IMG/VR virus record: IMGVR_UViG_3300050821_006317
Coordinates: 1-39,187 of that record
Reading direction: 5' to 3' (one strand)
Length of the DNA: 39,187 nt
DNA from: a virus
Under the pieces are notes generated by a model that did not search any database, was not told where the DNA came from, and worked only from the letters and a program-made list of their open reading frames with translations. The translations under genes and the position numbers were made by a program. This document shows, in pieces, positions 1 through 39,187 of the stretch (within the stretch, counting starts at the first letter, position 1; each line of letters opens with the position of its first letter).

Positions 1-461
1 ACGTGGTTATGTGCGTTTTGCTGAGCACTATGCGTATGCGCGACATCAGTGATTGGATGCGCGTGCGGCGGCAGCTGCGCCACCGAAAGCGCAGTGCTGA
101 ACGCGCCGCCGACCTGGCCCAGCGTGATGCCCGCACCTGCCCCAAGTGGGAAATTGGCCTGTAGATTAGGCAGATTGAAATTCGCGCCCGAGCCGCCGTA
201 AGTGTAGCCGATGATCCCGAACAACTTGGCGTAGGTTCCGGTGGTGGCGAGCGACTGGCCCTGGCATAGGAGCCAATTCGCCGGCGCCGCGGAGCCGCCG
301 TACATAGTGATGCAGCCGACCATCACTGTCGCCTGCTCGTTGGCGAACACCTGGGCGTCGATCAGCGCCAGATCGTTGTTGAGCTCGGTGCCCCAGACCG
401 AGGCGTCGCCGCCAACGTTGGGCTGAGTCCAGCCGTAATTCGGGGTGAGCGTCGAAGCCAA
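1..461 (-). CDS. Phage tail collar domain protein (partial, runs off the left edge)
   Basis: About 153 residues are visible and the 3' end lies outside the window. The TTG at 461-459 is the likely start, because GGGGAG lies a few bases upstream and the preceding gene stops at 464. Residues around 50-110 carry the tail-collar pattern: a GCITMYGGSAAPANWLLC stretch, then YAKLFGIIGYTYGGSG, then FNLPNLQANFPLG. A His-rich segment (PPHAHP, HTHSAQQNAHNH) follows, as is usual after collar domains. Collar proteins are found at the distal tail or fibre. The gene follows the tail fibre and a small tail-assembly-like gene in the same operon. The collar family call is firm; the rest of the protein cannot be seen. 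Confidence 0.85.
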   Translation of the reverse strand, partial: MASTLTPNYGWTQPNVGGDASVWGTELNNDLALIDAQVFANEQATVMVGCITMYGGSAAPANWLLCQGQSLATTGTYAKLFGIIGYTYGGSGANFNLPNLQANFPLGAGAGITLGQVGGAFSTALSVAQLPPHAHPITDVAHTHSAQQNAHNH

Positions 462-463
462 TG

Positions 464-742
464 CTATCTCCCCAGGCTTGTTTCGAGGTCCGTCAGCCGC
501 GCGTCGATGTCCTGCACCTGGGCGTTGACTTCGCGGATGTCGGGCGGCGGCGGCTCTTCCATTGGCGGCGTCGGAATTGCGGGCGGCGGGTTGGGCGTGT
601 TGCCCTCGTCGAGCCACGCCAGATAGTCCTGATAGTCGACGTTGTCGGGATCGAAGGGCACAAACGCGCCATCCTCGTCGCGGACGATCATGCCATCGTG
701 GACTTGGTTGCGCATGGGGTCCCAGACTTGCGTGTAGGTCAT
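464..742 (-). CDS. Small tail-associated protein with a C-terminal coiled coil
   Basis: About 92 residues. The ATG at 742 is preferred over a TTG at 748 because GGAG stands 8 bases before it. The middle contains a DNVDYQDYLAWLDEGNTPNP stretch. This resembles a segment often seen in small phage proteins next to tail fibres, sometimes annotated as tail-fibre assembly. It is followed by a Pro-rich linker (PPPA, PTPPMEEPPPP) and a heptad-like end (VNAQVQDIDARLTDLET). It lies between the tail fibre and the collar protein, so a tail assembly or fibre-tip role is inferred. No enzyme motif is visible. Confidence 0.7.
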   Translation of the reverse strand: MTYTQVWDPMRNQVHDGMIVRDEDGAFVPFDPDNVDYQDYLAWLDEGNTPNPPPAIPTPPMEEPPPPDIREVNAQVQDIDARLTDLETSLGR

Positions 743-744
743 GA

Positions 745-3003
745 TCAAAGCTCCGCGCTAAGAGTTAAATACTTTGCTGTCGTATCATTGCCCCATGACA
801 TTATACTTCCTACCGCAGCGGCAGTTAATTGAACTGATGTCATTTGCAATCCTAGGTAATAATTAACACTTGATAAATTAGATATGGCAAAAGTACCAAC
901 AAGGGCTACCGTAGGCGTGGCTCGCATAGGTTGATAACTAATCTGTCCAGTAACATTTTGATTAGCAATAGCAGCGTAACCCTGTATAAGAATATCGTAA
1001 GCTGTTGCTCCTCCAATCTTTTGGTAATACCGCTGGCAATCCGCCAAGGACTTGGCCAGCGACTGCCGATTGTAGGGCGTTGCTACCGAGCCAATCTCCA
1101 ACTTAACGCCGGTCACGTAGAAAGTCGCGCCGTTGACGGCGACGACGCTGATCGAACCCGTCACGCCGATATAATTCGTTGACGCCCACGCATTGGCGGG
1201 TCCGCGACTGCTTACGCCTGAACCGAGATCGAAGGACAAAAGCATCGCCCCCCCGTTCCCACTCAGCATCCACGTTCCAGTCGTGTCGCCGGGGATCGTA
1301 ACGGCAACTCTCGTCCAAGTGTTCGCGACCGAGATTGAATAACTAAATGGATAAGCCCGCGAACCGGCGTAATTGCGAAGCGAAGCGCCAAAAGTTCCAG
1401 TTAAGCTAGAATACACCAAAAATGACAATGTAATAGACTGCGCGTTCGATGTGCCAAAAGCGAAATCACTAATAACATCAGCTTCAATTGCTTGACTAAA
1501 GAAAAAATAATCCGCCGCCAAAGCTGCATACGCTGATGATGACTGAAACCCTAAATAATAAGGAAATCCAGACGGCCCAACTACAGCGTTAAGATTGCGA
1601 CCCCACGTTCCTTTAGCCGCTTGGTTCGGTACATATTGCCATCTATCCACCGTATAGACGCCAGTGGCCGTCCCTGCTGCGCCGTTGTTGCGCTGGTCGA
1701 TCCGCATGTCGCCATTGATGAGCCGGTTGTCGCCCATCGGCACAAGCACGGTCGAAATGGTGCCGTCGACCGCCGCCTTGATCGATGTCCCGTCGACCTT
1801 AACCCCGCCCAGCGTCGTCGTCGAAGCGGGTGGAAGCGTACTGGCGGCGTTGCTCGCCGGAACCCATTGCGAGGTGTTCGGATCCTGATACCAAACGTAC
1901 AATTGGCCGCCGACGCTGTCCCACCACAGCGCGCCCACCGCAGGGCTAGCCGGAGCCGTGTCGCCGATGGTGACCGGTGGCCCGCTGGCGACCGACCCCC
2001 AGGACAAAATGCCCGCGCCATTGGTCGTCAGCGCCTGGCCGGCCGCGCCGCCAGGAAGATAGAAATTGCCAACGCTGTTGAGCGCGAACAGCCCATTGAC
2101 CGCTGCGCCGGCGTTCATGGTCACGCCGCCATTGAGAACGGTCGAACCAGTCGCCCGCCCAATAGTCAGCCAATTGCCGAGAAGCACGCCGGTCGTGGAA
2201 TAAGCCGAGAGCGTGAAATTCGCTCCAACATTGTTCAATCCTTCAGTCGTCTGATCGCCAAGCGCCAAAACCCAGCGCGTAACACCTGCCGCCTGAGTAA
2301 GAATGGAGCGCGGATTGTTCAGCGGCGCGTTGAGCACCAGCGAATTCGGTCCCTGCACAGTCAGAACCTGATTGACCGTTAGCGAGCCCGTGATGGTGCC
2401 GCCCGTGGTCGCAAGCACCGTCGCCCAGGCGTTGTTGACCCGGCCATAGGCGGCGCTGTCCGCCGCGGCGTCGGTCTGGATCGCGTCCAGCTGCCAGATC
2501 GAATTGTAGCGGCCGTAACGCTGGCTGGTGTTCGGCGCTTCCGGAATGTAGGACTGCGGCAACCGCTCCCAGGTCGCGTTGTAGCGAGCGTAGGGATAAC
2601 TATCCTGCGGCGCTTCTTCGACGCCCGCCCCATGCGCCTCGAGGTACTCGAGAGTCACCGCCTCCATCGACTCGACCGGATCGCGCGCCAGCATCACCGG
2701 ACCCGCGAAAGTGGCCGAGAGATCGACGCCCGAGATCTGCACCGCGGCGTCGAGCACGGCGCCCGCACCGTCGAGATGGTTGATCTGGAAATTCGGCGTC
2801 GACGCGCCGTCGTTGAGGCAGACTTGCCAATAGAACGAGCTCACCGTCGCCGGCACGCCGGTGATGGTGATCCCTTCGACGATCGCCGGGCCGGATTCAG
2901 CGGCGCAGGCCTCAGTCTGATCCCATGCGTTCGACGGCGGCAGCGGATTGACGGTCCACTGCGGCGGTTTAGATGGCGGCCCTGGAATCCACTGATCGTT
3001 CAT
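745..3003 (-). CDS. Tail fibre / receptor-binding protein
   Basis: 752 residues from the ATG at 3003. This start is chosen because the adaptor gene stops at 3006 and the Arg-rich upstream extension looks like a shadow frame. The N-terminal third carries two YARYNATWERLP / YGRYNSIWQLD-like repeats. The middle has the GDTAPASPAVGALWWDS motif common in phage fibres. The last 270 residues show the fibre-tip signature: LINGDMRIDQRNNG, then DRWQYVPN, FSQAIEAD, WTRVAVTIPGDTTGTW, KLEIGSVATPYNRQS and CQRYYQKI. It should bind the host surface. The 3' part (about 745-1600) is clearly more AT-rich than the rest, which suggests exchange of the tip module. Confidence 0.88.
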   Translation of the reverse strand: MNDQWIPGPPSKPPQWTVNPLPPSNAWDQTEACAAESGPAIVEGITITGVPATVSSFYWQVCLNDGASTPNFQINHLDGAGAVLDAAVQISGVDLSATFAGPVMLARDPVESMEAVTLEYLEAHGAGVEEAPQDSYPYARYNATWERLPQSYIPEAPNTSQRYGRYNSIWQLDAIQTDAAADSAAYGRVNNAWATVLATTGGTITGSLTVNQVLTVQGPNSLVLNAPLNNPRSILTQAAGVTRWVLALGDQTTEGLNNVGANFTLSAYSTTGVLLGNWLTIGRATGSTVLNGGVTMNAGAAVNGLFALNSVGNFYLPGGAAGQALTTNGAGILSWGSVASGPPVTIGDTAPASPAVGALWWDSVGGQLYVWYQDPNTSQWVPASNAASTLPPASTTTLGGVKVDGTSIKAAVDGTISTVLVPMGDNRLINGDMRIDQRNNGAAGTATGVYTVDRWQYVPNQAAKGTWGRNLNAVVGPSGFPYYLGFQSSSAYAALAADYFFFSQAIEADVISDFAFGTSNAQSITLSFLVYSSLTGTFGASLRNYAGSRAYPFSYSISVANTWTRVAVTIPGDTTGTWMLSGNGGAMLLSFDLGSGVSSRGPANAWASTNYIGVTGSISVVAVNGATFYVTGVKLEIGSVATPYNRQSLAKSLADCQRYYQKIGGATAYDILIQGYAAIANQNVTGQISYQPMRATPTVALVGTFAISNLSSVNYYLGLQMTSVQLTAAAVGSIMSWGNDTTAKYLTLSAEL

Positions 3004-3005
3004 GG

Positions 3006-3665
3006 TTAGCCAAAGCTCCGCGTCCGCATGCGCTTCAGTCGCGATCCGCTCGCCTTGGCTCGCGCCCAAGCGGAGTTGAGCTCGCCGATCATCTTGTCGA
3101 CCTGCTGCCCGTACAGCATCCACACCTGCTCTTCGCCGACCGCATGCAGGCCCGAATTCATCATCGCGGCCAGCAAGTACAATCGAGGATATTTCGTCCA
3201 CACCCAGCTCGAGCCGGTGGTCGCCATCACTGGAACTTCTTGGTAATAATTCATCTGAAAAAGCGTGCCCTCAATCTCGTCAGGCACGCCACCGAAATAG
3301 ATCGTTCGGCCCTCGATGGTGTACGATCCCATGGTCGAATTGTAGTTCTGCAGATAGGTGCCGCTGTATGGCGCCGCCGGGATGCGAAAGAACACATCCC
3401 GCGGCATATAACGGATCGGCGTCCAACCGGTCGGCGAGGGCGAGTTGCCGATCAGCATCAGGTCCGATTCGAGCCAATCGTCGGGCAGCGTCGCGCAGCC
3501 GCAGGTGACCGTGTTTTGCGTCGTCGCGATCATCCGATCGACACGCAGATTAGCGTTTAGGTGCTGATCCGCCATCGCAATGAACGAACCGACCAAAGCC
3601 GGCGACCAGTCCTGGCGATTGGCGAAGTCGGCGATCTGCGCAGTGAAGAGATCGTAATCGCTCAT
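3006..3665 (-). CDS. Putative head-to-tail adaptor (SU10-adaptor-like)
   Basis: 219 residues from the ATG at 3665. That ATG overlaps the stop of the upstream gene (ATGA) and has GGGAGGGG before it. It begins with a helix-rich part (MSDYDLFTAQIADFANRQDW, then FIAMADQHLNANLRVDRMIA). It then has a beta-rich centre and a helical end (YPRLYLLAAMMNSG, QQVDKMIGELNSAW). This layout and length match small head-tail connector proteins of SU10-type short-tailed phages. The position after the head and lysis genes and before the tail fibre agrees. The adaptor assignment is by resemblance; a generic tail protein is the alternative. Confidence 0.65.
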   Translation of the reverse strand: MSDYDLFTAQIADFANRQDWSPALVGSFIAMADQHLNANLRVDRMIATTQNTVTCGCATLPDDWLESDLMLIGNSPSPTGWTPIRYMPRDVFFRIPAAPYSGTYLQNYNSTMGSYTIEGRTIYFGGVPDEIEGTLFQMNYYQEVPVMATTGSSWVWTKYPRLYLLAAMMNSGLHAVGEEQVWMLYGQQVDKMIGELNSAWARAKASGSRLKRMRTRSFG

Positions 3666-4219
3666 TGCGCCCCTCCCTGCCAATATTGAAGGGCGCCCTG
3701 CATCTCCTCAGGCGTAATCCCGGCTTGCTGCCGATTTTGAGTCGCGGCGTACATTTGCGCCGGCGTGAACGGCGTTCCAATAGACGGACTATCGTTGTGC
3801 GGATTCCACCCCGCTGGGCCGGGCGCGATCGGCTGGTGGGGATCGATGTACGGCAAAGTGAGCGAAGGATGCGGATCCGGCCTGGCCGGCAACTGCCGCC
3901 ATCCCTGTTGAGGCGGTGGAGCAAAGTAACGATTAAACGATGCGGAATAGGCCCCGGTGTCGGCTCCAACTGGATCGGCAATATCCCCTATATTGAGCAT
4001 GGGATCGCCCTGCATCTGAGGATATTGAAAGGGGTCTCGCTGCGGCTGCGCCTGCGCCTCGGCGAAACTTTGACCGATAGCTCCCGTTCGCTGGTCCTCG
4101 ATATTCCGCGAGGTCGGCAGCGGCTGGTAATTCATCCCGAACGCCGACCCATGCGAGGCTGGATGCTGCATGGGCCGCGGCGGCAAATTGCCGAAGATCC
4201 AATCTTGCCAGCCTACCAT
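3662..4219 (-). CDS. Proline/glutamine-rich phage protein, probably structural
   Basis: 185 residues from the ATG at 4219, with GGGAGGA just upstream and a one-base overlap (TGATG) with the preceding gene. The N-terminus is MVGWQDWIFGNLPPRPMQ. The body is low in hydrophobic residues and rich in Pro, Gln and Gly. Near the C-terminus are TPAQMYAATQNRQQAGITPE and ALQYWQGGAQ. I do not recognise a family. Its composition resembles the Pro-rich virion proteins at 35.2-39.2 kb. It lies directly before the adaptor and is translationally coupled to it, so a minor virion or assembly role is plausible. Confidence 0.6.
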   Translation of the reverse strand: MVGWQDWIFGNLPPRPMQHPASHGSAFGMNYQPLPTSRNIEDQRTGAIGQSFAEAQAQPQRDPFQYPQMQGDPMLNIGDIADPVGADTGAYSASFNRYFAPPPQQGWRQLPARPDPHPSLTLPYIDPHQPIAPGPAGWNPHNDSPSIGTPFTPAQMYAATQNRQQAGITPEEMQGALQYWQGGAQ

Positions 4220-4401
4220 CACATCCTCCCCATCGCCCAGAGGATAAGGACGACGATCAGGATCAAGACGACCAGCCCGTTGACGCTGCCGCCAAACCCA
4301 TAACCGGGCCGCCACGGCGCCCCTTGATAGAACATCGGGCCGACTCCGCCGAGCAGCACGACGATCAGGATGATGACCAGGACAAGGGCGAGCGGGCTCA
4401 T
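4219..4401 (-). CDS. Small two-helix membrane protein, DUF3309-like
   Basis: 60 residues. Two hydrophobic stretches, LALVLVIILIVVLLGGVG and VNGLVVLILIVVLILWAMG, flank a short aromatic/Gly loop (MFYQGAPWRPGYGFGGS). This is the layout of DUF3309 proteins: about 50-60 residues, with a Trp/Tyr/Gly-rich linker between two Leu/Ile helices. It overlaps the preceding gene by 4 bases (ATGA) and sits in the lysis cassette just after a holin-like gene and the endolysin. Its role could be that of a second holin, an antiholin or a membrane accessory. The function of DUF3309 is not established. Confidence 0.65.
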   Translation of the reverse strand: MSPLALVLVIILIVVLLGGVGPMFYQGAPWRPGYGFGGSVNGLVVLILIVVLILWAMGRM

Positions 4402-4598
4402 GGCGGTAGGTTCCCGTTTTTCTTTTCCTTGCTGAACCAGTAGCCCATGATGATCGCAGTGCCGCTGGGGATGGTGATCAACAACCTGTCAACGATCTTC
4501 TGATTGTGGATGATCTCCATGCCGCACAAGACGAGGACAATCATCGAGCCCAATGCCCAAATCACGGTGAGGACGAAATCTGGGCGCAGGTTTCTCAT
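4398..4598 (-). CDS. Putative holin
   Basis: 66 residues from the ATG at 4598, one base after the endolysin stop. An in-frame TTG at 4607 is an alternative start. There are two hydrophobic segments: FVLTVIWALGSMIVLVLCGM at about residues 8-27, and LLITIPSGTAIIMGYW at about 39-55. They are followed by a short charged tail (SKEKKNGN). Small size, two membrane spans, a charged C-terminus and direct adjacency to an endolysin fit a class II-like holin. Holins share little sequence, so the call rests on topology and position. Confidence 0.65.
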   Translation of the reverse strand: MRNLRPDFVLTVIWALGSMIVLVLCGMEIIHNQKIVDRLLITIPSGTAIIMGYWFSKEKKNGNLPP

Positions 4599-4599
4599 C

Positions 4600-5049
4600 T
4601 CAAGCAAACCCGCTGCGCGTGCCTTTAGTGTCGATGGTCAAGGCCATGTAGCGCGGCTTAGTGGCGCTCAACCCAAGATGGACCCAAGTGTCATATTCGT
4701 GAATCAATTGATCGATGGCGAGCGCATCCATGACCGGCTTTAATTCCCTGCAAATTTGCAGCGGCGTGCCGAAACCGGGACAGGAAAAATCGACCGCAAG
4801 CCCGCTCATATGGGCGGATGATTTGCTGCCGCCGATCGCCGTGTTGACCTGCGGGCTGCGATAGCCGGAACTGATTAGAATCGGATGATCGCCAAGAATG
4901 GCCCGCACCCGCTCCATCACCTCGGCCATGCGTTGGAGATTGGCGCGCTCTGGACTGCCGAGCGGCGGCACGTTGGGAATGCCCTTGCGCGCCGCGGTCT
5001 GGCTGTCGGTCATTTCCTCGAGCGAAAAGTTGGGCGTCAATTGGGTCAT
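4600..5049 (-). CDS. Endolysin, peptidase M15A family
   Basis: 149 residues. The protein carries the M15A zinc peptidase pattern: ISSGYRSPQVNTAIGGS at about 59-75, then SSAHMSGLAVDFSCPG. His80 and Asp87 are the expected metal ligands there, and His124 in TWVHLGL is the third. Members cleave peptide cross-links of peptidoglycan and release phage at lysis. There is no signal peptide, so export through the neighbouring holin-like protein is expected. The start overlaps the stop of the upstream short gene (ATGA). Length and domain content match single-domain phage endolysins. Confidence 0.9.
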   Translation of the reverse strand: MTQLTPNFSLEEMTDSQTAARKGIPNVPPLGSPERANLQRMAEVMERVRAILGDHPILISSGYRSPQVNTAIGGSKSSAHMSGLAVDFSCPGFGTPLQICRELKPVMDALAIDQLIHEYDTWVHLGLSATKPRYMALTIDTKGTRSGFA

Positions 5050-5165
5050 CGATACCTCGGCCGCGCTCGGCGCGCGTAAAGACGCCGATCAAAGACGTAG
5101 AGGATGACCGAAGCGACACGAACACCGCGATAAGAACTGCGCGGCAGATTAAGCGTGAGCGGCAT
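5046..5165 (-). CDS. Very short ORF upstream of the endolysin, unknown
   Basis: 39 residues (MPLTLNLPRSSYRG start) from the ATG at 5165, which has GAAGGAAC upstream. Its stop overlaps the endolysin start (ATGA), and its 5' end overlaps the preceding gene by 17 bases. The central VASVILYVFD stretch is mildly hydrophobic and the C-terminus is Arg-rich (RRARPRYR). The tight overlaps and ribosome-binding site support translation. It may serve mainly as a coupler for the endolysin. No family recognised. Confidence 0.45.
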   Translation of the reverse strand: MPLTLNLPRSSYRGVRVASVILYVFDRRLYARRARPRYR

Positions 5166-5340
5166 GCCAGTTCCTTCGCCTCGCTTCAGGAAAATAGCCG
5201 CCAAGCCCATGCGCCCGCAGAACGAGGCTGACCGAACCTTGAGAGAGCCCAACCTCGACTGCGATTTCCTCCTGCTTCTTGCGCTCTCTGCGCAATTCCA
5301 CGATCCGATAAACCATCCGCTGGTCGATCTTCGCCGACAT
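5149..5340 (-). CDS. Small helix-turn-helix protein
   Basis: 63 residues from the ATG at 5340, which overlaps the upstream stop by one base (TGATG) and has GAGGAA upstream. The segment IVELRRERKKQEEIAVEVG followed by LSQGSVSLVLRAHGLGG reads as a helix-turn-helix of the resolvase/AsnC/transposase-type fold. A basic tail (ARRRNW) follows. It could bind DNA as a late regulator or assist packaging. It lies among late genes just before the lysis cassette. The target is unknown. Confidence 0.6.
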   Translation of the reverse strand: MSAKIDQRMVYRIVELRRERKKQEEIAVEVGLSQGSVSLVLRAHGLGGYFPEARRRNWHAAHA

Positions 5341-5642
5341 CAAAGGATTCCTCGCCACACTCGCCAGGGCGTTGCTTCCGGCCCATTAAGCCATGCCTTG
5401 AAGGCGTCCTCGTCATAAGCGATGCCGCGATGGACGAGGTCTTCGTAGATGAACATCGGCAAGCGCGCGGCGAGCTTATTCACACCATGCCGCATCGTCT
5501 CCCGGTCGCGCGCGATGCCGTCGAGGATCTGTTCAATATCCTGAGATGTTTTCACGTGAAACCGATCCGGCTGATCGGTGTCGTAGATTAGCGTACGGGC
5601 GACCCCGTCACGAGCCTCGTATCGGCGCTTTTGCTCACCCAC
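5340..5642 (-). CDS. Conserved phage protein of unknown function
   Basis: 100 residues from a GTG at 5642 with a G-rich ribosome-binding stretch upstream. The start overlaps the preceding gene by 8 bases. The pattern FHVKTSQDIEQILDGIARDRE, then AARLPMFIYEDLVHRG, then DEDAFKAWLNGPEATPWRVW resembles a small protein widespread in short-tailed phages near capsid and connector genes. In that family the end reads LNDP...FRT. The upstream extension of this frame antisense-overlaps the repeat protein and is Arg-rich, so it was not used. Function unknown. Confidence 0.65.
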   Translation of the reverse strand: MGEQKRRYEARDGVARTLIYDTDQPDRFHVKTSQDIEQILDGIARDRETMRHGVNKLAARLPMFIYEDLVHRGIAYDEDAFKAWLNGPEATPWRVWRGIL

Positions 5643-5877
5643 GAACCTGCCCCCCCACGCCGGCGATCCAGATCGGAGTCGCCCCAGCCGGCGGCGTGAT
5701 CCAAACCACGGTCGCTCCAAGCGCAGGAGGAGCCGGCCGCGAACCGCCAAAGCCGACGATCCAAACCTCGGTAGCGCCGGGAAACGCCTTTCCATAGGAA
5801 ACGACCCGGACTGGGGAGGCCGTGCTGCCGGTCGGCTGATGGCCGTAGCCGGCGATCCAGATCGGCGTCGCGACCAT
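5635..5877 (-). CDS. Short repeat protein with four [T-x-x-W-I] units
   Basis: 80 residues from the ATG at 5877, with AGGAG upstream. The sequence is built from four imperfect units: TPIWIAGYG, TEVWIVGFGG, TVVWITPP and TPIWIAGVGG, spaced about 20 residues apart by Gly/Pro/Ser-rich linkers. Such short beta-strand repeats are common in decoration or tail-surface proteins. Its position just after the capsid gene (interrupted by the plus-strand endonuclease-like gene) fits a minor virion role. This is inferred; I know no named family. Confidence 0.6.
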   Translation of the reverse strand: MVATPIWIAGYGHQPTGSTASPVRVVSYGKAFPGATEVWIVGFGGSRPAPPALGATVVWITPPAGATPIWIAGVGGQVRG

Positions 5878-5927
5878 TAGGCGACTCCTATTTCACATGA
5901 AATGATAATCGTGCTAGATTGGTATCT

Positions 5928-6590
5928 ATGACCAGACCAATCGACCTTACCGGCCGCCGTTTCGGGCGCCTGACCGTCCTCGGATTTTCCCACAATGTCA
6001 CGCAATACCGGCATTGGCGCGTGCTTTGCGACTGCGGCAATGAAACCACCGTGCGCGGCTCGTCCTTGACGACCGAAAATACGACCCAATGCAAACGGTG
6101 TTCGGAGCTTGGAAGGCGAGGGAATGCCTACGCACTCAAGCATGGCCACAGCGCGAATCCATCGCCGACCTACCAAAGCTGGAAAGCGATGTGGGCGCGA
6201 CTCGATAACCCCAACAACGCAAGCTGGGAGTATTATGGCGGAAAGGGGATCGGCGCTCCAGAAAGATGGCGCGATTTCGAGGTCTTCCTCGCTGAAATGA
6301 AGGAACGACCGCCAGGAACGATATTGGATAGAAATGATCCGACTAAAGACTATGGGCCAGACAACTGCACGTGGCGCACGCCACTTGAAGCAAGACAAAA
6401 TCAACGACAAGGAAGACGACCGCCTGACGACCTCACTAGCCAACGATTTGGCCGTCTTGTCGCAGTGCGGCTTTCGCATGTAAAAGACAGTCATGCTCAT
6501 TGGCTCTGCCAGTGCGATTGCGGCGGCAACAAAGTCGTCGCCGCCAGCAATCTGAAACGCGGTCACACTAGAAGTTGTGGTTGCCTTTAA
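5928..6590 (+). CDS. HNH-like endonuclease with duplicated zinc-binding modules
   Basis: 220 residues from the ATG at 5928 (a TTG at 5919 is an alternative). Two copies of one module flank the centre: IDLTGRRFGRLTVL...CDCGN...CKRC (residues 6-58) and DDLTSQRFGRLVAV...CQCDCGG...SCGCL (168-220). The middle has TYQSWKAMWARLDNP, YYGGKGI, RWRDFEVFLAEM and LDRNDPTKDYGPDNCTWRT, the pattern of phage HNH/AP2-type homing endonuclease-like proteins. It is the only plus-strand gene in the late block, between the capsid and repeat-protein genes. This suggests insertion of a selfish gene. Catalytic activity is not proven. Confidence 0.75.
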   Translation: MTRPIDLTGRRFGRLTVLGFSHNVTQYRHWRVLCDCGNETTVRGSSLTTENTTQCKRCSELGRRGNAYALKHGHSANPSPTYQSWKAMWARLDNPNNASWEYYGGKGIGAPERWRDFEVFLAEMKERPPGTILDRNDPTKDYGPDNCTWRTPLEARQNQRQGRRPPDDLTSQRFGRLVAVRLSHVKDSHAHWLCQCDCGGNKVVAASNLKRGHTRSCGCL

Positions 6591-6608
6591 CCTCCTAAGC
6601 CACTGATA

Positions 6609-7604
6609 TCACTGTGTAATGCCATTGAATAACACGTGGGCTAAGGGGTTACGAGTTTCTACTCCCCATTCCACGACGACCATGCGGGTCTCCGCATCCC
6701 CAGTCCTGGCCATCAGGTATTGCCGAAAAGCCCGGAAAAATCCGAGCGCCGCATAGTCCGGATCGATCAAGAGCCCGACATCGACCGGCACCCAGCGCGA
6801 GGGAATGCACTTGACGCGCCCGAAGTCGGTCGCCAGCACGTCGACTGTCGAGACAACTTCTGTTTTTCCGACCAAAACCTGAGTCGTACTCCTTCCCACA
6901 AATGTTGACACCGTTCGCTTGGGCCCCGGCGGCACTACCCATAATGACGGCGACGCCCCATTCTGGTATGCGGTCTGCATCGCATTGCCGAGCATCGCCT
7001 CGGTGAGCTGCACCGGCGTGCCGGGAACCGGGAAGGCGGCGTATTGGGTCGCCGGCAGAGTGCCGGCCGGGCCGCCAATGCCGCCAGGGGTGTCAGGCGC
7101 CACCGCGCCACCTGCTGTGCCCAGTTTGTTGGTGGCGGCGGCAATCGCGTGGCTCAACGACTCGGTGACCCGCGCCGTGGTGCCGTCGACGCCGTCGTTG
7201 CGCGCCTGACGCGAGCACAACGCCACCTCCATGTCGGACTTGAGCACCTTGCTGGCCATCGCCATCTGGTGCGCCATTTCCGAACTTTTCCCAGCCGCAT
7301 CAGACTCTTCTTGCGAACCAGAGACCGTGGCGTCGCGCTCGGAGATCTGGGTCGCGTTCTGCTTGCGAATGGTCGGTTGAGCCGGCGAGTTGGCGAGCAG
7401 GAAACCTTCGACTTGGGCGTTGGTCGGATTCACGGTCGGCAGATATTCGGTCTGCCAGTCGAAGAACCTGTTTTTGACGTTGCGCCGGCGAATCGCCGAC
7501 ATCACCGGCGTGTCGAAGGGATCGATGTTGTAGATCGCGTTAGACAAATCTTCTCTGTTGCCCACCGCCATATAGGTGGTGAACGCATTGGTGACCTTAG
7601 CCAT
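6609..7604 (-). CDS. Major capsid protein (DUF5309 / SU10-type)
   Basis: 331 residues from the ATG at 7604, preceded by GGGAG. The start AFTTYMAVGNREDLSNAIYN, then IDPFDTPVMSAIRRRNVKN and FFDWQTEYLP, is the typical N-terminus of DUF5309/SU10 major capsid proteins. TQISERDATVSGSQE, AGKSSEMAHQMA and LKSDMEVAL follow. It should form the icosahedral or prolate head shell with the HK97-like fold. It lies right after the scaffold in the packaging-head operon. The Gly/Pro/Ala-rich segment near residues 150-190 may be a surface loop. Confidence 0.88.
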   Translation of the reverse strand: MAKVTNAFTTYMAVGNREDLSNAIYNIDPFDTPVMSAIRRRNVKNRFFDWQTEYLPTVNPTNAQVEGFLLANSPAQPTIRKQNATQISERDATVSGSQEESDAAGKSSEMAHQMAMASKVLKSDMEVALCSRQARNDGVDGTTARVTESLSHAIAAATNKLGTAGGAVAPDTPGGIGGPAGTLPATQYAAFPVPGTPVQLTEAMLGNAMQTAYQNGASPSLWVVPPGPKRTVSTFVGRSTTQVLVGKTEVVSTVDVLATDFGRVKCIPSRWVPVDVGLLIDPDYAALGFFRAFRQYLMARTGDAETRMVVVEWGVETRNPLAHVLFNGITQ

Positions 7605-7616
7605 GGGAGACTCCCG

Positions 7617-8798
7617 TTAGAGCAATCGTCGGAACACTTCTGCGGTCGCGTCGAGCGTGCCGCTGCTCGCCTGTCGGCGAAGTGCTTCGTCGAGCCCTCT
7701 CCGCTGCCCATTCCCGTTTAAGGGTGTAGCGGCGCCGGGAGTTAGCGTTCGACCTTTGCCGGGGATGACGGCCCGCGGTCGAGCCGCCATCATCCTGTCG
7801 TACCTGCTGGCCTTCAACAACACCGTGAGCATGCGCGGATCGTAGACTGTGGCCACCTCGTATTCGCTGAAGCCCGCATTCGCCGCGGTACGGCGCATCG
7901 ACTGCAGATTCTTCTTCAGCGTCGGCTCGTCAGGAATCTTGTTATCCATGACGAATTTCGAAAACCCTTTTACGGCGTAATCCTGAACCTGTCGATCATG
8001 CTCCTGCGCCGCCGCCGCTTCGCGTTCAGCTCGCGCCTGCCGTGAAGCCGCCAATTTGCTGTAAATTGTCTGAAAGACCTTCTGCTGGGCGTGCGCGTTT
8101 TGGGGATTGATCGCAAATTCCTGATCCCAGTTCGGCTCGGCCGGGAGCATGTTGGCGACATCCTCCTCGTAATCCTGCCGCGCCTTCTGCCATTGCGCCC
8201 AAGACTGCTGTAAATAACCCTGATTCTGCTGCAGGTCTTGAGCGAATTGATTGAGGTTGGCTAACCGCTTGTGGAAGGTCTGTTCTCGAGAATAACCCCT
8301 GAGCGCCTCCTCGAGCGTGATGTGGAATGTCTCGCCGTCGGCGGTTACCTCGAATTTTTCGGCCGCGGCGTCGCGCTCGGCGTCCCGCACGGCGCCGTCC
8401 CGTCGTGCCTCATCCTCCCCGCGCTCGTCTGCCCGCGGAAGGTCGTCGCCTTCGGCGGCGATGTCCCAGATGTCTTCTGGCTCATCATCGGTTGGCTGGT
8501 CGCGGCCTTCGTCGTTGGGGGTCCGGCGTAAGTTTTCGGCGTCCTGAGCTGACCGCCGCCCTTGCCTCTCGTCAGTCCGACCATCTGCAACTCTCCTCTC
8601 CTGCTCCCTTAAACGAAGATTATCGCCGCCATCCTCAATCGAACCCGTTAGAGGATCGCCCTCAATCGGCCGAGGGCCGAACATCGGTTCAGGCTTGGAT
8701 GTCTCGTTGATCGGATCACCGCGATGATCGCGCGGCGCGACCTGCGGCGCTAACTCATTGCCGAACGCAATCGTGGCGTCGTCCATTCCTTCAGGCAC
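7617..8798 (-). CDS. Scaffolding protein
   Basis: 393 residues from a GTG at 8798 with AGAGGA upstream. The start overlaps the preceding stop by 8 bases. The N-terminal 140 residues are highly charged and disordered-looking (RQGRRSAQDAENLRR, EDIWDIAAEGDDLPR). They are followed by KFEVTADGETFHITLEEALR and GYSREQTFHKRLANL, a signature of phage scaffold proteins. Long Gln/Ala-rich helices come next (QARAEREAAAAQEHDRQ). A basic, Gly/Pro-containing C-terminus ends in EVFRRLL. Scaffolds direct capsid assembly and are expelled or cleaved. The order portal, scaffold, capsid supports the call. Confidence 0.82.
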   Translation of the reverse strand: MPEGMDDATIAFGNELAPQVAPRDHRGDPINETSKPEPMFGPRPIEGDPLTGSIEDGGDNLRLREQERRVADGRTDERQGRRSAQDAENLRRTPNDEGRDQPTDDEPEDIWDIAAEGDDLPRADERGEDEARRDGAVRDAERDAAAEKFEVTADGETFHITLEEALRGYSREQTFHKRLANLNQFAQDLQQNQGYLQQSWAQWQKARQDYEEDVANMLPAEPNWDQEFAINPQNAHAQQKVFQTIYSKLAASRQARAEREAAAAQEHDRQVQDYAVKGFSKFVMDNKIPDEPTLKKNLQSMRRTAANAGFSEYEVATVYDPRMLTVLLKASRYDRMMAARPRAVIPGKGRTLTPGAATPLNGNGQRRGLDEALRRQASSGTLDATAEVFRRLL

Positions 8799-9054
8799 GC
8801 AATTGTCCTCTCTGCGCCATGGTCTGGCTGACGATCAGGCTGTCGAGCATGCGCGGGATCGCCTCAAGCGCGATCAACCGCTCACGCAGCCGCTCGGCGG
8901 TTTCCTTATCGGTCTTGGGATCGAGCCACTCGCCGTACCATTGTTTTTGCAACGCCGCGCAGGCGACAGAAAAGGCACGATTGGCCTTCAGGCCCTCAGC
9001 CTCCTTGGCAAGCTCTTTGATGACCTGGGCGTCGGTGCGCGGGATGTCGTTCAC
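8791..9054 (-). CDS. Small helical protein between portal and scaffold
   Basis: 87 residues from a GTG at 9054 that overlaps the portal stop (GTGA). It is mainly helical and charged: VIKELAKEAEGLKANRAF, then KQWYGEWLDPKTDKETAERL and RERLIALEAIPRMLDSLI. Similar small proteins lie between portal and scaffold in many short-tailed phages, without a defined function. A head-assembly accessory role is inferred from position and translational coupling. Confidence 0.65.
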   Translation of the reverse strand: MNDIPRTDAQVIKELAKEAEGLKANRAFSVACAALQKQWYGEWLDPKTDKETAERLRERLIALEAIPRMLDSLIVSQTMAQRGQLRA

Positions 9055-11861
9055 GGCCGCGGCCTCGGTTTCATCTTCGCCATCTGCTGTTGGTTATTTA
9101 GCGTCGCCGCAGTGGTCAGCGCATCATGATCGCGATCGAGCGCATTTTCTTGGCTCTCATGCGCATGGTCGGCGTCCGCAGTTAAGGCGCCGGCGACGAT
9201 GCCCGCTCCCTTGACCGCATGCCCGGTCATCGCCTGGTGGTGCTGCGCCGCCAACCCGGTCATCGCCTGACTGTGCTGGGCGCCGATCTGATGCATCTTC
9301 AGCATGTGCTGCGAAGCGATCTGCGCCGCCTTCAATTGCGCCTGCGATAGAGCTTGCTGATGCTGTTGGGCGCTATCGTTGGCGTCCTGCTGTTGCTGCG
9401 CGATGTCAAGCTGGTTCTGAGTATCGGCCTGGTCGCTGTCCGACTGACTCTTCATCAAGGTCGCGCCCAGTTGCCCGAGCTTGGTCGCATGGTCGACATG
9501 CGCCTTCTGCCCCTCGATGGCCAGTTTTTGGAAATCATAGGCGGTCTTGGCCTGCAGTTCATGCGTGCGCAGCGTCTGCTCAGACAAGAGTTTCTTGGTG
9601 TCGAAGTTCTGCTGCCCGGCAGCCTTGGCGGCCTCCATCCGGACCTTCTCCATCTGCGCCTGGGCGGCGATCAGCATCGGATCCGGCGGCTTGGGCGCAT
9701 TCTGAATCGCCATCATCTGCTGCGGCGTCGGCGTGCGGAAATAGCGACCGACGTTTTTGACGTTGGCGAGCGCCAGCATATCAGTGATAGTGTTGAGCAT
9801 CTCCGGAATGCCACAAACAGGATTGGACAAGCCATAGGTCTGTACGATGAGCTGTTGATCCTGCTTGATCTGATTGAGCGCGAGCATGCGCGTCAGATCA
9901 CTGCCCTTACCGAGATTTGCATTAACCTCGACCGCCATCGAGGCGTCGAAAGTGCCGGTGTCATAGGGAATGTACTTGCCGCGAATCTTGAGGGTACGCT
10001 GTTGATTCGGGTTCTCACAGATTTCGTTATACAATCCGCTGAAGAGATCCTTGAAGCCGGTTTCGCACAACACCCTGGCGACCAACTCTATGCGCTCTTG
10101 AGCGCCGTTGATGACCGCCTCGACCCCAATCATCGTCGAGCTCTGCAGCGCCTTGGGATCCAACCCCTTGGCCGCGTCGGATAGACCCGTGCGGCGCTGC
10201 AGCGTTTCATTCAGCATCTGCAGCACCGGCAGCGCTTGCTGGCCAAGGAACGGCGTGTTGGTGAACAAGACCGACTCGGCCGGGTTGCCGCGGGTCCGAA
10301 TGACGGCGCCTAAATCGTCGTTGAGCGCATCATCGACGGTCACCATCAACTCATTGATGACCGTCTTCGGATTGATCGCCTCGGCCGCGCTGTCGAGAAT
10401 CGCACGGGTCATGTTGGTTTTGATGCGCTGAATGTCTTCGGTGTAATCAGCTAGGCTATCACCGACGATGGTATGGCTTACCGGATCGCAGGAAAATAAT
10501 GCAAATTTTATGCGATTAGCTTCTTCGTCGGCGACGATCTGCTGATCCTCGCCCATAGTGCAGATGTAACGCAATTCGGGCGCGCCATCGCCGTCGCGGT
10601 CGATCTTGATGTACCACTCGCCGTATTTCACCCCATCGCCAATTCTCGTGCCCATGAAACGCGCTGGGTTGCGAAGCTGGGGCTCGACGGTGAAGGCGCT
10701 CTCCGAGGTCTGAATGTGCTCGAGGCAGAGATCGCGGTCGTAGCCCATAGCGATCAGCTGATCGACCGGGACGATGCGCTCATGGCCGACGATGCGTGAG
10801 TCCCGAAATGTCCGCGCATAGCGATCGAGGCGCATCTCTTCCGGCGGCACGCCGGCCACTTTGATAATCGGCTTCGAGACTTCGAACTCGATCACGCAAT
10901 GGTCGAACACCGGCGGCGGCGGCATCGGCAGCGCCGGCGGCATGGGCGGGGGCGGCGCGCCGGCCATCGCGCCAGGCGGTGGACCTGCAGGAACGCCAGA
11001 GGCGGCCCCTGCAGCCCCAGGAACGCCACCAGGGGCCGGACCTGGCGGCGGAGCGCCTGGACGTGGCCCAGCGGGGCCCGCAGGCGCGGGAGAAGCCATT
11101 CCGGGCATAGGCGCTGGTCCCTGCGCCGCCGCCGGGCTGGCGGGCGCAAGCGGCGCAGGGGGCGCTGCGCTGGGAGGCGGCGCAGTCGGAATCTGAGGCG
11201 GCGGTTGCTTAACCGGCTTGCCGATCGAAATCAGCTTGGCGTTCGGCTCCTCCGACAGCATCAGCTGGATCTGATCAGCGGTGACGTTGAGGAACGTCTT
11301 GCGCTTCATCTCCTTGTGGTCGTCGGTCCACCATTTGACGAAGCCGGTCTTGACCGTGAGCGCGTCTTTGAAGGCGCCGTAGAGGATGAGAAAACCAGGA
11401 TTATCATTCCAAAAGCTGTAATTAACGTAATCGGTCGCCTGCTCAGCCTCGTCGACCTCCTCCTGAGTCCGCGGCACCAGAAAAACCGGGGCCTCCGAGG
11501 CTCCGAACAGCCGAATCAACGACGGAATCATCATCATCACCGCGTCGCGCACATCGGTGGAGACGTAGGTCGAGCGATTAGGAGAGTTAGTGTTGTCTTT
11601 GTTGAGGATCTCGCCCAGCGTGGCGTTCGGATCCTCGCCAATATAAGGCTGGCCGGGGTTATAAGGGCCGATCCACGGCTCATACCCGTAGTAATACAGC
11701 TGGGCGTTCTGGCGATCGATGGCGAGGAAAGAGTTCTCGTAATCCTTAGCGTCCGACATCATCGCGCGGACGTATTGCTTGTAGCTTTCCGGATCCTTCG
11801 GATCGTAGGCGCTGGTCGAAGGCGCCGACTGGTCTTTAAAATGATAAAATAGTCGTTCCAT
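9051..11861 (-). CDS. Portal protein with a proline/alanine-rich insertion
   Basis: 936 residues. The N-terminal part has YVSTDVRDAVMMMIPSLIRL, FLVPRTQEEVDEAEQATDYV, NYSFWNDNPGFLILYGAFKD and ALTVKTGFVKWW. These match the portal ring protein of SU10/P22-like short-tailed phages. Later segments include ILDSAAEAINPKTVINEL, RRTGLSDAAKGLDPKALQ and MIGVEAVINGAQERIELVAR, also portal-typical. The C-terminal 250 residues are Gln/Ala/His-rich helix (ALSQAQLKAAQIASQHML), likely the barrel or an extended tail. Residues about 217-318 are an unusual run of Pro, Ala and Gly that interrupts the wing region. The portal is the DNA gate and the docking site for the terminase. Confidence 0.88.
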   Translation of the reverse strand: MERLFYHFKDQSAPSTSAYDPKDPESYKQYVRAMMSDAKDYENSFLAIDRQNAQLYYYGYEPWIGPYNPGQPYIGEDPNATLGEILNKDNTNSPNRSTYVSTDVRDAVMMMIPSLIRLFGASEAPVFLVPRTQEEVDEAEQATDYVNYSFWNDNPGFLILYGAFKDALTVKTGFVKWWTDDHKEMKRKTFLNVTADQIQLMLSEEPNAKLISIGKPVKQPPPQIPTAPPPSAAPPAPLAPASPAAAQGPAPMPGMASPAPAGPAGPRPGAPPPGPAPGGVPGAAGAASGVPAGPPPGAMAGAPPPPMPPALPMPPPPVFDHCVIEFEVSKPIIKVAGVPPEEMRLDRYARTFRDSRIVGHERIVPVDQLIAMGYDRDLCLEHIQTSESAFTVEPQLRNPARFMGTRIGDGVKYGEWYIKIDRDGDGAPELRYICTMGEDQQIVADEEANRIKFALFSCDPVSHTIVGDSLADYTEDIQRIKTNMTRAILDSAAEAINPKTVINELMVTVDDALNDDLGAVIRTRGNPAESVLFTNTPFLGQQALPVLQMLNETLQRRTGLSDAAKGLDPKALQSSTMIGVEAVINGAQERIELVARVLCETGFKDLFSGLYNEICENPNQQRTLKIRGKYIPYDTGTFDASMAVEVNANLGKGSDLTRMLALNQIKQDQQLIVQTYGLSNPVCGIPEMLNTITDMLALANVKNVGRYFRTPTPQQMMAIQNAPKPPDPMLIAAQAQMEKVRMEAAKAAGQQNFDTKKLLSEQTLRTHELQAKTAYDFQKLAIEGQKAHVDHATKLGQLGATLMKSQSDSDQADTQNQLDIAQQQQDANDSAQQHQQALSQAQLKAAQIASQHMLKMHQIGAQHSQAMTGLAAQHHQAMTGHAVKGAGIVAGALTADADHAHESQENALDRDHDALTTAATLNNQQQMAKMKPRPRP

Positions 11862-11896
11862 GGCCCACGCCCATGAACGACCCCCGCAAATCCGTC

Positions 11897-12205
11897 TTAA
11901 CTCAAACCGTGGGCCTTACGCCAGAGGGCTTGCTTCTTTTGGTCATGCACCCATAGCCACATGGGCGGCGCCACCGGACCAATGAAAAGAGGCCCTCCAG
12001 TGCGCCAGAGGGCCTCGAGCTCGCTTTGCGTTCGCGGCTTAGCGTTTCGGCTGCGCGGTCGGCGGCAGACCTTGGCCAGGTCGGGCGGGCGGCCGCGGCA
12101 ACGGCTGGCCAGCGACCGGCGGTCGGGGTTGACCAGGCAAGCCTTGTCCTGGGCGCGGCGGAACGCCCGGCCGCGGCGGCTGAGTCTCCGGGCCTTCGAC
12201 GCCAT
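11897..12205 (-). CDS. Doubtful ORF with protein-like C-terminus before the portal
   Basis: 102 codons if read from the ATG at 12205, overlapping the Pro/Gly-rich gene by 167 bases in another frame. The first 55 residues are Arg-rich and look like a shadow. The last 45 (SELEALWRTGGPLFIGP, MWLWVHDQKKQALWRKAHGL) look like a real, Trp-rich protein end with a repeated ALWR unit. No convincing start codon lies after 12039. The options are a long overlapping gene, a frameshifted extension of the upstream gene, or untranslated leader. A terminator-like hairpin lies inside it, which weakens the gene call. Confidence 0.25.
   Translation of the reverse strand: MASKARRLSRRGRAFRRAQDKACLVNPDRRSLASRCRGRPPDLAKVCRRPRSRNAKPRTQSELEALWRTGGPLFIGPVAPPMWLWVHDQKKQALWRKAHGLS
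11981..12016 (-). terminator. Rho-independent terminator-like hairpin upstream of the portal
   Basis: A perfect 9-bp inverted repeat (GAGGCCCTC / GAGGGCCTC, arms 12008-12016 and 11989-11997) has a 10-base loop. On the minus strand it is followed by TTTTC. It would stop or attenuate late transcription between the Pro/Gly-rich gene and the portal. The T-run is short, so partial read-through is likely. Confidence 0.6.
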
Positions 12206-12665
12206 AATCAGGATCCACCGGATGTTCAGGAATATCGATCACCACATAGCGAAAACCAACGCCGGTGATGCCGACTAACGCAATCGCCTTGCCGGCGGGA
12301 ATCTCGGGCGGCAACGGCGGCCAAATGGTGCCCGGCGGCGGATCGGTTTCCGGCGGCGGTTCGCCAGGAACTTCCGGCAAAACATTATCAGGATGCTCCG
12401 GGTCAACCGGATAGATCGGCAACCCATGGTCGGGATGCGCGCCTTCCTCGACGCCCCAATCGGGATCGACCGGAAGGCCGCCGCTCGGGGGCCGCGGCCA
12501 GACATGCGGTGGACGCCCGCCACCGCCCCAACCCCAACCGGGATCGACCGGACGACCAGGCCGTGCAGGGAGATGACCAGGCCGGCCGCCAGGGGCGGGC
12601 AATCCTTGATCAGGATGAGCGCCCTGATCGATGGGGGTGATGTAAGCTAGAAAACCTTGCGCCAT
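12039..12665 (-). CDS. Proline/glycine-rich repetitive phage protein
   Basis: 208 residues from the ATG at 12665, with GGAGGAAC upstream. The N-terminus MAQGFLAYITPID is followed by irregular Pro/Gly/Asp repeats (HPDQGLPAPGG, RPVDPGWGWGGGG, LPVDPDWGVEEG, YPVDPEHPDNVLP). Near the centre is a conserved-looking hydrophobic segment, GKAIALVGITGVGFRYVVID. The C-terminus is Pro/Arg/Gln-rich. Proteins with this combination occur in phages of alphaproteobacteria, with no known function. It may be a virion surface or assembly protein. It sits between the packaging genes and the portal. Confidence 0.7.
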   Translation of the reverse strand: MAQGFLAYITPIDQGAHPDQGLPAPGGRPGHLPARPGRPVDPGWGWGGGGRPPHVWPRPPSGGLPVDPDWGVEEGAHPDHGLPIYPVDPEHPDNVLPEVPGEPPPETDPPPGTIWPPLPPEIPAGKAIALVGITGVGFRYVVIDIPEHPVDPDYGVEGPETQPPRPGVPPRPGQGLPGQPRPPVAGQPLPRPPARPGQGLPPTAQPKR

Positions 12666-12720
12666 TGCGTTCCTCCGGAGTGTTCGAACAACCTCCGGTT
12701 ACGCCACAATCATGACAAAC

Positions 12721-12879
12721 TCAACGGCGCGGCGTCTCGTTCGCCTTCTCCAACGCCTCGACGCATCCTTGAGCGTGATCGAACACAATCCGCCATTCGC
12801 GCCGCGCGTGGCTGTGCTCGGCCGCGATCGTAGTAAGCAACCGCATCAGGAGCTCAGGCTCGTCGAGCCCGGCGTGCAT
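12721..12879 (-). CDS. Small hypothetical protein
   Basis: 52 residues from the ATG at 12879, shortly after the stop of the zinc-binding gene. The sequence HAGLDEPELLMRLLTTIAAE then HARREWRIVFDHAQGCVEAL and EKANETPRR looks helical. A longer version starting at 13047 would overlap the upstream gene by 157 bases and is Arg/Ala-rich there, so it was not used. No family recognised. The 12666-12720 gap that follows holds a short hairpin around CCGGAG / CTCCGG, next to the ribosome-binding site of the Pro/Gly-rich gene. Confidence 0.5.
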   Translation of the reverse strand: MHAGLDEPELLMRLLTTIAAEHSHARREWRIVFDHAQGCVEALEKANETPRR

Positions 12880-12890
12880 GTCGAGGCTTT

Positions 12891-13259
12891 CTAGATCGCT
12901 GGCGGGGTGAGGCTTGCCTCGAAGTGCTTGCAGGCTCTCGCGCTGTGCGGCACCGGCGGCGACTCGGACAGCGCCTTCCGGCACTGCGCTGGTTTCAGCA
13001 GGCCCGCGTTCGTCCGCTCGCCCTTCTGGTTCAGCCAATGATTGCACTCCCTGCAGGTGTTGTCGGTGTCGACCCGGGCAAAATGCGCCTGCCCCGGCTT
13101 GGTCATGATGTGGGAGACGCTCTCCTCGGTCAAATGTTCCGAGCCAACCATCGGTCCCATCGCAGCAGCTGAAGATGGCGCCCCCGCGGCAGACGACGAT
13201 ACTGACGGCGCAGACGCCGGTCCAGCCAGCGCGGCCGCTTCACTCCTCGCACCAACCAT
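12891..13259 (-). CDS. Small zinc-binding protein (C4 type)
   Basis: 122 residues from the ATG at 13259, 13 bases after the terminase stop. The first 60 residues are Ala/Ser/Pro-rich linker. The last 55 hold four spaced cysteines (Cys69, Cys72, Cys93, Cys110) in NTCRECNHWLNQKG, KPAQCRKALSESPPVPHSA and RACKHFEAS. This C-x2-C...C...C-K/R-x-F pattern is a recurring small zinc-ribbon in phage and mobile-element proteins, often near HNH or terminase genes. A role in DNA binding or packaging is a guess from location. Confidence 0.65.
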   Translation of the reverse strand: MVGARSEAAALAGPASAPSVSSSAAGAPSSAAAMGPMVGSEHLTEESVSHIMTKPGQAHFARVDTDNTCRECNHWLNQKGERTNAGLLKPAQCRKALSESPPVPHSARACKHFEASLTPPAI

Positions 13260-13272
13260 TTTGGCCGAAACC

Positions 13273-14565
13273 TCACACCAGCCCCCTGATCCGCCGCCGC
13301 AAACGGGCGTTGGAATGACGCATGCTGGAGACCAACGCCATGCCGACACAGCCAGTGCGAAACGCATCCGCCGCGTCCTCGGCCTCGTCCGGAATCGCTT
13401 GGCCGGTCTTGCCGCGGCGATAAGAACGCAGCCGAGCCAGGCCCTTGCGGCAGGCGTCCTGGTCGAACCACGAGACGCCCAACACACCCCGAGCCGCGGT
13501 GATGCCGTCCTCGGTCGAGTGATTGGGAACCGTCAGCACCGGCTCAGCGAGCAGGCCAAACAACTGATGCTTGCGCGAGTGACCAGTGGAGAGTTCGCGC
13601 ACCTCAACATCATGCGGCAGCAAATGAGCGCGATAACTGAAACCGCCAACGCGCGCCTTCAGAGCGATGAGGTCGGTGTAATGGGAAAGCGCCTTGCCCG
13701 AGCCTTCGAGGTAATCGATCCAGTGAACCTCCGAACCGGCCAATTGAAACAACCAGACGACTTGCAAATGTCGCATGCCCAAGTCCCAGGCCGTGATGAC
13801 GGAGGTGTTAAGATCCGGGCTGACCCGGCAAACCCGCCCCTGCAATTGCAAATTATTAAGCGCTTCCGCATAAAACGCCCCCTCCACCGGAGCCTCGAAA
13901 CTGTTCATCATCTCACGCGCAAACTCGTCCGCACTCATGTCCTTGCGCATCTCCTCAACCTCGGCATGACTGAGCGCGTCCTCGCCAGTGTCGGTGATCT
14001 TGATATCAAAAATCGCCCAGTCCGGATCATCCTCGGCCCTTAACTTGAGCTTGTGAAAATGATCGTCGCCGGCGCTGGTGCCCGACACAATGGCGAACCC
14101 ACGATAATCGGCCAAACAAGGCCGAACCACCGAGGTGAACGCCTGCGGCGCCAGCAGCGGATACTCATCGAGCACGGCGCCATCCAAATAAATCCCGCGC
14201 ATCCGCTCGTACGCTAACGCGCCACCATAAAGCCGAATATTCGCCCCGCCAGGAAAAACCGTGGTCAGTTCGCCCTCAAGATGGCGAATGCCGGGAATGT
14301 TCTCAGTATATTGCTTGAGATAAGACCAAACCAAATCCTTGGTCTGATCAAAACTGGGGCCAATGTAAGCGTAGCGGGGAGGAGGCGTGGTCCGCGAATT
14401 ATTGAGCGCCGCAGTGATCAACTCATTGGCCAAAGCTACCGTCTTTCCCGCCCGACGATGACAAACCGCAAACTTCCAACGCGCTCGGGATTGGTGCAGA
14501 GCAATAAAATGTCGGCGCGGCTTGTAAGGAAGTACAATCTCCTGCTCAGTCCCAGATCGGAGCAT
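13273..14565 (-). CDS. Terminase large subunit
   Basis: 430 residues. The ATPase has Walker A HRRAGKT at 36-42 and Walker B IYLDGAVLDEYP at about 125-136, with the catalytic Glu after Asp. The nuclease part begins at about 255 with VITAWDLGMRH (Asp261, a metal ligand), and the last acidic cluster is DEAEDAADAF near 400. It cuts concatemeric DNA and pumps it into the prohead through the portal. It follows the putative small terminase and a short zinc-binding ORF, the usual packaging order. The start overlaps the preceding short ORF by 20 bases. Confidence 0.92.
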   Translation of the reverse strand: MLRSGTEQEIVLPYKPRRHFIALHQSRARWKFAVCHRRAGKTVALANELITAALNNSRTTPPPRYAYIGPSFDQTKDLVWSYLKQYTENIPGIRHLEGELTTVFPGGANIRLYGGALAYERMRGIYLDGAVLDEYPLLAPQAFTSVVRPCLADYRGFAIVSGTSAGDDHFHKLKLRAEDDPDWAIFDIKITDTGEDALSHAEVEEMRKDMSADEFAREMMNSFEAPVEGAFYAEALNNLQLQGRVCRVSPDLNTSVITAWDLGMRHLQVVWLFQLAGSEVHWIDYLEGSGKALSHYTDLIALKARVGGFSYRAHLLPHDVEVRELSTGHSRKHQLFGLLAEPVLTVPNHSTEDGITAARGVLGVSWFDQDACRKGLARLRSYRRGKTGQAIPDEAEDAADAFRTGCVGMALVSSMRHSNARLRRRIRGLV

Positions 14566-14686
14566 AATGCTTCACTTTGCCACAAACATCACACTGCCAG
14601 CCAATCCAAACCCGACGCTCATGCACGCCGCTGACCGCATGCCCAGGACAAACATGAAAAACACACCTAAGCCTCCGTATCAGCAT
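14546..14686 (-). CDS. Tiny zinc-finger-like ORF between terminase genes
   Basis: 46 residues from the ATG at 14686, overlapping the upstream gene by 20 bases and the terminase by 20 bases. It has CPGH near residue 14 and a terminal CDVCGKVKHY, a possible Cx2H...Cx2C zinc knuckle. WIGWQ separates the two. The start has no strong ribosome-binding site. The cysteine spacing and gap-filling position support translation, but the call is tentative. Confidence 0.4.
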   Translation of the reverse strand: MLIRRLRCVFHVCPGHAVSGVHERRVWIGWQCDVCGKVKHYAPIWD

Positions 14687-15191
14687 GACCAACGTCTTCG
14701 GTGGGAATGTCATCCGCGTCGGTCCGCCAACGAAAAGTGATCTTGCTCGGCGTGACTTGAACACTGGCGTTGCCCTGAGTGGAAGAAGAAGGAGCAGGCG
14801 ATAACGGATGACCAATGGCAAGCCGAGACTGCAGCAACTTGGTGCTCGCCCACTCCTTCGCCCGCTGATCCGAAGCCGGATCAAAAAGCGTGTCAATCGG
14901 AACCGCTACCGCACGATCCAAAGCAAGACCAAAAGACTCTTCAAGAACCCGCTGAAGACGCGGACTTTGATTAACCAGCCGCCGCAACCGAAACTCGGGA
15001 ACCTTGAGAAGAAAGGCGGCTTTGGGCAAATTGTGGCCAAGATGAATGGCCGTGGCGCATTCGTCTTGGTCAAGTGGTAACGTACTTGGCCTTTCCGTCC
15101 ATGGATAAAATGGAAGAGGTACAAATTCTGCCTCCAGTTCCGGGTGAGATCCCGGATCAACCAAAGTTAAATAAGGTTTATCGGCGCTCAT
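14667..15191 (-). CDS. Putative terminase small subunit
   Basis: 174 residues from the ATG at 15191, the first gene of the late minus-strand block. DECATAIHLGHNLPKAAFLL then VPEFRLRRLVNQSPRLQRVL reads as a helix-turn-helix followed by a helix. AKEWASTKLLQSRLAIGHPL is a helical part of the kind used for oligomerisation in small terminases. The C-terminus is Ser/Thr/Asp-rich and acidic, suited to binding the large subunit. Position directly upstream of the large terminase is the main support; sequence similarity is not decisive. Confidence 0.6.
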   Translation of the reverse strand: MSADKPYLTLVDPGSHPELEAEFVPLPFYPWTERPSTLPLDQDECATAIHLGHNLPKAAFLLKVPEFRLRRLVNQSPRLQRVLEESFGLALDRAVAVPIDTLFDPASDQRAKEWASTKLLQSRLAIGHPLSPAPSSSTQGNASVQVTPSKITFRWRTDADDIPTEDVGHADTEA

Positions 15192-15304
15192 GTGTTAATT
15201 ATGGTAGCACAAAACACGGTGGGTGACACCCCCGGCCCCGGTGCCGCAAGAGGGGGCATGGTGGAGGGCCTCGCGGCCGCGGCCAATAGGCGTTTCGCGG
15301 CCTT

Positions 15305-15325
15305 GCAACCATGGGCCATGGTTGC
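15305..15325. repeat. 21-bp palindrome
   Basis: Arms GCAACCATGG and CCATGGTTGC with a single G at the centre, 10 perfect pairs. It lies between the divergent blocks with no gene over it, so an operator for a dimeric protein is the simplest reading. Confidence 0.7.
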
Positions 15326-15505
15326 GCTCGCGGCGCGTGATCATGGAACGTCTCAAGGGGTTAGGTGCCACACGCAGGCACCCAACCCTGACCGCAACGC
15401 CTAGAGTTTGTTGAGGCTCGAAGTGTGCGACCGAGTCCAGCCCCACACTTGGTCCCACACTTCGTATCGATCGCACAAATCACCTTCGCATTGCAATTTA
15501 ATTGC

Positions 15506-15534
15506 TTGACATTTTGACATTGGACCCCTATGTC
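15506..15534 (+). promoter_or_regulatory. Candidate sigma70-type promoter for the early genes
   Basis: TTGACA at 15506-15511, 17 bases, then TATGTC at 15529-15534. A second TTGACA starts 8 bases later. The first hexamer is a perfect match and the spacing is ideal; the -10 is weak. It lies 38 bases before the first early start codon. Confidence 0.5.
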
Positions 15535-15557
15535 TCGCGTTGCGCGCATGTCGCGCG

Positions 15558-15575
15558 CGGAGAAATGCCAGATGA
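15558..15575 (+). repeat. 18-bp direct repeat, copy 1, containing GAAATGCCAG
   Basis: CGGAGAAATGCCAGATGA. It combines a GGAG ribosome-binding site, the recurrent GAAATGCCAG motif (15562-15571) and the ATG at 15572. An identical copy lies at 15789-15806, also directly at a start codon. Confidence 0.85.
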
Positions 15576-15730
15576 CAAACGAAACATTCCGTTACGACCT
15601 AGCCTCCCCTACTGAACCGCGCATCATTCTGATCACCGATCTAAACGGTAAACGTTCCACGCTTCCACGTCTGAGCTACGTTGTGTTGCCTTCCAATCAA
15701 TGGCGCGCCCGCAAAGCAAACCGCAAATAG
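15572..15730 (+). CDS. Small early protein, unknown
   Basis: 52 residues from the ATG at 15572 with GGAG 9 bases upstream. Another ATG at 15566, inside the repeat, would give only a 16-residue peptide. The protein starts MTNETFRYDLASPTEP, has a hydrophobic RIILITDLNG segment, and ends basic (NQWRARKANRK). It is the first gene of the early block, where phages commonly place small host-takeover proteins. No family recognised. Confidence 0.6.
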   Translation: MTNETFRYDLASPTEPRIILITDLNGKRSTLPRLSYVVLPSNQWRARKANRK

Positions 15731-15736
15731 GACGAA

Positions 15737-15756
15737 ACGCGCGCCGCGGCGCGCGT
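15737..15756. repeat. 20-bp perfect GC palindrome followed by a second hairpin
   Basis: ACGCGCGCCGCGGCGCGCGT equals its own reverse complement. A second hairpin (CTGGCG, loop, CGCCAG, at about 15758-15774) follows, and then the second 18-bp repeat. Together they fill the gap between the first two early genes. This could be an RNA processing or translation-control element. There is no T-run for a terminator. Confidence 0.65.
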
Positions 15757-15788
15757 CCTGGCGTCACGCGCCAGCTGAAGAGTCCAAA

Positions 15789-15806
15789 CGGAGAAATGCC
15801 AGATGA
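15789..15806 (+). repeat. 18-bp direct repeat, copy 2, containing GAAATGCCAG
   Basis: Identical to 15558-15575 (CGGAGAAATGCCAGATGA). It places GGAG 9 bases before the ATG at 15803. The earlier ATG inside it would encode only MPDEI before a stop. Confidence 0.85.
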
Positions 15807-15931
15807 GATATGACACTATTCGATGGTACGAAGGACACGACGCGAAACGCGCCGGTTTGTCCTTCACAGCCTGCCCTTACGCCAAAGGCACATGGGAATC
15901 GGTCAATTGGAAGTGTGGATGGCTGTCATGA
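15803..15931 (+). CDS. Ribosome modulation factor (RMF)-like small protein
   Basis: 42 residues. MRYDTIRWYEGHDAKRAGLS, then CPY, then W-x2-GWLS follows the spacing of the RMF family (G-x-x-A-x-x-x-G...CPY...W-x2-GW). RMF dimerises and inactivates bacterial ribosomes in stationary phase. A phage copy may pause or retune host translation. The stop overlaps the start of the GP88-like gene (ATGA), so both are probably made together. The start is fixed by the repeated GGAG-AAATGCCAG leader. The family call rests on a short motif. Confidence 0.6.
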   Translation: MRYDTIRWYEGHDAKRAGLSFTACPYAKGTWESVNWKCGWLS

Positions 15932-16596
15932 CCTATACCACCATGGCCGCGGCCCAGCGCGACGCTGGCCAAGTCTCAATCCGCAATTCGAAAATGCCCG
16001 GTTCGACCTTCGCCGTGACGACCGATCATTGCAACGTCGGCGCAAAGCTGGCCAAGATCGAAGGCAGCACATGCCACGACTGCTACGCCATTCGAATCGA
16101 GAAGCGTTACCCTTCAGCGCATATGGGCTGGAGCTCCAACTACCTCAAGGCGACTCGCATGATCGAAGAACGGCCAGAACAATGGGCCGCGGCCATGGCG
16201 TTCCAGATTCACCGCATGGCGGAAAAAACATCTGAGCCGTTCCATCGATGGTTTGATGGTGGCGACATCGCATCACTAGCGATGTTGCGGGCGATCGTAC
16301 GTGTATGTGAGCTCACCCCGACCATTAAACACTGGTTGCCCACACGCGAGGCGGCTGTGGTCAAGGCGTTCATGGCCGAACGCACCTTTCCTTCAAACCT
16401 TGTAGTGCGCGTTAGCTCCACCATGATCGATGACAAGCCGATCGCCAGCTACGCGCATACGTCGACCGTACACACTAAGGCTTTAAAGCCTATGGGTACA
16501 GTATGCGAAGCCCGCACCCGCGGCAATATGTGCGGCCCCTGCCGCGCCTGCTGGTCCGATTCGGTCAAAAACGTCTCATATCCCTTGCACCACTAG
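15928..16596 (+). CDS. GP88-family phage protein
   Basis: 222 residues from the ATG at 15928, overlapping the RMF-like stop. IRNSKMPGSTFAVTTDHCNV, then GSTCHDCYAIRIEKRYPSAH, FHRWFDGGDIASLAML, HWLPTREAAVV, and NLVVRVSSTM are hallmarks of the gene product 88 family (PF17338) found in many phages. A Cys-rich end (GNMCGPCRACW) follows. Conserved Cys and His residues suggest metal binding, but the function is unknown. It ends the first early transcript just before a strong terminator. Confidence 0.82.
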   Translation: MTYTTMAAAQRDAGQVSIRNSKMPGSTFAVTTDHCNVGAKLAKIEGSTCHDCYAIRIEKRYPSAHMGWSSNYLKATRMIEERPEQWAAAMAFQIHRMAEKTSEPFHRWFDGGDIASLAMLRAIVRVCELTPTIKHWLPTREAAVVKAFMAERTFPSNLVVRVSSTMIDDKPIASYAHTSTVHTKALKPMGTVCEARTRGNMCGPCRACWSDSVKNVSYPLHH

Positions 16597-16619
16597 AGGA
16601 TATACAGCTGGCGAAAATC

Positions 16620-16644
16620 AGAGGGGCTTTGCCCCTCTTTTTTA
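16620..16644 (+). terminator. Strong rho-independent terminator
   Basis: Stem AGAGGGGC / GCCCCTCT with a TTT loop, followed by a run of T. It lies 24 bases after the GP88-family stop and ends the first early transcription unit. Confidence 0.9.
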
Positions 16645-16747
16645 TGGAATACGCAGCGCAAGCGCAGCCTCTTGGGGATGGCCTCCGAGCCCCCGGTTTG
16701 GCCTCCGAGGGTTCATAGTCAAATTCTCAATAGGGTAAATTTCCTAA

Positions 16748-16763
16748 GGCTTCTAAAGTGCAG
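16748..16763. repeat. 16-bp inverted repeat, left arm
   Basis: GGCTTCTAAAGTGCAG. The exact reverse complement occurs at 16867-16882. No flanking target duplication is obvious. Confidence 0.85.
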
Positions 16764-16866
16764 TGTCCGAAACACGATACAAAGTTATTTCTCTTCCTAT
16801 TCTACACTAATATTTCTGGTAAACACTGTTTTTTCTCTTCCATTTCTCGCGCGCATAAATCACCCC

Positions 16867-16882
16867 CTGCACTTTAGAAGCC
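16867..16882. repeat. 16-bp inverted repeat, right arm
   Basis: CTGCACTTTAGAAGCC, the perfect partner of 16748-16763. It lies 8 bases before the TTGACA of the next promoter. Confidence 0.85.
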
Positions 16883-16890
16883 CGAGGTAA

Positions 16891-16919
16891 TTGACAGCAA
16901 TAGGAGACAAGTTTATTGA
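16891..16919 (+). promoter_or_regulatory. Candidate sigma70-type promoter
   Basis: TTGACA at 16891-16896, 17 bases, then TATTGA at 16914-16919. It is located 34 bases before the start codon at 16953. The -35 is perfect and the -10 is moderate. Confidence 0.55.
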
Positions 16920-16952
16920 CATCAACACTAACTTAAAAAAAAGGACACAACC

Positions 16953-17585
16953 ATGTCGAGAGCCACTGAAAATCTAGAACGTATGATTGCAGAATTACCT
17001 CCCAGAAAAGGGCCGCGCCTTAATTTCCCACAGCAATGCGGTGCTTATTTTGCCCTTCACCGCGGTTTCGAACGCACCTTGGTGGCGAAAGCTTTTGGTA
17101 TCTCCGTATCGGCAGCGTCGCTGTTGGCCAATTGCCAGCGCGACGCCTCGCGCCACTACGCCAAAGTGGCGCGCGAATTTAACCGACTCGGCGAAATCGC
17201 CTTCGGCGAAGCCTACTACACCGACGAAATCGACTCCCAAATCCTGCGTATCCGCGCCCACCGGCCCGAACCCACCGACATCCGCCAACGCCTGAGCGAC
17301 GCCCGCGCCGATAAATATGAAGGAAACCATACCATCATCAACGCCTATAACGATGAAATCGCTATCGAAATCGCCTACCGGCCAGCAACCGACATCAATT
17401 GGAAAGAAGACGATGGCTCACAACCGCCCCCAACCTGCCCCGCCCGCTGGGCTTGGCGCAACCCGGCCGGCTCCAACCGCTGGTCAGTCGAACGCTATCG
17501 AACCTCGTCCGATTGCTTTGACGCCGCTCATATCGGCAACGGCGTCGAAAGCCCGCGCGCCCGATCTGGGAGATGGAAGCCATGA
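16953..17585 (+). CDS. Helix-turn-helix early protein
   Basis: 210 residues, with AGGACA before the ATG. Residues about 38-57 (TLVAKAFGISVSAASLLANC) look like a helix-turn-helix. The following part, AREFNRLGEIAFGEAYYTDE, shares a pattern with the protein at 19346-19705 (EREIRRLGRPRAREVYLTDE), so the two are probably related. The C-terminal 70 residues are Pro/Trp/Arg-rich and less convincing. Their frame is supported by the ATGA overlap with the next gene and by high GC at third codon positions. It is the first gene after a promoter and terminator, a position that suits a regulator. Confidence 0.65.
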   Translation: MSRATENLERMIAELPPRKGPRLNFPQQCGAYFALHRGFERTLVAKAFGISVSAASLLANCQRDASRHYAKVAREFNRLGEIAFGEAYYTDEIDSQILRIRAHRPEPTDIRQRLSDARADKYEGNHTIINAYNDEIAIEIAYRPATDINWKEDDGSQPPPTCPARWAWRNPAGSNRWSVERYRTSSDCFDAAHIGNGVESPRARSGRWKP

Positions 17586-17809
17586 CCCCCTTCGGCCGCA
17601 ACGTCGCCAACGGCATGCCGCTCTCGGAGGCCAAAGCGCGCATGATCCTAGCCTATTGGACGACCCGCAAGCCCCATAACCACCTAGCCCGCGGCGGCCG
17701 TAATTATTGGGGCGACATGGCCGAGCTCGAATTGCTCTGCGCAACCAATCCAGGCTTGGGCGAAAAAATCCAAAAATCTGTCCTTGACAAACCCCCAGCG
17801 CGGGCTTAA
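17582..17809 (+). CDS. Small early protein, unknown
   Basis: 75 residues from the ATG at 17582, which overlaps the preceding stop (ATGA) and has GGGAG 9 bases upstream. An ATG at 17573 is possible but too close to that site. MTPFGRNVANGMPLSEAKAR then MILAYWTTRKPHNHL, GGRNYWGDMAELELL and CATNPGLGEKIQKS suggest a compact helical protein. No family recognised. Confidence 0.65.
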   Translation: MTPFGRNVANGMPLSEAKARMILAYWTTRKPHNHLARGGRNYWGDMAELELLCATNPGLGEKIQKSVLDKPPARA

Positions 17810-17835
17810 ATCGCGTCTTGCCAACGAGGTGCAAC

Positions 17836-18153
17836 ATGTTTCACGTCACTTACGAAATCGTTACTCCGGAAAGCGCCGCCAACGGCGAAGCAGCCGAGCA
17901 TGGCTACGTCCACGCCAACGGCGGCCGTGATCCACTCGACCGAATCGACAACGCCGATCCCTACGCTATGGACCTGCGCACCGCGCTCCGCCATTGCTCA
18001 CCGCAATGGGATTGCGGCCGCTGGTTCGAACAAGAAAGTCAGATCGAAGACTATTCGACTAACGAAACTATCGCTTACGCCCTCCACCCGCCGCGCGCCG
18101 TCACCCCGTCGAGCTACGCTCGCCTGGCGCGTTTATTGAAGGTGCGCCGATGA
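17836..18153 (+). CDS. Conserved phage protein, unknown
   Basis: 105 residues from the ATG at 17836, with GAGG upstream. The opening MFHVTYEIVTPESAANGEAA then EHGYVHANGG, and LRTALRHCSPQWDCGRWFEQ further on, resemble a small protein recurring in the early regions of alphaproteobacterial phages. That family opens with a VTYEIVTPESA-like stretch. The function is unknown. It is coupled to the next gene by an ATGA overlap. A TTGACA at 17784-17789 lies about 50 bases upstream but lacks a good -10. Confidence 0.65.
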   Translation: MFHVTYEIVTPESAANGEAAEHGYVHANGGRDPLDRIDNADPYAMDLRTALRHCSPQWDCGRWFEQESQIEDYSTNETIAYALHPPRAVTPSSYARLARLLKVRR

Positions 18154-18353
18154 ACGCCGCCTACCACAAGCTCGCCCTTATGCCTTGGTGGACAAAGGTC
18201 AACGACGCCCTCGAAGACCAGGGCCTTAATGGCCTCCTCTACGGCGACGCGCGCGCCTGGCATGCCGAAAGGATCTCGCCCGCGGAGGCAGTCGCACGCC
18301 AGCTCGAAAACCTCGAATCGGCGCAGGAAGAGCGGAGCTATTACGACGTTTGA
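18150..18353 (+). CDS. Small early protein, unknown
   Basis: 67 residues beginning MNAAYHKLALMPWWTKVNDA. The start overlaps the preceding stop (ATGA). The middle (LEDQGLNGLLYGDARAWHAE) and the helical end (SPAEAVARQLENLESAQEER) give no known motif. Confidence 0.6.
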   Translation: MNAAYHKLALMPWWTKVNDALEDQGLNGLLYGDARAWHAERISPAEAVARQLENLESAQEERSYYDV

Positions 18354-18368
18354 CATCATCGTCGAAAA

Positions 18369-18378
18369 GGAAATGCCA
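18369..18378 (+). promoter_or_regulatory. Recurrent motif GGAAATGCCA at a gene start
   Basis: A variant of the GAAATGCCAG element, two bases before the ATG at 18380, with AAGG serving as ribosome-binding site. A short inverted repeat (CGACG / CGTCG) lies just upstream. Confidence 0.5.
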
Positions 18379-18379
18379 A

Positions 18380-18553
18380 ATGTACAAGCTTGGTCAACGA
18401 ATAAAAATCCACCCCGCCACCGACGCCTGGATGCAAGGCGATCGCTACGGCGTCGTGGTCAAAGTGGGCCGCGATCTCGTTCATGTGCGCTGCGACGCCT
18501 CCGGACGGGTGCGTAAATTCTCCATCGTCGCCGAATTGGTCGAACCGCTATGA
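18380..18553 (+). CDS. Small SH3/KOW-like phage protein
   Basis: 57 residues from the ATG at 18380. YKLGQRIKIHPATDAWMQGD then YGVVVKVGRDLVHVRCDASG and VRKFSIVAELVEP gives a beta-rich pattern with alternating hydrophobics, like small SH3/KOW-type domains. Very similar short proteins occur in many phages of Proteobacteria, without known function. The stop overlaps a 9-residue minigene (18550-18579) that couples to the next gene. Confidence 0.65.
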   Translation: MYKLGQRIKIHPATDAWMQGDRYGVVVKVGRDLVHVRCDASGRVRKFSIVAELVEPL

Positions 18554-18575
18554 CCGCCCTGCAACGGCAGAGCAA

Positions 18576-18773
18576 ATGAAAGTCGCCTCGGCCGACCTTG
18601 CTAAGAGCGTCGAGACGACTTGTCGTGAGATCGCCAGCGCCATGCAGACCTACGCCAGATGCCCCGTGGGCGGCCGCGTCCGCCATGACCTGATTGTGTC
18701 CGTCGATGCGCTGCATGAGCGCCTGGGGCACCTCCTAGCCTGCCTGGCGCGCAAATACGCCGAGGAACGATGA
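18576..18773 (+). CDS. Small helical early protein
   Basis: 65 residues from the ATG at 18576. The ribosome-binding site is weak. A preceding 9-codon minigene (18550-18579, MTALQRQSK) overlaps both neighbours by ATGA, so translation probably arrives by coupling. The sequence ADLAKSVETTCREIASAMQT, then RVRHDLIVSVDALHERLGHL and LACLARKYAEER, is fully helical. No family recognised. Confidence 0.55.
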   Translation: MKVASADLAKSVETTCREIASAMQTYARCPVGGRVRHDLIVSVDALHERLGHLLACLARKYAEER

Positions 18774-18853
18774 AAGCCGATCCACTCTTGATCCTCGCCT
18801 TTATGTTCGCCGTCGCCTACGGCGGTCAGATTCTCATCGATCTACTCAAATGA
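18770..18853 (+). CDS. 27-residue single-span membrane peptide
   Basis: MKADPLLILAFMFAVAYGG is followed by QILIDLLK. Nearly the whole peptide is one hydrophobic helix. It overlaps its neighbours by ATGA at both ends, which supports real translation. Small membrane peptides in early operons often act on the host envelope, but nothing specific is visible. Confidence 0.55.
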   Translation: MKADPLLILAFMFAVAYGGQILIDLLK

Positions 18854-19113
18854 AATGGATGGCGCTCGCGCTCGTCCTCCTTGCCCTCGCCTTTCTCACG
18901 GAGTCGCAAATGAAACCGAACCACTGGCAACAGCAGTACGGCGCTAGCCGGCGCAAGATCGATCACGCCATCCTGGCCGAAATGGAGCGCAAGCTGGAAG
19001 CCGAAGAGCGGTTGGCGGTCGCTGCTGTCAAGCTCGATTACGCCGATGTGATCAGCTTCGAAAACGAGGAACGCAAACGCATCGCCCGCGCCTTCGGCCG
19101 GCCGGTCAAGTGA
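18850..19113 (+). CDS. Small membrane-anchored protein
   Basis: 87 residues. The N-terminus MKWMALALVLLALAFLTES is a membrane anchor or signal. The rest is a charged helix (MKPNHWQQQYGASRRKIDHA, ILAEMERKLEAEERLAVAA). The anchor-plus-helix layout resembles inner-membrane spanins, but it lies far from the lysis cassette, so this is only a possibility. It overlaps both neighbours (ATGA, GTGA). Confidence 0.6.
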   Translation: MKWMALALVLLALAFLTESQMKPNHWQQQYGASRRKIDHAILAEMERKLEAEERLAVAAVKLDYADVISFENEERKRIARAFGRPVK

Positions 19114-19334
19114 AGCCGTGGATGTTCGCTGCCCTGATCGGCGCTCCAGCGTCCGTAATCGCGCTGTGGTGGCGCTATCCGCCCGTGCTCGATCCCTATG
19201 ACCAAGCCGAGCGTTTGCTTTGCGACAAGGAGGTCGACGATCTTCTGCACAGCAAGGATCTAGCCGAAGTCACGCGCGCCGGAATCCTCGTCAACGCAAT
19301 TCCTTGCGCCATCGGCCGGCGGCTGCAACACTGA
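19110..19334 (+). CDS. Small protein with N-terminal membrane segment
   Basis: 74 residues from a GTG at 19110 overlapping the previous stop (GTGA). MKPWMFAALIGAPASVIALW is hydrophobic. It is followed by LDPYDQAERLLCDKEVDDLL and TRAGILVNAIPCAIGRRL. Two Cys residues, one in each half, could pair if exported. No family recognised. Confidence 0.55.
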   Translation: MKPWMFAALIGAPASVIALWWRYPPVLDPYDQAERLLCDKEVDDLLHSKDLAEVTRAGILVNAIPCAIGRRLQH

Positions 19335-19345
19335 AGGACACCAAC

Positions 19346-19705
19346 TTGGACCCCTCGATGGCCGTCGAATTGGACCGGGCGCTGATCGTACGCTCGCGCC
19401 GCAAGGCGCGGGCGCTGACCTTTGGCGATCGGGTGGCGATCAATCTGCTTTACGACGCCAAGAAAGGAGTCAGCGTCCCGATCCTGGCGCGCGTGTTCGG
19501 AGTGTCGAAGAACACCATTTACTACAAATCCCTCACCGGCAAGGCGAATTCCTATCCGACCACCGGCAAGCAGGTGAACGAGGTTGAGCGAGAGATCAGA
19601 CGGCTTGGCCGGCCAAGGGCGCGCGAAGTCTATCTGACCGACGAAATCAAAGCCGCGGTCAACGCCGAAATGGCTCGCACTGCCGAGCGCAAAGGACAGT
19701 CGTGA
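19346..19705 (+). CDS. Helix-turn-helix protein, paralogue of the 16953 gene
   Basis: 119 residues from a TTG at 19346 with AAGGA 8 bases upstream; an ATG at 19358 is the alternative. The segment ILARVFGVSKNTIYYKSLTG is a clear helix-turn-helix. The following EREIRRLGRPRAREVYLTDE matches the pattern in the 16953-17585 product. A role in DNA binding and early regulation is inferred. It is coupled to the zinc-ribbon gene by GTGA. Confidence 0.65.
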   Translation: MDPSMAVELDRALIVRSRRKARALTFGDRVAINLLYDAKKGVSVPILARVFGVSKNTIYYKSLTGKANSYPTTGKQVNEVEREIRRLGRPRAREVYLTDEIKAAVNAEMARTAERKGQS

Positions 19706-19944
19706 ACCTGCATCCATTCGATGAAGTGGCGAAGAACGCCGAGCGCAAGATGCGCGCAGGCTGGACGATTCACCAGCAATTCAACTGCGCCCATTGCGGC
19801 GCCAAGCAAACCATCGCCGAGGAAAATCGGTTCTTCACCCGCGGCAAGTGCGAGGAATGCAGCCGGGAAACGAATATCAAGCAGGACGGCTGCAACTTCA
19901 TGGCGATCTCATCCGGAAGGATTCCCAGGGGAGTCGATCTGTGA
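19702..19944 (+). CDS. Zinc-ribbon protein
   Basis: 80 residues from a GTG at 19702 overlapping the previous stop. Cys pairs at CAHCG and CEEC (about residues 29-32 and 50-53), spaced by about 20 residues, form a typical four-Cys zinc ribbon: FNCAHCGAKQTIAEENRFFT then RGKCEECSRETNI. Small phage proteins of this type are common and may bind nucleic acid. Function unknown. Confidence 0.7.
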   Translation: MNLHPFDEVAKNAERKMRAGWTIHQQFNCAHCGAKQTIAEENRFFTRGKCEECSRETNIKQDGCNFMAISSGRIPRGVDL

Positions 19945-19956
19945 TTCATCCTTCGG

Positions 19957-20178
19957 ATGACCCGCGAACAGATCGACCGCCGCAACGTTGCTATTAGGAA
20001 GGCCTGGGACTGCCCTCTGAGGCGCGCCCTGATGAGAAGGCTCAAAGAGGAGCAAACCTATGCCAGACACGCTCACAGAGGCCCAGACGGCCGTTTTAGA
20101 CGACAATGTGCTGTTCGTCCTGAACACGACGGACGATTCCGCCCAGCGGGGCGCGTTGGCGATCTGGACGATCTATGA
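19957..20178 (+). CDS. Possible small basic protein overlapping the next gene
   Basis: 73 residues if read to 20178. The first 37 (MTREQIDRRNVAIRKAWDCP, RRALMRRLKEEQTYARH) are plausible. The remainder overlaps the gene at 20060 by 119 bases and is Arg-rich, as expected of a shadow frame. No ribosome-binding site precedes the ATG. It may be genuine with an unusual overlap, or a decayed gene. Confidence 0.35.
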   Translation: MTREQIDRRNVAIRKAWDCPLRRALMRRLKEEQTYARHAHRGPDGRFRRQCAVRPEHDGRFRPAGRVGDLDDL

Positions 20179-20368
20179 CCACCCGCGCGACTATCCGCAT
20201 GGGTTCGTCGCCCGCAAGCATGAGGCGATCGGCGGCCAGAGCGTCACCACCGACGTGATGCTGATCGCCGAGCTCGAGGAGCTGCGGCGGATCTTTGGCG
20301 ACGCCGGCCTAGTCTGCGTGCCGCGGGCGGACAACGATGACATCAAAATTGTGGAGTCATGGGTGTGA
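20060..20368 (+). CDS. Conserved small phage protein, unknown
   Basis: 102 residues, with AGAGGAG before the ATG. DDNVLFVLNTTDDSAQRGAL, then WTIYDHPRDYPHGFVARKHE and TTDVMLIAELEELRRIF form a compact alpha/beta protein. An IYDHP-x-DYPHGFVAR-like core is frequently seen in alphaproteobacterial phages. Function unknown. The next gene starts in its stop (GTGA). Confidence 0.7.
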   Translation: MPDTLTEAQTAVLDDNVLFVLNTTDDSAQRGALAIWTIYDHPRDYPHGFVARKHEAIGGQSVTTDVMLIAELEELRRIFGDAGLVCVPRADNDDIKIVESWV

Positions 20369-20496
20369 ACAAGGTCGTTCAGATTAGTGCAACGTCGGAC
20401 GCGAACGGCTACCCGATTCTCTACGCTTTGTGCGACGATGGAACGATCTGGCTTAAAATGTGGGGCAGCATCTGGGAGCAAATAGATACGCCGTGA
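20365..20496 (+). CDS. 43-residue conserved-looking phage protein
   Basis: Starts at a GTG at 20365 (GTGA overlap, GGAG 8 bases upstream); an ATG at 20359 is possible. VVQISATSDANGYPILYALC, then DDGTIWLKMWGSIWEQIDTP is the pattern of a small beta-rich domain (a YALCDDGTIW core) common in bacteria and phages. Both ends overlap neighbours by GTGA, which supports expression. Function unknown. Confidence 0.65.
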   Translation: MNKVVQISATSDANGYPILYALCDDGTIWLKMWGSIWEQIDTP

Positions 20497-21002
20497 CCCC
20501 ACGCGAAGCTGGCGAGATCGAGCTCGAGGAGCCGGATTGGCGCGAGGTGTTTGAGCGCGAATGCGCGCGCTGGCCGCGCCTGCCTCGCTATCTGCAGGAA
20601 GATTCAGCGTTTGAATCGGTGCTGCGCCAATGGCGGCGATTCTACTTCACTTGGATAGAGCTTGACGGGAAGGCCAAACGCAACCCAGCGGGCGCGACCG
20701 AGGCGATCATCGCCCTCGCCAAGCTCAAGATCATGCCGCCTAGGTTTTTGCACAAAGACCTGCCGCGCGAGGAGTCGGGCGGCTATCAAGCAGACGATCA
20801 TATGTGGATTTCCATCAATCAGGAGCAGTGGCGGATTGTGGGCGTCGAGGACCGCATGCTGTGCCTCGAGAAGGGCTTCGAGGACAAGGAAACGCTGCAG
20901 ATCGATCTGAGCAAAGCGAAATGGACGAAATACATCGCCGCCGCAGTTGAGCTGCTTGACGTTCTACAAGGACAAGGATATGGACGAGGAAATGCCAGCT
21001 GA
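20493..21002 (+). CDS. Early protein, unknown
   Basis: 169 residues from a GTG at 20493 overlapping the previous stop. It is helical and rich in Trp and Glu: EPDWREVFERECARWPRLPR, RQWRRFYFTWIELDGK, EAIIALAKLKIMPPRFL and DLPREESGGYQADDHMWISI. No motif recognised. The 3' end overlaps the next gene by 23 bases. Confidence 0.65.
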   Translation: MTPREAGEIELEEPDWREVFERECARWPRLPRYLQEDSAFESVLRQWRRFYFTWIELDGKAKRNPAGATEAIIALAKLKIMPPRFLHKDLPREESGGYQADDHMWISINQEQWRIVGVEDRMLCLEKGFEDKETLQIDLSKAKWTKYIAAAVELLDVLQGQGYGRGNAS

Positions 21003-21717
21003 CCACCCTGCCGACAACGTCGTTCGAATATTTCCGTCGCCAGAGACTCTGGACGACTGGAAAGCCTATATCGCCGAAGCGACTAAAGCCGAAAAGCGAG
21101 CCGATCAAACCAAAGTTCAGGCTATCCTTGAAAAAGGCAGACGGATCGGAGAATTTTTCGATAAATTTAAAGCTGAAGGCCAGAAATGGGGAAGACGTTT
21201 AGAGGATCTATGCCTAGATGTTGTTGGGTTAAATATCTCAATGTGCAGACGGTATATAGTTGTTGCTGAAAATATCGGTAACAATGTTACCGATATTTCT
21301 TTCCCTGGCGATGTTCAGGCACTTTATTATTTATCACGCGCTAAAAGAGCCGATTCTGAAGTTTTTAACGCCGCCGCCGTTGCTGGCGAAATCACACGGA
21401 AAACGAATCGCAATAAAGCGGAAGTGATCATGCACCGCGCCGAGGCGAAAACCTCTAACCAACACCAACGCCTTACTCAACGAAAGGAAGAACAAAGGAT
21501 CACAATTCCTTATCGTGATGTGATCGACAAGTTTCGTCCACTCATCAAGCGAGTCAAAGAACAAAGCAAGCGACATGCAGCCACCGTATCATTCGTTGAG
21601 CTATCAGTCATTGCATTTGAACTTGGAAAACTCGCTGACGCGTGGATGGAAAGCGGGCCAGAGCCTGGAACGCCCTCTGAGCCCGTTCCCCTTAATCGCG
21701 TCCGCAAAGGAAGATGA
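20980..21717 (+). CDS. Early protein with internal palindrome, unknown family
   Basis: 245 residues from the ATG at 20980, with AAGGA 7 bases upstream. An ATG at 20992 lies inside the recurrent GAAATGCCAG motif. The segment ILEKGRRIGEFFDKFKAEGQ, KWGRRLEDLCLDVVGLNISM then CRRYIVVAENIG resembles the helical DUF3102/KorB-like part of replication or partition proteins. ITRKTNRNKAEVIMHRAEAK follows. The middle is more AT-rich than its neighbours and contains a 29-bp palindrome (21270-21298). It is coupled to the next gene (ATGA). A role in replication or regulation is possible. Confidence 0.6.
   Translation: MDEEMPADHPADNVVRIFPSPETLDDWKAYIAEATKAEKRADQTKVQAILEKGRRIGEFFDKFKAEGQKWGRRLEDLCLDVVGLNISMCRRYIVVAENIGNNVTDISFPGDVQALYYLSRAKRADSEVFNAAAVAGEITRKTNRNKAEVIMHRAEAKTSNQHQRLTQRKEEQRITIPYRDVIDKFRPLIKRVKEQSKRHAATVSFVELSVIAFELGKLADAWMESGPEPGTPSEPVPLNRVRKGR
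20989..20998 (+). promoter_or_regulatory. Recurrent motif GAAATGCCAG
   Basis: Exact copy, at the 5' end of the gene starting at 20980; the ATG inside it (20992) is in frame. GAGG lies directly upstream. Confidence 0.55.
21270..21298. repeat. 29-bp near-perfect palindrome inside a CDS
   Basis: AAATATCGGTAACA and TGTTACCGATATTT flank a single A, giving 14 perfect pairs. It encodes part of the sequence NIGNNVTDIS. An operator, recombination site or replication element is possible. Confidence 0.85.
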
Positions 21718-22598
21718 AAGTTATGGCTTTCACCTTGTTAAACAGCGAGCTTCTCTCCGTTACGAGCGAACTCGCCCGAAAGATCGCGCAGATGCCAGGC
21801 TCGGCAACTGAGCGCCCGCTTGACGACAAGCGGTTAGACTATCTGAAAGGTCAAATCATGGCCGGTCAGGCAACCGTTTTTAACTGGGCCATCGCAGTGC
21901 GTCCAGATGAAACGGAACGGCGCATCAATGGTCAGCATTCCAGTGATATTCTGGCCAAGCTTGATGGCGATATGCCAAGCGGTCTGATGGTTAATCTCAG
22001 CCGCTACAAGGTCGACGACGAGCGGGATGAAATCCTTCTCTTCCGGCAATTCGATCCGAAAGGATCGCTGCGCTCAAGAGGAGACATCGCTGGCGCCTAC
22101 CAGATGATGGAGGCGGACTTGCGTGCAGTCCCGCGGCCAGCGGCAAAGTCAGCGGCCGAGGGCATTGCATGGTATCTGGGTCGCAAAGTCGGCGTGCCAG
22201 TGCCAAAGGGCGATGAGGTCTATGACCTCTTTCATACACCCGAATATGCGCCCTTCGTCGTTTGGATGGGCAATGTTCTGACAATGAAGACGCCAGAACT
22301 CAAGAAAGCTCCAGTCGTTGGAGCCATCTTCGCCACCTGGGAGAAAGACCCAGAAGCGGCCAAGGAGTTTTGGCACAACGTCAGTCGTGGCGGCGAGGAC
22401 TTTGCTGAAAAAGCGCCGACAACGACGCTTGATCGGTGGTTGCAGGAAACGAAAACCCCTAAGCGTCGGAAGTCGCCGATCACCGACACCCAGCTTTATC
22501 AGGGTTGCGTCTTTGCTTGGAACGCCCAACGCAATGGCAAGACAGCAATCGAGCGCATCAATTACGATATCAAAAAGGGCTTCTACGAAGTCGACTAG
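21714..22598 (+). CDS. ParB-like early protein
   Basis: 294 residues; the ATG overlaps the previous stop. The N-terminal half has TERPLDDKRLDYLKGQIMAG, NWAIAVRPDETERRINGQHS and SDILAKLDGDMPSGLM. This recalls ParB/sulfiredoxin-fold phage proteins with an RINGQHS-like signature. Later segments are KEFWHNVSRGGEDFAEKAPT and DTQLYQGCVFAWNAQRNGKT. ParB-like folds can bind DNA or nucleotides; the actual activity is unknown. It ends the transcript at a strong terminator. The preceding gene is predicted to be made with it. Confidence 0.65.
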   Translation: MKVMAFTLLNSELLSVTSELARKIAQMPGSATERPLDDKRLDYLKGQIMAGQATVFNWAIAVRPDETERRINGQHSSDILAKLDGDMPSGLMVNLSRYKVDDERDEILLFRQFDPKGSLRSRGDIAGAYQMMEADLRAVPRPAAKSAAEGIAWYLGRKVGVPVPKGDEVYDLFHTPEYAPFVVWMGNVLTMKTPELKKAPVVGAIFATWEKDPEAAKEFWHNVSRGGEDFAEKAPTTTLDRWLQETKTPKRRKSPITDTQLYQGCVFAWNAQRNGKTAIERINYDIKKGFYEVD

Positions 22599-22623
22599 CG
22601 GTGCTCACAACCCGCTAAGGACT

Positions 22624-22649
22624 GGGAGAGCTCGGCTCTCCCTTTTTTT
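22624..22649 (+). terminator. Strong rho-independent terminator (plus strand)
   Basis: Stem GGGAGAGC / GCTCTCCC with a TCG loop, followed by seven T. It lies 25 bases after the ParB-like gene. Confidence 0.92.
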
Positions 22650-22653
22650 GCAT

Positions 22654-22693
22654 AAAAAACCCCTCGCGAGAAATGCCAGTAACGCGCGAGGGG
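22654..22693 (-). terminator. Terminator-like hairpin on the minus strand, with the recurrent motif in its loop
   Basis: Arms CCCCTCGCG (22660-22668) and CGCGAGGGG (22685-22693). On the minus strand, six T follow. It is back to back with the plus-strand terminator. The loop contains an exact GAAATGCCAG (22670-22679) on the plus strand. Confidence 0.65.
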
Positions 22694-22829
22694 TGAGCGC
22701 CGCGCTATCGATGCAACAGGAATCGCACGGGCCTCGCTGATGTAGCGAATCAATTCCCGTTTGTCCACAACCGGCGTTTGACAGGACCGTGAATCAGACC
22801 GAAACCTCGATCCGATTCAGGTGCGAAAA
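22694..22829. promoter_or_regulatory. Leader upstream of the helicase with a TTGACA box
   Basis: No gene is supported. TTGACA at 22778-22783 is a candidate -35, but the matching -10 (GAAACC near 22801) is poor. The region should carry the promoter for the replication gene, because a terminator precedes it. Confidence 0.4.
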
Positions 22830-25337
22830 ATGCCATGGCAACTCACGCAAATCCAACGCTTTTTAACCACCGATTTCATCACCAAAAAGCATTTGTGCGC
22901 CCCGGCGGTCTGGCTCAACCCGCAATCCTCAACCTCGACCGCGGACGACGCGGTCAAGCCGCCCGAAGGCCTCAGCACCGACCTTTCCGAATGGATGCGC
23001 GAGGAAGACGAGCGCAACCTCGGCGTTCGGCTGGTCGACGGTTTCATCGAGCTTCGAATCAAAGCGCCCGACGAAGTCTGGCTCGGGTTCTTATTTAAGG
23101 CTTTCCGATTCCTTCAGGTCGACGCGCGCGCGGCCTTCGGCAGTCAATTCATCACCTCGATCATTCTGAAGATTGACGATCCGGAGCGGATCGATCGCTG
23201 GCGCGAGCTGTGGCCGCGCGGCCATAAGGACAAGGCCGGCGCCTGGGTTGAAACCAAATTCAAATATTCCGCCATGCCGACCCCGCGCGCGAAAGAGGCG
23301 ATCTGGGTCGATTCGAGTCCCTTGCCCGGCTCGATCTTCGCTCAGCGCCTGGTCGTCTGGCGTCCGCTCGGCAAGCCCGCGGCCGACGACGCCGAGCTCG
23401 GCCTCGAGGATCTCGAGCCGCGCCCGCTCGCCGCAAGCCCGATGGAGGCGGTCGCTCGCGCTATCGCCTTCGCCACGCTCGCCTATTGGATCGCCGTCTA
23501 CCTCGACGGGCTCGAAGACTGGGATTCGAGCCTGACCCAGATCATCGGTGGCTGGATCGCCCGCCTGATCCTCGAGGGCAGGGACATCAATGCGCGCGGC
23601 AAATCGCTCGAAGGGGTGTGCTGGTCGCCGATCGACAATGCCTCGACCGCCGGCAAGCTGCTCGACTTTCTCGGCGCACTGGGCGCGACCAAAGCTCTGG
23701 GCGTCGCCTTCCTGCACGCCGAGGGCGCATTCGAGCGCAACCCGACCGCGCCGATCCCCGGTTGGGGCGCGATCGAAACTCTGTTCGGCCCGCAAGCCAA
23801 GATCGGCATAAGGCGAGCGTTTCGCGCCGGCCTCGACATCGACGCCATCGAGCGAATGAGTGAAACCTATGTCTACGACCGGACGATGGGTGACTTTCTC
23901 GACCGGGACGAATTGATCAAAGGGCTGCACTACGAACACAAATTGGGAGACATGGCCGAGCGGCACCAGAACGAGCCGGTCTATGTTAATGGCAAGGCGC
24001 TCAATCCGTTCCGGATCTACGCCGCCTCGTCGCTGCGCACCGACGTGCAGCACCGGGAGTTTCGCCCCGGCTATGAGCCTGGAGCCATCCTGCGCTACAG
24101 CCCGGTCCACGGGCTCCTCAATGGCGAGGATCGCTATCCGGACGAATTCCCGATCCTCAACACCTTTCCCGGTTTCGTGGTCAAGCCTATCGCCACCATA
24201 GAGGAATCGATCATGCGGCCCGCGGTCACCATGCTCGACCGGATGCTCGGGCTTCTGACCCAGGACAACGACGCCCAAATCAACTGGCTCAAACAATTCA
24301 TCGCCTTCATCGTCCAATATCCGCAGATCAAACCGCAGGTGTGCCCGATCATCGTTGGCGGTCAGGGAATCGGAAAATCTCAGTTCGGCGAGAACTTCAT
24401 GAAGGCGATGCTGGGCGTCATGGCCGGCGGCGCCGCGGCCGATCAATTGTCAGAAAACAAGTTCGTCATCACACCGTTCATCGGCAAATTGCTGACCTTC
24501 ATCGATGAGGTGCGGCTGCAGAACGTCGGCGCGATCAATATGATCAAGAAGCTGGTGCGCTCCGACCGGGTGTCGGGCCAGCTTAAATTCAAGGATCAGC
24601 AGGACTTTTACATTCCTTCCCGGCTACTGATCGCCGCCAATCAACCCGATATTGGTTTAACGCCGGAAGACGCCGCTGATCGCTGTTTTTTCTTCATCGT
24701 CGCTTGGACAGCCGAAAACCGGCAGATGACCGACCGGGAATTCCAGGCCTGGGCGCTTACCCTTAAACCGTTCTACGCCGAATTCACCGACGCCCTGCTG
24801 CGCCCGGTCTTCAAGCAGCACCTGATGCGCTACTTGATGGACTTCGAATGCTCGCGCGAGGCGCTCGAGGATCTCACCCACTCGTCCAGGGACGACGAGA
24901 ACGTAGTTCGCTCGATCATGTCCAAGCCGCGCCAGATCGCGCGCGAGCTGGTCGCCGACGCGCGGATCCACACTGGCAACGACATCACCGCCTGGTTCTC
25001 CATCAACGACCTGCGCAGCGCCATCAAGCGGGTCGACGGCGCTCGCACCAAGGTCGAGGCGTCGCAGGTGCTGGAGGAGTTTCAGCGCGCCGCTGTGATT
25101 GAGCCAGTTGGGGGCGGCATGTATAAATTCAAATGGGGCTATGGTCGGCTATTGGAGAAGCTCGGGGAGGCGCATGGTCTGCCCATTCCACCGAACTGGC
25201 CCATTCATCCCGGCGCAGACTGGGAGCTCAATGATATCCGCTCGGCAGAAGGCGCCACACCATGGCGGGGAAATCGACAGAACAAACGACGCGACTATCG
25301 CGGGCCTTACGATCCGGATGCCATGGAACCGGAATAA
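22830..25337 (+). CDS. Replicative helicase/primase-type protein (SF3, DUF5906)
   Basis: 835 residues from the ATG at 22830, with AGGTG upstream; a GTG at 22821 lacks a site. Walker A is GGQGIGKS at 510-517, preceded by WLKQFIAFIVQYPQIKPQVC. Walker B is LLTFIDEV at about 554-561. A sensor region reads SRLLIAANQPDIGLTPEDAA, then DRCFFF. This is the SF3-like helicase arrangement of the DUF5906/NrS-1 polymerase helicase family. The first 400 residues may be a primase or DNA-binding part, but I see no clear catalytic triad. It should unwind DNA at the phage origin. No DNA polymerase gene is in view. Confidence 0.82.
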   Translation: MPWQLTQIQRFLTTDFITKKHLCAPAVWLNPQSSTSTADDAVKPPEGLSTDLSEWMREEDERNLGVRLVDGFIELRIKAPDEVWLGFLFKAFRFLQVDARAAFGSQFITSIILKIDDPERIDRWRELWPRGHKDKAGAWVETKFKYSAMPTPRAKEAIWVDSSPLPGSIFAQRLVVWRPLGKPAADDAELGLEDLEPRPLAASPMEAVARAIAFATLAYWIAVYLDGLEDWDSSLTQIIGGWIARLILEGRDINARGKSLEGVCWSPIDNASTAGKLLDFLGALGATKALGVAFLHAEGAFERNPTAPIPGWGAIETLFGPQAKIGIRRAFRAGLDIDAIERMSETYVYDRTMGDFLDRDELIKGLHYEHKLGDMAERHQNEPVYVNGKALNPFRIYAASSLRTDVQHREFRPGYEPGAILRYSPVHGLLNGEDRYPDEFPILNTFPGFVVKPIATIEESIMRPAVTMLDRMLGLLTQDNDAQINWLKQFIAFIVQYPQIKPQVCPIIVGGQGIGKSQFGENFMKAMLGVMAGGAAADQLSENKFVITPFIGKLLTFIDEVRLQNVGAINMIKKLVRSDRVSGQLKFKDQQDFYIPSRLLIAANQPDIGLTPEDAADRCFFFIVAWTAENRQMTDREFQAWALTLKPFYAEFTDALLRPVFKQHLMRYLMDFECSREALEDLTHSSRDDENVVRSIMSKPRQIARELVADARIHTGNDITAWFSINDLRSAIKRVDGARTKVEASQVLEEFQRAAVIEPVGGGMYKFKWGYGRLLEKLGEAHGLPIPPNWPIHPGADWELNDIRSAEGATPWRGNRQNKRRDYRGPYDPDAMEPE

Positions 25338-25576
25338 TTCTCTTGCTAGCGACGCCAGCCGAAGCTTGCCACCGATTCTCGAAGTGGCTCTATCCATTTC
25401 CCCAGCGATGTTCGGTGTCCTGGGTTTATCCCCGTCCTCTGCGTCTTCCGCGTCCTCCAGAACGAATCATGATCCAATTGCCGCTACTCGATTGGACCGA
25501 ATGTCCAGATGGAGATGAGCGATTGGTGGGGATTGCAAAGTTGAGAGCTTTGAGCGAGGTTCCGCCGCAGCGATAG
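25262..25576 (+). CDS. Doubtful ORF after the helicase
   Basis: 104 codons if started at 25262, inside the helicase end. WLYPFPQRCSVSWVYPRPLR and LPLLDWTECPDGDERLVGIA are plausible protein segments, but third-position composition is weak and there is no ribosome-binding site. A shorter version starting at 25469 (35 residues) is possible. The 25338-25585 stretch holds nothing else recognisable. Confidence 0.3.
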   Translation: MAGKSTEQTTRLSRALRSGCHGTGIILLLATPAEACHRFSKWLYPFPQRCSVSWVYPRPLRLPRPPERIMIQLPLLDWTECPDGDERLVGIAKLRALSEVPPQR

Positions 25577-25585
25577 GAGGCCTTC

Positions 25586-25882
25586 ATGGCAACCATCAAG
25601 CGCACGACCACCACCACCTACCGAGCTCCGTTACGGCCGCCCCCAATGCCAGAACAACCAATGCCCGACGAAGAATGGGAAGGCGCCCCACCCGAGATAG
25701 AGGCGGAGGCCGAGGCTGAGCAACTGCCGGTCAGCGATGTGGTGCCGGTCGGCGTCGAGCAGCTCGAGCGGTCGCAGGAAATGGAGGCGATGGGGATCGC
25801 CAATTGGGTCGCCGCGCATGACGAGCGCGATCCTGATCAGCAACCGCAACAGATCGCTGGCGTCACCCAAATGGAACGTTAA
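25586..25882 (+). CDS. Small acidic Pro/Glu-rich protein
   Basis: 98 residues, with a strong AGGAGG before the ATG. It starts basic (MATIKRTTTTTYRAPLRPPP) and becomes strongly acidic (DEEWEGAPPEIEAEAEAEQL). The C-terminal part reads EAMGIANWVAAHDERDPDQQ. The stop shares one base with the next start (TAATG), so it is made with the Pro/Ala-rich protein that follows. Function unknown; a virion-associated role is possible. Confidence 0.65.
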   Translation: MATIKRTTTTTYRAPLRPPPMPEQPMPDEEWEGAPPEIEAEAEAEQLPVSDVVPVGVEQLERSQEMEAMGIANWVAAHDERDPDQQPQQIAGVTQMER

Positions 25883-27018
25883 TGGCGGACGACTACGGTT
25901 ACACCGACGAGTTCGGGCAGGAAATCTTTCCGCCAGGGACGCGCATCAACGGCGTGCCGCCGACCGCCACTGCGGCGCCAACGCCAGGAAGCGGGAATTG
26001 GACAACCCTGTCGAAAGGCGGCCCGATCACAATCAGCACGCCGAACTCCTCGACCGGCCAGCCGTTTCGCCAAGCGCCAACCGCCTCGAGCTATCAACCA
26101 TCGTTTTCGACCCCGCAGGGTGGTCAACTCACCACCACCACGCCGAATTCGCGCACCGGCGCACCTGCGCCAGGAATCCGCAATTACATTAATCCGATGC
26201 TGGCAGCTACTGAAGGCGTAACCGGGGGCATCCTTGCTGCTCCCTCATTAGTCGGCCCGACCTACGGCAATGGTTCTATCGATGAACAGATGAATAGCGC
26301 CATCGCCTCCGACAACGCTGAGCGGCAAAAGGCCTGGAGCTTTTGGCAACATCCTTTCGGCTTCAACAATCCGTTCGCGACTCAAAGCCCGGCCGCCGCG
26401 CCCACAACCGCAACTGCGCCGATCACTCAGACCGGACCCTTATCGCAAAGTAGGGGTGTGGCTGTTCCGCCATTCCCTCCAAGCCCACCTCCTCCGCCTG
26501 GCGCTGGGCCTCCCCTGTCGCCGCCGCGGCCGATGGTCGCGGCTCCGTTTCCGGTCGGCGCGCCACAGCACGCTGTTCCTCGAGCGCCGCAAGGCTATAA
26601 TTTAGGTTATGGCGGCGCTGCGCCCGCTGCAGCTGCGCCGCCGCCCGCGCCGAGTCCGATGTTCACCACCATCGATCGGCCGAACGCGGATATCGTTGGC
26701 GGCCCAACCCGACCTGGCTATCTCTCCGCCGATCCGCATGAGCCGGGCGGCCCGGCAAGGATGGGCGCGCTCGACCTTTCCGGTCTTTTCAATCGTGGCG
26801 CTGCGCCAGCATCTGCGCCTCCCGCTGGCGCGCTCGCGAGCCCAGGTTGGGGCGCCGCAGCGGGAACTCCGAACATGAACAACGCCATGCTCGGAATGCA
26901 GCTGCAGAACGCCGGCGGCCGCGGCGCACGCGCGCAAGCGCCAACGACCGCCGGTTTCTCGAATAAGAAATTCTTCCGCAACCCAGCCAATTGGCAATAT
27001 CCAAATATGCCGTTCTGA
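25882..27018 (+). CDS. Pro/Ala/Gly-rich low-complexity protein, virion-like
   Basis: 378 residues. The N-terminus MADDYGYTDEFGQEIFPPGT is followed by Thr/Pro-rich repeats: ITISTPNSSTGQPF and TTTTPNSRTGAPAP share TPNS-x-TG. Long Pro/Ala runs (FPPSPPPPPGAGPPLSPP) come next, and a more structured, basic end (TTAGFSNKKFFRNPANWQYP). Composition matches the minus-strand ejection-type proteins at 35.2-39.2 kb. I infer a virion or ejection role; it lies among early genes, which is unusual. Confidence 0.6.
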   Translation: MADDYGYTDEFGQEIFPPGTRINGVPPTATAAPTPGSGNWTTLSKGGPITISTPNSSTGQPFRQAPTASSYQPSFSTPQGGQLTTTTPNSRTGAPAPGIRNYINPMLAATEGVTGGILAAPSLVGPTYGNGSIDEQMNSAIASDNAERQKAWSFWQHPFGFNNPFATQSPAAAPTTATAPITQTGPLSQSRGVAVPPFPPSPPPPPGAGPPLSPPRPMVAAPFPVGAPQHAVPRAPQGYNLGYGGAAPAAAAPPPAPSPMFTTIDRPNADIVGGPTRPGYLSADPHEPGGPARMGALDLSGLFNRGAAPASAPPAGALASPGWGAAAGTPNMNNAMLGMQLQNAGGRGARAQAPTTAGFSNKKFFRNPANWQYPNMPF

Positions 27019-27027
27019 GGCTAGCCC

Positions 27028-27588
27028 ATGAGCTACAAGATCGCCGATTTTTCCGGTCAGATTGCGCTGACGGCGAAGATCCACAAGTGGAACCCGAATC
27101 GGGCGATCGAGCTCAACGCCATCGCTGCCGCGCTGTCGACCGACCCAACCCGGCGTTCGACCGAAATGCAGACCGGGCCAACGCAAATTCTAGTGCCTGG
27201 GCACTGGAAGAACACCAGATTCACCAATGACATTATGCTGATTGTCAACGCCGGCAAGGCTGGCAATCTGACGCCGGTGGCGATGGGCAACGCGATCACC
27301 GCTGGGCTTGCGAACGAGATTCCGCCAGTCAACACCACCGTGCCGGCGCTCAGCGGGACCGGAACAGTGGGTCAGGTTCTCACTGTCACCAACGGCAATT
27401 GGACTTACACGCCAAGTTCGTACACTTATGTGTGGCGTCGTGGCGCGACAACGATTGCTGGCGCGGCGGCGTCGACCTATACGCTTGTTGCTGCGGATTC
27501 CGGCACGACCATCACTTGCATTGTGACCGCGCATAACGCCGCTGGCGCGACCGCAGCGCCCCCCTCCAACGGAATTGCGTGCGCTTAA
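27028..27588 (+). CDS. Virion-like protein with a C-terminal Ig-like domain
   Basis: 186 residues. The N-terminal 100 (MSYKIADFSGQIALTAKIHK, GHWKNTRFTNDIMLIVNAGK) are of unknown fold. The C-terminal 80 (LSGTGTVGQVLTVTNGNWTY, SYTYVWRRGATTIAGAAAST and YTLVAADSGTTITCIVTAHN) are a recognisable Ig-like/bacterial surface domain often present on phage virions. Such domains decorate capsids or tails and may bind carbohydrates. No secretion signal is visible, which favours a virion protein. Confidence 0.72.
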   Translation: MSYKIADFSGQIALTAKIHKWNPNRAIELNAIAAALSTDPTRRSTEMQTGPTQILVPGHWKNTRFTNDIMLIVNAGKAGNLTPVAMGNAITAGLANEIPPVNTTVPALSGTGTVGQVLTVTNGNWTYTPSSYTYVWRRGATTIAGAAASTYTLVAADSGTTITCIVTAHNAAGATAAPPSNGIACA

Positions 27589-27598
27589 AGGAATCAAC

Positions 27599-27790
27599 AT
27601 GCCAGCGATATTGGACGCCGCTGTTCGTGAACTAAAGAAAAAGGGCTGGGGCACAAACTCAGCTTTTGCTATCAGCACTCATGCTCTCCAACAGAGCGGG
27701 AGTCTCAAGAAAGGCTCAAACCAACCGACGAAGAAGGGCGTGAAGCGCGGCGCGATGACGCGCGCTGAGCGCCATAGGACCGCGCCATGA
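27599..27790 (+). CDS. Small basic phage protein, unknown
   Basis: 63 residues from the ATG at 27599, with AAAGGA upstream. ILDAAVRELKKKGWGTNSAF, then AISTHALQQSGSLKKGSNQP and TKKGVKRGAMTRAERHR resembles a common small phage protein with A-x-A-I-x-x-x-LQ-x-x-G-x-LK-x-GS spacing. Function unknown. It is coupled to the Acb2/Tad1-like gene (ATGA). Confidence 0.65.
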   Translation: MPAILDAAVRELKKKGWGTNSAFAISTHALQQSGSLKKGSNQPTKKGVKRGAMTRAERHRTAP

Positions 27791-28032
27791 GCCTTGGCCG
27801 ACTGCAGGGCGATGAATTGACCTTTGGCCAACGCGCGGTCGGGCTGACCTTCAATCCGAGTGGCGACGAAACAGTTCGCGAGCTGAAAGAGGCCGCCGCA
27901 GCCTTCATCGATCTTTGCCACACCTACGGCGGTTCGACCGATGATCCCGAGATTAAGCGCATGTTCGCTATCGCCATCACTGAAGCGCAGACGGCGCAGA
28001 TGTGGGGAGTCAAGGCGGCGACTTGGCGGTGA
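27787..28032 (+). CDS. Acb2/Tad1-like candidate anti-defence protein
   Basis: 81 residues. DELTFGQRAVGLTFNPSGDE, then TVRELKEAAAAFIDLCHTYG and IAITEAQTAQMWGVKAATWR match my memory of the hairpin-helical Acb2/Tad1 family: an FNPSG...V..K..AA.FID start and an A...A.TA.MWGVKAAT end. Members of that family bind cyclic (oligo)nucleotides and block CBASS or Thoeris signalling. It overlaps the previous stop and the next start (ATGA, GTGA). The match is from pattern memory only, so the biological role is not demonstrated. Confidence 0.6.
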   Translation: MSLGRLQGDELTFGQRAVGLTFNPSGDETVRELKEAAAAFIDLCHTYGGSTDDPEIKRMFAIAITEAQTAQMWGVKAATWR

Positions 28033-28217
28033 ACGCGCATGAAAAAGACGCGCTCAGATTTCAGATTGTCGAATTGGTCGAGGCCGACGAGCCGGAAGCG
28101 GTGGTTGCAACGCTTCTGCGCATCGCCGAGCGAATGACGATGCGGGCAATTCGCCAGGACGACCGGGACGAGGCGAGGCGCTGGAACGCGCTCGCCGAGC
28201 GGCTTAGCCGAGTCTGA
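28029..28217 (+). CDS. Small helical protein coupled to the Acb2/Tad1-like gene
   Basis: 62 residues from a GTG at 28029 overlapping the preceding stop. ALRFQIVELVEADEPEAVVA, then TLLRIAERMTMRAIRQDDRD and EARRWNALAERLSRV. Charged helices throughout and no known motif. Its 3' end overlaps the convergent minus-strand gene by 14 bases. Confidence 0.55.
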   Translation: MNAHEKDALRFQIVELVEADEPEAVVATLLRIAERMTMRAIRQDDRDEARRWNALAERLSRV

Positions 28218-28599
28218 ACATATCGTGGCGCGCCGGGACGCAATTGCAAAAGTCTTGGTATGCGCCCTGCAAACCAGCCTGCTGCGCTAGGCCTTGATTC
28301 TGCTGCGAGTATTGCGCCATCTGCGCGATGTTCTGCTGCGATTGCGCCATCGCCATCAGTTGCTGCGCCTGCAGTTGCGCGCGGACGATCTCTTCGTTGG
28401 GGCGTAGCGCTTCATAGCGAGCGCGCCAACGCTCAGCCATCCCCATCCAATCGTCGCGATCCCTTCGAATATCCTTCAATTGGCGCTCGAGCTCATCGAG
28501 CTTCGCTTGGAGGCGGGTTATTTCGACATCGGCGTTGACCGGTCGAAGCTTGGCGACGACTGCGGTGGTCATCAGAGCGAGCGTGGTCAGAACTGACAT
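28204..28599 (-). CDS. Isolated minus-strand coiled-coil protein with N-terminal membrane segment
   Basis: 131 residues, with GGAGG before the ATG at 28599. MSVLTTLALMTTAVVAKLRP is a short hydrophobic anchor or signal. A coiled coil follows (VEITRLQAKLDELERQLKDI, RRDRDDWMGMAERWRARYEA). The end is Gln-rich (QQLMAMAQSQQNIAQMAQYS, QQNQGLAQQAGLQGAYQDFC). The layout is spanin-like, or that of a scaffold-type accessory. It is the only minus-strand gene between about 15.2 and 35.2 kb. Function is not established. Confidence 0.55.
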   Translation of the reverse strand: MSVLTTLALMTTAVVAKLRPVNADVEITRLQAKLDELERQLKDIRRDRDDWMGMAERWRARYEALRPNEEIVRAQLQAQQLMAMAQSQQNIAQMAQYSQQNQGLAQQAGLQGAYQDFCNCVPARHDMFRLG

Positions 28600-28632
28600 G
28601 AGGGGCCTCCGGTGAATAAGCCTACACCGGGC

Positions 28633-28660
28633 TTGACAGCGGCGTCAATTTGCACATAAA
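28633..28660 (+). promoter_or_regulatory. Candidate sigma70-type promoter
   Basis: TTGACA at 28633-28638, 16 bases, then CATAAA at 28655-28660. It lies between the divergent gene at 28599 and the plus-strand gene at 28711 and probably drives the recombination/replication genes. Confidence 0.5.
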
Positions 28661-28710
28661 GCTGTCCTTGTCCGGCCCCAATCCCAGTGGTCCGGTCGAA
28701 AGGAAACGAC

Positions 28711-29199
28711 ATGCAATTCGATCTGATGACCTCGGCGCAATATGTCGCCAGGAACCTCGACAACCTGCTTGAGCGCGCTGAGCGCGACACCGTCCGGGTG
28801 GTCGAGGAAGGCAATATCCCCAACGTCGTCACCTACTTCGCCGAGCTGCGCGCCACCGTCGACGAACTCAAGATCAAGATGGCTTCGATGCAGAAGCATC
28901 TCGACGCGCTCAGCCAAGAACTGATCCCGACCTTATTCAACAATCAGAACACCAAGACAATCAAGATCGACAACGTCGGCCGGGTGACGGTCGCCGATCG
29001 CTGGTCATGTTCGATCCTCAAGCCTGATCAGGCGTTCGCCTTCATCCGCGAATCGGGCAATGGCGGCATGATCAAGCCATCGATCCACCCAATGACGATG
29101 GGCGCGCACGCCAAGGACATGCATGAGGCCGGTAAGCCGCTGCCGCAAGCGCTCTTCAAAGTCTCGTCCACGCCTTACACTTCGATCACGAAGGCGTGA
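28711..29199 (+). CDS. Conserved phage protein upstream of the single-strand-binding-like gene
   Basis: 162 residues from the ATG at 28711, with AAGGA upstream. A helical start (NLDNLLERAERDTVRVVEEG) and a coiled part (ELRATVDELKIKMASMQKHL) come first, then TIKIDNVGRVTVADRWSC. NGGMIKPSIHPMTMGAHAKD and HEAGKPLPQALFKVSS end it. Proteins of this shape are often next to single-strand-binding or nuclease genes in short-tailed phages. The exact function is unknown. Confidence 0.65.
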   Translation: MQFDLMTSAQYVARNLDNLLERAERDTVRVVEEGNIPNVVTYFAELRATVDELKIKMASMQKHLDALSQELIPTLFNNQNTKTIKIDNVGRVTVADRWSCSILKPDQAFAFIRESGNGGMIKPSIHPMTMGAHAKDMHEAGKPLPQALFKVSSTPYTSITKA

Positions 29200-29200
29200 G

Positions 29201-30130
29201 ATGAACTATGAACGACCGCATTATCGCTGGAGCGGCGAGAAGGGAAAATACGTCATCATGAGCAACGAATTGACCGAGAAAGAATCCGGCGGCGTGCCGG
29301 GTTGGATGCGAGAAGCTAGCAAGGGCGCCAAGGTCGGCAATATCGATTCGAGCGATCTCAAACCTCCACAGTTAAAAATGTTAGCGGGCATGTCGCCCGA
29401 GGTCATCAACGGCACTCCCGGCGCTTCGCCGGGGAACTTCTGGTTGACGATCTTCAACCAAAACCTCGGGCATCAGGTCACCGGCACGCTGATCCTGCTG
29501 CGCAAGTCTTATCAGGTCTGGGCGCCCAAAGGCGTCGGTGGCCAAGGCGAACAGAAAGGCCCGCTCGCGTCGGCGACCAACGGAATCTCTTGGGATATCC
29601 CAAATCAAACCTTTGAGGTCCGCTTCCCCAACAACCCAAAGGTCTACAAGTGGCGAATCGGCAAGCTGGTGACCGATCACGGCGCAAATACTTGGGGCAC
29701 GCAACAGCCCGAGGATCCGCGCTCGAAGCCGATCGCCACTTTGACCTACAATACACTGTGGGTCATCGACATGCCGGATAGGCACAAGCAATTGTGCGCC
29801 TTCATCTCCTCGCGCACCGCAATCAAGCCGATGCAGAACTTCCTCTCTGCGCTTGGCGCGCATGGCGTCGACCATTATTTCCAGCGTTATCGGATCGTGC
29901 AGCAGAAGCTTACCGGGCCCACCGGTGATCCGTTCTTCTCTTACGAATTCCAGTACATCGGCAACATTCAAGACCAAGGTAAGGGCCAGCGCATGCAGGC
30001 GCTGTACGAACAGTATAGCAAGTCTGGATTCATCGTGGACATCGACGCGGAGGCCGACGAGATCCGCGACAATAAAGCGCCCGCAGAGGCTTATGCCAAT
30101 AAGGGCGACGACGACGAGATTCCCTTCTAG
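29201..30130 (+). CDS. Single-strand DNA-binding-like protein
   Basis: 309 residues from the ATG at 29201, with GAAGG 6 bases upstream; an ATG at about 29260 is the alternative. The C-terminus is DDDEIPF, very close to the acidic tip of SSB proteins (DDDIPF) that recruits replication proteins. The body is beta-rich (NFWLTIFNQNLGHQVTGTLI, ISWDIPNQTFEVRFPN, ATLTYNTLWVIDMPDR). The size is larger than bacterial SSB. It lies between a conserved phage protein and a terminator, downstream of the helicase. The tip is the key evidence; the fold is inferred. Confidence 0.72.
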   Translation: MNYERPHYRWSGEKGKYVIMSNELTEKESGGVPGWMREASKGAKVGNIDSSDLKPPQLKMLAGMSPEVINGTPGASPGNFWLTIFNQNLGHQVTGTLILLRKSYQVWAPKGVGGQGEQKGPLASATNGISWDIPNQTFEVRFPNNPKVYKWRIGKLVTDHGANTWGTQQPEDPRSKPIATLTYNTLWVIDMPDRHKQLCAFISSRTAIKPMQNFLSALGAHGVDHYFQRYRIVQQKLTGPTGDPFFSYEFQYIGNIQDQGKGQRMQALYEQYSKSGFIVDIDAEADEIRDNKAPAEAYANKGDDDEIPF

Positions 30131-30159
30131 GGAATCCCCTGTGTAGCAAGCAGGGGCTA

Positions 30160-30206
30160 GGAGGAGCCCGATTTAACTGCCCCCCGGTTGCGGGCTCCTC
30201 CGTTTT
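30160..30206 (+). terminator. Rho-independent terminator
   Basis: An 11-bp perfect stem (GGAGGAGCCCG / CGGGCTCCTCC), a 20-base loop, then GTTTT. It lies 29 bases after the SSB-like stop. A smaller hairpin (CCCCTG / CAGGGG) precedes it. Confidence 0.8.
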
Positions 30207-30217
30207 AAGGAAGTCAA

Positions 30218-30227
30218 GAAATGCCAG
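30218..30227 (+). promoter_or_regulatory. Recurrent motif GAAATGCCAG
   Basis: Exact copy overlapping the ATG at 30221, with AAGGAAG upstream and the terminator hairpin ending 17 bases before. Confidence 0.55.
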
Positions 30228-30430
30228 AAATTTCAACCAAAGAATATGTGAAAGCCTATTCTTTCACCACCGGCGCGGTGATCGAAATGAGCATCGGCGC
30301 GAGCTATCCGGACATTGAGCCTGATGAACGCAAGCAGCTGGCGCTGGAGATTCTGAACAACCTGGCGGCGCGCTGGGGCTATCGCCTCGAGCCGCTAATC
30401 CCGTTCGAAGAACACGATGGAGGGGAATAG
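30221..30430 (+). CDS. Small protein, unknown
   Basis: 69 residues. MPEISTKEYVKAYSFTTGAV, then IEMSIGASYPDIEPDERKQL and EILNNLAARWGYRLEPLIPF. The start is embedded in the recurrent motif. The stop shares one base with the next start (TAGTG). No family recognised. Confidence 0.6.
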   Translation: MPEISTKEYVKAYSFTTGAVIEMSIGASYPDIEPDERKQLALEILNNLAARWGYRLEPLIPFEEHDGGE

Positions 30431-30684
30431 TGAGATTCGTCTCGATCGGCAAAAACAGGCAGATGATCGAGGTGCCCGACACCTGGGTCGAGGCCGAGGC
30501 GATGATCTCCAAAGCCATGCGCTATCACAATGGTCGCGGCGGCAATACCGCCCAGGGCGCCGTCGCCCGCGCGGTCGTCTATGGCATGTTCGGCGAGAAA
30601 TGGATGGCGGCCGATCCGACTCAGGCGCTGATGTTCCTGATGCAGAAGATCTGCGAGAAAAAGGGGGCTGGGCTTGGTAAATGA
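30430..30684 (+). CDS. Small protein, unknown
   Basis: 84 residues from a GTG at 30430. MRFVSIGKNRQMIEVPDTWV, then EAEAMISKAMRYHNGRGGNT and VVYGMFGEKWMAADPTQALM. It is alpha-helical with a Gly-rich loop. It is coupled to both neighbours. No motif recognised. Confidence 0.6.
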   Translation: MRFVSIGKNRQMIEVPDTWVEAEAMISKAMRYHNGRGGNTAQGAVARAVVYGMFGEKWMAADPTQALMFLMQKICEKKGAGLGK

Positions 30685-31106
30685 CTCCCGCCAAACTCGA
30701 GAAGATTCGGCGCCTAGCCGAGGACATCCGGGGCGATCCGGCGACTCGCATGATCGCGCGCGAGATCCTCGCCCGCTATCAGACCGAGCCGTCATTCTCC
30801 GATGTGGAGCCGGAACCAGAGCCGAAGAACCCGCCCAATCCGCGGATGCGGAATTCCGACGAATACGAGCGGCACATGTTCATGTCGCTCAGCAATTGGG
30901 GGCGCGTGAAAGCCACTGGCAATTTCGTCCACACCGCCACTCACAAAGGCCGCGGCTACCGGATCGTGCTGTTCAAGCACAAGAGAACCCCGACCTACGG
31001 CTGGCTGCGGGTCGATGCGGCGCGCAATCAGGAGGTCTGGTCAGGCCGATTCAACTCTCTACCCGAGGCTCACAAGGACGCCTGGGAATGCCTGATGAAG
31101 ATCTAA
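30681..31106 (+). CDS. Early protein, unknown
   Basis: 141 residues; the ATG overlaps the previous stop. The N-terminal part has AKLEKIRRLAEDIRGDPATR then MIAREILARYQ, a Pro-rich linker (PEPEPKNPPNPR), and a beta-rich end (KATGNFVHTATHKGRGYRIV, LFKHKRTPTYGWLRVDAARN). No family recognised. It overlaps the next gene by 19 bases. Confidence 0.6.
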   Translation: MTPAKLEKIRRLAEDIRGDPATRMIAREILARYQTEPSFSDVEPEPEPKNPPNPRMRNSDEYERHMFMSLSNWGRVKATGNFVHTATHKGRGYRIVLFKHKRTPTYGWLRVDAARNQEVWSGRFNSLPEAHKDAWECLMKI

Positions 31107-31282
31107 CTTATCCCTACGCTGTCACCATGGCCGAAGTGCTAGAGATCGTGGTCGAACACATCGACAAGGTGCTTAATACCGACGATATGCTAAAGCAGGG
31201 AGTCCATCTGAAGATGGCTTCTCGGGCGCTCCGATGCGCTCTGGAGATCTACGGATCTCAAATCACGAAGGACAAGGAATGA
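31088..31282 (+). CDS. Small helical protein, unknown
   Basis: 64 residues from the ATG at 31088. YAVTMAEVLEIVVEHIDKVL, then NTDDMLKQGVHLKMASRALR and CALEIYGSQITKDKE. An ATG at about 31127 is an alternative start. Coupled to the next gene (ATGA). No family recognised. Confidence 0.55.
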   Translation: MPDEDLTYPYAVTMAEVLEIVVEHIDKVLNTDDMLKQGVHLKMASRALRCALEIYGSQITKDKE

Positions 31283-31662
31283 AAAACACCTATAGCGCCA
31301 CCATCAAAATGAACTCGGCCGAACAATTGGCTCGGTTCATCGACGAAATCGGGCCCCTGGTCGAATCGGTTCTCATCACCACCACGCCGGTCGACCGGGC
31401 TGAAGTGATCCACAAGATGCACCCGCCGGCCAAGAAAGCTGCGCCGGTCAAGGTGCGCAACTCGAAGGTCAACGACGCGATCCTGGCGCGACTCGGGAAC
31501 GGCCAGGCGAGCGTCAAAGAACTCAAGGAAGCCCTCGAACGTGTCCACCTATCGGCCGGCTCGCTATCGACCGGGATCGCTGCTCTGACCAAGTCTGGTC
31601 AGGTCGAGCGGGTCGGCGAAGGCCTTTATGCGCTCGCCGCTTACGAACAAGCGGCGGAATAA
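31279..31662 (+). CDS. Winged-helix-like protein
   Basis: 127 residues. The C-terminal half (NDAILARLGNGQASVKELKE, ALERVHLSAGSLSTGIAALT, KSGQVERVGEGLYAL) reads as a winged helix-turn-helix with a final beta wing. The N-terminal half is a helix-strand unit (NSAEQLARFIDEIGPLVESV) with a basic linker (HPPAKKAAPVKVR). A DNA-binding regulator is inferred. The start overlaps the previous stop and the stop abuts the next start. Confidence 0.65.
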   Translation: MKNTYSATIKMNSAEQLARFIDEIGPLVESVLITTTPVDRAEVIHKMHPPAKKAAPVKVRNSKVNDAILARLGNGQASVKELKEALERVHLSAGSLSTGIAALTKSGQVERVGEGLYALAAYEQAAE

Positions 31663-31839
31663 ATGACCGACCAGATCAAGCAATTCACCAAGACGCTAGA
31701 CGCGCACATTCGCGCCCATGTCGAAAAGCACGATCTGGTCATCATCGAGAACGATCTTCTGATCGCTCACGATCCACTAACGGGCCGCATCGTCGTCACC
31801 TTCGAAGTGGTCAAGAAAATTCTGAAAGCGGCGGAATGA
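31663..31839 (+). CDS. Small protein upstream of the nuclease-like gene
   Basis: 58 residues from the ATG at 31663, immediately after the preceding stop. MTDQIKQFTKTLDAHIRAHV, then EKHDLVIIENDLLIAHDPLT and VVTFEVVKKILKAAE. A helix-strand-helix pattern. It is coupled to the nuclease-like gene (ATGA). No family recognised. Confidence 0.6.
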   Translation: MTDQIKQFTKTLDAHIRAHVEKHDLVIIENDLLIAHDPLTGRIVVTFEVVKKILKAAE

Positions 31840-32204
31840 CAACCGAAGCTGACAGGAAACGCAAGCTTGTCGAGGGGGTCAACGCCCTCCCCGGCGGGCG
31901 AGCGCGGCGGTGGGAGGACCGCTGGGCGACCGGGTTGCTCGATCTTGTGATCAAGCTGCCCGGTCATCCCCTCCTCTTCGCCGAAGGCAAGATGGTCGAG
32001 GGCAACCTCTTCGCCCCGACCGCGCTTCAATACGAAGAGGGCAAAAAGTGGCTCGCCGTTGGCGTGCCGGCGCTACTGATCGGCTGGAAGCAGAAATTCA
32101 TGTTCGTCTCGCCGTGGGTGCGGCAGGCCGACGTGCGATCGTGTTTTTTCGGCAGCGGTCAATGGGTGACCGTGTTGCAGGAGTATCTGAATGAATCTCG
32201 ATGA
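31836..32204 (+). CDS. PD-(D/E)XK (VRR-NUC-like) nuclease
   Basis: 122 residues. TGLLDLVIKLPGHPLLFAEG then KMVEG, with Asp36, Glu50 and Lys52 in the D...E-x-K arrangement of the PD-(D/E)XK fold. ALQYEEGKKWLAVGVPALLI follows, with the Gln/Tyr helix typical of VRR-NUC-type members. These small nucleases act on branched or structured DNA. It sits three genes before the SNF2 helicase, so a joint role in recombination or replication is plausible. Confidence 0.62.
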   Translation: MTTEADRKRKLVEGVNALPGGRARRWEDRWATGLLDLVIKLPGHPLLFAEGKMVEGNLFAPTALQYEEGKKWLAVGVPALLIGWKQKFMFVSPWVRQADVRSCFFGSGQWVTVLQEYLNESR

Positions 32205-32514
32205 CAGCTTCGACCCCTTTGAAGACATGGCGCAGTTGTCTCAGGCGATTAAATTCGCCTTCCGGCGTGGAAAGAACTGGGAAGTTCTTCCACCGGAGAG
32301 CAAGGAGGCGCTAGAGCTCATAGCGACTGACCTCGCCAGAATCCTCGTCGGCAATTTAGGCGAGCCTAAGCACTGGGATGACATCGCCGCTTTGGCGCGT
32401 ATTCGCAATAAGACGCTGGAGCAGAAGACGCTCGAAACCAGCGTGGCGCAGGTCGCTAAGCAGCGCATCAACCTGTTTGAGGCCGCGCCGCGCGCGTCGC
32501 TTGGTGATGCATGA
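32191..32514 (+). CDS. Small protein, unknown
   Basis: 107 residues. MNLDDSFDPFEDMAQLSQAI, then KFAFRRGKNWEVLPPESKEA and DLARILVGNLGEPKHWDDIA. The start overlaps the nuclease end by 14 bases. Helical and mixed charge. No family recognised. Confidence 0.6.
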   Translation: MNLDDSFDPFEDMAQLSQAIKFAFRRGKNWEVLPPESKEALELIATDLARILVGNLGEPKHWDDIAALARIRNKTLEQKTLETSVAQVAKQRINLFEAAPRASLGDA

Positions 32515-32708
32515 AGCTTCCTGAGATCATGATGCGACTCCAAACCGCGCTCAAAGATTTAATGCCGATACGTGGTCAACTCGAAGGAGAATGCTCAAAC
32601 GAAACCGCGCTGGCGCTCGGCAACGCGCTCGGCGCTATTTACCAGGCGAAGGTACTGGTCGAGCGCGACCTCGAATTGCAGCAAAAACAGGAGACGGCCG
32701 ATGAGTGA
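32511..32708 (+). CDS. Small helical protein, unknown
   Basis: 65 residues; ATGA overlap with the previous gene. MKLPEIMMRLQTALKDLMPI then NETALALGNALGAIYQAKVL and VERDLELQQKQE. Helical throughout. No family recognised. Confidence 0.55.
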   Translation: MKLPEIMMRLQTALKDLMPIRGQLEGECSNETALALGNALGAIYQAKVLVERDLELQQKQETADE

Positions 32709-32904
32709 CGATAAGCCGACCCTTACGGCTTACGAAGCTGTCTGCTTCCTTATGAAGGCCCGCAATCTATCCTGGGAGGATGCTGACGCCCTATTGAAAA
32801 AGGGCATCGCCAGCGGCGCGTTGCCAACCTACGAACAGCTGGACAATGGCTTTCTACGCCTTACGCCGTCCGAAGAAGCTTTAAAAAAACTCGGTGAGGA
32901 ATGA
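32701..32904 (+). CDS. Small protein preceding the SNF2 helicase
   Basis: 67 residues from the ATG at 32701. LTAYEAVCFLMKARNLSWED, then ADALLKKGIASGALPTYEQL and LRLTPSEEALKKLGEE. It has a possible winged-helix shape. It is coupled to the helicase (ATGA). No family recognised. Confidence 0.55.
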   Translation: MSDDKPTLTAYEAVCFLMKARNLSWEDADALLKKGIASGALPTYEQLDNGFLRLTPSEEALKKLGEE

Positions 32905-34301
32905 GCGCGCTCGACCCGGTCCAGATCGCCGCTTTGGATTTCGCCCGCGACAAGCCTGGCGTCGGCTGGTTCCTTGAGCAGGGGCTCGGGAAAACCCTAT
33001 GCGCGCTCGCCGAATACAGCTGGTACGAAAAGCTGAGCGAAGCTGACCGGATGATCGTGGTCTGCCCCAACAGCTTCAAGACCGGCTGGATCGACGAGAT
33101 CGAGAAACACGGATTCGCCTTCGCTGAGCACGTCTTTCAATCGATCAAAAAAGAACAGGCCGAAATCTTCATCAACAACCATCACAACAAACCGCCAGTG
33201 TTCATTATCAATTACGAAGCGGTGCGATTGCCCGGCGTGCTCAAGGCGCTGGTCATGTGGGCTGAGCTCGGCCAGACCTACCTGGCGATTGACGAATCAA
33301 TCCAGATCAAGGGCAAGTCTCAACAAACCAAGGCGGTTCACCGACTAGCCGCGGCGTGCAAATACGTGCGCCTCCTGACCGGCCGACCGCAAACCCAAGG
33401 GCCACATGATCTGTGGGGCCAGTTGAAAGCCATCGGATTGTTTCCCGATATGAATTTCTACGCCTTTCGAAACACCTTCTGCGTCATGGGCGGGTGGCAG
33501 CTCAAACAGGTGGTCGGGGTTCGGAACGCCGAATATCTGGCGCGAACCATGGCCCCCGCGGTGTTTCAGGCGAAGAAGAAAGATTGGTTGCCCGAGCTGC
33601 CGCGCAAGGATTTCACCATTCGCGACTACGCCATGTCGGCCGAGCAACTGCGGCAATACGCCCAGATGGAGCACCAGTTCTTATTGGAGATCAAGACTGG
33701 CGTTATAACGGTGGAGGTCGCTGTCGCTAAATACGCCAAGCTCGCTCAGATCCAAACAGGTTTCATCTATGACGAACAGGGTAACACGCACGAACTTGTA
33801 ACCCCCGAGAAGAATCCACGTCTCCTCCTTCTTCGGCAGCTTTTGGAAGAGGAAACCGAGGGCAAGGTGTGTGTTGTCTATCGGCATCGCGCCATGCTCG
33901 ATGTTCTGATCAAAGCCTTAGCGCAATATGACCCAGCCTGGATCAAGGGCCAAATGAATCCTGACGATGTTGAAGAACAGAAATTGCGCTTCAACAATTA
34001 TGCCCCTTGCCGAGTCATCCTCTTGCAATGCGATGCGAGCAAATATGGTCACACTTTATTGGGTGGACCGGGTGCGGACGATCTCTGCCGAACCATGGTC
34101 TTCTTCGAAAATTCTTACAGCGCCGACACTCGCGATCAGATCGAAGACCGAATCCACCGGCGCGGGCAGACTGGAGAATCTGTACTCTATGTCGACCTAT
34201 CAGGATCGGATCTGGATCGCCGAATTGTCAAGGCGCTGCAGCGCAAGGACGAACTCTACCGCTCCGTTTTCCGTAATCTGAAGGTCGCAGAACCGGCCTA
34301 A
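32901..34301 (+). CDS. SNF2-type DEAD/DEAH helicase
   Basis: 466 residues. Motif I EQGLGKT at 26-32, motif II DESI at 131-134, motif III LTGRPQTQGPHDLW at about 159-172, and motif VI QIEDRIHRRGQ at 413-423. This is the SWI2/SNF2 order, with a short helical domain between the lobes. Such phage enzymes remodel or translocate on DNA during replication or recombination. The DESI box in place of the canonical DEAH is within family variation. It is the last gene of the early operon before the PEP-CTERM gene. Confidence 0.88.
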   Translation: MSALDPVQIAALDFARDKPGVGWFLEQGLGKTLCALAEYSWYEKLSEADRMIVVCPNSFKTGWIDEIEKHGFAFAEHVFQSIKKEQAEIFINNHHNKPPVFIINYEAVRLPGVLKALVMWAELGQTYLAIDESIQIKGKSQQTKAVHRLAAACKYVRLLTGRPQTQGPHDLWGQLKAIGLFPDMNFYAFRNTFCVMGGWQLKQVVGVRNAEYLARTMAPAVFQAKKKDWLPELPRKDFTIRDYAMSAEQLRQYAQMEHQFLLEIKTGVITVEVAVAKYAKLAQIQTGFIYDEQGNTHELVTPEKNPRLLLLRQLLEEETEGKVCVVYRHRAMLDVLIKALAQYDPAWIKGQMNPDDVEEQKLRFNNYAPCRVILLQCDASKYGHTLLGGPGADDLCRTMVFFENSYSADTRDQIEDRIHRRGQTGESVLYVDLSGSDLDRRIVKALQRKDELYRSVFRNLKVAEPA

Positions 34302-34338
34302 GACGTGCTAACCTATAACCACAGAAAGAGGGACAAAA

Positions 34339-34983
34339 ATGCATAAGCTTCTCCTGACAACCGTGTTCATCGCCGCGATGGCGATCCCCGCGCATGCGAC
34401 GCTGCAAATCGAAGTGTTCGACAACGGAACGCTGATCGACAACGTCACTGGAATCACCACCGGCGCAGCTTCGCTCACCGCCAATGACGCCAACTTCGCC
34501 AACATCACCATCGCCGCGCAAGGCTCGCCAATCCTGCCCAACGCGGACTTGTCCAGCGTCACCCTTGACGCCAGCGCAGCGTTAGGCTTCACCGGCTCGC
34601 ACATTCTGACGGTCGATGTGCTGCAAAGCGCGGTGACCGGGCGTGGAAATACACTCTCGACCTTCACCGTCAATGGTCTGACCAACGACCCCGGCCCGAC
34701 CACCGAATCCACCTTCGCCGATGGCGGACTGCTCGCCTCACACACCTTCCCGGTGGCGCTGCTCGATGGTTCTTTTGGGCCAGTTTCGGCAGCGACCGGC
34801 CCGTTCACCTCGGATGAAACGCAATTCGCAGTGGACTTCACCGCGCCGCGTCAATCATTCGGTGGCTCGATCCAGTTGACGACCGGCGTGCCGGAGCCCT
34901 CGACATGGGCGATGCTGCTTGCTGGTTTTGGGCTAGTCGGGTTAATTGGTATCTATAAAAGAAACACCCACGCGCTGGTCTGA
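34339..34983 (+). CDS. PEP-CTERM secreted protein
   Basis: 214 residues, with AGAGGGA before the ATG. The N-terminus MHKLLLTTVFIAAMAIPAHA is a signal peptide. The body is Thr/Ser/Asn-rich and beta-type (SLTANDANFANITIAAQGS, LSSVTLDASAALGFTGSHIL). The C-terminus is VPEPSTWAMLLAGFGLVGLI then GIYKRNT: the PEP motif, a hydrophobic helix and a basic tail. This matches the PEP-CTERM signal processed by exosortase in the host envelope. It is a host-type gene in a phage. TATAAC at 34314-34319 may be its -10. It could alter the host surface during infection, but this is inference. Confidence 0.85.
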   Translation: MHKLLLTTVFIAAMAIPAHATLQIEVFDNGTLIDNVTGITTGAASLTANDANFANITIAAQGSPILPNADLSSVTLDASAALGFTGSHILTVDVLQSAVTGRGNTLSTFTVNGLTNDPGPTTESTFADGGLLASHTFPVALLDGSFGPVSAATGPFTSDETQFAVDFTAPRQSFGGSIQLTTGVPEPSTWAMLLAGFGLVGLIGIYKRNTHALV

Positions 34984-35053
34984 GGCGAGTTTTGCGCTCG
35001 CCAAAGGTTCTCCGAAGGGCCCCCGCCTGAGAGACCGTGTCGGATCAACGTCA

Positions 35054-35091
35054 GGAGGGGAGGACCGGACTACAGACTGGTCCTCCTCTCC
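35054..35091 (+). promoter_or_regulatory. 13-bp stem hairpin in a gene leader
   Basis: GGAGGGGAGGACC pairs with GGTCCTCCTCTCC (one G-T pair), with a 12-base loop. There is no T-run, so it is not a standard terminator. It lies 12 bases before the GAAATGCCAG motif. A shorter GGCGAG / CTCGCC hairpin lies near 34983-35001. Confidence 0.65.
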
Positions 35092-35102
35092 GCTGCGAAA
35101 AG

Positions 35103-35112
35103 GAAATGCCAG
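35103..35112 (+). promoter_or_regulatory. Recurrent motif GAAATGCCAG
   Basis: Exact copy with AGG upstream, one base before the ATG at 35114. Confidence 0.55.
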
Positions 35113-35113
35113 A

Positions 35114-35212
35114 ATGATCGCTATAATTTTTATGTTCTTTGTTTTCTGCATCATCATGGCCATCATCAAGCGGTTTTTCCCCGCTTGGTGGAACCTGATC
35201 AACACACCCTAA
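35114..35212 (+). CDS. 32-residue membrane peptide
   Basis: MIAIIFMFFVFCIIMAIIKR, then FFPAWWNLINTP. One hydrophobic helix with a basic turn and an aromatic end. It is preceded by the strong hairpin and the GAAATGCCAG leader. Its stop overlaps the end of the convergent minus-strand gene by 3 bases. Expression is supported by the shared leader; the function is unknown. Confidence 0.55.
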   Translation: MIAIIFMFFVFCIIMAIIKRFFPAWWNLINTP

Positions 35213-36531
35213 TAAGCGCTGCCCAGCATCAGGTTTTTGATCGCGTCGCCGACCTGCGGACCGGGCTGCGCTCCTGTGAGTTGCTGCCCGGTCATCTGCG
35301 GATAAGCCTGCTGAATGGCCTTTCCCAGAGCATTCTGCTTCGCCCCCTTGAACGCCCCCTTGATTGCCGGCTTGATGCCTAGATAACCAAGCCCTTCGCC
35401 GATGAAATGGCCAGGGAAACCGAACATCGCTCCACCAATGTCGCCCGCTAAGCCAGCTGCCATGTGACCTAATGCCCAGCTAGGATCCTGTTGGCTTTGA
35501 CTTTTCTGATAGAGATCAACCAAGGTCTGGTATTGCGGTTTGCCCTGGTACCAGTTCTCGGCCTCGGTCAGCGGCGCTTGGCCTAGCGGCGCCCCCGCCG
35601 CAGCCTTGCGCTGCCACTCAGCCAGGTTCTGCGCCATGGCGTATTGCTGATGCGCTTCGTTGGCCGCCTGCAGCGTCTGCTGTGCTTCGGGCGGCAGCGC
35701 GCCCAGGAGATTGTCGGAGATCTTGCCAGCCAAGATCTGATCGCCGTTGCTGGTCGCCTGAGCGCGAAGATCCTTGGCGAAGTCAGCAACGTCATTCGCC
35801 GATATTCCGCCCGCGTTGATCTGCGCCAGTTGGCGGCCAATCAGGGTGTTGAAAGTTGACGTGACGCTTGGCTCAAGACCCGGCGTGAGTGTCGCCGACG
35901 CATAGGCGTTCTTGAGGCTGTTGCTACCGACCGGGATGTTCTGCAACTTCCCATAGAGAGCGTCGCGTGTGGTCTTGGTCGCCGCGATCGCCGCCTCCGG
36001 ATCGACGGAGCCGGGCGTTGCGCCCAATTTAGCAACGCCCTTGCCGATGCCGCCGGCTACACCCCCCAACGCCGCCCCGCCAGCCGCGCCCATACCTGTC
36101 GAGGTCGGATCGAAATTGCTTCCGAACCCCGAGCTCAATCCGCCCGCCATGGCGCCCTCGGCCACGCCTGCGGCAATCGGGCCGCCAGTCATCGCCGCAG
36201 CCACCGGGCCGAGAAGCTTGCCAGGGCCAACGGCGTAAGCGCCGATCTCGGCCGGGTAGCGCACGATCGCGGGCACACTCTGCCGCGCCGCCTCGGTTTG
36301 CGCCTGCTGCGTCGCCAGCGAAGGCATGCCGGGGAGTTTAGAATAAGCCCAGTCGGCTCCACCAAGCGTGAGGGCATTCTCGAGCGTGCGGCCGATTCCG
36401 CTCATCTTGGATGAGGCGTCAGCGCTCGGGCCACCGAACTTCGCTTGCAACGCCGAGGTCATAGTACTGGTCGGCGTGCCGTCAGGGAACTGCGCCGTCC
36501 CGCCGTCAGGCGTGTTGACAGTAATGGTCAC
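35209..36531 (-). CDS. Putative internal virion / DNA-ejection protein
   Basis: 440 residues. The start (MTITVNTPDGGTAQFPDGTP, TSTMTSALQAKFGG) has the PDG-x-x-x-FPDGTP-type opening of phage internal proteins. Gly/Ala-rich hydrophobic stretches follow (LLGPVAAAMTGGPIAAGVAE, GAAGGAALGGVAGGIGKGVA), which may insert into membranes. A helical part comes after (AQQTLQAANEAHQQYAMAQN) and a second Gly-rich region (AAGLAGDIGGAMFGFPG). This resembles podovirus ejection proteins that form a channel for DNA. It is coupled to the gene before it (ATGA). The family call is by resemblance. Confidence 0.62.
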   Translation of the reverse strand: MTITVNTPDGGTAQFPDGTPTSTMTSALQAKFGGPSADASSKMSGIGRTLENALTLGGADWAYSKLPGMPSLATQQAQTEAARQSVPAIVRYPAEIGAYAVGPGKLLGPVAAAMTGGPIAAGVAEGAMAGGLSSGFGSNFDPTSTGMGAAGGAALGGVAGGIGKGVAKLGATPGSVDPEAAIAATKTTRDALYGKLQNIPVGSNSLKNAYASATLTPGLEPSVTSTFNTLIGRQLAQINAGGISANDVADFAKDLRAQATSNGDQILAGKISDNLLGALPPEAQQTLQAANEAHQQYAMAQNLAEWQRKAAAGAPLGQAPLTEAENWYQGKPQYQTLVDLYQKSQSQQDPSWALGHMAAGLAGDIGGAMFGFPGHFIGEGLGYLGIKPAIKGAFKGAKQNALGKAIQQAYPQMTGQQLTGAQPGPQVGDAIKNLMLGSAY

Positions 36532-37994
36532 TCAAGCTGACCCGTCTTCGGATTGTAGGTATAAGTTTTGCCCGCCGCCGGCGCGTTAGCGGTCGCTGTT
36601 TCCTGTTTCGGCGGCGGATTGCTCGCCCACTGACCGCCGTGGCCGGCGTAGAGATCGCCGTTGGGCAAATAAGCTGAGTTCACCAGCGGCTTGGGATTTT
36701 TGGGATCGCTCATATCCCATTTCAGGCTGTCGGGGATTTCATCCACCCGCCCGGCGGCCCCGTAAGTATTGACAATACCGGTATGGAGCCGGTTCTGGAA
36801 GTCGCCGAACTGCTTCATGTAAGCGTCATAGGGCTGGTTGAAATTGGCGAGTGGGTTTACGCCTGACTGAAGGCTGTTGATTTCTGTTTGAGTCCGCCTC
36901 GATCCGGCATTGATGAACTCTTGGCCGTAGATCTGCCCTTTGAGCATGATGATTTGTTGAACCGCGGCCTTTTCTTCCGGCGTCAGCACCGATGTCTGGA
37001 CCGAATTCCACATATTTTGAAATGCCCCTGGGTGTTCTTTATCATCGGATGCAGCTTTGATCAGAATATCGGCAGCATTTCGTTTCGCAGCGCCGGTCAC
37101 ACCGCTTTGCGTGAGGCTCTGCAAGACAGGCGTTCCATCGGCTTCCTTCATATTTTGTAGACCAGTCGCCGTCTGATCCATTTGCTGCATTTGGGTGATC
37201 GCAGTTGGCGCTTTTTGCTGTGCTTCGAGCAGATCCTTCTGCTTGGTTTCCGCGCCCTGCTTAGCGATGTCGATATTGGCCGCGCCCTGCGCCTCAATGT
37301 ATTTCGCCTTGGCGTCGGGCGGCAACGCATTCCAAAATTGCTCGGTTCCCGGCGGCGCCGGGATGCTCTGCATCCGCTGCATGTTCTGCAGCATGATCAG
37401 ATTGCCTAGCTGCGCGCCGGGATCCTGTCCCTGACTGCGCGAACCCATGATCGCGCTCGCCATCGAGGGAGTCGACATCGAGGCCGCCATCATATCGAGG
37501 CCGCGGTCGATCTCGTTGGCGCTGCGGTTCCTCTGCTCCATCTGCAGATACAAGGACGCGAGATCGGGCGGCGATTGGGTCGCAACCGTGGGCGGGAGGG
37601 CTGCCTGGCCTGGCGGCGGGGCGTTAGGAGCCATCGGCGCTGGAGGGGCTCCAGGGGCCATCTGTGGCCCGCCTGGAGGCGGCCCAATCTGGGCCCCTCT
37701 CTGTTCAGCCGGGGTAGCTGGAGTTATCTGGCCGGGTAGGGGCCTGCCATTAACGGTAGCCGGTCCCGGCACCCAATGCGGCGAGTGAGCGGCGTCGGGG
37801 AGAATTTCGAAGTGGCCAGGCGGGGCGGGCGCAGGGCTCATCGGCGGCGCTTGCGGTTGCGGCGGCGCGGGAACCATGTAGCCGGTACGCTGCGGCGGCG
37901 GCGCGTTCGGATTGGGATTGGGCGTCGGCTGCGGGCCAGCAAACTGGTTGTACGGATTGCCGTACATTAGGTTGAGGAGCTCGGCCCCGATCAC
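36528..37994 (-). CDS. Putative internal virion protein with Pro-rich N-terminus
   Basis: 488 residues from a GTG at 37994 overlapping the upstream stop (GTGA). The first 140 residues are Pro/Ala/Gly-rich. Then come SLYLQMEQRNRSANEIDRGL, EAQGAANIDIAKQGAETKQK, DLLEAQQKAPTAITQMQQMD, and a helical middle (SVLTPEEKAAVQQIIMLKGQ). The end reads GKTYTYNPKTGQLE. The Gln/Ala-rich helices and neighbours suggest an ejection-complex component. No enzymatic motif. Confidence 0.58.
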   Translation of the reverse strand: MIGAELLNLMYGNPYNQFAGPQPTPNPNPNAPPPQRTGYMVPAPPQPQAPPMSPAPAPPGHFEILPDAAHSPHWVPGPATVNGRPLPGQITPATPAEQRGAQIGPPPGGPQMAPGAPPAPMAPNAPPPGQAALPPTVATQSPPDLASLYLQMEQRNRSANEIDRGLDMMAASMSTPSMASAIMGSRSQGQDPGAQLGNLIMLQNMQRMQSIPAPPGTEQFWNALPPDAKAKYIEAQGAANIDIAKQGAETKQKDLLEAQQKAPTAITQMQQMDQTATGLQNMKEADGTPVLQSLTQSGVTGAAKRNAADILIKAASDDKEHPGAFQNMWNSVQTSVLTPEEKAAVQQIIMLKGQIYGQEFINAGSRRTQTEINSLQSGVNPLANFNQPYDAYMKQFGDFQNRLHTGIVNTYGAAGRVDEIPDSLKWDMSDPKNPKPLVNSAYLPNGDLYAGHGGQWASNPPPKQETATANAPAAGKTYTYNPKTGQLE

Positions 37995-38761
37995 GACGTC
38001 GCCCCTTTCTGCGCCTGCAGGTTCTGCAGCGTGTTAAAAAATCCGGTATTGGAATACCCGCCAGGAATCTGGGTTCCGCCGCTCGGGTGTGCTGCTAGAA
38101 ACGCATTTAACACGCTGGGCTGCGGGCCGCCGGTTGGCGTCGTGCCGGGCTGCATCACCGCGCCGGGCGTAGTCACCTTGCCGGGATTAGCGAGCGCATC
38201 GAGATAGGCCTGGCGCATGTCGATCGGATTGGTGGGCGCAGGCGCTGCGGCTGGAGCTGAAGGTTGATTAGCCATCTGGTGAAAAGCGGTTGCGCCTAAA
38301 CCTTGGAACATTGCGCCCGCTCCAGGTGAACCGCCGCTGGGACTATTGTGGGAGGCGACGAAACTGTCAGGTTGCGTCGCCGCTACGCCAGCAGCAACCT
38401 GGCCTAGCGGCCCGCTGGCGTCGAGCCGCTGTTGCGGCGACAGCGCCTGCCATTGCATCGGCGTCAAGCCGCCGCGAGGCTGATAGGCCGCATCATTCTG
38501 GCCTTGCGGAATCTGAACCCCAGCAAACGGATTCGCCACGCCCGAGGTGTTCAAAGTCGTCCCGGGCGGTTGCCAAGCGTCGTGCGCCGTCTGCGCCGCG
38601 CCGTAGCTCGCGATTGGATTGCCCTGAGCGTCGGTCGGCGTTCCCCGATAGCCGGCCATCGGAATCTGCCCCTGATATTGCAGATAGGGGTTCGGGTTCA
38701 TCATCCCGCCGACTGCTGTGGTGTTGTAGAGGTCGGCGAATGGGTCGTCGGCGCTAGCCAT
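37991..38761 (-). CDS. Pro/Gly/Gln-rich virion-type protein
   Basis: 256 residues from the ATG at 38761, with AGGTGG upstream; a GTG at 38770 is the alternative. MASADDPFADLYNTTAVGGM, PYLQYQGQIPMAGYRGTPTD, LTPMQWQALSPQQRLDASGP, and a Pro/Ala linker (PSAPAAAPAPTNPIDMRQAY). It ends QIPGGYSNTGFFNTLQNLQA. It shares a short pattern, QPPGTTLN, with the neighbouring protein at 38754. An internal virion role is inferred from position. Confidence 0.58.
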   Translation of the reverse strand: MASADDPFADLYNTTAVGGMMNPNPYLQYQGQIPMAGYRGTPTDAQGNPIASYGAAQTAHDAWQPPGTTLNTSGVANPFAGVQIPQGQNDAAYQPRGGLTPMQWQALSPQQRLDASGPLGQVAAGVAATQPDSFVASHNSPSGGSPGAGAMFQGLGATAFHQMANQPSAPAAAPAPTNPIDMRQAYLDALANPGKVTTPGAVMQPGTTPTGGPQPSVLNAFLAAHPSGGTQIPGGYSNTGFFNTLQNLQAQKGATS

Positions 38762-39187
38762 ATAAACCACCTGTGGAATTCAATGTGGTGCCTGGCGGTT
38801 GCGGCGCGCCCGGCGTCGAGGCTGCAATAGGCATCGGGATCCCCTGAGCGTTTAGGCTCGAGGCTGGGCCCGGCATGCCCTGAAGGCCGCCCCGCGCGCG
38901 GCTGGCCGCCATCAACTGCGGCGCCATGGCGGCGATCTGCGCCTGGCGCACGTTGCCCATCGCTGAGGCGGCTTGTTGAGGCTGCAAGTCCAGGGGCGCA
39001 GGCGCGGACTCGCCGCCTCCGCCGCCGGCCATCGACTGGAGATTGTCCATGGTCGACTTAGTTCCGGGACCGCCAGTGCCAGAATTGAGCGCCGCGAGCG
39101 CCAGACCGACATTGGCGGGGGCGGCCGCGGGCGCGGCGGGCTGAGCGCCAGTAGCAGGCAAAGTCGCGCCGCTCCCAGCGCCCATCT
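38754..39187 (-). CDS. Ala/Gly/Pro-rich virion-type protein (5' end beyond the window)
   Basis: About 143 residues are visible from a Met at 39185; the frame stays open to the edge, so the true start may lie outside. It is rich in Ala, Gly and Pro. A helical middle (QQAASAMGNVRQAQIAAMAP, QLMAASRARGGLQGMPG) is followed by PQPPGTTLNSTGGLYG. Similar in composition to the next three genes. It probably belongs to the same virion module. Confidence 0.5.
   Translation of the reverse strand, partial: MGAGSGATLPATGAQPAAPAAAPANVGLALAALNSGTGGPGTKSTMDNLQSMAGGGGGESAPAPLDLQPQQAASAMGNVRQAQIAAMAPQLMAASRARGGLQGMPGPASSLNAQGIPMPIAASTPGAPQPPGTTLNSTGGLYG

Follow-up and report, generated by a model that had tools for sequence, protein, structure and literature searches.

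A PEP-CTERM-tagged gene carried as exchangeable cargo by phages, and its putative processing by a host exosortase

Organization of the phage genome and its cargo gene

The window, by which we mean the whole stretch of DNA analysed here, corresponds to one complete IMG/VR virus record (39,187 bp). Its gene content (SU10-type portal, large terminase, head protein, tail fibre, primase and helicase) is podovirus-like, and the window proteins searched included no integrase. The gene of interest starts 37 nt past the stop codon of a DNA helicase and is followed by a hairpin and a convergent virion module (Table 1). This placement, with its short gap, its GAGGGA site and its hairpin on the 3′ side, suggests co-transcription with the helicase, an inference made from sequence alone.

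Table 1. Features of the window discussed in the text (dN/dS values are medians).
Feature	Position	Strand	Basis and remarks
SNF2-type DNA helicase	32901..34301	+	PF00176, phrog_62; ends the rightward module; marker of the cargo slot (slot census)
GAGGGA, ribosome-binding-like site	34328..34333	+	5 nt before the cargo-gene ATG; basis is sequence
PEP-CTERM (exosortase-substrate type) cargo gene, 214 aa	34339..34983	+	Open ORF with ATG start; curated models; relatives
Signal-peptide-like segment MHKLLLTTVFIAAMAIPAHA, residues 1-20	34339..34398	+	Sequence varies in the family, pattern kept; dN/dS 0.30
Phage-restricted core, residues 21-182	34399..34884	+	Predicted beta-sandwich; mean column conservation 90%; dN/dS 0.116
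PEP-CTERM domain match, residues 184-204	34888..34950	+	PF07589; VPEPSTWAM motif and start of hydrophobic helix; motif dN/dS 0.096
C-terminal hydrophobic helix MLLAGFGLVGLIGIY and basic tail KRNTHALV	34912..34980	+	dN/dS 0.49; residues free to vary, pattern kept
Strong hairpin, 15 bp stem	35054..35091	+	Separates cargo gene from convergent virion module; resembles a terminator but lacks a T run
First gene met of the convergent module	35209..36531	-	Right border of the slot; conserved in relatives (cluster c13)
c2, proline-rich PDQGLP/PVDPDYG-repeat protein, 208 aa	12039..12665	-	Between terminase and portal

The N-terminus carries a hydrophobic, AxA-like segment that is conserved across the family, and from this pattern and its conservation we infer a signal peptide. 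The core of the window protein is rich in Ser, Thr and Asp, and residues 21-183 of the structure model consist of strands only, which leaves no transmembrane region between the signal segment and the PEP-CTERM domain.

The closest isolated relative is the Ochrobactrum phage vB_OspP_OH (Wolominvirus), whose head protein and terminase are 63% and 52% identical to those of the window and whose helicase/virion junction is the same. However, its junction holds no annotated gene, and nothing in this phage matched the PEP-CTERM protein. This relative is virulent (PMC7139368).

Between the hairpin and the virion module, positions 35114-35212 (+) could encode a 32-aa single-helix membrane protein (MIAIIFMFFVFCIIMAIIKRFFPAWWNLINTP) behind a AAGGAAATG-like site, which may be a product of chance; unrelated small hydrophobic ORFs lie at the equivalent position in loci L005, L025, L007 and L020. 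At the start of the rightward module, a GP88-family protein (PF17338) of unknown function is encoded at 15823-16596 (+).

The PEP-CTERM tag

The C-terminus of the window protein passed the curated cut-offs of PF07589 (PEP-CTERM; 30.9 bits against 20.7), of the NCBIfam model NF035944 (PEPxxWA-CTERM; 39.1 bits against 35) and of TIGR02595 (21.1 bits against 16). The pattern of PEPxxW, hydrophobic stretch and basic tail occurs once in the window and was absent from 200 codon-shuffled windows. A sequence-only reading made beforehand had claimed a signal peptide and a canonical C-terminus of VPEPSTWAM, hydrophobic helix and basic tail, to be refuted if the PEP-CTERM model failed there; the tag claim held, while the signal peptide, seen as a pattern and conserved in the family, is still judged from that pattern. 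At sequence level the gene certainly encodes a phage-borne PEP-CTERM substrate, and it very likely represents a family of such substrates.

At the family level, the best match of the whole protein was to the FxDxF family (NF038126), but the score of 40.4 bits does not reach the cut-off of 50, and only residues 161-203, in the tag region, are covered; the core alone matched none of the NCBIfam models. The layout resembles that of the PEP-CTERM proteins associated with the exosortase EpsH (PF07589, TIGR02595; Haft et al. 2006, PMC1569441), with which it shares the signal-peptide-like start, the PEP motif, the hydrophobic helix, the basic tail and a core without known homologs. However, the window gene sits on a phage without exosortase and closely behind a phage helicase (37 nt), whereas EpsH-type genes follow a large intergenic region. 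A sigma-54-type site has also been reported upstream of many proteobacterial PEP-CTERM genes (PMC1569441), whereas no such -24/-12 element (TGGC-N6-8-TTGC) was found in the 250 nt upstream of the cargo gene.

Distribution of the cargo-gene family

Across 2.9 million viral contigs (IMG/VR), 68 loci of the cargo-gene family were detected, so that the search for related genes in other phage contigs, which the first reading had proposed, found many; a first query had given 78 loci, as it also catches other tagged proteins. Most of the 43 members that were aligned share 74-87% identity with the window protein, while three share only 56-60%. A few members have the altered motif PELSTWAM, on which the Pfam model failed. 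In one member (L058, 1339-1998) the PEP-CTERM tag is replaced by a VPGP...GAGLPG tail that fails all models; this tail, VPGPVVGAGLPG...RRK, may be a further sorting tag used by the same hosts.

Outside these contigs the core was not recovered. It had no match among 50,697 isolated phage records, and a bacterial genome collection, covered up to a set number of matches, gave only weak matches or matches to the tag; the core was also absent from the bacterial loci that were fetched. Profile searches of 297 Bradyrhizobium-family genomes and of 385 alphaproteobacterial genomes yielded no full match, the two matching genomes being hit in the tag region only. While the tag of the PEPxxWA-CTERM variant (NF035944) is abundant in Bradyrhizobium and other alphaproteobacterial genomes, the window core was thus not found in the alphaproteobacterial genomes searched. 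These bacterial core searches included no positive genome in the run, and the absence is therefore strong, not absolute. Recent capture from a known host gene was rejected, as no bacterial core homologue turned up in the collections searched. We found no earlier report of a phage PEP-CTERM protein in the open-access literature searched, subscription papers being outside that search; what is new is not the tag itself but its use as exchangeable phage cargo.

Exchange between phages and selection on the cargo gene

Among phages that share the helicase junction, DNA similarity continues through the flanks. In all the others it is limited to the gene, typically to bases 50-595 of 645, and unrelated backbones showed no similarity within 3 kb on either side, save for a short stretch in three loci. 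The phage contexts of the gene are of at least five kinds, including the helicase junction, the order TerL - c2 - gene - portal, the order portal - c8 - gene - head protein, and several more in phages of 65-80 kb. The earlier description of the gene as moron-like is supported, since unrelated phages share homology only as far as the borders of the gene. Morons with which phages modify the surface of their host (genes of superinfection exclusion or lysogenic conversion) are likewise small single-gene cargo at module borders, are exchanged between phages and have a predicted action at the envelope. In contrast to these, the window gene uses a C-terminal sorting tag of the host, no sign of lysogeny was seen in the proteins searched, and its function is inferred.

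The beta-sandwich could also be a virion component serving as a particle decoration or adhesion protein, as the orders portal - c8 - PEP-CTERM - head protein and TerL - c2 - PEP-CTERM - portal in two groups of loci might suggest. However, the signal-peptide-like start and the hydrophobic C-terminus are kept in all contexts, the window copy lies outside the virion module, and the gene is absent from the isolated relative, which has a related virion module; we regard this explanation as unlikely.

The core and the PEP motif are under strong purifying selection (dN/dS ~0.1), and the values obtained for the four segments (Table 1) indicate that core and recognition motif are kept, while the signal segment and helix keep only their pattern. 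This bears on two rival explanations. The first is an exosortase decoy, that is, an abundant substrate that would saturate or jam the host exosortase and block the display of host PEP-CTERM proteins, its core mattering little; the tag is indeed the feature common to all the different phage cores. However, a decoy would not need a core, and this one is under strong purifying selection (dN/dS 0.116), which makes the explanation very unlikely. The second is chance capture of a host gene without function in the phage. The tag is of the host type, but the low dN/dS, the variety of contexts, a near-fixed slot and the lack of a close bacterial source in the collections searched all but exclude it.

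A near-fixed slot with variable cargo

For a census of the helicase/virion junction, loci were retrieved by the helicase alone, so that no cargo was favoured, and those with a helicase identity of at least 70% and enough downstream sequence were kept (28 loci, including the window). One or two PEP-CTERM genes follow the helicase in 26 of the 28, either directly or after one small or proline-rich gene. The window core occupies the slot in 20 loci, an LQLSI-type core in four and an ALTLWN-type core in two; a second, different PEP-CTERM gene is present in three, and two (L251 and L258) have none. More distant helicase relatives (48% identity or less) lack a PEP-CTERM gene at this position. Several census contigs are near-identical copies from sister assemblies, so that independent cases are fewer than the counts. 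The junction is nevertheless a near-fixed slot for exchangeable cargo with at least three different cores. The gene does stand between helicase and virion module as first described; it is one of several kinds of gene that fill the slot rather than an isolated curiosity. Host chromosome joined to the contig, which would have overturned the first reading, was not observed: host contamination is rejected, since phage sequence lies on both flanks and the slot recurs in these relatives.

Over all the phage loci examined, a regular-expression rule gave 97 distinct tagged proteins, one of them clearly spurious, in at least six core groups. Another of these groups (L189) passes the bacterial FxDxF model NF038126, with 50.7 bits against a cut-off of 50. 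In phages of 73.8 and 78.0 kb (L047/L182 and L048), a second, structurally different PEP-CTERM protein, glycine-rich and of about 250 aa, is encoded ~2 kb from the first.

Exosortases and candidate hosts

No exosortase was found in the 48 phage records searched, which extends to 47 related records the earlier remark that the window has none. In contrast, an exosortase is present in 13 of 18 bacterial genomes picked for carrying similar tags, and all 11 exosortase-bearing genomes tested encode 12-70 PEPxxWA-CTERM proteins each. The exosortase that was to be sought in the predicted host was thus found in candidate hosts, and the claim that processing would depend on the host is supported by its absence from the phages.

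For two of the phage types, relatives have been isolated whose hosts are Rhizobiales: Ochrobactrum in one case and, for a 64-kb type whose isolated relative is distant (28% identity), Rhizobium in the other. Because candidate genomes have both tags and exosortase and these relatives infect Rhizobiales, a Bradyrhizobium-like host is plausible, though inferred, as the host was not identified directly. A link through prophages was too weak to be retained (head protein 31-39% identical, in 9 of 297 Bradyrhizobium-family genomes). Processing of the phage protein by a host exosortase is likely, since, through the exchanges between phages, no part of the gene is better preserved than the motif, while cleavage and delivery are inferred.

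Possible function of the core

The model of the window core is a beta-sandwich of moderate confidence (pLDDT 70). Its fold had no significant match among PDB structures or viral models, and no relative was found in the PDB by sequence. The LQLSI sister core models better (pLDDT 78) and resembles Bd1399 of Bdellovibrio, several carbohydrate-binding modules (CBMs) and phage receptor-binding or spike domains (E 4e-7 to 6e-4, TM at most 0.48; for several CBMs, E 1e-4 to 5e-4, TM at most 0.48). A profile alignment of the two cores gave 99% probability, much of it owed to the ends that the two have in common. Glycan binding can be no more than a reasonable guess, inferred from a fold match that is the sister core's and not the window core's. 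A search with PADLOC gave no match, which leaves a defence or anti-defence family unsupported.

The mechanism that we propose is inferred, no experiment bearing on export, processing, surface location, glycan binding or masking. The signal peptide would export the phage protein through the inner membrane, in which the C-terminal helix would hold it. The host exosortase would recognise PEPSTWA and cleave the protein or transfer it to the cell surface or extracellular polysaccharide, a step modelled on proposals for the host's own PEP-CTERM proteins. The conserved beta-sandwich would act on the envelope of the infected cell, where binding, masking or remodelling of surface glycans may protect the cell from further phage adsorption. 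The gene itself, as the comparisons above show, moves between phages as a unit and has its slot in common with other PEP-CTERM cores.

Surface masking or superinfection exclusion is our leading guess for the outcome, but a weak one, less likely than not. Surface masking is best known from prophages, and masking of that type fits poorly here because no integrase was found among the proteins searched and the isolated relative is virulent. Receptor masking also predicts that cores might follow the tail-fibre type, and the absence of co-variation between the two in 42 PEP-CTERM-bearing records (9/24 against 11/18, p=0.21) counts against it. The core as an immunity matched to the tail fibre was rejected, as the tail-fibre C-terminus does not follow the core type. 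The role in surface change, adhesion or superinfection control that the sequence-only reading had offered as inference remains so, this indirect test being negative.

Ranked second, and possible, is matrix remodelling, in which the protein would join or disturb the exopolysaccharide matrix of the host. The resulting change in flocculation or biofilm would allow progeny to spread, or would either keep the infected cell in the aggregate or free it. Bacterial PEP-CTERM proteins have been tied to exopolysaccharide (PMC1569441), pepA is involved in floc formation (PMC9850573), one phage cargo (L234) weakly matches the floc-associated PepA (27 bits against a cut-off of 80), and the sister core has a glycan-binding-like fold. 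However, the window core has no similarity to PepA or to any NCBIfam family, and the host matrix is unknown.

Whichever outcome applies, the best overall explanation in our view, for and against which the case is finely balanced, is a phage cargo protein that serves as a substrate of the host exosortase and alters the envelope of the infected cell. PEP-CTERM/exosortase sorting is widespread in environmental bacteria and its purpose is poorly understood. A selected phage gene that bears the tag across unrelated phages offers a handle on that purpose, as it implies that the phage needs something placed where exosortase delivers its substrates. The gene further points to a new means by which phages may change the surface of their host, and since its cores are exchangeable, the function can be tested by comparing them. 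Should the sorting step be confirmed, phages might also influence the flocs and biofilms that soil bacteria form. A bolder reading, which we put forward with some doubt, is that soil Rhizobiales phages have a dedicated, near-fixed slot for interchangeable exported proteins addressed to the host exosortase. We found no description of such a class of phage-host interface; if it exists, the slot would give phages control over the surface or matrix display of the infected cell.

A proline-rich partner gene

Beyond the first reading, we observed a pairing of PEP-CTERM genes with the proline-rich gene c2 in many relatives. In the window, c2 lies 22 kb from the cargo gene. Its family counts about 170 loci in viral contigs, and the protein has no signal segment; no match was found among isolated phages or in 199 Bradyrhizobium-family genomes. 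In different, unrelated phages it stands ahead of PEP-CTERM genes with several types of core, and it is directly upstream of one in about 25 of about 66 non-identical c2 loci listed. The linkage is real, yet c2 is also found without PEP-CTERM genes. Loci with c2 include L029, L036, L043, L216 and L227, among others. In L222, L231 and L234 the PEP-CTERM cargo is of another set, tagged with VPEPASLLLLGG and again placed behind the proline-rich gene, which suggests that phages of another host group share the habit.
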